Positions 1 to 36,075 of a DNA stretch of 36,075 bases are shown one piece after another; the first letter of the stretch is position 1, and each line of letters opens with the position of its first letter. The position numbers were made by a program, and so were the translations under genes. The notes below the pieces were generated by a model. That model saw nothing but the letters and a program-made list of their open reading frames with translations. It ran no database searches and was not told where the DNA came from. Source of the stretch: Phycisphaerales bacterium (GTDB lineage: Bacteria; Planctomycetota; Phycisphaerae; Sedimentisphaerales; Anaerobacaceae); NCBI GenBank assembly GCA_030602885.1, contig JAUVYV010000033.1, positions 1-36,075 on the forward strand, in the 5' to 3' direction.

Positions 1-111
1 AAAATCCAAATTCCAATTTTTTTTTACTCTTGTTTGCATAAGCACTTACGCAAATCGGCTGCGCCGAAAAGACCGAATTTTCGCATCAAACGCGCAACTT
101 GAAGCTAATTA

Positions 112-133
112 CGGGGGCCGTTGTACGCCCCCG
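112..133. repeat. GC-rich hairpin, REP-like
   Basis: Seven-base arms CGGGGGC (112-118) and GCCCCCG (127-133) enclose an 8-base loop. It stands where the right-hand copy of the neighbouring leader repeat has its promoter, so it may be an insertion that replaced that promoter. Confidence 0.5.
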
Positions 134-158
134 ATGAAGCGTAGATACAGAAAGTAAA

Positions 159-206
159 TATCCTAAACTCGCTCGTCTCGGCGAAGGCCGAAGCCGTAGC
201 CGGGGA
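159..206 (+). repeat. Leader repeat, left copy
   Basis: These 48 bases are identical to 35839-35886. They hold a hairpin, TCGGC-GAAG-GCCGA, and end in a GGGGA that could serve as a ribosome binding site for the ATG at 216. A GAAAGTRAAT block upstream is also shared by the two copies. I do not recognise a riboswitch class. The left copy lacks the clear promoter seen before the right copy. Confidence 0.7.
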
Positions 207-215
207 AGTCTAAAT

Positions 216-440
216 ATGACCACCAAAACACACTTTGCCCCGACTACCACCTATTTAACCTCGGCCCTACGAGGCCGGGGTCCTAAAAACACCGCGTGCA
301 TAGCACGCCTCAACAAGCGAGGTACGCGGCCAAGCCACCCCCCGAACAAACCGCCTATATTGCCCAACTTAACTTGCTGGCAATTTACAACCTTTTTATG
401 CAAAACAAACCCAATGTCAAAATTATTAGACATCCCTTAA
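216..440 (+). CDS. Doubtful 74-aa ORF in repeat DNA
   Basis: The frame starts with ATG 5 bases after GGGGAAGTC-type purine-rich sequence and encodes 74 residues with no recognised domain. Its interior includes a REP-like palindrome (259-280), so the middle is repeat-derived. Its later part, NKPPILPNLTCWQFTTFLCK, recurs in the same frame after the right-hand leader copy (ORF from 35897). The shared start context and shared block are the only arguments for a real small protein. It may equally be noncoding repeat DNA that happens to be open. Confidence 0.2.
   Translation: MTTKTHFAPTTTYLTSALRGRGPKNTACIARLNKRGTRPSHPPNKPPILPNLTCWQFTTFLCKTNPMSKLLDIP
252..283. repeat. REP-like palindrome
   Basis: TATTTAACC is followed by an 8-bp stem, CCTCGGCC (259-266) with GGCCGGGG (273-280, one G-T pair), then TCC. 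It shares the layout of the elements at 7168, 19129, 19191 and 33242: a TTTA head, a GC-rich stem and a GGGT tail. Confidence 0.55.
345..409. repeat. 65-bp direct repeat, left copy
   Basis: This segment is identical to 36011-36075, the last 65 bases of the window. The offset (35,666) is close to that of the leader repeat (35,680), so both belong to one composite repeat of roughly 250 bases with a variable middle. The left copy runs on into the CAAACCC tract; the right copy is cut by the window end. Confidence 0.85.
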
Positions 441-494
441 ATCTATACCTCAAAAGGACTTACAGAAAATTTCTTGGAAAATGCGACAAAAAAA

Positions 495-588
495 CAAACC
501 CAAACAAACCCAATTCAAACCCAAAACAAACCCAATTTCAGCCCAAACAAACCCAAACCAAACCCAATCAAACCCAAAACGAACCCAA
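495..588. repeat. CAAACCC low-complexity tract
   Basis: Eight AACCC units and one AGCCC, spaced 7-12 bases apart, with almost no G. It is open in several frames and yields Asn/Pro/Gln/Lys/Thr-rich translations, which is why the miaA frame extends falsely upstream. It is followed at 604-637 by four ATACGA units. From memory, similar tracts are common in Phycisphaerae assemblies; I cannot verify that here. Confidence 0.75.
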
Positions 589-704
589 TTTTTCAAGCTC
601 GGCATACGAAATACGAGATACGAACGACGAAATACGAATGCCCATTGCATCACGTCATTGAGGGCCGTATTATGTTGTTTTTTACCACATTCAGACAGGA
701 AATC

Positions 705-1634
705 ATGACTCAGCCAATGATACTAATACTCGGCGTGACCGGCTCGGGCAAAGGCCGCCTCGCATTTGAGCTGGCAAAATCGCTCGACGCTGAAATCGTC
801 AGCATCGACTCCATGAAGGTCTATCGCCGAATGGACATCGGCACCGCAAAGCCGCCAAAAGAAGCACGCCGGCAGGCCAAGTATCATCTCATCGACGTCG
901 TCGAGCCGAGTGAACCGTTCAGCGTCGGCAGATTTCTCGAGCTGGCAAACGAGGCAATAGACCAAATTAAAACCAGAGGCAAACCCGTCATCGCCGTCGG
1001 CGGTACTGCACTTTACATAAAGGCCCTGCTCCTCGGCCTCTTCGACGGCCCCGGCGCAGATGAGCAAGTCCGAGCCGAGTTAAAGGCCAGGGCTCAGGCC
1101 GAAGGGCTCGATATCCTGCACGCCGAGCTCAAACGCATCGACCCGCAAGCCGCTCAACGAATTCACCCAAACGACGAAAGACGAATCATCCGTGCCCTCG
1201 AGGTGTTCCGAATCACCGGCAAACCCATATCCCAGTTCCTACAGCAGTGGGATCACCCAACGCAGAACAAGTGGAAGATTGTCGGCCTGAGAAGAGAAAA
1301 GACAGAAGAGAGCAGACGCATCAACACAAGAGTCAAAAGGATGATCGATGAAGGACTTATCAACGAAGTCAAATCGCTGCTCGCTGAAGAAAAACCCATC
1401 AGCCAACAGGCTCGCGCCGCTATCGGCTACGCCGAGATAATCGACCACCTCGAGGGCAAAACCACCCTCGACGAAACCGTCGAGCTTATAAAAAAGAACT
1501 CACGCAAATTAGCAAAGGCCCAGAGAACCTGGTTCAAAACCTTCCAAAACGTCCACTGGCTCAACGTCGCCCCCGAACAGACCGCCGAAAACACCTTGAC
1601 CCGCGCCATGAAACTAATACTCAGTCACAAGTGA
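705..1634 (+). CDS. miaA: tRNA dimethylallyltransferase
   Basis: MiaA transfers the dimethylallyl group of DMAPP to N6 of A37 in tRNAs that read UNN codons. The 309-aa product has normal family length. Recognisable blocks are the nucleotide loop GVTGSGKG (10-17), DSMKVYR (35-41), DIGTAKP (44-50), GGTALYIKALLLGL near 100-113, and RTWFK near the end. I start at the ATG at 705 because AGGA lies 4 bases upstream and the open frame back to 474 is CAAACCC repeat. Two motif positions are unusual: Gly follows the P-loop Lys where Ser/Thr is expected, and Lys replaces the Gln of the usual DSMQVY. It converges on the next gene, 26 bases apart. Confidence 0.95.
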   Translation: MTQPMILILGVTGSGKGRLAFELAKSLDAEIVSIDSMKVYRRMDIGTAKPPKEARRQAKYHLIDVVEPSEPFSVGRFLELANEAIDQIKTRGKPVIAVGGTALYIKALLLGLFDGPGADEQVRAELKARAQAEGLDILHAELKRIDPQAAQRIHPNDERRIIRALEVFRITGKPISQFLQQWDHPTQNKWKIVGLRREKTEESRRINTRVKRMIDEGLINEVKSLLAEEKPISQQARAAIGYAEIIDHLEGKTTLDETVELIKKNSRKLAKAQRTWFKTFQNVHWLNVAPEQTAENTLTRAMKLILSHK

Positions 1635-1660
1635 TTTGAGTGGTTGTCATTCCGCATCGG

Positions 1661-2686
1661 TCACTTTTTGTTATCGCTTCCTTTGACCCCCTCAAACTTC
1701 TTTACGTACTCAAGGAATTTTTTTGCCGTCTCATCCAGATTTTCGATATCTCCGCCGCCATCCAATACCTCACACATCTCATAGGCAATATATCCCTGAT
1801 ACCCGATTTCCTTTAAGGCATTGAAAAAAATCTCGTAATCAATTATTCCCTCTCCAAGCGGAACTGCTCGAAGCACTGTTTGTTCTTGCCGATAATTGGT
1901 CAGACTATGCTCATAGTGATATCGAGGCAAACGCACATAATCGGCCGCAGTGGTGTGAACGATAAAGGGTTGCATCCTTAAAACAGCACCTCTAAGCTCC
2001 TCGGAATTCAAACCCTGCAAGACCGGGGCCCAGGCATCAAACCCCGCCTTAACATTTGGCAGATTGACTTCTTTGAGAAGCCAGTACATCACGTCATGGT
2101 GAACTGCAATGTCGTGATGATTCTGCACAGCAAGGGTAACGCCGTATTCTGCCGCCTTTTGGCCGGCAAGCTTTAACCCCTCGACCACCATGGCGTATTG
2201 TTTATCAAAGGGCACCTCCTGACGCTCGTAACCTGTGAATATACGCACCATGTCGGTCCCTAAATCACGGGCTAATTTGGCCAGTTCTCCGACGTAACAA
2301 GCCTGAATTTCCACGTTAGGTATTCCGGCTTTATCAACCCCTGCCGTAAAATCCGTGTAGCCGGCCAGACAAACCAGTTCGAGGCCAAGACTCTCAATCC
2401 TGCTGCGCAGCTCTTTCCGCGCAGCGGCATCATAATCCAACAGTGAAACGTGAGGTCGTTTAGCCATCAACATCACGCCGTCAAATCCGAGCTCCTTTGC
2501 TTTGACCAAAAACTCATCAACACTCAACACTGCCTGCCCCCGCCAAACACCCGCATAGCTGACAGAATGCAGACATGTCTTTACCTTAAAGTCTTCCGGA
2601 TTGCCCGTCGGGATTTTCTGGGAGAAAACTCCTCGAGAAAAAAACGACAATAGAAGAATCGTTAAAACAAGACAGGATTTACGCAT
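1661..2686 (-). CDS. Exported TIM-barrel sugar isomerase-like
   Basis: The 341-aa protein begins with a signal peptide (RKSCLVLTILLLSFFSRGVF, residues 2-21), so it is probably periplasmic or exported. The body resembles the xylose isomerase-like TIM barrel family (sugar phosphate isomerase/epimerase, AP endonuclease 2 fold). LGFDGVMLMAKRPH, VCLAGYTDFT, MVRIFTG, AVQNHHD and YIAYEMCEV sit where strand-end metal and substrate ligands usually lie. Exported members are common in polysaccharide-degrading planctomycetes. The substrate cannot be told. The ATG follows AAAGGGG at 8 bases. It looks monocistronic. Confidence 0.8.
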   Translation of the reverse strand: MRKSCLVLTILLLSFFSRGVFSQKIPTGNPEDFKVKTCLHSVSYAGVWRGQAVLSVDEFLVKAKELGFDGVMLMAKRPHVSLLDYDAAARKELRSRIESLGLELVCLAGYTDFTAGVDKAGIPNVEIQACYVGELAKLARDLGTDMVRIFTGYERQEVPFDKQYAMVVEGLKLAGQKAAEYGVTLAVQNHHDIAVHHDVMYWLLKEVNLPNVKAGFDAWAPVLQGLNSEELRGAVLRMQPFIVHTTAADYVRLPRYHYEHSLTNYRQEQTVLRAVPLGEGIIDYEIFFNALKEIGYQGYIAYEMCEVLDGGGDIENLDETAKKFLEYVKKFEGVKGSDNKK

Positions 2687-2861
2687 TGCCAGGCCCCTTT
2701 CGGGTTAATAAACTTACACCCTTACAATCGAGAAAACCTTTTGTATTGATCATCCTCTCGGTTTTCAACCTATATAACAATCAGAACCATTGCCCCCGTC
2801 AAAACAGAAATCGCCCCGGTCGAATCGCAGGACGCGAGCTTCCTGCACCCGAGCATCACAC

Positions 2862-3449
2862 TCAAACACTCTGCAACTGCCTCTCGGCATCGAGCACCGC
2901 CGCCGAATCTGCCAGCACAACGTGTTTCAGCAGCTCCGTCGTCACCACCGTCAGACCCATTGCGAAAACCTTCTCCTCGACCATCGCAGCGATCATCCTG
3001 GCCGTCTGACGGGAAACATCCTGCCTCATCAGGCCATCCACTATCCGCGACTTGTCCCAGCGGCTCCTGCGACCACCGCCTCCGAGCCGACCACACAGAG
3101 CCGCATCGGCCGGCTGCTCAACATCTACCGAAGCCACCTCGACGCGGCTTCGACTCAGCCGACGCTCATAATGGTGCTCACTTAGCGCAAACGCCGCTTC
3201 CTCATAGCCCGTCGCCGTCAAAACGGCCTTGACAACCGAAAATATCTCACCGGCTGTCACGCTGCGCGACTGCTTCTCGTGATACAAATAGTATGTCACC
3301 GCCTCCGCAAGCTCCGCCGCCGCCCCTATGTCCGCCTCGCCGGCCGCCCCCAGCGCATTGCTTATCGACCCCAAAACCTTCGTGTGAAAGTATTCCTCAA
3401 CGCTGCCGTCCGCCTTTATCACCTTCAGCCGTATCTTCGTCCCTGCCAT
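2862..3449 (-). CDS. ATP-cone protein downstream of nrdR
   Basis: This 195-aa protein has two ATP-cone-like regions. The first, about 5-100, starts KIRLKVIKADGSVEEY. The second, about 120-190, includes WDKSRIVDGLM and TTELLKHVVL. ATP-cones bind ATP/dATP and act as allosteric modules in ribonucleotide reductases and NrdR. There is no reductase catalytic domain here, so it is a free-standing regulator or a split-off module (inference). I chose the ATG at 3449 over one ten codons upstream because AAGGAGG (complement of 3456-3462) sits 6 bases before it. nrdR lies 63 bases upstream on the same strand, so the two are probably co-transcribed. Confidence 0.75.
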   Translation of the reverse strand: MAGTKIRLKVIKADGSVEEYFHTKVLGSISNALGAAGEADIGAAAELAEAVTYYLYHEKQSRSVTAGEIFSVVKAVLTATGYEEAAFALSEHHYERRLSRSRVEVASVDVEQPADAALCGRLGGGGRRSRWDKSRIVDGLMRQDVSRQTARMIAAMVEEKVFAMGLTVVTTELLKHVVLADSAAVLDAERQLQSV

Positions 3450-3512
3450 CTTCTGCCTCCTTGCAAAGAGCCAAAACATCCACGCTCATCGCCCCGGCCA
3501 CGCCCTCGCCCG

Positions 3513-4004
3513 CTACCGCTCAAACAGCTTCGGCTGGCCCTCATACTCTCCTTCTGCGATGACCTGGCTTACCTCCTCAATAAGTTCTCCAGCATCCTTG
3601 AAATCACGATAAACGCTTGCAAACCTTATGTACGCAACCTTGTCAACATCGCGAAGATGCCTGATTACGCTTTCACCCACGAAAGCACTTGTCACCTCCC
3701 TGTCGAAATTCTTGAATATCTCTTCTTCAACCCTGTCGGCGATTTCGCGAATCTGCCCCGCCGAAACCGGACGCTTATAACACGCCTTCTGCAAGCCCAC
3801 GATTATCTTGTCCCTGTCGTAAGGAACACGCGAGTTGTCTTTCTTGACCACCGAAAGCTTCAGGCTCTCACTCATCTTCTCGTATGTGGTAAAACGCCTC
3901 CCACACAAAAGACACTCACGCCGACGCCTTATAACTCTCCCCGAATCGCTCGAACGCGAGTCGATGACTTTATCCCTGTCTTCCTTGCAAAAGGGACATC
4001 TCAC
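3513..4004 (-). CDS. nrdR: Transcriptional repressor NrdR
   Basis: NrdR is a zinc- and nucleotide-binding repressor of ribonucleotide reductase genes. The 163-aa product shows the zinc ribbon cysteines C3, C6, C31 and C34 (MRCPFC...CLLC), the basic segment RVIRRRREC, and an ATP-cone from about residue 49 to 139 (VVKKDNSRVPYDRDKI onward). It starts at GTG (complement of 4002-4004) with GAGGTGGG about 8 bases upstream. A good promoter lies at 4090-4117. No reductase gene is visible in the window, and I found no convincing NrdR box. Confidence 0.95.
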   Translation of the reverse strand: MRCPFCKEDRDKVIDSRSSDSGRVIRRRRECLLCGRRFTTYEKMSESLKLSVVKKDNSRVPYDRDKIIVGLQKACYKRPVSAGQIREIADRVEEEIFKNFDREVTSAFVGESVIRHLRDVDKVAYIRFASVYRDFKDAGELIEEVSQVIAEGEYEGQPKLFER

Positions 4005-4089
4005 AAGTCAATCCCACCTCACTTTCAATACCCAGCGACAAAAACCAACCGGACTCCGCCGGAAAAACCCACACGCAGGACACACATGT

Positions 4090-4117
4090 ATTCTAACCCC
4101 CGCCCTTCGTATGTCAA
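4090..4117 (-). promoter_or_regulatory. Sigma70-type promoter of nrdR
   Basis: Read on the minus strand: TTGACA (4117-4112), 16-base spacer, TAGAAT (4095-4090). It points at nrdR about 85 bases downstream and lies after the terminator at 4242-4277, so nrdR is transcribed separately from the RNA upstream. Confidence 0.7.
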
Positions 4118-4241
4118 AAAAAAAATCCATACTTCCTCTCCGTGTTCAAAATGCCTCGCAGCCCCTCCGGCCCAAACTCCGGAAAACAGACCCGGGCATG
4201 CCGGCAAACGACGGAAAAGCGACAACGCGATACCACGCAAC

Positions 4242-4277
4242 AAAAAAAGGACCTCCACGCCAAAGACGCAGAGGCCC
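4242..4277 (-). terminator. Intrinsic terminator
   Basis: On the minus strand a 13-bp stem with some G-T pairs (arms 4277-4265 and 4261-4249, loop TTT) is followed directly by seven T (4248-4242). It ends a transcript from the ppiC-nrdR interval and leaves nrdR to its own promoter. Confidence 0.8.
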
Positions 4278-4482
4278 AACTCGGAAAGAAACTTATATGG
4301 CCCCCCCACAACTTTCCTTTAACACTCCCGCTCTACGCGGAAGAACTCTACTTTCACGACCTGCCGGGCTACCACTCAAGAGCCATAACCCGCAGGGGTC
4401 CTTGGCCGGGCTCGTCATCGGGTTTAGACTGCCGATTCAATGCTCCGAATCAGGCCAACGTCTGCTTTATTCACCCAGCCAC
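4242..4482 (-). ncRNA. Candidate structured small RNA (~240 nt)
   Basis: The interval between the parvulin gene and nrdR has no convincing ORF but looks like a complete RNA gene on the minus strand: a promoter-like site at 4487-4515, several hairpins and a strong intrinsic terminator. Hairpins include GATTC...GAATC extended by GCC/GGC and AGAC/GTCT (about 4424-4471), AACCCG/CGGGTT across about 4386-4426, and CTTCCGC-GTAGA-GCGGGAG (about 4329-4347). I cannot assign a family. It lacks the SRP core GGAAGGAAGC and tmRNA features. 6S RNA is one possibility, but the ends do not pair as expected. It could also be a structured 3' UTR of the parvulin gene. Confidence 0.5.
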
Positions 4483-4486
4483 GTAA

Positions 4487-4515
4487 AGTCTAATATAGAA
4501 AAAACGACAAGCCAA
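4487..4515 (-). promoter_or_regulatory. Weak promoter for the candidate RNA
   Basis: Minus strand: TTGGCT (4515-4510), 17-base spacer, TAGACT (4492-4487). The match is modest, but spacing is ideal and it lies just upstream of the structured region ending at the 4242 terminator. Confidence 0.4.
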
Positions 4516-4576
4516 ATCCCGGCATCAATTTTCGTACTGCCCCCCAAACAATGCCGAAAACCGCTCTCTGGCCTTC

Positions 4577-5452
4577 TCACCTGCCCTGCGAGCCCGGCTG
4601 CACCTCTTCGATTGCCGCCTCTGCCTTCAGCTCGTCCACAAAAGTATTGATCGCCTCGCTCCGCATCTGCTCGGCCAGCTCACTTACGATCTGCTCTCTT
4701 ACCTCATCGATACTCCTTGTTATTGACGGCTTACGGTCGTACACCCTGGCAATGTGATAGCCGAATCGCGTGCGAAAAATATCACTGACCTTCCCGACAT
4801 CCAGATTGAAAACAATATCCTCGAACTCCTCTGCCATCTGCCCCCTCCCTATGTATCCCAAATCCCCGTCGTTTTCGGGACAATCGGAATATTTCCTTAC
4901 AAGGTCCTCGAACACCGCCCCCTTGTTCAATTCGTCCTGCGCTTTTTTGATAGTCTCGTATGCGTCTTTTTCTCCTGTCAGCCAGTTGACGTGCTTTACA
5001 ATATGACCGGCCCGGACCATATCAGCCGTCTTGAACCGCTCCTTGTTCTGCTCATAGCATTCGGCCACTCCCTGCTCCGAGGGCCTTCCCGCATCGCTGC
5101 AGACGTCATCCAGCAGCCGTTCGACGCGAAGCTGCTCCTCGATTTCCTTTCTTAGTTGCGCCTCCCGCTCCGCGGCAATTTCATCTTGCGAATCTTCTGC
5201 TGCCCTGTCCTTCTTCAACTGCTTCAGGGCCGAATCAACCTGCTGCTTTGGTATCTCTCCGCCGCGCCTCACCGCTTCCTGCTTAACCAGCACGCGCTCA
5301 ACCACATTCTCTCTCGACCAGTCAAGCAGCTGCGCCTCACGCTGCCCCGGCTCCATACCCGAAAATGCCTCTTCGTACCTCGCCCGCATCCGCTCGGCCT
5401 CGGCCCTTATCGCCGAGACCTCGACAACCTCTCCGTTTACCTTTATACCCAC
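4577..5452 (-). CDS. Parvulin-type peptidylprolyl isomerase
   Basis: This 291-aa protein catalyses cis-trans isomerisation of proline peptide bonds and may act as a chaperone. Residues 1-120 form a charged helical region like the SurA/trigger-type N-domain. The PpiC rotamase domain spans about 140-235, with GHIVKHVNW, FEDLVRKYSDCPENDGDLG, IGRGQMAEEFEDIVF and TRFGYHIARV. There is no signal peptide or membrane segment, so unlike SurA or PrsA it should be cytoplasmic. The start is GTG with AAGGGG 6 bases upstream. It sits 46 bases downstream of the thymidylate synthase homologue and is probably in the same operon. Confidence 0.85.
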   Translation of the reverse strand: MGIKVNGEVVEVSAIRAEAERMRARYEEAFSGMEPGQREAQLLDWSRENVVERVLVKQEAVRRGGEIPKQQVDSALKQLKKDRAAEDSQDEIAAEREAQLRKEIEEQLRVERLLDDVCSDAGRPSEQGVAECYEQNKERFKTADMVRAGHIVKHVNWLTGEKDAYETIKKAQDELNKGAVFEDLVRKYSDCPENDGDLGYIGRGQMAEEFEDIVFNLDVGKVSDIFRTRFGYHIARVYDRKPSITRSIDEVREQIVSELAEQMRSEAINTFVDELKAEAAIEEVQPGSQGR

Positions 5453-5498
5453 GACAAACCCCTTTTCTAAATTCCCACCGCTCTATCCCGGAACATCT

Positions 5499-6389
5499 TC
5501 ATCCTCGTGCTTTCGCGTACCAATCCGGGTCATTGGCAAGCTTTTCCCGCGCCTCCAACGTCATCATCTCAAATGCCGGATGTGTGCTCTCCCACGCACG
5601 CTCCGTAAACGAGCTCGACTTCATCTTCGCTATTTCAGGCACCGCCTCCGCAAAATAGCTACCGTAAATGTGAAGAGAGTCGCTGATATCAACGTACCTG
5701 CCCACCGAGACCGCCTTGCCCGTCCTTTCAGCGATACCTTCCGCAATCGTCCGCTGCAAATCCGTCAACGCATATACGTTCATAAACCACGCCTTGTAGA
5801 GGTCCCTGCTTCGCCAGTGCGTGTTCATACTTAACGCAAGCTCCCCCGCCTCATCCGCAACCAGCCGACACCATATCCGCTGAAGACAAGGCGGGTCGTC
5901 CGTCTGCGGGTCCGCCGTAGGCATCCACGTTATCGCCTGCGCACGACGAGTATGTGTCACCTTCGACAGATAATCGATAATGTACTGAATCTGATTGACT
6001 TTCTTGAATGGCTTCGAAGAATTCGCCCCCCGGATATCCTCCACCGGACAATAGCTGAACAGCCGCTCGTGATATGTATAAGTCCACTTGCCCGCAGCAG
6101 CATCTATCCAGTGGTCGTGAATCCCGTTGACCACCTCCTGTCGATACGCCTCCAATTCCTCGGGCCCGCCCGGAAAATTCTTGTGAATACGCGGCTCATT
6201 AAAAGGATTACTTATCGTGACCATCACCGTCGCATCCCTGCTCGGCGGGTCCTCGCTCTTGTCGTACTGCGTCTTAATCTCAACACCCCTATCCCACACC
6301 GCCAGCACCGCCTTCTCCCACGCCTCAGGCAGACACCCCGCCTCTATCGATATTACAGGTACGTTCGCAACTGATGAGGTAGCTGACAT
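5499..6389 (-). CDS. Thymidylate synthase-family protein
   Basis: The 296-aa protein keeps most ThyA active-site landmarks in order: paired arginines R148-R149 (THTRRAQAITWMP), nucleophile Cys168 (DPPCL), R193-S194-D196 (WRSRD), Asn204 (MNVYALTD) and H240/Y242 (SLHIYGSY). Together these match a folate-dependent dUMP methylase. The residue after the cysteine is Leu, where ThyA has His, and overall similarity to ThyA is low, so a divergent synthase or a dUMP/dCMP hydroxymethylase-like enzyme is possible. Asn204 favours dUMP. GGAGGAG lies 7 bases before the ATG. Proximity to nrdR fits a nucleotide-metabolism neighbourhood. Confidence 0.75.
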   Translation of the reverse strand: MSATSSVANVPVISIEAGCLPEAWEKAVLAVWDRGVEIKTQYDKSEDPPSRDATVMVTISNPFNEPRIHKNFPGGPEELEAYRQEVVNGIHDHWIDAAAGKWTYTYHERLFSYCPVEDIRGANSSKPFKKVNQIQYIIDYLSKVTHTRRAQAITWMPTADPQTDDPPCLQRIWCRLVADEAGELALSMNTHWRSRDLYKAWFMNVYALTDLQRTIAEGIAERTGKAVSVGRYVDISDSLHIYGSYFAEAVPEIAKMKSSSFTERAWESTHPAFEMMTLEAREKLANDPDWYAKARG

Positions 6390-6427
6390 TCAAATCTCCT
6401 CCATGAATTTCCTACGACTCCATTCCT

Positions 6428-6883
6428 TTATTGCGGTACATACACCTCTTCCTCGCTAATCCCGTACCGGTCCCAGTACTGCCTCGGCACTGCGCCCAAC
6501 ATCCTCTTCGCCTTGTACTCATACTCGCTGCCCGAATACCTCTCGATTATCATCCGACAATAATCAACCATCTCCTTATAGCCCACGCCCGGCAGTCTGC
6601 CCATCTTCCTCTGCGCCAACGCCATCTCGAACAACCTTTCCGCATCCGCCTGCTCCTCAACCTCCAGCTCCCGGAACTCTAATTCCACCCTCTCTCCCCC
6701 GGGAAGCTCAACTACCTTATTCGGCTCTGCCCGATGTCTCGCATCATCCTCTGCTATTACATCATGGAACGTCTTCGGCTCCCCCGGCTCTTGCCCCCTC
6801 GAACCAATGTATCTGCTCACCACAAAGACCGCCCCCAGCACCACTATCACCAGCACCGCTAATTTAACCCAAAGCCCACTCAT
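6428..6883 (-). CDS. Membrane-anchored TPR-like small protein
   Basis: The 151-aa product has an N-terminal hydrophobic anchor (VKLAVLVIVVLGAVFVVSRY, residues 6-25) and then a soluble acidic region. Residues about 75-140 (ADAERLFEMALAQRKMG, YKEMVDYCRMIIERY, YEYKAKRMLG) look like tetratricopeptide-type helices. No named family is recognised. It lies 38 bases upstream of the thymidylate synthase homologue on the same strand and may head that operon. It is divergent from ribE. Confidence 0.7.
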   Translation of the reverse strand: MSGLWVKLAVLVIVVLGAVFVVSRYIGSRGQEPGEPKTFHDVIAEDDARHRAEPNKVVELPGGERVELEFRELEVEEQADAERLFEMALAQRKMGRLPGVGYKEMVDYCRMIIERYSGSEYEYKAKRMLGAVPRQYWDRYGISEEEVYVPQ

Positions 6884-7009
6884 AAGCCCCGCGCCCCCTT
6901 GCCATTTGACAATTGATTATTCCAGGCCGATTTCGTACAATTGATACAATAGTTTCGCTGCTCTTTCGTACTCAATAATAAGTCGAAAACAGAAAATAGT
7001 CAATTGCAA

Positions 7010-7675
7010 ATGTTCACAGGACTTATCCAACAGGTGTGCACCGTCAAATCGCTTACAAAAAGCGCCGCAGCCGCTGTGCTCACTGTGGACCTGAGCCGCC
7101 TCGCCGAGCAAACCAAAATCGGCGACAGCATCGCAATAAACGGCGTTTGCCTTACCGTCGCAAAACTTTTAGCCCCACCTTTAGGTGGGGTCCACCACCA
7201 TTTGGCCGTCTTCGACATCAGCCCCGAAACCCTCGAAATTTCCAACCTCGCAAAACTCACCGCCAGCTCAAAGGTCAACGTCGAGCTCGCCCTCAAACTC
7301 GGCGACCCGCTCGGCGGACACCTCGTCCAGGGCCACATCGACGGTACCGCAAAAATAAAACAAATCAAAAAACAAGGCGAATTCACCGAAATTACTTTTG
7401 CCGCTGCTCCGGAACTGCTCGCTCAGATGATACCAAAGGGCGCCGTCGCCGTTGACGGAATATCACTCACAATCGCCGCCCTCGACAAAGACAGTTTCAC
7501 AATCGCCCTGATACCACAGACGCTAAAAGAGACCACACTCGGCTCGGCAAAAATAACCGATACCGTCAACATCGAAATCGATATAATAACAAAGACGGTT
7601 AAAAAACACCTTGAAAACATCCTGCCAAAGAACGACAAATTAACCGTAGAAAAACTCAGGCAGCTCGGATTCTGA
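7010..7675 (+). CDS. ribE: Riboflavin synthase alpha subunit
   Basis: Converts two 6,7-dimethyl-8-ribityllumazine molecules into riboflavin plus a pyrimidine. The 221-aa product shows both lumazine-binding repeats: MFTGLIQQV, GDSIAINGVCLTV and ISPETLEISNL in the first; GHIDGTAKI, GAVAVDGISLTI, LIPQTLKETTLG in the second. I start at the ATG at 7010 (canonical MFTGLI), not the TTG two codons earlier. After CLTVAKL the protein has about 8 residues more than usual (APPLGGVHHH). This insertion is encoded by a REP-like palindrome at 7168-7199 that is repeated at 33 kb. The insertion is in frame, so the enzyme may still work. Confidence 0.95.
   Translation: MFTGLIQQVCTVKSLTKSAAAAVLTVDLSRLAEQTKIGDSIAINGVCLTVAKLLAPPLGGVHHHLAVFDISPETLEISNLAKLTASSKVNVELALKLGDPLGGHLVQGHIDGTAKIKQIKKQGEFTEITFAAAPELLAQMIPKGAVAVDGISLTIAALDKDSFTIALIPQTLKETTLGSAKITDTVNIEIDIITKTVKKHLENILPKNDKLTVEKLRQLGF
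7168..7199. repeat. REP-like palindrome inside ribE
   Basis: These 32 bases are identical to 33242-33273. The stem is CCCCACC/GGTGGGG around TTTA, with head TTTAG and tail TCCACCACC. It adds about 8 residues to RibE without breaking the frame. Confidence 0.9.
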
Positions 7676-7719
7676 GCTCTCACGATAACACATGTGACAG
7701 ATAAAAACGGCGCAAAGAT

Positions 7720-8778
7720 ATGCACCATACCGAAAACCACAACTCGATAACCAATCAGCCCGTTATCGGCGTGACGATGGGTGACCCCGCCGGTATCGGC
7801 CCCGAGGTCGTTGTAAAGGCCCTCGCCGACCCTGCCATCCGCCGAGCAGCAAAGTTCATCGTCTTCGGTATGGACGAGCAGCTCCGCTATGCCGCCGACC
7901 ACGCCGAAATCGAGCCCTTCTGGGGACGTCACCAGCACGAAAAAATAAGCCGTGACTACCCCTTCAAGGTCGTCGTCGCCGATTACGACGACTATTCCGT
8001 CCCTCCCTGGATAAAAGGGCCAAGTGCAGTCGCCGGCGAAGCATCGCTGCGATTTTGCACCGACGCCATCGACGCCGCAAAACGCCACATCATCGACGCA
8101 ATAGTCACCGCGCCGATTAGCAAGACAAGCTGGAAACTCGCCGGCGCCGATTGGCCCGGCCATACCGAAATGCTCGCTAAGCTCACCAAGAGTAAACGAA
8201 AGGTAATGATGTTCGTCGCAGGCCCAATAAAGATGGCACTGGCCACAATCCACGAAGCGCTCTTTGAAGTCCGCCACAAGTTCACAATCGGCTGCGTCTT
8301 CGAACCCATAGACCTGCTCAATACCGCCCTCAAAGAATACTTCGATATTGAAAAACCCAAAATCGCCGTCGCCGCTCTCAACCCACACGCCGGAGAAAAC
8401 GGCCGGTTCGGCGACGAAGAACAAAGAATAATATCGCCCGCCATCCTCCTCGCAACCGAACAAGGCATCGACTGCGAAGGCCCCTTCCCCGCCGATACCC
8501 TTTTCCTCCGCGCCGCACACGGCGAATTCGACGGCGTCGTCGCTATGTACCACGACCAGGGACTGATACCCATTAAACTTCTCGCCTGGGATAAGGCCGT
8601 CAACATCACCATCGGAATACCAATTATCCGAACCTCACCCGCGCACGGAACCGCCTTCGATATCGCCGGAAAAAATCTCGCCAGCCACGCCGGCTTCAAA
8701 GCCGCTATAACCACCGCAATACAAATGGCAAAAACAAAGAAGATGCGCCTCGCAAAGGCTCACGCAGATGCACAGTAA
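7720..8778 (+). CDS. pdxA: 4-hydroxythreonine-4-phosphate dehydrogenase
   Basis: PdxA oxidises 4-phosphohydroxy-L-threonine in the DXP-dependent pyridoxal 5'-phosphate pathway. The 352-aa product has the PdxA start VIGVTMGDPAGIGPE (15-29), TAPISKTSWKLAG, the WPGHTEML metal-ligand histidine, LNPHAGENGRFGDEE, GPFPADTLF and YHDQGLIPIKLL. The first 14 residues are an extension of low conservation with no good ribosome binding site, so the true start is a little uncertain. The stop overlaps the rsmA start by 11 bases, so the two are translationally coupled. They follow ribE at 44 bases, probably in one operon. Confidence 0.95.
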   Translation: MHHTENHNSITNQPVIGVTMGDPAGIGPEVVVKALADPAIRRAAKFIVFGMDEQLRYAADHAEIEPFWGRHQHEKISRDYPFKVVVADYDDYSVPPWIKGPSAVAGEASLRFCTDAIDAAKRHIIDAIVTAPISKTSWKLAGADWPGHTEMLAKLTKSKRKVMMFVAGPIKMALATIHEALFEVRHKFTIGCVFEPIDLLNTALKEYFDIEKPKIAVAALNPHAGENGRFGDEEQRIISPAILLATEQGIDCEGPFPADTLFLRAAHGEFDGVVAMYHDQGLIPIKLLAWDKAVNITIGIPIIRTSPAHGTAFDIAGKNLASHAGFKAAITTAIQMAKTKKMRLAKAHADAQ

Positions 8779-9667
8779 AAGTCAGATCCTGCAATTGCTC
8801 AAAGCCACCGGCACAAGACCCAAAAAACACCTCGGTCAGAACTTCCTCATCGATTTGAACCTAATGCACCTCCTCGTTGATTCCGCCGACATCAAAAACG
8901 ATGACATCGTCCTCGAAGTTGGTGCCGGCACCGGCTCACTCACACAAGCTATAGCCGAAAAAGCCGCCCTGTGCCTCGCCGTCGAGCTCGACCCTGCCCT
9001 CGCACAAATCGCCGCCGCACAGCTCGCCGATAGACACAACGTGAAAATCGTCAACTGCGATATCCTCGAAAAAAAACGTGACATCGCCACCGCCGTCCTG
9101 GACGAGCTGAGCAAAGCAAAAAGAAAATACAAGGGCAGACTCCTCCTCGTTGCAAACCTGCCCTACAACATCGCCTCACCATTAATGCTCAACTTCGTCA
9201 CAGGCCCCCTGACAGCCAACGCCATGTTCGTCACCGTCCAAAAGGAAGTCGCCGATAGAATGACCGCAAACCCCGGCACAAAAGACTACGGAACGCTCAC
9301 CATCCTCCTCGCAGCCACCGGCAACGTCAAAACAATAAGAACCCTTAAGCCCTCCGTCTTCTGGCCCCAGCCGAAAATCAACTCCGCTATGCTAAGCTAC
9401 ATTCGAAACAAAGAAAAATCCGCACAAATAAAGAACATCTCGCTTCTCTCCGACCTCGTAAACCTGTTCATGCAGCATCGCAGAAAAACGCTCAGAAGCT
9501 GCAGCCGGTTCGCCGCCGGCACTTTGGCGCACATCAATGACTGGGATAACGTCTTCGAGCAGTGCAGCGTCGACGCCACCGCGCGACCTGCTCAGATATC
9601 ACCACAACAATATGTCTCACTTGCAAACACCTGCCTCGACAACCTCCAGCCGAACAACACGCGATAA
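8768..9667 (+). CDS. rsmA: 16S rRNA adenine dimethyltransferase
   Basis: RsmA (KsgA) dimethylates two adjacent adenines in the 3'-terminal helix of 16S rRNA, a late step in small-subunit assembly. The 299-aa product has KKHLGQNFLID, SAM motif I LEVGAGTGSLT, acidic VELDPAL, the catalytic NLPYNIASPL and the C-terminal FMQHRRKTLR. The start overlaps the end of pdxA; a pdxA-ksgA pairing is well known in bacteria. Confidence 0.95.
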   Translation: MHSKSQILQLLKATGTRPKKHLGQNFLIDLNLMHLLVDSADIKNDDIVLEVGAGTGSLTQAIAEKAALCLAVELDPALAQIAAAQLADRHNVKIVNCDILEKKRDIATAVLDELSKAKRKYKGRLLLVANLPYNIASPLMLNFVTGPLTANAMFVTVQKEVADRMTANPGTKDYGTLTILLAATGNVKTIRTLKPSVFWPQPKINSAMLSYIRNKEKSAQIKNISLLSDLVNLFMQHRRKTLRSCSRFAAGTLAHINDWDNVFEQCSVDATARPAQISPQQYVSLANTCLDNLQPNNTR

Positions 9668-9680
9668 CTCACCCCCATCC

Positions 9681-9709
9681 TTGAAACACTATACCGTCTC
9701 ACTTATACT
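9681..9709 (+). promoter_or_regulatory. Promoter of the GH2 gene
   Basis: TTGAAA (9681-9686), 17-base spacer, TATACT (9704-9709), just after the rsmA stop. Transcription would begin near 9716, about 37 bases before the ATG. Confidence 0.65.
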
Positions 9710-9752
9710 CAACGGTTCCACAAATATACGCAGCTAATTCAAGGAGTCAAAA

Positions 9753-11588
9753 ATGTATTCGGGTAAGCACGGAATAATTTCAACTCTCGTCGAGACACTC
9801 CGGAAAATCACCATTCTCTTCGTCCTCATCGCTGCTTCGTCCTGTGCCTCAGACCGGACGCCCGGCACCGACAGACCACTGCTCACAAGATGGGCCAAGG
9901 ACGTCTCCCCTGAGAACGTCCTTGCCGAATACCCACGCCCCCAAATGGTCCGAGACAACTGGGTGAACCTCAACGGGATCTGGCAATACTGCATCACCCA
10001 CCAATACGACACACACCCCGGCGACTTCAACGACCAGATACTCGTGCCGTTCCCCATTCAGTCGCACCTCTCTCGTGTCACCCAACATGTCCCGCCCTGG
10101 AAGCGCCTCTGGTATCGACGCACATTTGATATCCCCTCTGACTGGAAAGGCAGGAATATCCTGCTCCATTTCGGTGCCGTAGACTACGAAGCTGAAGTCT
10201 GGGTCAACGACCAACAAGTCGGCATGCACCGGGGCGGCTACGACCCCTTCAGCTTCGACATCACAAAGGCCCTCAACGAAGACAGACCCCAGCAAATTAC
10301 ACTCGCCGTCTGGGACCCCACCGACGCAGGCCCACAACCCTGCGGCAAACAAATGAACGAACCCTTCGGAATCTTCTACACCGCCGTAACCGGTATCTGG
10401 CAGACCGTCTGGCTTGAGCCGGTCAGTCCCACCCACATCGAATCGCTTCGAATCACACCCGACATCGACGCCGACACGGTCTACATCGCGACAACCGCGG
10501 CCGCACCCGACGAATTTATCGTCACCATCGAAGTAAGCAGCGACAACTCCACCATCGCCACGGCCTCCGGCTATCTCGACCAGCAAATAGCTGTCCCGGT
10601 CACAAATCCCAGGCTCTGGTCACCCGATTTACCGTTCCTATATGACGTCAAAGTAACACTGCACGACATCGTTGGAAACCAGGTCGATGCCGTCGAAAGC
10701 TACTTCGGCATGCGAAAAATCTCGCTGGGCAAGGATGATAATGGCATTACAAGACTGCTGCTCAACAACAAGCCCCTGTTCCTCTTCGGCCCGCTGGACC
10801 AAGGCTGGTGGCCGGACGGCCTTTACACCGCGCCGACCGACGACGCACTCAAATACGACATCGAGATCACGAAACAACTCGGCTTTAACATGGCTCGAAA
10901 ACACGTCAAGGTCGAACCCGACAGATGGTACTACTGGGCGGACAAGCTCGGCCTGCTCGTCTGGCAGGATATGCCAAACGGCGATAAACACATCCGGCAA
11001 GACAAGCCCGATTACACGCGCTCACCTGAATCCGCTGCTCAGTTCGAGAGCGAGCTCAAGAATATCATCGATACCCTTCACAATCACCCGTCTATCGTTA
11101 TGTGGATCCCATTCAATGAGGGCTGGGGACAATACGATACCGAACGCATCACAAACTGGGTCAAACAATACGACCCTACCCGCCTGGTCAACAATGCAAG
11201 CGGCTGGCGTGACCGCGGCGCAGGTGACATCCACGACATCCATAGCTACCCCGGTCCCGCCGCACCACCAAACGAAGAAAGCAGAGCCGCTGTCCTCGGC
11301 GAATTCGGCGGCCTCGGACTACCTCTGAAAGGCCACACCTGGACCACAGAAAAAAACTGGGGCTATAGGACACTCAAGACCAAAGAACAATTGCTGAGCG
11401 GCTACGGCCGCCTGCTTGAAAAGCTCCAACCCATGGTCGCCAAGGGCCTCGCCGCCGCCGTCTACACCCAAACCACCGATGTCGAGACCGAAGTCAACGG
11501 CCTGATGACCTACGACCGCGCCGTCATCAAAATGGACGCTGAAAGAATCGCCGAGTCGAACTCCATAATCATATCCACTCTCAAATAA
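9753..11588 (+). CDS. Glycoside hydrolase family 2 lipoprotein
   Basis: A 611-aa secreted glycosidase of the beta-galactosidase/beta-glucuronidase superfamily. The N-terminus is a lipoprotein signal with lipobox ASSC (Cys31). A sugar-binding jelly-roll follows (about 60-210; WYRRTFDIPSDWKG, VDYEAEVWVNDQQVG), then an Ig-like domain (about 215-325) and a TIM barrel. The acid/base is probably Glu456 in WIPFNEGWGQ and the nucleophile Glu517 in LGEFGGLG. Substrate cannot be read from sequence. AAGGAG sits 6 bases before the ATG. Its 3' end overlaps the convergent fumarase gene by 8 bases. Confidence 0.9.
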   Translation: MYSGKHGIISTLVETLRKITILFVLIAASSCASDRTPGTDRPLLTRWAKDVSPENVLAEYPRPQMVRDNWVNLNGIWQYCITHQYDTHPGDFNDQILVPFPIQSHLSRVTQHVPPWKRLWYRRTFDIPSDWKGRNILLHFGAVDYEAEVWVNDQQVGMHRGGYDPFSFDITKALNEDRPQQITLAVWDPTDAGPQPCGKQMNEPFGIFYTAVTGIWQTVWLEPVSPTHIESLRITPDIDADTVYIATTAAAPDEFIVTIEVSSDNSTIATASGYLDQQIAVPVTNPRLWSPDLPFLYDVKVTLHDIVGNQVDAVESYFGMRKISLGKDDNGITRLLLNNKPLFLFGPLDQGWWPDGLYTAPTDDALKYDIEITKQLGFNMARKHVKVEPDRWYYWADKLGLLVWQDMPNGDKHIRQDKPDYTRSPESAAQFESELKNIIDTLHNHPSIVMWIPFNEGWGQYDTERITNWVKQYDPTRLVNNASGWRDRGAGDIHDIHSYPGPAAPPNEESRAAVLGEFGGLGLPLKGHTWTTEKNWGYRTLKTKEQLLSGYGRLLEKLQPMVAKGLAAAVYTQTTDVETEVNGLMTYDRAVIKMDAERIAESNSIIISTLK

Positions 11589-12435
11589 TCGCTTGTCTGT
11601 GCCGGTGACTGTGACATTCTATATTCACCGCCACCGGAAGCGACGCAATGTGACAAGACCCCCACTCGACCACAACCGCCAGCGCCGTCGTATCACCACC
11701 AAGCCCCTGCGGCCCGACCCCAAGTGAATTGACCGCCGAGAGCATATCCGCCTCCAGCTCAGCATAATACTCATCTCTGTTCTGCTCTCGCAAATCTCGC
11801 AGCAGCGCCAGCTTGCTCAAAAAACAGCACCGCTCGAAATCTCCCCCTATCCCCACTCCGACCACAAACGGCGGACACGCATCCGCACCCGCCTGCTGCA
11901 CCACCTCAACAACCCACTCGATTATCTCCCCCCTATCGGCCGTCGGCTTGAACATCCGAAACTTACTTCTGTTCTCACACCCCCCGCCCTTGGCCATCAC
12001 ACTTATCTTCAAGCTGCCCCCGGGCACAATCCAGTGATGAATGATAGCCGGCGTGTTCGTCCCCGTGTTCTTCCGCTCCTTCAACGGCTCACCAACAACG
12101 CTCTTGCGCAAATACCCTCTCTCATAACCCGACGCAACCCCCTCATTGATCGCATCGAAAAGCGTCTTGCCCCCCTCCGCCTTTATCGCAACGTCGCTGC
12201 CCTGCTCGGCAAAAACAACCGCCAGTCCCGTATCCTGACAAAGCGGTATCCTCTCCTTTTTTGCTATCCGTGCGTTTTCGAGCAGTTGCTCCAATATCTC
12301 CGTCGCCCCCGGATTCGACTCTCTCTCCGCCGCATCCTTCAGTGCGCCCAAAACATCATCACCCAGCTCGTACGCCGCTGAAATACAAAGCGACCCGACC
12401 GTCGTTACCACCTTTGCAAACTCAATATGACGCAC
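11581..12435 (-). CDS. Fe-S fumarate hydratase alpha subunit
   Basis: A 284-aa alpha subunit of the iron-sulfur class I fumarase/tartrate dehydratase family, which hydrates fumarate to malate. Candidate cluster cysteines are C66 (IPLCQDTG), C153 (GGGCENRSKF) and C187 (ADACPPFVVGVGIGG). The beta subunit gene that normally follows is absent; downstream is the convergent GH2 gene. The start is GTG with GGAGG 4 bases upstream. Such enzymes are oxygen-sensitive, which fits an anaerobic or microaerobic host (inference). Confidence 0.9.
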   Translation of the reverse strand: MRHIEFAKVVTTVGSLCISAAYELGDDVLGALKDAAERESNPGATEILEQLLENARIAKKERIPLCQDTGLAVVFAEQGSDVAIKAEGGKTLFDAINEGVASGYERGYLRKSVVGEPLKERKNTGTNTPAIIHHWIVPGGSLKISVMAKGGGCENRSKFRMFKPTADRGEIIEWVVEVVQQAGADACPPFVVGVGIGGDFERCCFLSKLALLRDLREQNRDEYYAELEADMLSAVNSLGVGPQGLGGDTTALAVVVEWGSCHIASLPVAVNIECHSHRHRQAII

Positions 12436-12456
12436 AGTACCTCCAACCCAAAACTT

Positions 12457-14787
12457 TCACGGGCCCTCCATCTTGACATCAAAAGTCTTATATGTCGTAT
12501 TGCCCACATCATCGCTGATTCGCACTGCTACAACATGCTCGCCGGCCTCCAGCTCCTCAGTCACAAGTGTGAAATCCTCGCTCGTCGTATCGAAAACCAT
12601 ATCGTCCGGCACAACACCTATCCACTTGCTCTCGCTGTCAACCGTATAATCGAATTTGCCTATCATGCTGAGCTCGTCCGACACTCTCACCTTAAGCCAT
12701 GCCGTCTTGCCCTTCTTCTCAATCGCATATTTCGCAACAACAGGCCCCGTGTTGTCAACCACCACCGCCTCGCTTATCCTGCTGTCCGTCAGAAAAGTCT
12801 CCGCCGTATTATTCCTCTCGTCGCTCGCTGTCACCCTCACCTCGTAACGCCCGTCTTCAACAGTCTTGCCGTCCCATTCAAAGCTGCCCGACTCAATCTC
12901 ATCGGCCACCTCAATCCAGTTGCTCCTGCCCATCTTCCTGAAGTCTATTTCGTAAATCAGCTTGTCGCCGTTCTCATCATTCGCCTCATAGCTTATCTTG
13001 AATACCCCGCTCTTACCTGCCGCATCGATTCGACTCACGCTCACCGATTTAACCTTCGGCGACAGATTCGGCACCGCACTCGCCACCGCAACCTCCCTTA
13101 TAACCGGACTGCTCGCCCCGCCGGTACTGCGTAAAACAAGTCTGTACTGACAGAACCTGCCCGGAGGACAGTCCAATTGAACCGGCCCCGTCACCGTCGC
13201 TGGCTCCGTCCACTCCGAAAACGTCGGGTCGTTCACATCCTTGACGTTACCGCTCCTGCACGACACCAGCACCTCACAGCCACCCGGCACATCCGCCTCC
13301 ACCTGCAGCTTCCCCCAATGCGCCGGCTGACCCGCATCCACAAGGTCCGACCGGTATGTCCCCTCACTCGAAAACTCACCTCCAATCTTCATCAGCTTAG
13401 CCGGATTCGACGTCCCGATATACACTTCCTCACCTGCCGTTACCACCGCCGTTATCTGCGATGCCTCCCTGTCCTCGTAAATAAGCGATTCCTCCTCCGA
13501 TGCCGGCTCAATACTATAAAGCTGACCGCTGTTACCCGTCCCCAAAAGAAGCTCACCGCCCTGCACACCAAGCGAAAAGAACACCGCCCTCGCACTGAAT
13601 ATGTCATCCACAAAACCCTCACCGCTCACCCTGTATATGTGACTCGCCCGCGCTGGCTTCGGCAGTCTTCGCGGAGGAACCTTCCGCTCCGCGCCTTTCT
13701 CATCTTTCTCTTCTTTCGTATTCGCTATCTCAAGCTTCATACCCCCGCTGCTCTCACCATCTCCTTCTTCTTCCTCCTCCTCCTCCTTCTGCTCCACCTC
13801 CGGCCGACCCGCCGACGGCCTCTGTGCCGCAAACTTCCTCTCCACCTTCACAACATCCGCCGATGTCGCCGCAGCATATAAAGAATCCCCGTCGATCAGC
13901 AGCGCCGATATCTCATCCTGGTCGCTGTCATATAATACCGTCACCTTCTGCGACCGAGTATCTATCTTGTAAACCAAACCCTTGCTGTCGCTGCCCGCGT
14001 AAACAAAACCGTCTGCCCCGATGGCAAGCGAAAGTATGTTCTTGTCCGTGCTGTCATAAATAACCTCTGCCCCAGCTCCCATCGAGTCAAGTCTGTAAAT
14101 CTTCCCCTCAGGCCCCGTCCCCAAATAAATGCTCCCTTTCTCATCCACCGCTATCGCAAATATGTACTTCGCATCGTTCGGCTCGAAAATCACCTTCAGC
14201 CCGCCCCCTGGGGGCTCGCCCGATTCCAGCCGACACAACGAGCAGCGCTCACCGCTTATACCCACCAGAAGCCGGCCCGCAACATCCGTCCCCATCGCAA
14301 ATATATGCTCGTTCGCCAGATGCTTCGCCTGCTCCGCCACCCCGATGTCATTCGCCTCGGCTGTGCTGTTCGAATCCGCCGATCCCGATTCACCCTCTTC
14401 TCGCCCCCCCGGCTCAGCCGAATAAATCTCCGTAAGCTCCCCCAGACTGTACTCGTAAACACCTCCGTTCGGACTCGTCCCCACATATACCGTCCCGGCG
14501 CTCACAACGATACTGTTTATCGACCAGACGTTCTCGAATTCCTCAACCAGCACCTCCGACGAACGCCCCAACCGAATCGTCCCGCGCGACCCTACAACCA
14601 CATCCTCGGACTCGCCTTTCGAAAAATCCGCCCCGCTGCTGTGACGTGTCACCTTGCTCGTCACCGCCCAGCTGAACCCGCTGCCGGCAAAAAACAAAAA
14701 CAGCACAACTAATATGAAGCGCCAAAACGCAACACCATTACTATGCCGCGCGTCATCCAACATACAGCTTCGCCTCAAAACTTCCAT
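12457..14787 (-). CDS. Secreted beta-propeller and Ig-like protein
   Basis: The 776-aa protein has an N-terminal signal or anchor (FILVVLFLFFAGSGFSWA, about 22-39). Roughly 90-480 contains repeated propeller-type blades: VGTSPNGGVYEYS, LGTGPEGKIYRLD, AGSDSKGLVYKID, LGTGNSGQLYSIE and IGTSNPAKLMKIG, each a Gly-Thr/Ser-rich turn followed by a Tyr/Leu-x-Ile/Leu strand. The blade run is broken by an acidic and charged linker with seven Glu. The C-terminal 250 residues look like fibronectin/Ig-like domains (VRVTASDERNNTAETF, VVAVRISDDVGN). Function unknown. It lies 13 bases downstream of the SpoIVB-like protease gene, so the two probably act together outside the cytoplasm. Confidence 0.75.
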   Translation of the reverse strand: MEVLRRSCMLDDARHSNGVAFWRFILVVLFLFFAGSGFSWAVTSKVTRHSSGADFSKGESEDVVVGSRGTIRLGRSSEVLVEEFENVWSINSIVVSAGTVYVGTSPNGGVYEYSLGELTEIYSAEPGGREEGESGSADSNSTAEANDIGVAEQAKHLANEHIFAMGTDVAGRLLVGISGERCSLCRLESGEPPGGGLKVIFEPNDAKYIFAIAVDEKGSIYLGTGPEGKIYRLDSMGAGAEVIYDSTDKNILSLAIGADGFVYAGSDSKGLVYKIDTRSQKVTVLYDSDQDEISALLIDGDSLYAAATSADVVKVERKFAAQRPSAGRPEVEQKEEEEEEEGDGESSGGMKLEIANTKEEKDEKGAERKVPPRRLPKPARASHIYRVSGEGFVDDIFSARAVFFSLGVQGGELLLGTGNSGQLYSIEPASEEESLIYEDREASQITAVVTAGEEVYIGTSNPAKLMKIGGEFSSEGTYRSDLVDAGQPAHWGKLQVEADVPGGCEVLVSCRSGNVKDVNDPTFSEWTEPATVTGPVQLDCPPGRFCQYRLVLRSTGGASSPVIREVAVASAVPNLSPKVKSVSVSRIDAAGKSGVFKISYEANDENGDKLIYEIDFRKMGRSNWIEVADEIESGSFEWDGKTVEDGRYEVRVTASDERNNTAETFLTDSRISEAVVVDNTGPVVAKYAIEKKGKTAWLKVRVSDELSMIGKFDYTVDSESKWIGVVPDDMVFDTTSEDFTLVTEELEAGEHVVAVRISDDVGNTTYKTFDVKMEGP

Positions 14788-14800
14788 CCTTCACTCCCGT

Positions 14801-16660
14801 CTATTCTTCCACCGTTATACGCATCACTTCCCTGTCCAAAACAATCCTCCCCACATCCACGCTCCTCTCAACCCAGCGCGGATACGGCTGAACACGTACC
14901 GAACGCTTGTTGTCACCCAAAATCAGTGCCTTCGTCCCGGGCAAATCCGGAAGCTCCGCCCTCTCAACTATCACTCCACCCGCCGGCAGTACCAAAATAC
15001 AATACAGCCGGTCCCTCCTTATCCGCAAAAGCTCGTTCATCGCATCAATCATGCTCGCCAAATCCTCCGACATAAACCGCTGCGGAAGCGCCCGCCGAAC
15101 AAAAACCTCGTAACCATACCCACCGCACACAATCAAATCATACCTGCCGACCCTCACGTCCTCCGGTATCTCCAGCTCAAAACCGTACCTCTGCTTATCC
15201 GACTGAAAACACTCAATAACCACCTCCACACTCAGCTTCTCGCCCGCCTTCACTGTCGTATCGGATACGTCAACCGACCACAGCACAGAATTGATATTCT
15301 CCGCCTTCACCCGAACGGCAAAATCAAACGACTTGATATCAACCTCCTCGTAAGGGTTGTTCAGCAAAAGCGCAACGGGCACTGTACTGTCACGTATCAG
15401 CTCCATAAGCCCCGCACCCGTCGCTACGTTCTCAAAGCTTACCGCCTCGCCGCTGGCCGCCTCCAGAGCCACCTTGTACTCTAACGTGTTGTCCGGAGGC
15501 AGACTGCCAGCCATCAAAACCGCGCCCGCAACAGCGGAACGAAGCAAAAGAGGCGTCAAAACCCTGTTGTTCACAAGCCGACAATCGTAACTACGCCTCT
15601 CCGGGTCATTGTAGCGATCAACTTTTATCCTCAGCGGTATCATCTTCGGCGACGCCCCAATCCGACCACGCACCGCCGCGGATTCATCAATCTTCAACGC
15701 ACCAACTATCCGCTCGGAACCGGCAAACTTGAATGAACGCATCACGCTCGACACTATCGTGTGCACCTGACCTGTCGCCATCGGAACATCAATCTCGCCC
15801 CAACCCAGAAAACTATGACCGAAACCGTACACCTCGTCACCGCGAACCTCCGTCACCGTCCCAATCACGTCCATCGATATGTCACCCGCCACTAACGGAA
15901 CAACAAGACACGCCCCCGGCTCTAATCGAACATCTCCTCCGCCCTCGCTTGCGCCCCCCGCCGAACCTGAAACTACCATCAATCCGAAAGGCCTCAGCGA
16001 ATCTCCCAATTGCTCGCTAACCTGCGCAGGCAGCCCGCTCGTCACCACAGGACAAGGCAACATCGAAGCACCGTCAAAATCCGCCGACGGCGAAAAACCC
16101 CGACTCGTAATCTCCCTCTCAACCTCCGCAAAATCTATCGGCCTCGAAAAATCAAAACTATAACCGCCACCGCCTCCCCCGCCCTTGACCGCCCCGTCCT
16201 TGCCACCGCCCGACCGCCCAACTCGAAGCATCTCCTCAATCGGCGTCACCCCGTAAAGCGCATCCTTGCTGTAAAACCACCCAAACGCCAGCGCCCCCGC
16301 AAGCCGACCGTCAATATACACCGGCGAACCGCTGCACCCAGCCACAGGACCCGTGTAAATAAAACGCTCATCCGTCCCCTGAACCAGAATCGCATCACGC
16401 CCCGCCATGTAATTGCGAACTACACTCAAAACCTCAAGGTCAAACTTCTCGACCTCCGTACCCTTATAGACGGTAAGACAGTATGCCTCCATCCCGGGCC
16501 GAACCTCATCAACGCTGATATACCGTCCCGCGTCCCAGATACCCTCCAGACCCGACGGCGCATCTCCACCTTCCCTTTCTGCCGCCACGCAAAATACACC
16601 ACCCGTCAGTATGATGCACAATACCACCCCTACCTGCGATTTCACGAAAATCTCGAACAT
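14801..16660 (-). CDS. SpoIVB-type (S55) serine peptidase-like protein
   Basis: A 619-aa exported protein with a signal peptide (VGVVLCIILTGGVFCVAA, about 10-27). Residues about 46-150 match the SpoIVB peptidase S55 pattern: ISVDEVRPGMEAYCLTVYKG, then GPVAGCSGSPVYIDGRLAGA with candidate serines 110 and 112, then YGVTPIEEML. SpoIVB cuts a membrane protease partner during endospore formation in Firmicutes, but nothing else here suggests sporulation, so this is a family member of other function. The long C-terminal part (about 250-619) is beta-rich and unrecognised. AGAGGG precedes the ATG. It is followed by the propeller gene. Confidence 0.75.
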   Translation of the reverse strand: MFEIFVKSQVGVVLCIILTGGVFCVAAEREGGDAPSGLEGIWDAGRYISVDEVRPGMEAYCLTVYKGTEVEKFDLEVLSVVRNYMAGRDAILVQGTDERFIYTGPVAGCSGSPVYIDGRLAGALAFGWFYSKDALYGVTPIEEMLRVGRSGGGKDGAVKGGGGGGGYSFDFSRPIDFAEVEREITSRGFSPSADFDGASMLPCPVVTSGLPAQVSEQLGDSLRPFGLMVVSGSAGGASEGGGDVRLEPGACLVVPLVAGDISMDVIGTVTEVRGDEVYGFGHSFLGWGEIDVPMATGQVHTIVSSVMRSFKFAGSERIVGALKIDESAAVRGRIGASPKMIPLRIKVDRYNDPERRSYDCRLVNNRVLTPLLLRSAVAGAVLMAGSLPPDNTLEYKVALEAASGEAVSFENVATGAGLMELIRDSTVPVALLLNNPYEEVDIKSFDFAVRVKAENINSVLWSVDVSDTTVKAGEKLSVEVVIECFQSDKQRYGFELEIPEDVRVGRYDLIVCGGYGYEVFVRRALPQRFMSEDLASMIDAMNELLRIRRDRLYCILVLPAGGVIVERAELPDLPGTKALILGDNKRSVRVQPYPRWVERSVDVGRIVLDREVMRITVEE

Positions 16661-16720
16661 TCATGCCCTCTACTTCGATTACAGGCCTAAAACCATTATA
16701 TTATACCCCCATACAAACCG

Positions 16721-16749
16721 TTGCAAGATAAAACAGTCTATGCTAAAAT
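16721..16749 (+). promoter_or_regulatory. Promoter of the TPR gene
   Basis: TTGCAA (16721-16726), 17-base spacer, TAAAAT (16744-16749). TTGCAA is self-complementary. On the minus strand it also precedes a TATAAT near 16700 at about 15 bases, so the divergent protease gene may share this element. Confidence 0.6.
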
Positions 16750-16818
16750 CACCCCCCTGGTTCGAGCAACAATTGTCACGAACATTGAAACCTTGGCTAT
16801 GCATAAACGGAGAACAAT

Positions 16819-17631
16819 ATGAAAGCCGAACATCGACACGAGCTCAAAACAAACGAGCTCGCACAGTGGCTCAGCGACCTGCCCCGCTGGGCAAAACAAA
16901 ACCTCAGAACCATCATCTATGTCGCCGTCTTTCTCGTCTTCCTCACCGCCTACTCCATTTACTACTTCTACCAGAAAAAGATCGTCACCGCTAAACAGCA
17001 AACTGCACTCACAAAAATCACAACTCAACTGCCTCAGACTAAAACCCAGATACTCCAGGCACAGGCACAGGGCTCCGACATCTCATATCTGCTCATACAG
17101 CAACTCGGCGATAGCCTCGACACGCTCGCCAGGAACACAAAGGAAGACAATGTCGCCGCCCTCGCCTACATCAAAGAAGCCGAAGTCCTCCGAACAGACC
17201 TGCATTACCGGCTCGACTCCCCCACTCAACAGGATATCGAAAAACAAGTCCAGCGGGCCAGCCGGCTGTATAACAATGCGCTGGATAAATCCTCGCGCAA
17301 CCCAGCCATGACCGCGCTCGCCAAATTCGGACTCGGACTCTGCGAAGAAGAGCTCGGAAACTTCGACCAGGCAAAGCAAATCTACTCCCAAATCGCCCAA
17401 AACCCCGAATTCGAAGGAACAACCACCGTCGCCGCAGCGAAGTACCGCCTCGATTTTATGCACGATTTTACCGAAGACCTGGTCTTCGAACCGGCGCCAA
17501 AACAAACCACACCCGAACAGCCACAGCTCCCTCAGGCCCTCCAGATGCCACAGACACCGGACTCTAATGCAAACCTCCCTCTTCTCGAGGGCTCCACCAT
17601 AATGCCCGAGGCGAACCTGCCCGACGAATGA
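16819..17631 (+). CDS. Membrane-anchored TPR protein, YfgM-like
   Basis: A 270-aa protein with a short cytoplasmic N-terminus, one membrane helix (TIIYVAVFLVFLTAYSIYYF, about 32-51) and an outer helical domain with tetratricopeptide character (AALAYIKEAEVL, ASRLYNNALDKS, LGLCEEELGNFDQAKQIYSQIA). This layout resembles YfgM, a partner of the Sec translocon and periplasmic chaperones. The C-terminal 40 residues are Pro/Gln-rich and likely disordered. GGAG lies 6 bases before the ATG. It is 28 bases upstream of rluD, so probably co-transcribed. Confidence 0.75.
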   Translation: MKAEHRHELKTNELAQWLSDLPRWAKQNLRTIIYVAVFLVFLTAYSIYYFYQKKIVTAKQQTALTKITTQLPQTKTQILQAQAQGSDISYLLIQQLGDSLDTLARNTKEDNVAALAYIKEAEVLRTDLHYRLDSPTQQDIEKQVQRASRLYNNALDKSSRNPAMTALAKFGLGLCEEELGNFDQAKQIYSQIAQNPEFEGTTTVAAAKYRLDFMHDFTEDLVFEPAPKQTTPEQPQLPQALQMPQTPDSNANLPLLEGSTIMPEANLPDE

Positions 17632-17659
17632 TTCACAAAACATAACGCCTGATAACCAG

Positions 17660-18634
17660 ATGCAGGAAAATAACCTCACACTGCAGGTGGCTCGCGCAAT
17701 CAAAGAGCGTCGCATCGACAAATACCTCCACGGCCGATTCGGCAACTTTTCCCGCGCCATGATTCAGCAAATAATCAAAGCCGGCGCCGCTAAGGTCAAC
17801 GGCAAAATCGTAAAACCAAGCTTCAAACTCTCACCCGGCGACAAAATCGAGCTGACCCTGCCGCAGCTCCCAACCAAAGAAATCCTCCCCGAAGACATCC
17901 CCCTCGATATCATCTATGAAGACGACGATTTAATCATCCTCAACAAACCCCCCGACATGATCGTCCACCCCGCCCGCGGCAATACCCACGGCACTCTCGT
18001 AAACGCTCTCGCCCACTATTGCGACAATCTCTCCTCGGGACTCGGCGAGTTCCGACCGGGCATCGTACACCGCCTCGACAGAAACACTACCGGAGTTATG
18101 GTCGTCACAAAAAACGACGTCGCCCAGTGGAAGGTCGCAAAGCAATTCGAACACAGAACTCTCCAAAAAACCTATCTCGCCGTCGTCCACGGAACACCCG
18201 ACCTCACCCGTGACCGAATCAACGCCCCTCTCGGAATACACCCGAGGTTCAGGGAAAAATACGCTGTAAGACCCGAAACAGGCAAAGAAGCCGTCACTTT
18301 TTACGAAGTTCTTGAAAGTTTTCGCGGATTTTCACTGCTAAAACTCATGCCGAAAACTGGCAGAACCCACCAAATCCGCGTTCATTGCTCATATATCAAG
18401 CATCCAATCGTCGCAGACGACATGTACGGCGGAAAACTCATCTACCCCTGGCAGCTAAAAGACGCCCAACCAACCCCAACCCCCGAAGACCCCGTCATCT
18501 CCCGTTGCGCCCTCCACGCCCACTTAATCACCTTCAAACACCCCACCACCGAAAAACAAGTCACCTTCGAAGCCCCCCTACCAAAAGACATCCAGGCCCT
18601 CCTCGACCTCCTCCGAATACATCGAAAACAATAA
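17660..18634 (+). CDS. rluD: RluD-family pseudouridine synthase
   Basis: A 324-aa RluA/RluD-family enzyme that isomerises uridines in 23S rRNA. An S4 RNA-binding domain spans about 15-80 (RIDKYLHGRFGNFSRAMIQQ, AAKVNGKIVKPSFKL). The catalytic domain has IILNKPPDMIVHPARG, the catalytic Asp in GIVHRLDRNTTG, KTYLAVVHG, and the family end motif LMPKTGRTHQIRVH. The S4 domain favours RluD over RluA, but the exact target uridines are inferred. Confidence 0.9.
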   Translation: MQENNLTLQVARAIKERRIDKYLHGRFGNFSRAMIQQIIKAGAAKVNGKIVKPSFKLSPGDKIELTLPQLPTKEILPEDIPLDIIYEDDDLIILNKPPDMIVHPARGNTHGTLVNALAHYCDNLSSGLGEFRPGIVHRLDRNTTGVMVVTKNDVAQWKVAKQFEHRTLQKTYLAVVHGTPDLTRDRINAPLGIHPRFREKYAVRPETGKEAVTFYEVLESFRGFSLLKLMPKTGRTHQIRVHCSYIKHPIVADDMYGGKLIYPWQLKDAQPTPTPEDPVISRCALHAHLITFKHPTTEKQVTFEAPLPKDIQALLDLLRIHRKQ

Positions 18635-18645
18635 CCCACCCGACA

Positions 18646-19098
18646 TCACCCGTCCCCGTGCCTCTCCACATACTCAACCCGCGCCACCAACGCCTCCTCA
18701 TCAAAACAATACCGCTTATCATAACCTCTGGCCCACAACCTTCCACTGAAACCCTCCTTTTTCAGCGCCATCCGCGCTGTGTTCTTACAACGGGCAACGA
18801 CCTCGCTTACAGCTATCGGCGCATAACCAAGCACCACGTGCACGTGATCACGATCAACTGCAATAGTATAAACCATGTGCCCAAGTCGCTCAGCTTCCTC
18901 ACGAATTGCTTTTTTTACAATCTCCCGCTGCTTATCGTTGAGTTCAATCTTTTTCTGTTTCAAGCAATTTATGCTCTTGTTATATAGGCCCTCGTTCATC
19001 CCGGATACTCTGCCGTGCTCTACATAACCTCGCTCATCACCCGGCAGCCACGTTCCGTAAGTACTACACGTCAACATATACCCGATCGTTTTCCCCAT
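18646..19098 (-). CDS. REP-associated tyrosine transposase (Y1 family)
   Basis: A 150-aa protein of the IS200/RAYT single-strand transposase family. It has the entry motif YMLTCSTYGTWLPGDERG, the HUH-type metal histidines in VDRDHVHVVLGY, and a candidate nucleophilic tyrosine in RVEYVERH near the C-terminus. Such proteins cut and join single-stranded DNA at REP palindromes and are usually single-copy domesticated genes. Two REP-like palindromes stand immediately upstream (19129-19235), which is the arrangement of a REPtron. It is convergent with rluD, 11 bases apart. No terminal repeats of a full IS are visible. Confidence 0.85.
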   Translation of the reverse strand: MGKTIGYMLTCSTYGTWLPGDERGYVEHGRVSGMNEGLYNKSINCLKQKKIELNDKQREIVKKAIREEAERLGHMVYTIAVDRDHVHVVLGYAPIAVSEVVARCKNTARMALKKEGFSGRLWARGYDKRYCFDEEALVARVEYVERHGDG

Positions 19099-19128
19099 TG
19101 TCTCGCTCTACACACCCGCCACCGGCCC

Positions 19129-19173
19129 TATTTAGCCTCGGCCTTTGGCCGAGGGTACGCACGACCACGCTGG
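19129..19173. repeat. REP-like palindrome A near the RAYT gene
   Basis: TATTTAGCC head and an 8-bp perfect stem CCTCGGCC (19136-19143) / GGCCGAGG (19147-19154) with loop TTT, then GGTACGCACGACCACGCTGG. It aligns over its length with the copy 62 bases downstream. Confidence 0.8.
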
Positions 19174-19190
19174 CACTCACGCCGCTTCAA

Positions 19191-19235
19191 TATTTAGCCG
19201 CGGCCTCCGGCCGCGGGCACCTCCGACCGCGCTGC
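19191..19235. repeat. REP-like palindrome B near the RAYT gene
   Basis: Same head, TATTTAGCC, with an 8-bp stem CCGCGGCC (19198-19205) / GGCCGCGG (19209-19216). Compared with copy A, the third stem pair has changed from T-A to G-C on both sides. This is a compensatory change, which argues that the hairpin itself is maintained. Confidence 0.8.
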
Positions 19236-19266
19236 TACGTTCCCAACTTCCTGTCCCCGTCCCCTC

Positions 19267-19293
19267 TTACTCCTGCGGCAGCTTCGCCAAATC
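19267..19293. repeat. Direct repeat of the trkA 3' end
   Basis: Matches 19681-19707 with one mismatch (TTACTCC versus TTATTCC). The two copies bracket the MNT gene and the HEPN stump. The copy at 19681 is the true end of trkA. Confidence 0.85.
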
Positions 19294-19344
19294 ATCTTCG
19301 GCCCTCGTTAGCCATTGCCTTGTCAACTCCAGTTTAGGATCCAT
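19267..19344 (-). pseudogene. Truncated HEPN gene, fused to trkA tail copy
   Basis: The 25-codon ORF starts MDPKLELTRQWLTRAEDD and ends LAKLPQE. Its start overlaps the last 11 bases of the nucleotidyltransferase gene. The first 18 residues look like the N-terminus of a HEPN-domain protein (W-L-x-x-A-E-x-D-L), the usual partner of MNT nucleotidyltransferases. The end is copied from the trkA 3' end: 19267-19293 matches 19681-19707 in 26 of 27 bases, including the stop codon. The rest of HEPN, including its catalytic Rx4-6H motif, is absent. A microhomology-driven rearrangement is the likeliest cause (inference). Confidence 0.7.
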
Positions 19345-19657
19345 AAATGATCCTCCCATCAAGAAAGGCTTCGTTCATAACGTTGTTGGCCACGTGGCGG
19401 TACCTCTCGAACTCTGATTTGGTGCAGACGATAAGGTCAAGGGGGATCGTCAAGCCCCAAAGCCTGGCTCTACCTTGCCGGGCGATTTCGCGAGTTGATT
19501 TGCCTGTATCCGGAACAACTATCAGCAAGTCGACATCGCTATCCTGGTCGGCGGTGCCCGCAGCGTGTGAGCCAAAAAGATAAATCCTCTCCGGGTGTAT
19601 TGAGTCGGCTAATCGCTTAGTAATTTCATCCAGCAGTTCTGAGGAAAGTTCTTTCAT
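19334..19657 (-). CDS. MNT-type nucleotidyltransferase
   Basis: A 107-aa minimal nucleotidyltransferase of the MNT/MenA-like antitoxin family. The motif GSHAAGTADQDSDVDLL (29-45) gives the GSx(10)DxD signature, and the third carboxylate is probably in PLDLIV. Known partners block HEPN RNase toxins by adding AMP near the HEPN active site. The HEPN reading frame follows with an 11-base overlap but is truncated after about 18 codons. I start at ATG 19657; a GTG four codons earlier is possible, and neither has a clear ribosome binding site. It begins 23 bases after the trkA stop. Confidence 0.85.
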   Translation of the reverse strand: MKELSSELLDEITKRLADSIHPERIYLFGSHAAGTADQDSDVDLLIVVPDTGKSTREIARQGRARLWGLTIPLDLIVCTKSEFERYRHVANNVMNEAFLDGRIIYGS

Positions 19658-19680
19658 AAAGATATACACGTTTTGATTTC

Positions 19681-20385
19681 TTATTCCTGCGGCAGCTTCG
19701 CCAAATCCGCATCAGACCCTGCCACCATCAGGATATCATCCTGATAGATAACGGTGTTCGGCATAGGGACATTGATTATCCCGCTCTTTTCCCCTTTCTC
19801 GCCCTTCTTCGCCTTGCCGTGCTCGCCCCGCTTTATCGCAACTAAGTTCACGCTGTACTTCTGCCGAAGCTGCAAATCCATCACACTCTTGCCGTCGAAG
19901 CTCGCCGGCGCCTTTATCCTCGCCAAGCTGTATCCCGGCGCAAAATCTATCTTCTCACCTATCTGAGGAGCTATCAGCTTATACGCCCACCTCTGAGCAG
20001 ACTCAATCTCAGGATAGATAACCTCCGTCGCACCCACCTTCGCAAACACCTCGCCGGCTATCGGGTCCTCCGCACGCGCATATATCAGCGGCACCCCCAT
20101 CTGCCGAAGGTTCACCACCGTCAGTATCGCCGACTCGAAACCCTTGCCCTCTCCCCGGCCCTGCCCTATACCGACGATTGCCACATCGACCTTGTCAATA
20201 CCCTGCGCCTTCAGCGCCTCCTCGTCCGTGCTGTCCAACCGCACCGCATGGCTTACCTGGTCCCGGATAAGCTCTATCTCTTCCCTGTCCTTGTCAATCG
20301 CGATAACCTCCGCACCGCTCATAGCCAGAGCTATCGTCAGCTTCTTGCCGAACCGCCCCAACCCTATCACCGCAAATCGCTTCAT
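19681..20385 (-). CDS. trkA: TrkA/KtrA potassium uptake regulator
   Basis: A 234-aa RCK protein that gates a TrkH/KtrB potassium channel on the cytoplasmic side. The RCK_N Rossmann domain begins FAVIGLGRFGKKL and has the adenine-ribose acidic IAIDKD. TrkA_C follows from about 150 (YSLARIKAPASF). A Lys/Gly-rich insert, HGKAKKGEKGEKSG, lies within TrkA_C. The length suits KtrA (one RCK unit) rather than the duplicated proteobacterial TrkA. It lies 55 bases downstream of trkH, probably in one operon. Its last nine codons are duplicated at 19267. Confidence 0.9.
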   Translation of the reverse strand: MKRFAVIGLGRFGKKLTIALAMSGAEVIAIDKDREEIELIRDQVSHAVRLDSTDEEALKAQGIDKVDVAIVGIGQGRGEGKGFESAILTVVNLRQMGVPLIYARAEDPIAGEVFAKVGATEVIYPEIESAQRWAYKLIAPQIGEKIDFAPGYSLARIKAPASFDGKSVMDLQLRQKYSVNLVAIKRGEHGKAKKGEKGEKSGIINVPMPNTVIYQDDILMVAGSDADLAKLPQE

Positions 20386-20440
20386 TTTTCTCAGCTCCTA
20401 ACTCGGACCCGATAAAACCACTTTTTTTACCCCGCCCGCA

Positions 20441-22222
20441 CTAACCGACAATTATCGCCTCAGCCGGATAGTTATAACGAGCCGGCTTCAGATTAAACGT
20501 AAGCGCCGCCAACAGCGTCAGCGGCCCAAGCCTGCCTACCAACATCACAACTATGATAATCAACTTCCCCGCTGCTGTCAAAGAACCCGTTATACCCGTC
20601 GTCAGACCAACCGTACCAAGCGCACTCGCCGCCTCAAACCCAACCTCCATCAGGTCAAATCCGTTCGAATCCTCCGTTATCGTCAAAGCCAGTGTCGCCG
20701 TAAATAACACCGCTATAAAAAGAAGCGTCACCGTTATCGCCCGCCCGACAACCGTAACTCGGACCGACCGCTTGAACATCTCAACTTCCCACCGCTTCCT
20801 AAGCGCCGCCACCGCAGTCATTATCACTACCGCCAACGTCACCGTCTTTATCCCGCCCGCCGTCGAACCCGGAGAGCCACCGATAAACATCAATAATATC
20901 AGAACAAGCTTGCTCGAACCCGATAACCCCGATATATCCACCGTATTAAAACCCGCCGTCCGAGCCGTTACAGACTGAAAAAATGCGCCCCGAATACCGG
21001 GATTATGACTCAAATCACCGCCTACCGTATAACGTTCGAACAACATTATCAAAAACATCCCGGCAACAATCATAAACGCACTTACCGCAAGAACTATCTT
21101 GCTCTGAAGCGACACCCGCTTCGGCGCTTCCATCGAGAACCGGTAATGCTTGCTGAAAAGCTTTTTGAAAAAACGCTTCACCCGGTCCGCCCCTATGTTC
21201 GCCAAATCATAAAGCACACCAAAGCCAAGCCCACCAAGAATTATCAGAGGACACACTACACCATACACGGGCCAGCTCCGGTTGTACTCGATAAAGCTGC
21301 CCTTGAACAAACTGAATCCCGCATTACAAAAAGCGCTTATAGAATGAAAAATGCTGCAGAACCACGGCTCAATATTGGCCATCCCGCCGGGCGCATCTTT
21401 CCACATCCCGTGCAATCCCAAAACACCGATGCCCTCGATAAGCAACGTCCCGAAAAAGATAAAAGTTATCATGTTCCCTATCCGACCCAAGGTCCTCGCG
21501 CTAAGCAAATCCTGCATCGCTACCTGCTCACGCACGCTCAGCGCCTGACCCAAAAGCAGCGCAAAAACCGCCCCGAACACCACTATCCCCAATCCACCAA
21601 GCTGTATCAGCGCCAAAATCACAACCTGGCCCATCAGGCTGAAATCCGTCCCCGTATCCTTGACTATCAGCCCCGTCACACACGTCGCACTCGTCGCCGT
21701 AAACAACGCATCCACAACACCGATATTCTCCTCCGACGCCGACCTCGGCAGCATCAATACCCCCGTCCCCGTCAAAATCAAAACCAAAAAGCTCGCTATC
21801 AGCGTCCGTGTCGGATTCCGACCCGACGCCGCCATATTCACCGTCGTTCGGCAGACCTTTATCACCACCTGGACAACTAAGTATATCCCCACCGCAAAAT
21901 GACGAACCGCTGCCGGATCCTCCTCACCAAACCAGCGACCCGCCCCCAATACCGCTATCACAAGACCGACAAATAGCGGAACCTCATACCAGTTCGCTCG
22001 CCAAAACTCCCGACAGGAAAAACAATTAAAGAATCGCACCACCTTCTCGGCGATGAATATACCGAGCAAAGCGTACTGCGCGATATACAAAAAATGCGCC
22101 GCTACCAACGGCTCCTTAAAACCAAATAAAATGGCAAAAGACGCCGTCACCAGCGCCGCCGTCACTACGTTGACGCCGAATACCACCCTCTCAAGCCGTC
22201 TGTTCTTGCACACTATCTGCAT
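20441..22222 (-). CDS. trkH: TrkH/KtrB-type potassium transporter
   Basis: A 593-aa integral membrane protein moving K+ (with Na+ or H+) inward. The four selectivity-filter loops are visible: SATCVTGLIV, FCNAGFSLF, TARTAGFNTVD and ALGTVGLTTG. The last two regions are joined by GGSPGSTAGGIKTVT, typical of the superfamily. About 130 residues precede the core and hold three or four extra hydrophobic helices, an N-terminal extension relative to KtrB. It is followed by the trkA regulator gene. Confidence 0.92.
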   Translation of the reverse strand: MQIVCKNRRLERVVFGVNVVTAALVTASFAILFGFKEPLVAAHFLYIAQYALLGIFIAEKVVRFFNCFSCREFWRANWYEVPLFVGLVIAVLGAGRWFGEEDPAAVRHFAVGIYLVVQVVIKVCRTTVNMAASGRNPTRTLIASFLVLILTGTGVLMLPRSASEENIGVVDALFTATSATCVTGLIVKDTGTDFSLMGQVVILALIQLGGLGIVVFGAVFALLLGQALSVREQVAMQDLLSARTLGRIGNMITFIFFGTLLIEGIGVLGLHGMWKDAPGGMANIEPWFCSIFHSISAFCNAGFSLFKGSFIEYNRSWPVYGVVCPLIILGGLGFGVLYDLANIGADRVKRFFKKLFSKHYRFSMEAPKRVSLQSKIVLAVSAFMIVAGMFLIMLFERYTVGGDLSHNPGIRGAFFQSVTARTAGFNTVDISGLSGSSKLVLILLMFIGGSPGSTAGGIKTVTLAVVIMTAVAALRKRWEVEMFKRSVRVTVVGRAITVTLLFIAVLFTATLALTITEDSNGFDLMEVGFEAASALGTVGLTTGITGSLTAAGKLIIIVVMLVGRLGPLTLLAALTFNLKPARYNYPAEAIIVG

Positions 22223-22296
22223 AAGCCAACAAAGACCTTCTACACTTTTTTTCGACTAAATTCCAGCAAATTCATTAGACCATATCCCCCTGTCAC

Positions 22297-24393
22297 TCAC
22301 GCCACGTCCGCCAGCCCAAGCGAATCACCAAACTTATGCAATAGCGCCCGCCGAATATTCCTGTGCTCCGCCTGTGTCAGCATCGGGTCTTGCGAGACCA
22401 TCTCAAACGCATGACGCCTCGCCATCACCAGCAAATCGTAATCCTCGACAATATTCGCTATCTTCAAATCAGGCAGACCGTGCTGCCTCGTGCTGAACAA
22501 TTCCCCCGGCCCACGCAGCCGCAAATCGTGCTCCGCTATCTCGAAACCGTCGTTGCTCCTTTCCATCATCTCCAATCGGCTCCTCGCAACCTCGCTGTCC
22601 GTCTCCGCAAACAAAAAACAATACGACTTCGACTCACCCCTGCCAATCCGTCCTCTCAACTGATGAAGCTGCGCTATGCCGAACCTGTCCGCTCCTTCTA
22701 CCACCATTATCGTCGCGTTCGGCACGTCCACCCCAACCTCTATCACCACCGTCGATACCAGAACGTCGATTTTGCCCCTGCGAAACTCAGCGATAACCTC
22801 CTGTTTCTTCTCCGAGCTCATCCGCCCGTGCAGAAGCTCAACCCGAAACTTGCCGAAAACCTTCTTCGCCAATTCCTCCCACCCCTCCGTCGCCGCCACG
22901 ATATCACCATTCTCCTCCACCGCCGTTATCCGCGGATATACAAAATACGCCTGCTTCTTCGCACGCAAACGCTCGGCAATAAACTCGTATGCCTTTGCCC
23001 TGTCCGCGCGAGCCACCCGCCTCGTAACAACCGCACCTCGCCCGGGCGGCGAGTGCTTTATTATCGAAACATCCAAATCTCCAAAAGCCGTCATCGCAAG
23101 CGTCCGCGGTATCGGCGTCGCCGTCATAACAAGACAGTGAGGCAGCTCGCCCTTGCGCAACTGCGCACGCTGATGTACCCCGAACTTATGCTGCTCGTCA
23201 ATCACAACCAAACCCAGCTTGCCAAACGCCACGTCACCCTGCAAAAGCGCAACCGTCCCAACAACTATATCTATCTGCCCACTCTTTATCTGCTCCAAAA
23301 GCTCCGCCCTCTTCTTTCCCGTCAATCCACCGGTTATCAGCACCCTCTTAACCCTGCTCTTCCTCAGATATCGCTCGATACTGATAAAATGCTGGTTCGC
23401 CAATATCTCCGTCGGCGCCATAATCGCAACCTGACTGCCGTTCGCCACCGCCAATAGCGCCGCATACAACGCCACCACCGTCTTGCCCGACCCCACGTCA
23501 CCCTGCAAAAGCCGGTTCATCGGCTCACCTCTGCCCATGTCACCCGCTATCTCCGAAATGCACTTGTCCTGGTCCTCGGTCAGCAAAAACGGAAATCGCT
23601 TCCGGATTCTGCTGTCTATCTCCTCACTGCACTTCATCGCCGCCGCACCGCAATAGTGCCTGCACCTGTAACGACGAAGCGCCAGACCCAACTGCATCAA
23701 AAACAATTCATCGTATTTCAACCGCCGCTTCGCCTTGCCTAACTTCTCCTCATCCGGCGGCAAATGTACCCACCGAAATGCCTCCCTCCTGTTTATAAGG
23801 CTCGCTTTTTTCAGCAAGTCCCTCTCGTAAAACTCATCCACTAATTCATCAACTCTGCCAAGCACAGGCCGAATTATCTTCTTTATCTGACCGCTGCTCA
23901 GCCGACTGCTCGCAGGATACACACCACCGCTGAAAAACTCCCACGCCTTCGAATCCTTCTCATCCAGAACAAGAAACTTCGGATTCGTAAGCTGCAGCTG
24001 ATGCTTATATACACCGACCTTACCCGACGCCATTATCACCTGCCCCGGCTCTAACTTGCCCTTCAGATACCCTCCGTGAAACCATATAATCCGGCACACT
24101 CCCGTCTCGTCACTCAAAAACGCCTCGAATATCTCACTCCTGCTGTGGCCCTGATAATCCACCGACTCAACAAGCCCTATTATGCTCGCCGTACTACCCG
24201 CCTCTAACCGATTTATCTTCACCGGCCCGGGAGCAAATACCCAGTCCCTCGGAAAATACTCCAACAAATCCCCCACCGTCCCCACACCTAACTGCGCAAA
24301 GACCTCCGCCCGCGCAGGCCCAACACCCTTCAAATACTGTACCGGCATCGATAGCTCTATCTTGCCTCCCGCTTTGTCGCTCACCGATTCCAT
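22297..24393 (-). CDS. recG: ATP-dependent DNA helicase RecG
   Basis: RecG remodels stalled forks and Holliday junctions. The 698-aa product has the wedge/OB domain (about 20-170), Walker A in LLQGDVGSGKT (about 295-305), the DEQH box at 399-402 (VIDEQHKFG), MTATPIPRTL, and the RecG C-terminal helicase motifs VVIEVGVDVPNA and QLRGRIGRG. Length and motif order are typical. The pcm gene lies 12 bases upstream on the same strand, so they likely share a transcript. Confidence 0.96.
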   Translation of the reverse strand: MESVSDKAGGKIELSMPVQYLKGVGPARAEVFAQLGVGTVGDLLEYFPRDWVFAPGPVKINRLEAGSTASIIGLVESVDYQGHSRSEIFEAFLSDETGVCRIIWFHGGYLKGKLEPGQVIMASGKVGVYKHQLQLTNPKFLVLDEKDSKAWEFFSGGVYPASSRLSSGQIKKIIRPVLGRVDELVDEFYERDLLKKASLINRREAFRWVHLPPDEEKLGKAKRRLKYDELFLMQLGLALRRYRCRHYCGAAAMKCSEEIDSRIRKRFPFLLTEDQDKCISEIAGDMGRGEPMNRLLQGDVGSGKTVVALYAALLAVANGSQVAIMAPTEILANQHFISIERYLRKSRVKRVLITGGLTGKKRAELLEQIKSGQIDIVVGTVALLQGDVAFGKLGLVVIDEQHKFGVHQRAQLRKGELPHCLVMTATPIPRTLAMTAFGDLDVSIIKHSPPGRGAVVTRRVARADRAKAYEFIAERLRAKKQAYFVYPRITAVEENGDIVAATEGWEELAKKVFGKFRVELLHGRMSSEKKQEVIAEFRRGKIDVLVSTVVIEVGVDVPNATIMVVEGADRFGIAQLHQLRGRIGRGESKSYCFLFAETDSEVARSRLEMMERSNDGFEIAEHDLRLRGPGELFSTRQHGLPDLKIANIVEDYDLLVMARRHAFEMVSQDPMLTQAEHRNIRRALLHKFGDSLGLADVA

Positions 24394-24405
24394 TCGAGAA
24401 AAATA

Positions 24406-25080
24406 TTACTCCTCAAAACCATACTTGCCTAAGAGCTTCACGAACCTCACATCACACACAACCCTCTCGATAATCTTACCCTCCTTCTTCGTCCCCACCA
24501 CAAGCTCCTGCACACCCGCAGGCCCTACCGGCGCCACTATCAATCCACCATCGCCAAGCTGCTCAACCAAAGGCCCCGGTACACTCGGCACCGCCGCCGT
24601 TACTATTATCCTGTCAAACGTCCGCTTCTCAGCCCACCCGCTGCTACCGTCGCCAATATAAAAATCTATATTCTCAAACCCAAGCCGACCCAACACCGCC
24701 TGCGCCCCTTCCGAAAGCTCACGACACCTCTCTATCGTGTAAATTCGCTTCGCCAATCTCGCTAATACCGCCGTCTGATACCCGCTGCCCGTCCCTATCT
24801 CCAGAACCTCACAATACCTGTTCAACCTCAACTCCTGCGTCATCAGCGCAACGATGTAGGGCTGAGAAATCGTCTGCCCGCAACCTATCGGAAGCGGACA
24901 ATCCGAATACGCCTGCGATTTGTAGTTCTTCGGCACAAATTCCTCCCGCCCAAGCCGACCCATAACAGTCAGCACCGCCGGGTCAGTTATATCCCGGCCC
25001 TTCAGGTCCCGCTGCACCATCCGCCCACGCTGGCCCGAAAAATCGCCTGTCTGTTCCTTATCGTGCATCGCCCTAATCAT
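24406..25080 (-). CDS. pcm: Protein-L-isoaspartate O-methyltransferase
   Basis: Pcm methylates isoaspartyl residues in damaged proteins using SAM. Recognisable blocks are DPAVLTVMGRLGREEFVP, the substrate loop CPLPIGCGQTISQPYIVA, SAM motif I VLEIGTGSGYQTAVLA, YTIERC and DRIIVTAAVPSVP. I start at the ATG (complement of 25078-25080), preceded by GGGGA, giving 224 aa. The frame opens with GTG at 25137, which would add 19 residues of no recognised homology. The downstream gene is recG. Confidence 0.9.
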   Translation of the reverse strand: MIRAMHDKEQTGDFSGQRGRMVQRDLKGRDITDPAVLTVMGRLGREEFVPKNYKSQAYSDCPLPIGCGQTISQPYIVALMTQELRLNRYCEVLEIGTGSGYQTAVLARLAKRIYTIERCRELSEGAQAVLGRLGFENIDFYIGDGSSGWAEKRTFDRIIVTAAVPSVPGPLVEQLGDGGLIVAPVGPAGVQELVVGTKKEGKIIERVVCDVRFVKLLGKYGFEE

Positions 25081-25180
25081 CGCCAAATCCCCGACTTTTC
25101 GCAATCCTATTTCAAAAGCTTCACCGCCGCTGCCCACCCCATCCGGCTCAGCTCACCCATAACCATTCCCATCAACGCCG

Positions 25181-25208
25181 TTGCTATTATCCGGCTAAAT
25201 GATAGAAT
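25181..25208 (+). promoter_or_regulatory. Promoter of nadB
   Basis: TTGCTA (25181-25186), 16-base spacer, TAGAAT (25203-25208), in the divergent pcm-nadB interval. Transcription would start about 60 bases before the nadB ATG. Confidence 0.55.
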
Positions 25209-25276
25209 GCCATAATAACCTGAAAAACAAACGAATATCAATGAATCTTACCCAGGACAAATAAAGGTGACAGCTC

Positions 25277-26884
25277 ATGCCTGACCTGCCCGAGCTAAGA
25301 CGCTATCTCGTTAATATCGATTCCGCCTCCACCCACCAGCTCTTCACCGACACGCTCATCATCGGAGCCGGCGTCGCAGGACTGCGGGCAGCCATCGAAG
25401 CAGCACAACACCAAAACGTCATCGTCGTCTGCAAGCAAACCCTCGAAGACAGCAACACCTGGAACGCCCAGGGCGGTATCGCCTCCGTCCTACAGAAAAC
25501 CGACTCCTTCGAATCACACATCGCCGACACCCTCAACACCGGCTGCGGCCTCTGTGACCAAAAAATCGTCGAACTCGTCGTTAGAAAAGGACCCGAGCTC
25601 GTCAGACAGCTACTCCACTGGGGAACCGAATTCGACCTCGTCGATGGCCATATCGCTGCCACGCTTGAAGGCGGACACTCGCACCCCCGAATCGCTCATG
25701 CCCACGGCGACGAAACAGGACGAGCCATCGCTGAAACACTCATCAAAACCGTAAGAAAAGAACCGAACATCAAAATCGTCGAAAACCTCTACACCATCGA
25801 CCTGCTCACAAGCGAAAACACTTGTTTCGGAATCATCGCCGACAAAAACGCACACCGACAGATCATCTGGGCCGAAAACACAATCCTCGCTACCGGCGGC
25901 GCAGGCCGGCTCTACCGCGAAACCACTAACCCCGAAGGGGCTACCGCCGACGGTATCGCTATCGCCTGCCGCGCAGGTGCCATCCTCCAGGACCTCGAGT
26001 TCATGCAGTTCCACCCCACCACCCTATACATCGCAGGCGCCTCCCGTGCACTCATCACCGAAACACTCCGAGGCGAGGGAGCCATCCTCCTCGACTCCAA
26101 AGGATGCGCCTTCATGAAAGACTACCACCCCGACGCCGAGCTTGCCCCCCGTGATATCGTCAGCCGAGCTATCCTCGCTCAAATGCTAAAAACCGGCTCA
26201 ACTCACGTCTATCTCGACGTAAGACACCTCGACAAAGACTACCTCAAAAAAAGATTCCCACTAATTACCGAGCTCTGCGAAAGCTTCGACATCCACTTCC
26301 AGACCGACCTCATCCCCGTCAGGCCCTCCGCACACTATATGATTGGCGGCCTAAAAACCGACCGAAGCGCCCGAACAACCATCGAAAATCTCTATGCCTG
26401 CGGCGAAATCGCATCCACAGGCCTGCACGGCGCAAACCGCCTCGGAAGCAACTCCCTCCTCGAAGGACTCGTCTTCGGACAAATCGCAGGCCGGGCCGCC
26501 TCAAAACAAAAGAAAACCCGCCCCTCGCTGCCAGAGCATATACTTATAAAACACCAAATCCCCCACTCCGACCGAACACGCCTCGACACCGCAGACGTAA
26601 CAAACTCGCTGCGAGCACTCATGTGGAGAAACGTCGGTATTACCAGAACCGCTCAACCACTCAGGGAAACCCGGGAAATAATCACCTTCTGGCAGCGATA
26701 CGTTATGGACAAAGTCTTCGACTCACCCGACGGCTGGCAGTGCCAGAATATGCTCACCGCCGCCCTCCTCATGGCCCAGTCAGCCGAGCTGCGAAACGAA
26801 TCCCGCGGCGTTCACTTCCGTCAGGACTACCCCGAAACCGACGACAAACAATTCAAAAAACACATCGAAATCACACGGCCATGA
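25277..26884 (+). CDS. nadB: L-aspartate oxidase
   Basis: NadB oxidises L-aspartate to iminoaspartate, the first step of de novo NAD synthesis, with FAD. The 535-aa product shows the FAD-binding start IIGAGVAGLRAAIEAA (about 29-44), NAQGGIASVL, ATLEGGHSHPRIAHAHGDETG, the ATGGAGRLYRETTNP segment, RPSAHYMIGGLKTD, EIASTGLHGANRLGSNSLLE and the C-terminal RGVHFRQDYPETDD. AAAGGTGA precedes the ATG. The NadA partner is not in the window. Confidence 0.95.
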   Translation: MPDLPELRRYLVNIDSASTHQLFTDTLIIGAGVAGLRAAIEAAQHQNVIVVCKQTLEDSNTWNAQGGIASVLQKTDSFESHIADTLNTGCGLCDQKIVELVVRKGPELVRQLLHWGTEFDLVDGHIAATLEGGHSHPRIAHAHGDETGRAIAETLIKTVRKEPNIKIVENLYTIDLLTSENTCFGIIADKNAHRQIIWAENTILATGGAGRLYRETTNPEGATADGIAIACRAGAILQDLEFMQFHPTTLYIAGASRALITETLRGEGAILLDSKGCAFMKDYHPDAELAPRDIVSRAILAQMLKTGSTHVYLDVRHLDKDYLKKRFPLITELCESFDIHFQTDLIPVRPSAHYMIGGLKTDRSARTTIENLYACGEIASTGLHGANRLGSNSLLEGLVFGQIAGRAASKQKKTRPSLPEHILIKHQIPHSDRTRLDTADVTNSLRALMWRNVGITRTAQPLRETREIITFWQRYVMDKVFDSPDGWQCQNMLTAALLMAQSAELRNESRGVHFRQDYPETDDKQFKKHIEITRP

Positions 26885-26921
26885 ACGTATCATCACCACT
26901 GGGCTGAGATTCTGTTCCCTT

Positions 26922-26948
26922 CTGTTGCACGATTCTACTGAGCAACAG
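26922..26948. other. Hairpin at the left edge of the R-M insert
   Basis: CTGTTGC (26922-26928) and GCAACAG (26942-26948) form a perfect 7-bp stem with a 13-base loop, 38 bases after the nadB stop. There is no T-run, so it is a weak terminator at best. It marks where the C-rich backbone gives way to the restriction system. Confidence 0.4.
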
Positions 26949-27031
26949 GAGCTTCTTCAACAGGGGCACGATCGTCATTGTCCCAATATGGATAGTCTGT
27001 AGTATTGCAGCGGTCCACGAACAAGCGTATA

Positions 27032-27886
27032 ATGGCGGGCGAAATGGAAGTCCCGACAAACAAGATAATCTGTGGAGATTGCGCGGCGGTTTTGCAAAGT
27101 TTTCCGGATGAATGTGTCGATCTCATTGTGACGTCTCCGCCTTACGTTGAATGCCGCAAGAAAACCTATGGGGGTATCCATCCGGATCACTACGTTGATT
27201 GGTTTCTGCCACGTTCGCAGGAATTCTTGCGCGTTCTAAAACGCACAGGTACGTTTATTCTGAACATTAAGGAGAAGGCGATCAACGGTGAGCGCCACAC
27301 ATACGTGATCGAATTGATCATGGCGTTACGCAAGCAGGGGTGGCTCTGGACAGAGGAGTTCGTTTGGCACAAGAAAAACTGCTACCCCGGAAAATGGCCA
27401 AATCGGTTTAGGGATGCTTGGGAGCGGTGCCTCCAGTTCAACAAGGCCAAGAAATTCAAGATGTTCCAAGAAAGCGTGATGGTCCCGATGGGCGAGTGGC
27501 GGAAGTCGCGCCTGAGAAAGCTGAGCGCTACGGATAGGCAGCGAGATGAATCACGTGTAAGGAGTGGCTTCGGAAAGAATATTTCCAATTGGCTGGGCAG
27601 GGAAATGGCTTATCCAACAAACGTGTTGCACTTGGCCACCGAGTGCGGCAATAAGAACCACAGCGCGGCGTTCCCGTTGGCGCTCCCTGAGTGGTTCATT
27701 CGTTTGTTCACGGAAAAACACGACGTGGTTTTGGACCCATTCCTTGGCTCGGGGACAACTGCTGTGGCCGCAAAGCATCTAGAACGGAGATACATCGGCA
27801 TAGATACAAACCGTGTTTACTGTGAAATGGCTGCGAAAAAGCTGGGGGAAGTGGCAGTTCAGGGGAGCTTTAAATGGAGCATTTGA
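27032..27886 (+). CDS. Type II DNA methyltransferase, beta class
   Basis: A 284-aa SAM-dependent DNA methylase. Catalytic motif IV, TSPPY (34-38), precedes SAM motif I, DPFLGSGTTA (235-244), the beta-class order. SPPY suggests N4-cytosine methylation, though N6-adenine cannot be excluded. The variable middle (about 110-215) is the likely target-recognition region. The start is uncertain: ATG at 27032 or 27044, neither with a strong ribosome binding site; the open frame begins with TTG at 27005. It overlaps the nuclease gene by 13 bases. G exceeds C on this strand, opposite to backbone genes, so it was probably acquired. Confidence 0.9.
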   Translation: MAGEMEVPTNKIICGDCAAVLQSFPDECVDLIVTSPPYVECRKKTYGGIHPDHYVDWFLPRSQEFLRVLKRTGTFILNIKEKAINGERHTYVIELIMALRKQGWLWTEEFVWHKKNCYPGKWPNRFRDAWERCLQFNKAKKFKMFQESVMVPMGEWRKSRLRKLSATDRQRDESRVRSGFGKNISNWLGREMAYPTNVLHLATECGNKNHSAAFPLALPEWFIRLFTEKHDVVLDPFLGSGTTAVAAKHLERRYIGIDTNRVYCEMAAKKLGEVAVQGSFKWSI

Positions 27887-28617
27887 ATCTTGCTGAGCTC
27901 AGCACGTTCGTTAACGCTAACATCGCGTTGTTTCACGAGAGCAAGCTCCGGACGCTCCGTGCCATGAACCTTAAGGGGTTGCTGAAGAAGAAAAACCCGT
28001 ATCTCTTCAAGGCGAAGAATGTAACATTGGCCGGGGAGTTGGTGAAGGGGGTTTTGGAAGCCTTTTTATCCTCGTCGGAGGAAAAACTGTTTGGAGATTT
28101 CCTCGAGGAACTGGCGGTTTTCATCTCTTCAAAGACTTGCGACGGACGAAAATCGGCAGCGACGGGCATTGATTTGGAGTTTGAGAACGCCGGAACGCTT
28201 TATCTGGTCTCTGTGAAATCGGGCCCGAACTGGGGGAACAGCTCCCAACAGAGGAGACAGGAGCAGGATTTTCAGAACGCTGTAAAGGTGCTCAAGCAGT
28301 CAAAGCATACACAGAACGTTCAGCCGGTTCTGGGCATTTGTTACGGCAAGGTGAAGACAGCTCACATCCGAGGGTATCTGAAAGTCGTGGGACAAAATTT
28401 CTGGTACCTCATTAGTGGTAACGAAGACCTCTACACTGATATTATTGAGCCCCTCGGACACAAGGCGAAGCAGCACAACGCAAAATTCCAGCGACAGAAG
28501 AGCAAGATCATAAATCTCTTTACGCAGCAGTTTCTGAACGAGTTTTGCGAAGATGGTGTAATCAACTGGAAGAAACTTGTCCGATTCAATAGCGGCAACC
28601 TTGATCTAAAGTTTTGA
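27874..28617 (+). CDS. PmeII-type type II restriction endonuclease
   Basis: The 247-aa protein resembles what I know as the PmeII family of type II restriction enzymes: KKKNPYLFKAKNV (38-50), a helical SSSEEKLFGDFLEELAVF, GIDLEF (98-103), VSVKSGPNWGNSSQ (112-125) and IISGNEDLYTDIIEPLG-like blocks. Asp100 or Glu102 and Lys115 form a plausible PD-(D/E)xK site. The gene overlaps the methyltransferase, so production of the two is coupled with the methylase first. Together they form a complete R-M system. Recognition sequence unknown. No controller gene is visible. The stop codon lies within the putative -35 box of rnpB. Confidence 0.85.
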   Translation: MEHLNLAELSTFVNANIALFHESKLRTLRAMNLKGLLKKKNPYLFKAKNVTLAGELVKGVLEAFLSSSEEKLFGDFLEELAVFISSKTCDGRKSAATGIDLEFENAGTLYLVSVKSGPNWGNSSQQRRQEQDFQNAVKVLKQSKHTQNVQPVLGICYGKVKTAHIRGYLKVVGQNFWYLISGNEDLYTDIIEPLGHKAKQHNAKFQRQKSKIINLFTQQFLNEFCEDGVINWKKLVRFNSGNLDLKF

Positions 28618-28643
28618 ACACAGTGCGGCAGTTGTGGTATAAT
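28614..28643 (+). promoter_or_regulatory. Promoter of rnpB
   Basis: TTGAAC (28614-28619), 18-base spacer, TATAAT (28638-28643). The -35 box overlaps the nuclease stop codon (28615-28617). Transcription would begin near 28650, about 50 bases before the mature RNA. Confidence 0.6.
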
Positions 28644-28701
28644 AAATATAGGTGGCTCCGCGGCGAATAGTCAATCGTAAATAGCAGATTGAAAATTGAA
28701 A

Positions 28702-29093
28702 GAGTGGGTCGGGCGGTCGCCCCCGCTGCTTCGTTTTTGCGAAGCAAAACGGCGGGGGAGGAAAGTCCGAGCAGGACAGGGCACGGTGATGGCTAACTGC
28801 CACCCGGGGCGACCCGCGGGATAGTGCCACAGAAAATACACAACTGACGTCGCGAGAAATTGCGACAAGTGAAGGTGAAATGGTGCGGTAAGAGCGCACC
28901 GCGATACTGGTGACAGTATCGGCACGGTAAACCCCACCGCCTGCAAGACCAAATATGCCGGCGCCCGGCCCGGGCAATGCCGGCGGGTAGGTCGCTTCTC
29001 GTTTATTCGGGAGAGTCGGCTGGCAACAGCAGACCAAGATAAATGACCGCCGCCCGCGCAAGCGGGAACAGAACTCGGCTTACCGACCCACTC
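28702..29093 (+). ncRNA. rnpB: RNase P RNA, bacterial class A
   Basis: The catalytic RNA of RNase P, which trims tRNA 5' leaders. P1 is formed by GAGTGGGTCGG at the 5' end and CCGACCCACTC at the 3' end. Conserved core pieces are GAGGAAAGTCCG (28758-28769), the CCCGCGGGATAGTGCCACAG region, CGGTAAACCCC for tRNA 3'-end binding, AAGATAAATGACCGCC, and ACAGAACTCGGCTTA (29068-29082). About 390 bases is normal for class A. The region after P1/P2 carries an enlarged hairpin, GCTTCG...CGAAGC. It has its own promoter and ends in a T-run. Confidence 0.95.
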
Positions 29094-29102
29094 TTTTTTT
29101 TA
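29094..29102 (+). terminator. T-run ending rnpB
   Basis: A run of T follows directly on the 3' strand of the RNase P P1 helix. The helix and T-run together can act as a terminator. Confidence 0.5.
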
Positions 29103-29138
29103 TCTGAATTCGTATCACCGAAATTCAAATCTTCGCAC

Positions 29139-29167
29139 TTGATATCCCCGCCGCTAAGTGGTATAAT
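29139..29167 (+). promoter_or_regulatory. Strong sigma70-type promoter
   Basis: TTGATA (29139-29144), 17-base spacer, TATAAT (29162-29167). There is no ORF downstream on this strand before the convergent ilvC, so it points to an untranslated RNA starting near 29174. Confidence 0.75.
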
Positions 29168-29173
29168 TGTCTC

Positions 29174-29309
29174 AGAAGCAGACTGACGCTCTCTTTGAAA
29201 AATCTTGGGCGAATAAAGGCCTTTTCAATAAGGAAGAGCGTTCGCTGAGCCCCTCTAAGTGATGCGCTTTGGGTGTGGGCGCCCTTAGACCTCAGTTGGA
29301 TGCTCTTCC
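29174..29309 (+). ncRNA. Candidate structured small RNA after rnpB
   Basis: Downstream of a near-consensus promoter, this noncoding stretch can form a long helix at 29232-29309: GGAAGAGC/GCTCTTCC, CTGAG/CTCAG, TCTAAG/CTTAGA and GCGC/GCGC in order, separated by small internal loops. An alternative 5' pairing competes for the same bases: ACGCTCT (29186-29192) with AGAGCGT (29235-29241), backed by TTGAAAA/TTTTCAA. Mutually exclusive helices suggest a switch or a refolding RNA. No clear terminator follows. On the minus strand the same helix could end ilvC transcription. Family not recognised. Confidence 0.5.
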
Positions 29310-29332
29310 AACTTATCCCCCCCAGCGCCCCC

Positions 29333-30337
29333 TTATGCTTCCTTTGAATCTATCCACTTCATCATCTTACGAAGCTTCCGCCCAACCTGCTCAAGCTGAC
29401 AACCATGGTCCTTGTCATAAAGCGCGTTAAACTTCTTCAACCCGCCCTTATATTCCTCAACCCATTCCTTCGCAAACTCGCCCGATGTAACCTCACCTAA
29501 AATCTTCTTCATCTCCGCCTTCGTCTGCTCCGTAATAATCCTCGACCCGCGAGTCAAGTCACCATACTCCGCCGTGTTCGATATGCTGTACCTCATATAG
29601 CTAAGCCCACCCTGATACATCAAATCGACTATCAGTTTCACCTCGTGCATACACTCAAAATACGCTATCTCCGGCTGATATCCCGCTTCAACTAAGGTCT
29701 CGAACCCCGCCTTGATAAGCGAAGTCAGCCCGCCGCACAATACGACCTGCTCGCCAAACAAGTCCGTTTCCGTCTCTTCCTTATACGTCGTCTGGATTAT
29801 CCCCGCGCGCGCACCGCCTATCCCGTTACCCCACGCCAGAGCTGTCGCCAGAGCATCGCCTGTCGCATCCTTCTCTACCGCCACAAGACAAGGCACACCG
29901 CCGCCCTTCACATACTCGCTGCGAACTAAATGGCCGGGCCCCTTCGGTGCTATCATCACAACATTCACGTCCCCGGGCGGCACAATATACTTAAAGTGAA
30001 TGTTAAACCCGTGACAGAAGCCAAGCGTCTGACCCGTCTTAAGATTAGGCCCTATCTGCTCACTATAAACCTTCGCCTGCATCTCATCCGGAACAGTCAC
30101 TACCACAAGAGCCGCTCCCGCCATCGCCGTCTTTACATCACCCGGTGAAAATCCGTACTCCTGAGCTAACTTGAAGTTCTCAGTCCCCTCTAATTCGGCC
30201 ACCGCAACCTCAATCCCGCTGTCTCGTAAATTCAAACTGTGCGCATGACCCTGACTCCCAAAACCAATCACCGCAACCTTCTTGCCCTTCAGCGCCTCAA
30301 TCGGCGCATCATTCTCGTAATAAATCGTCAATGCCAT
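29333..30337 (-). CDS. ilvC: Ketol-acid reductoisomerase, class I
   Basis: IlvC converts acetolactate and acetohydroxybutyrate to the dihydroxy acids of valine and isoleucine synthesis. The 334-aa product has the Rossmann motif [20 protein letters not shown] (21-40), [11 protein letters not shown], the metal ligands in [10 protein letters not shown], and [10 protein letters not shown]-type [11 protein letters not shown]. The cofactor loop after strand 2 reads [11 protein letters not shown] (45-55). Glu53 and Asn54 stand where NADPH enzymes usually have serines, and the usual Arg is Leu, so NADH use is likely (inference). AGGAG lies 7 bases before the ATG. Confidence 0.95.
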
Positions 30338-30424
30338 CGTAATTCTCCTAACCTTTCAAAAAAAACCAAGCAGTCCCGCCGAAGCCGAACCAAACTGAAT
30401 TCTCACCCGAAAATGCCATTCCCC

Positions 30425-30559
30425 TCAAACCTTATCGCGCACGTTCACCGACCGACCCGCACGCCGCTTCTTGTTTACCAGCTTCCGGCCCTTACGCATC
30501 CGCGCTCGAAAACCACTCTTACGAACTCGCTTTATCCTGCTCTTACGATGATTCTTCAA
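30425..30559 (-). CDS. rpmH: 50S ribosomal protein bL34
   Basis: A 44-aa, very basic protein containing KRVRKSGFRARMRKGRKLVN, the conserved heart of L34 (compare RKRRHGFRARM...GRKVL in E. coli), followed by KKRRAGRSVNVRDKV. The start is TTG (complement of 30557-30559) with AAGGAG 8 bases upstream; no ATG fits. L34 is usually about 44-47 aa and next to rnpA and dnaA. Here neither neighbour is present and it lies between ilvN and ilvC. It has its own promoter at 30614-30641. Confidence 0.85.
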   Translation of the reverse strand: MKNHRKSRIKRVRKSGFRARMRKGRKLVNKKRRAGRSVNVRDKV

Positions 30560-30613
30560 CGTTAATGCTCCTTACTTCCCTTATCAATCAATCACGAAAA
30601 ACGCAAAGCTCGG

Positions 30614-30641
30614 ATTATACCACGATCGCCGCCCTAAGCAA
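30614..30641 (-). promoter_or_regulatory. Promoter of rpmH (and perhaps ilvC)
   Basis: Minus strand: TTGCTT (30641-30636), 16-base spacer, TATAAT (30619-30614), about 55 bases before the rpmH start. Confidence 0.65.
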
Positions 30642-30658
30642 AGCGCCGGCCAAATTTG

Positions 30659-31150
30659 CTACTCGCCGCTCACCTTCGATTGCCGCGGCATCGCTATCGT
30701 ACCCGTACGCGCAACGCTCTTGATACCGTAAGGCCGGCACATCTCGATAAAACCCTCAATCTTCGCCTCAGGCCCGCTTATCTCCACCATCACGAACTTC
30801 TGCCCGATATCAACCACCTTGCCCTTGAACGTCTCTATCAGCGATATAATCTCAGGACGCTTCTCCGCAGGGGCTGAAATGCTTATCAGCATCAAATCAC
30901 GCGCAACAACCGGCTGGCCCACAAAATCCTGAACCTTAACAACCGGTACTATCTTCGCTAATTGCTTGCGAACCTGCTCGACAACCCTGTCGTCGCCGAC
31001 CACAACTATAGTCATCCGGCTCAAAGCCGGATCTTCTGTCCGCCCCACAACCAGAGAATCAATATTGAACGCACGCGCCGCAAACATACCCGCAACATGC
31101 GCCAGAACACCCGGCTTGTTCTCAACCAACGCGCTTATTATATGCTTCAT
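30659..31150 (-). CDS. ilvN: Acetolactate synthase small subunit
   Basis: The 163-aa regulatory subunit of acetohydroxyacid synthase. The N-terminal ACT domain (HIISALVENKPGVLAHVAGM, then FNIDSLVVGRTEDPALSRMT) binds the feedback inhibitor valine in this family. The C-terminal domain includes RDLMLISISAP and IEGFIEMCRPYGI. It follows ilvB by 81 bases, an interval filled by an interspersed repeat. Length is typical of single-ACT IlvH/IlvN proteins. Confidence 0.93.
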   Translation of the reverse strand: MKHIISALVENKPGVLAHVAGMFAARAFNIDSLVVGRTEDPALSRMTIVVVGDDRVVEQVRKQLAKIVPVVKVQDFVGQPVVARDLMLISISAPAEKRPEIISLIETFKGKVVDIGQKFVMVEISGPEAKIEGFIEMCRPYGIKSVARTGTIAMPRQSKVSGE

Positions 31151-31160
31151 AACTATCGCC

Positions 31161-31226
31161 CTTCTTTTGCATTTGCATTGCGAAGCAATTCCGCAGTTTT
31201 GATTTTTGCACTTTGATTTTTGACTT
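31161..31226. repeat. Interspersed repeat between ilvB and ilvN
   Basis: The interval is made of TTTTGATTTTTGCACTTTG-type units and a small hairpin, ATTGCGAAGCAAT (31177-31189). From memory, similar AAAAATCAAA/GCAAAAATC repeats are scattered in related assemblies. Its place inside an operon means it is transcribed with ilvBN. Confidence 0.55.
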
Positions 31227-31231
31227 TCTTC

Positions 31232-32959
31232 CTACGCCATACTCTCCAAAATATCAAGCCCGTCCATCTCACTAATGCTCGCCCCGGCAGGAACCATCGG
31301 CCAGACATTCTCTTCCCGCTCAACTCTGAAGTCAACAACACACGGCTTCTTCTCAGCTAACATCTTCCTTATCGCCTTCGGCACATCCGCCTTCTTCTCA
31401 ACCATAATCCCAGCCGCACCGAGCGCCTCAGCAACCTCAGCATACTCCGGATTCGCAAGGTAAGTCTTCGAATAACGCTTGTTATAGAAAAGCTCCTGCC
31501 ACTGACGAACCATACCCATATAACCGTTGTTCAATATACAAACCTTAATCGGCAGCTCGTACTCGACCGCCGTCCGAAGCTCCGTCAGCGTCATATTAAA
31601 GCTGTGGTCGCCGTCAATATCTATAACCGTCGCATCAGGCCGCCCAACCTGCGCACCTATCGCCGCAGGAAGACCGTAACCCATCGTACCAAGACCGCCC
31701 GAGCTGATAAGCTGCCTCGCCCGATGAAAACGATAAAACTGCGCAGCCCACATCTGGTTCTGACCGACACCCGTCGTGATTATCGCCTCGCCGCCCGTCT
31801 GCTCGCATACCTGCTCGATAACATACTGTGGCTTAATCACAGACGAATTCCTGTCATACCCAAGCGGATGTTTCTTCTTCCAGCCCGCAATCCGCGAAAA
31901 CCATGCCTTCCGCTCGCCGTACTCGACCTCCTTCGCCAGCTCGCCCAATATATGTTTCGCATCGCCCACAACCGGTATATCAACGTGAACGTTCTTCGAT
32001 ATGCTCGCCGGGTCGATGTCAATGTGAACTATCTTCGCATGAGGAGCAAACGTCTTCACCTTACCCGTCACCCGGTCGTCAAACCGGGCACCGACCGCTA
32101 TCAGCAGGTCACACTCCTGAACAGCGTAATTCGCATACGCCGTCCCGTGCATCCCCAACATATCAAGCGATTCCGCCTTGCTCTGGTCGTAACTGCCCAA
32201 GCCTAACAAAGTCATAGTCACCGGAATATGCGCCTTCTCCGCCAACGCTCGCAGCTCTTCGCTTGCGTTCGCGCTGATTACGCCCCCGCCGACATAAAGC
32301 ACAGGCCGCTCCGACGCGTTTATCGCCGCCGCAGCGCTCGATATCTGCCGCGCATGTCCGCCACGCATAATCTTATAACCCGGCAGCTTCAGCTCCGTAC
32401 CGTCGTCGTCACTGCACTTCGCAACCTGAATATCAACCGGTATATCAATCAACACCGGCCCAGGCCGACCCGTCGATGCAATATGAAACGCCTCACGAAT
32501 CGCTCGAGCAAGCTCCTTAACGTCCTTCACTATGCTGTTGTACTTCGTCACAGGCCGCGTAATACCAGTCGTGTCCGCCTCCTGAAATGCATCGTTGCCG
32601 ATAAGCTCCGTCCGGACCTGACCCGTCAGCGCAACTATCGGTACCGAGTCCATCATCGCCGTCGCAAGACCCGTCACCAAATTGCACGCACCAGGCCCGC
32701 TCGTCACAACAATGACCCCGACCTTACCCGTAGCCCGCGCGAAACCATCCGCCATATGACAGCCGCCCTGCTCGTGTCGAGGAACGATAAACCGAATCGG
32801 CGCATCATACAGCTTGTCGAATAAAGGCAGAACCACCCCGCCCGGATACCCGAACATCGTCTCGACACCCTGCTCTATCAGCGTATCGACGATAATCTGA
32901 GCACCCGTCTTTGTAATGGATTTCCCGGCCGACTTCGCCGAAGAACGCTTCTTTGGCAT
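31232..32959 (-). CDS. ilvB: Acetolactate synthase large subunit
   Basis: The 575-aa catalytic subunit condenses pyruvate with pyruvate or 2-oxobutyrate using thiamine diphosphate, Mg2+ and FAD. Motifs are MFGYPGGVVLPLFDKLYD, the catalytic Glu in PRHEQGGCHMADGFARATG, GPGACNLVTGLATAMMD, and the TPP motif GDHSFNMTLTEL...CILNN. I start at the ATG at 32959 (MPKKRSSAKS) because AGGAAGG lies 7 bases upstream; the frame continues 13 codons further. A Lys/Ser-rich tail of about 20 residues precedes the core. A long leader with hairpins and a promoter at 33163-33191 lies upstream. Confidence 0.95.
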   Translation of the reverse strand: MPKKRSSAKSAGKSITKTGAQIIVDTLIEQGVETMFGYPGGVVLPLFDKLYDAPIRFIVPRHEQGGCHMADGFARATGKVGVIVVTSGPGACNLVTGLATAMMDSVPIVALTGQVRTELIGNDAFQEADTTGITRPVTKYNSIVKDVKELARAIREAFHIASTGRPGPVLIDIPVDIQVAKCSDDDGTELKLPGYKIMRGGHARQISSAAAAINASERPVLYVGGGVISANASEELRALAEKAHIPVTMTLLGLGSYDQSKAESLDMLGMHGTAYANYAVQECDLLIAVGARFDDRVTGKVKTFAPHAKIVHIDIDPASISKNVHVDIPVVGDAKHILGELAKEVEYGERKAWFSRIAGWKKKHPLGYDRNSSVIKPQYVIEQVCEQTGGEAIITTGVGQNQMWAAQFYRFHRARQLISSGGLGTMGYGLPAAIGAQVGRPDATVIDIDGDHSFNMTLTELRTAVEYELPIKVCILNNGYMGMVRQWQELFYNKRYSKTYLANPEYAEVAEALGAAGIMVEKKADVPKAIRKMLAEKKPCVVDFRVEREENVWPMVPAGASISEMDGLDILESMA

Positions 32960-33001
32960 GACTAAACCTTCCTTTCCTGACCGGCGACAAAACGCCATTC
33001 C

Positions 33002-33127
33002 CGTAAACCATAGTTTACGCAGCCCTGTCCGAACCGCCGATTGTGCTCACCACAAGAACAACCTGCCACGCCCGAAATTACAGGCCGCACCATAATCCCG
33101 AAACTCCGCTATCCAGCGGATTCAGGA
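33002..33127 (-). promoter_or_regulatory. Structured leader of ilvB
   Basis: The 5' UTR of about 195 bases holds two good hairpins on the minus strand. One is 33127-33096, with TCCTGAA/TTCGGGA outside and TCCGCT-GGAT-AGCGGA inside. The other is 33019-33002, CGTAAAC-TATG-GTTTACG. No T-box sequence or T-run terminator is visible, so a regulatory role is only suggested by length and structure. Confidence 0.45.
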
Positions 33128-33162
33128 CCACATATGCATCTCATCGACACATAGACCCTAAT

Positions 33163-33191
33163 ATCTTAACATCTCCCCACCATCCCGTCAA
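33163..33191 (-). promoter_or_regulatory. Promoter of ilvB
   Basis: Minus strand: TTGACG (33191-33186), 17-base spacer, TAAGAT (33168-33163). It would drive ilvB-ilvN after a leader of about 195 bases. Confidence 0.65.
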
Positions 33192-33241
33192 CACCTTTTA
33201 CAAAAATTCTCCTCCTCGAAGTTTCCCCGCCCTCCACCTCG

Positions 33242-33388
33242 TTTAGCCCCACCTTTAGGTGGGGTCCACCACCTCGTTTAGGTGGGATCCACCACCTCGT
33301 TTAGGTGGGGTCCACCAGCTCGGTTAGCCCCACCTTTAGGTGGGGTCTACCACCTTGTTTAGCCCCACCTTTAGGTGGGGTCTACCAT
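33242..33388. repeat. Cluster of five REP-like elements
   Basis: Three full copies of TTTAGCCCCACCTTTAGGTG-type palindromes (33242-33273, 33324-33354, 33358-33388) and two shortened ones (33277-33296, 33300-33319) that lack the first stem arm stand head to tail, joined by CTCG or CTTG. The first copy is identical to the element inside ribE. Others differ by TCCACC/TCTACC changes in the tail. Confidence 0.85.
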
Positions 33389-33390
33389 AT

Positions 33391-33416
33391 CAACCCCCGG
33401 TTTCACCGGTGGGTTG
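33391..33416. repeat. Palindrome with different stem
   Basis: CAACCC-CCGG / CCGG-T-GGGTTG around TTTCA, followed by CACA. It abuts the REP cluster. The GGGTTGCACA tail recurs at 33611-33620. Confidence 0.6.
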
Positions 33417-33529
33417 CACACTGGAGTTTACCCTCGCTTGTCCTCGGGAAGTCGCTACTTTGGTCCTGCAGCAGAGGAACTGCTTGCTCACTTGACTCAA
33501 CAACAGAGGGCGAGGAATACTTACCCAAA

Positions 33530-33619
33530 TGAGGCCGAAGGCCTCAAATGTTTAGCCCTCGAACCCCGAAGCCGAAGGCCCGGCGCTCCGTTTGACGGGG
33601 GCGTTCGGGGGTTGCACAC
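33530..33619. repeat. Two further hairpins
   Basis: TGAGGCC-GAA-GGCCTCA (33530-33546) is perfect. It is followed by TTTAGCC at 33551 and a long-range stem CGAACCCCGAA (33560-33570) with TTCGGGGGTTG (33604-33614), ending in CACAC. The TTTAGCC head again matches the REP-like family. Confidence 0.55.
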
Positions 33620-33639
33620 GTGAGGAATCCCTATCTCTC

Positions 33640-33728
33640 ATTCCCGCGAAATCTATCCCCGCGAAAGCGGGAATCCACTTCCTAATTCGATATTCCCTCC
33701 GTCATTGCGAACGCAGTGAAGCAATCTC
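33640..33728. repeat. Widespread intergenic repeats
   Basis: ATTCCCGCGAA (33640-33650), CCCGCGAAAGCGGGAATCC (33658-33676) and CGTCATTGCGAACGCAGTGA followed by AGCAATCTC (33700-33728) belong to short repeat types that I recall from many unrelated genomes. No coding content is evident from 33620 to 33825. Confidence 0.5.
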
Positions 33729-33825
33729 AACCAAATAATCAATTATCAATTTATCCCCAAGGGATTATCAATTGAACGCCGCCAAGGGCGGGCCTATTAT
33801 GACCGGACAACTTTAATTCTTTCTG

Positions 33826-35313
33826 TTAGCTAGGCAAGACTTTCTGGAAATCATTCGCGATAGTAAAGATGGAGGCAACTGCACCTTTTGCTGTTGCCTT
33901 TGATATGGTATATCTATTTGTCTTTTCATTGCTGAGATGAACCAAGTTTCTGAAGTCCCTTACTGAATCGGTCAAACGAGAAACTCCACGTTTCAAAAGG
34001 CCGTTGTCCTCGCAGGCCTTAATATAATCAATGAAATTCTTACTTTGAGGCTTAATCTTCTTGTGTTCCAGGTACAGTCTTAGTAATTCCTCAATAACAC
34101 CTCCGGCTAAAATAAGGGCTGGTTTCGCGAAACCTTGTGATGCCAACACAAACGCATGTTCAACATCACGAAATATGATTTTCCTTTTGAATGGATCCGA
34201 CACAAAGTTAATCTTCTTGCCAAAATCCCTCTTGCTAATACCATATTCGCTTTTTATGGCTTCCCAATTATCCTTACTTGACCTTACCGGCATTATAAAC
34301 ACGCTCCCTTCAGCCTTTTCTCGGTTTTGGGACTGATTCATTCGTGATTTCTCTTTGCTTTTTCTGCTAATATTATGCAGAGTCTTGACCACCCCATCGA
34401 CCAATGTCTCTCTTGCTTTGCCCCCAAAAGCCAAGCCCTGATTCGGACCAAATAGCGCGGTATCAACAATAGAGTCTATAGAGTAAGCACGTGCCAATCT
34501 ATCAACGCGATCCTGCAATTTGAGTCCCTTCAACTCATCGTATTTGTCAAGCAAGTCTCCCGTATCTGTATCATTCAACTTGTTCCACCCTTCAAATACA
34601 ATAAAAATTCCCTTCTCTAATTTGGCAAGAGCAGTAGTGTAGTTCGAGTCCATTAGCCGATAAATTTTTTCAATAGCTCTGGCGAAATCCATTTCCGTAT
34701 GTGCGCGATGCATATTTATGTCTAACTGAGTGACGGAAATGGATTTACCTCCCACCAAATCATCCTGCGTATCGGGCCCTTTTGTTCTTCTATTTGCGAC
34801 TCTTACAAGCGTTGAGATTATACATTCGACATTAAAAAACTTCGTTCGCTTCCATCTCAAGCGATAAGTATTAATGTTGACTCCCTTTGGTGGCTTCTTC
34901 CCTGCTTGGTACTTATCGACTATCCTTTGTGCTCTCTCTTTGGCTTTATTCAAAACATCATTATCAAACTTAGGAAAGCCTGATGCTGGGAGTTCCCTAA
35001 GTTTATTAAGCTTACAAATAAACCCCTCAATAACATCCCTATCCATGTCATCAACCATATGGTCGACAATATCAATTGCACGAATACACCAATCCATCAC
35101 CTCTTGTAATCCTGCTACGGGATTTTCTTGGTGATTGGGCTTAGCAGGCAACTTGCTGTACACCTTGCGAAGCCGTATCAAGGTATTTTGAGCTTCTCTG
35201 TATATACTCTCACAGCTTAAGCCCTCTGGCTCCGCAGAATATTTCTCAATAGCATTGTAGAGTGCTTCGGGGGTCCCGCTTTGCTCTATCTCTGTCTTGT
35301 CCACTTGCTCCAT
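33826..35313 (-). CDS. Unknown protein, possible HEPN-like C-terminus
   Basis: The 495-aa protein is not recognised overall. The N-terminal half is helical and charged (EALYNAIEKYSAEPEG, WCIRAIDIVDHMVDDMD). A basic linker (ISRKSKEKSRMNQSQNREKA) precedes SVFIMPVRSSKDNW. The last 110 residues (RDVEHAFVLASQGFAKPALI, GGVIEELLRLYLEH, FIDYIKACEDNGLL, RDFRNLVH at 452-459) resemble HEPN/DUF4145-type domains, where an RN-x-x-H or Rx4-6H motif marks an RNase site. I start at ATG 35313 with AAGG 5 bases upstream; a GTG 11 codons earlier falls in a palindrome. Lower GC than neighbours and repeat-rich flanks suggest transfer. A defence role is possible but unproven. Confidence 0.6.
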   Translation of the reverse strand: MEQVDKTEIEQSGTPEALYNAIEKYSAEPEGLSCESIYREAQNTLIRLRKVYSKLPAKPNHQENPVAGLQEVMDWCIRAIDIVDHMVDDMDRDVIEGFICKLNKLRELPASGFPKFDNDVLNKAKERAQRIVDKYQAGKKPPKGVNINTYRLRWKRTKFFNVECIISTLVRVANRRTKGPDTQDDLVGGKSISVTQLDINMHRAHTEMDFARAIEKIYRLMDSNYTTALAKLEKGIFIVFEGWNKLNDTDTGDLLDKYDELKGLKLQDRVDRLARAYSIDSIVDTALFGPNQGLAFGGKARETLVDGVVKTLHNISRKSKEKSRMNQSQNREKAEGSVFIMPVRSSKDNWEAIKSEYGISKRDFGKKINFVSDPFKRKIIFRDVEHAFVLASQGFAKPALILAGGVIEELLRLYLEHKKIKPQSKNFIDYIKACEDNGLLKRGVSRLTDSVRDFRNLVHLSNEKTNRYTISKATAKGAVASIFTIANDFQKVLPS

Positions 35314-35327
35314 ATCAGCCTTGTAGG

Positions 35328-35348
35328 GTGTGCAACTTGTTTGCACAC
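35328..35348. promoter_or_regulatory. Perfect palindrome before the unknown gene
   Basis: GTGTGCAA (35328-35335) and TTGCACAC (35341-35348) surround CTTGT. It lies in the 5' UTR between the promoter at 35392-35419 and the ATG at 35313. It could be an operator or another member of the GGGTTGCACAC repeat type at 33 kb. Confidence 0.5.
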
Positions 35349-35391
35349 GCTGTAAAATCTAATTGCCCTAACGACTTTCTCATATCCCGAC

Positions 35392-35419
35392 ATTATACCC
35401 AAAACCGACAACCCCACAA
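35392..35419 (-). promoter_or_regulatory. Promoter of the unknown gene
   Basis: Minus strand: TTGTGG (35419-35414), 16-base spacer, TATAAT (35397-35392), about 80 bases before the ATG at 35313. Confidence 0.6.
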
Positions 35420-35779
35420 CAGTTTATTTCCTTTGCACAACTTCATCTGCCAACTCCGGCCTTTAGGATTTTCCCCACGACCTCCTTACTTCTTACTTCC
35501 TTGTCCTGGAGTGCTGCTAACTTGGCCCGCTACAGAGGATCACTTCTGACTTCTATTTCTTCGCGCGCTTTCGCTCTTTTTCACCCAAAAACACACTTCT
35601 TTTCGCAACTTTTCGCAGATTTTTTTCAATCTTTTTCACACTTTCGCACGTTTTCGACACCTCAACCCCCATTTTTAGCCCAATTTTAAGACATCCGTAA
35701 AATCCGTGTCAATCCGTGGTTTGAACCTTTTTTTGTTACTTCGTGCCTTCGAGACTTAGTGGTGAACCAAAAAATTCAC
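35420..35779. other. Intergenic repeat remnants, no gene seen
   Basis: It includes ATCCGTAAAATCCGTGTC and ATCCGTGG, then CTTCGTGCCTTCGAGACTTA-type units near 35693-35765. I see no coding potential. 35500-35553 is a diverged match to 33437-33497 on the other side of the unknown gene. Confidence 0.5.
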
Positions 35780-35808
35780 TTGACATCTAACTTCACATGT
35801 TGTATAAT
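35780..35808 (+). promoter_or_regulatory. Consensus sigma70 promoter
   Basis: TTGACA (35780-35785), 17-base spacer, TATAAT (35803-35808): a perfect match in both boxes and spacing. It drives + strand transcription into the leader repeat and the small ORF at 35897, starting near 35815. Confidence 0.85.
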
Positions 35809-35838
35809 ACCCACCTAACATATAGAAAGTGAATACAG

Positions 35839-35886
35839 TATCCTAAACTCGCTCGTCTCGGCGAAGGCCGAAGCCGTAGCCGGGGA
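35839..35886 (+). repeat. Leader repeat, right copy
   Basis: Identical to 159-206. Here it is the 5' leader behind a consensus promoter and ends in GGGGAGGG, a good ribosome binding site 7 bases before the ATG at 35897. Confidence 0.8.
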
Positions 35887-35896
35887 GGGTTCAACA

Positions 35897-36075
35897 ATGA
35901 CCGCCCATTTACAAGATGTTATCTTTTGCCTCTTAGCCCTTGAACTTTTTCAAAAATTCCGTGTCAATTTATCCCTACCGAAGGGGGATCAGTGTGAATC
36001 AGTGTCTAAAAACAAACCGCCTATATTGCCCAACTTAACTTGCTGGCAATTTACAACCTTTTTATGCAAAACAAA
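35897..36075 (+). CDS. Doubtful small ORF, cut by window end
   Basis: An open frame of 59 codons, with promoter, leader and ribosome binding site, running off the window. The first part (MTAHLQDVIFCLLALELFQK) differs entirely from the left-hand ORF; the last part, NKPPILPNLTCWQFTTFLCK, is the same and in the same frame. The middle includes ATCAGTGTGAATCAGTGTC-type repeat sequence. It has no recognised domain. The expression signals make it a better candidate than the left copy, but it may be a noncoding transcript. Confidence 0.3.
   Translation, partial: MTAHLQDVIFCLLALELFQKFRVNLSLPKGDQCESVSKNKPPILPNLTCWQFTTFLCKT
36011..36075. repeat. 65-bp direct repeat, right copy
   Basis: Identical to 345-409. 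The repeat probably continues beyond the window, as the left copy does into the CAAACCC tract. Confidence 0.85.

Follow-up and report, generated by a model that had tools for sequence, protein, structure and literature searches.

A REP-like palindrome read in frame within the riboflavin synthase gene of an uncultured planctomycete-related bacterium

How does a repeated palindrome come to be translated as part of a core enzyme? Mobile palindromes lying in frame within essential enzymes are known chiefly from Rickettsia and a few REP-rich genomes, and a further case is raised by ribE, encoding the riboflavin synthase alpha chain, in a stretch of DNA of 36,075 nucleotides (the window) from a fragmented draft genome of 3.2 Mb in 128 contigs. 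The gene occupies positions 7010-7675 of the + strand, stop codon included, and its open reading frame of about 221-223 amino acids encodes a complete two-domain lumazine-binding protein (Pfam Lum_binding, E = 4.3e-44). The 32 bases at 7168-7199, TTTAGCCCCACCTTTAGGTGGGGTCCACCACC, occur identically at 33242-33273, while the expected recurrence of a random 32-mer in this genome is about 3e-13. This identity had been pointed out in an earlier note on the same DNA and was confirmed, as was the in-frame position; inspection of the ORF showed that the reading frame stays open across the element. The ribE copy (+ strand) is composed of a TTTAG tag (7168-7172), a perfect GC-rich stem CCCCACC/GGTGGGG and a tail TCCACCACC, and is read in the phase T-TTA-GCC, giving LAPPLGGVHH.

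Comparison with relatives defines what was gained. RibE proteins of the family read CLTVAKL-xGx-LAxFD where the window RibE reads CLTVAKL-LAPPLGGVHHH-LAVFD. The earlier note had proposed about eight added residues, APPLGGVHHH; the net gain is indeed 8 residues (24 nt), but the stretch encoded by the REP is LAPPLGGVHHH, 11 residues long. The gain is 8 rather than 11 because about three native loop residues appear to be gone, 33 nt standing in place of about 9 native nt in the family alignment. Since the net gain is 24 nt and the element is 32 nt long, the event was no clean simple insertion. A chimeric assembly was considered and, from the assembled sequence, judged unlikely, as both flanks belong to ribE.

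The loop length was identical in 80 of the 82 parsable RibE motifs of family and order, the exceptions being the window (+8) and one further genome, G028 (+1); two loci outside the 82 parsed motifs are uninserted in the family alignment. In one genome (G031) ribE is split across the ends of two contigs (L120, L121) near the loop region, and its loop length is normal. Alignment with relatives, the check to which the earlier note had submitted its claim, thus reveals an empty site in 80 of 82 motifs, and the 8 added residues are not ancestral. In solved riboflavin synthases, too, a gap stands opposite the insert. The reading of the segment as an ancestral RibE feature with only secondary similarity to a repeat was therefore rejected on the empty sites in relatives, and we give it practically no credence.

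An AlphaFold2 model of the window RibE, for which 17 homologues taken from public contigs were supplied, predicts a strand at residues 46-54, a coil at 55-64 containing the insert and a strand at 65-70, with a mean pLDDT of 88 and a confident barrel. According to the model, the insert is located at a beta-turn of the N-terminal lumazine-binding barrel, and the loop position proposed earlier is borne out as a coil between two strands. Folding of the ribE transcript indicates that a hairpin can form at the REP (z = -2.1), which might speak for an mRNA hairpin or an HHH peptide adopted for ribE regulation or metal binding. However, any perfect palindrome folds in this way, no Rfam family was matched by the REP in an Rfam search, and the RibE of G028 encodes a different peptide at this loop; an adopted function is thus very improbable.

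The second copy of the element was described in the earlier note as an intergenic element at 33242-33273. The copy is identical, but it belongs, as the first unit, to an intergenic array (33231-33390, + strand) of the same REP and is no single element. The array is built of 35-nt units TTTAGCCCCACCTTTAGGTGGGGTCCACCACCTCG and of 23-nt units, and the latter look, from their sequence, like deletions between two TTTAG copies of one unit. The stem core CCACCTTTAGGTGG is present in 10 copies in the window, where shuffled sequences would lead one to expect 0.1. A search of the complete genome (3.2 Mb) located the 20-base core in ribE, in the array and at a single site on contig C54, and nowhere else; the ribE REP family itself is low-copy, being represented by ribE, one array and one REPtron. 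Directly after the array, at 33391-33600, remnants of other REP-like palindromes are seen (e.g., CCCCCGGTTTCACCGGTGGG), some of them without the TTTAG head.

On contig C54, the ribE-type REP occurs, as copies or variants, to either side of a small gene located upstream of prfB. The product of this gene contains an HUH motif and matches Pfam Y1_Tnp (PF01797) at the gathering cutoff; against NCBIfam REP_Tyr_transpos (NF047646) it gave E = 1.5e-8 and 34.7 bits, which is under the curated cutoff of 80. The window genome contains five full-length RAYT-like paralogues and three fragments, and the motifs [ND]H[VI]H, W[TSA] and YVxxH are conserved in all five. Private palindromes lie near the genes on C7, C19, C69 and C125, varying from gene to gene, and the head TTTAGCC is common to these and to the C54 palindromes. 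One RAYT-like HUH (Y1) transposase gene with a different REP family lies in the window itself (18658-19098, - strand; DHVH, WARGYD, YVERH; 52% identity to the C54 protein, E = 3e-43), near the REPs TTTAGCCTCGGCCTTTGGCCGAGG (19131-19154, + strand) and TTTAGCCGCGGCCTCCGGCCGCGG (19193-19216, + strand). RAYT-like homologues were found in 25 of 41 genomes of family and order.

REPs in general combine a short conserved tag with a GC-rich stem-loop of about 20-40 bp and are present in many copies, mostly intergenic and often dimeric. About 40 distinct REPs, with a TTTAG tag, a stem of 7-9 bp and a loop of 2-4 nt, were found in the window genome, and CTAAATATTTAG dimers occur in relatives. A REP profile (R1) built from five REPs, biased to 24-nt elements, scored 150 of 791 candidates, and a pattern search was added. 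The pattern TTTAGCCCC-N8-14-GGGG, overlapping matches counted, gave 30 matches in the window genome and 63 in G028, where the reversed control pattern gave zero in either genome; of 10 further members of the family, 9 contain it as well. From the tag and stem pattern and from the RAYT-like genes flanked by REPs, it follows that the ribE 32-mer is a REP and that its likely mobilizer is a RAYT. The REP-like character claimed earlier is thus supported by the tag, the palindrome and the RAYT-type gene beside the sole copy elsewhere.

Taken together, we consider it highly probable that a RAYT-type HUH transposase copied a non-autonomous REP into ribE, at a loop which tolerated it with the frame left open. 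In this mechanism, a RAYT/TnpA-REP-type HUH transposase acting on single-stranded DNA would have copied the TTTAG-tagged hairpin, for which intragenic REPs provide the precedent (PMC3733652) and known TnpA-REP cleavage the chemistry (PMC8266576); mobility of the REP by RAYT is deduced from their association. The gene on C54 between copies of the ribE-type REP is the probable cognate transposase gene. A tight beta-turn of the N-terminal lumazine-binding barrel would have been swapped for a longer loop with a net gain of 24 nt, native loop residues presumably being deleted. The open frame and a loop tolerant of extra residues would account for the persistence of the insert, while out-of-frame or harmful insertions would have been lost; the window RibE presumably still works and the insert is likely neutral. 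The process is probably general in the family, with several TTTAG-tagged REP families occasionally turning into translated parts of core enzymes.

A second event at the same loop is found in Planctomycetes bacterium RBG_13_46_10 (G028), which belongs to the same family as the window genome and to another genus; the label planctomycete-related is based on this placement. Its RibE loop TATTTAGCCCCGCAATTTATTGCGGGG is a different REP, exactly at the window loop, with 19 genomic copies (<=3 mismatches); in this ribE 27 nt stand in place of 24 native nt. The two genomes stand apart in a RibE tree with the loops masked, a single-gene tree with weak support. Because the REP families differ, the net lengths differ and the genomes are ungrouped in the tree, we take the two insertions as independent, as judged from the sequences. 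A scan of 85,000 species found TTTAGCC in the RibE loop at 26 places, and only in RBG_13_46_10 was it accompanied by a palindrome; nearly all of the others are native sequence, e.g., EFSR and ALAD. A second extra segment, roughly 8-9 residues in the DCKIGSTGSLQ region, precedes GDSIA in the RBG_13_46_10 RibE (L196:1766-2431) and is not a REP.

The apparent loss of native bases at both RibE sites (33 nt for about 9; 27 for 24) would fit another route, in which a template switch or gene conversion with a REP copy as donor lengthened the loop and replaced native bases without RAYT activity, and the right arm of the G028 element, ATTGCGGGGTTTGA, is similar to the native CTTGCCGGTTTTGA of a relative. 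Nevertheless, RAYT-like genes with cognate REPs on their flanks are present and the inserts in AroA and CarB (see below) look added, at roughly the length of a REP or REPIN, so we regard this route as rather unlikely.

Further REPs are translated in other enzymes. The AroA of the window genome contains a single in-frame REP (YLAPSFTGGF), absent from other family members, and a member of another genus (G009) contains a REP dimer in the same AroA loop. The two genomes are apart in the AroA tree, whose internal support is weak, and the data would fit two separate insertions as well as a single one followed by several losses. In the AroA of G019 (L248), another loop holds a different palindromic insert (RPPGCLAQPSRGC), which lacks the TTTAG tag. 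G028 has in-frame REPs in three further proteins: CarB contains a dimer that is not present in E. coli CarB, TilS contains a degenerate copy, and a Cas9-like protein (L227, G028:C40:1-9300) contains a composite insert, RLDSRFRGNDTPATGAGAKQ, in which a GGATTCCCGC...GCGGGAATGACA repeat is combined with an antisense REP. Repeats of the GGATTCCCGC...GCGGGAATGACA type were also seen in the genome of L043 and L047, sometimes near REPs. Three more cases come from G009, with dimers in a NIF3 protein and in a ParB-domain protein and a single REP in an E2 acyltransferase. No coding REP was present among 35 REPs in samples of two other genomes (G015, G005).

Cases at the same loop in different genera may serve as natural replicates for the question of whether insertion is targeted or merely tolerated, and they bear on whether REPs provide raw material for protein loops. 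One reading takes the two loops, in RibE and in AroA, for genuine insertion hotspots, where the local sequence or single-strand exposure draws RAYT. It is favored by different REPs at one RibE loop in two genera, by the AroA loop shared by two genera, by the separation of the carriers in both single-gene trees and by the low chance of one same-loop coincidence, roughly 3e-4 for a random gene and site with assumed gene numbers. Moreover, CT, the cleavage site of the known TnpA-REP (PMC8266576), immediately precedes TTTAG in the window ribE. However, no CT directly precedes the tag in the G028 ribE copy or in the AroA copies, the single-gene trees are weakly supported, and permissive loops alone would yield the same recurrence, since every insertion elsewhere is lost; targeting is therefore unlikely. 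Recurrence at the RibE loop, and possibly at the AroA loop, could mean either targeting or few permissive loops. A broader proposition, that different TTTAG-REP families repeatedly land at the first-barrel turn of RibE and a C-terminal loop of AroA and become coding there in a preferred phase, LAPxFxGG, with REP mobility as a standing source of new loops, is offered tentatively and is doubtful at present.

The preserved frame was taken in the earlier note as a sign of selection for a tolerated insertion. This part holds as selection after random insertion; the frame does not come from the length of the repeat. As 32 nt do not make a whole number of codons and native bases were apparently lost at both RibE sites, frame keeping is an outcome and no built-in property of the repeat. 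In the window genome only 2 of the 40 REPs are inside convincing genes, far under the coding density, where the fractions were counted in REP-centred stretches and the density of 85% is an assumption. REPs are thus mostly purged from genes with the survivors in frame, and since most REPs are intergenic, random insertion followed by selection accounts best for the frame. The search for the ribE REP family in other CDSs found no second coding copy in the window genome. The further suggestion, of spread as a coding-compatible repeat, is consequently not supported in that form, REPs being strongly depleted in genes and this family having no second coding copy. It receives weak support from a phase bias: 8 of 9 sense-oriented coding REPs are read in the phase T-TTA-GCC (LAP), the ParB-domain case being FSP (two-sided p = 0.04, part of which may be ascertainment). 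The third reading phase of the REP contains a TAG stop.

Intragenic in-frame REPs are already known from Rickettsia, Opitutus and Xanthomonas. RAYT-associated GTAG REPs have been described, with GTAG/CGTC REPs in frame in conserved genes of Opitutus terrae, in Xanthomonas recB and in others, and two Xanthomonas species have different REPs at about one recB site (PMC3733652). The present elements resemble these in their short tag with a palindrome and in occurring as in-frame single copies and dimers. They differ in the tag, TTTAG (TTAG next to the stem), and in their targets, which include ribE, aroA, carB, nif3 and an E2 gene. All REP families found carry TTAG/TTTAG in place of the terminal GTAG of that superfamily, for which degeneracy is described at the second or third position, not at the first; nor is the terminal CGTC of CGTC-REPs and Rickettsia palindromic elements present. 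The latter (RPE-1 to RPE-7), as far as Ogata 2000 is cited in PMC3767692, are in-frame elements of 100-150 bp in exposed protein parts, at the same place in orthologues, and RPE sequences of R. conorii carry a CGTC tag (PMC3733652). In-frame palindromic insertion in conserved proteins is common to both, whereas the elements here are about 23-54 nt long and lie beside RAYT-like genes.

The HUH and W motifs, the private palindromes around each transposase gene and the REPIN dimers correspond to REPtrons (PMC2817692, PMC6006769). The tyrosine motif YVxxH matches no Y motif in the subclass table of PMC6006769, the foot of the REPs corresponds to neither GT[AG]G nor CnGA, and cleavage of the REPs by their transposases is presumed. 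TnpAY1 class 3, known from Planctomycetes, has a Y----Q motif and a CnGA foot (PMC6006769), where YVxxH and TTTAG are found instead. What is new here is a TTAG-tagged REP group, RAYT-like proteins with an unlisted tyrosine motif, the empty sites and the same-loop recurrence, all in an uncultured planctomycete-related family.

Other repeats were also observed in the window. An A/C-rich tandem repeat of short period (AAACAAACCC-like) lies at 492-591. Direct repeats near both contig ends, 159-206 with 35839-35886 (48 identical bases) and 345-409 with 36011-36075 (65), have nearly equal spacing, a repeated element being the probable cause of the break in the assembly at these ends.
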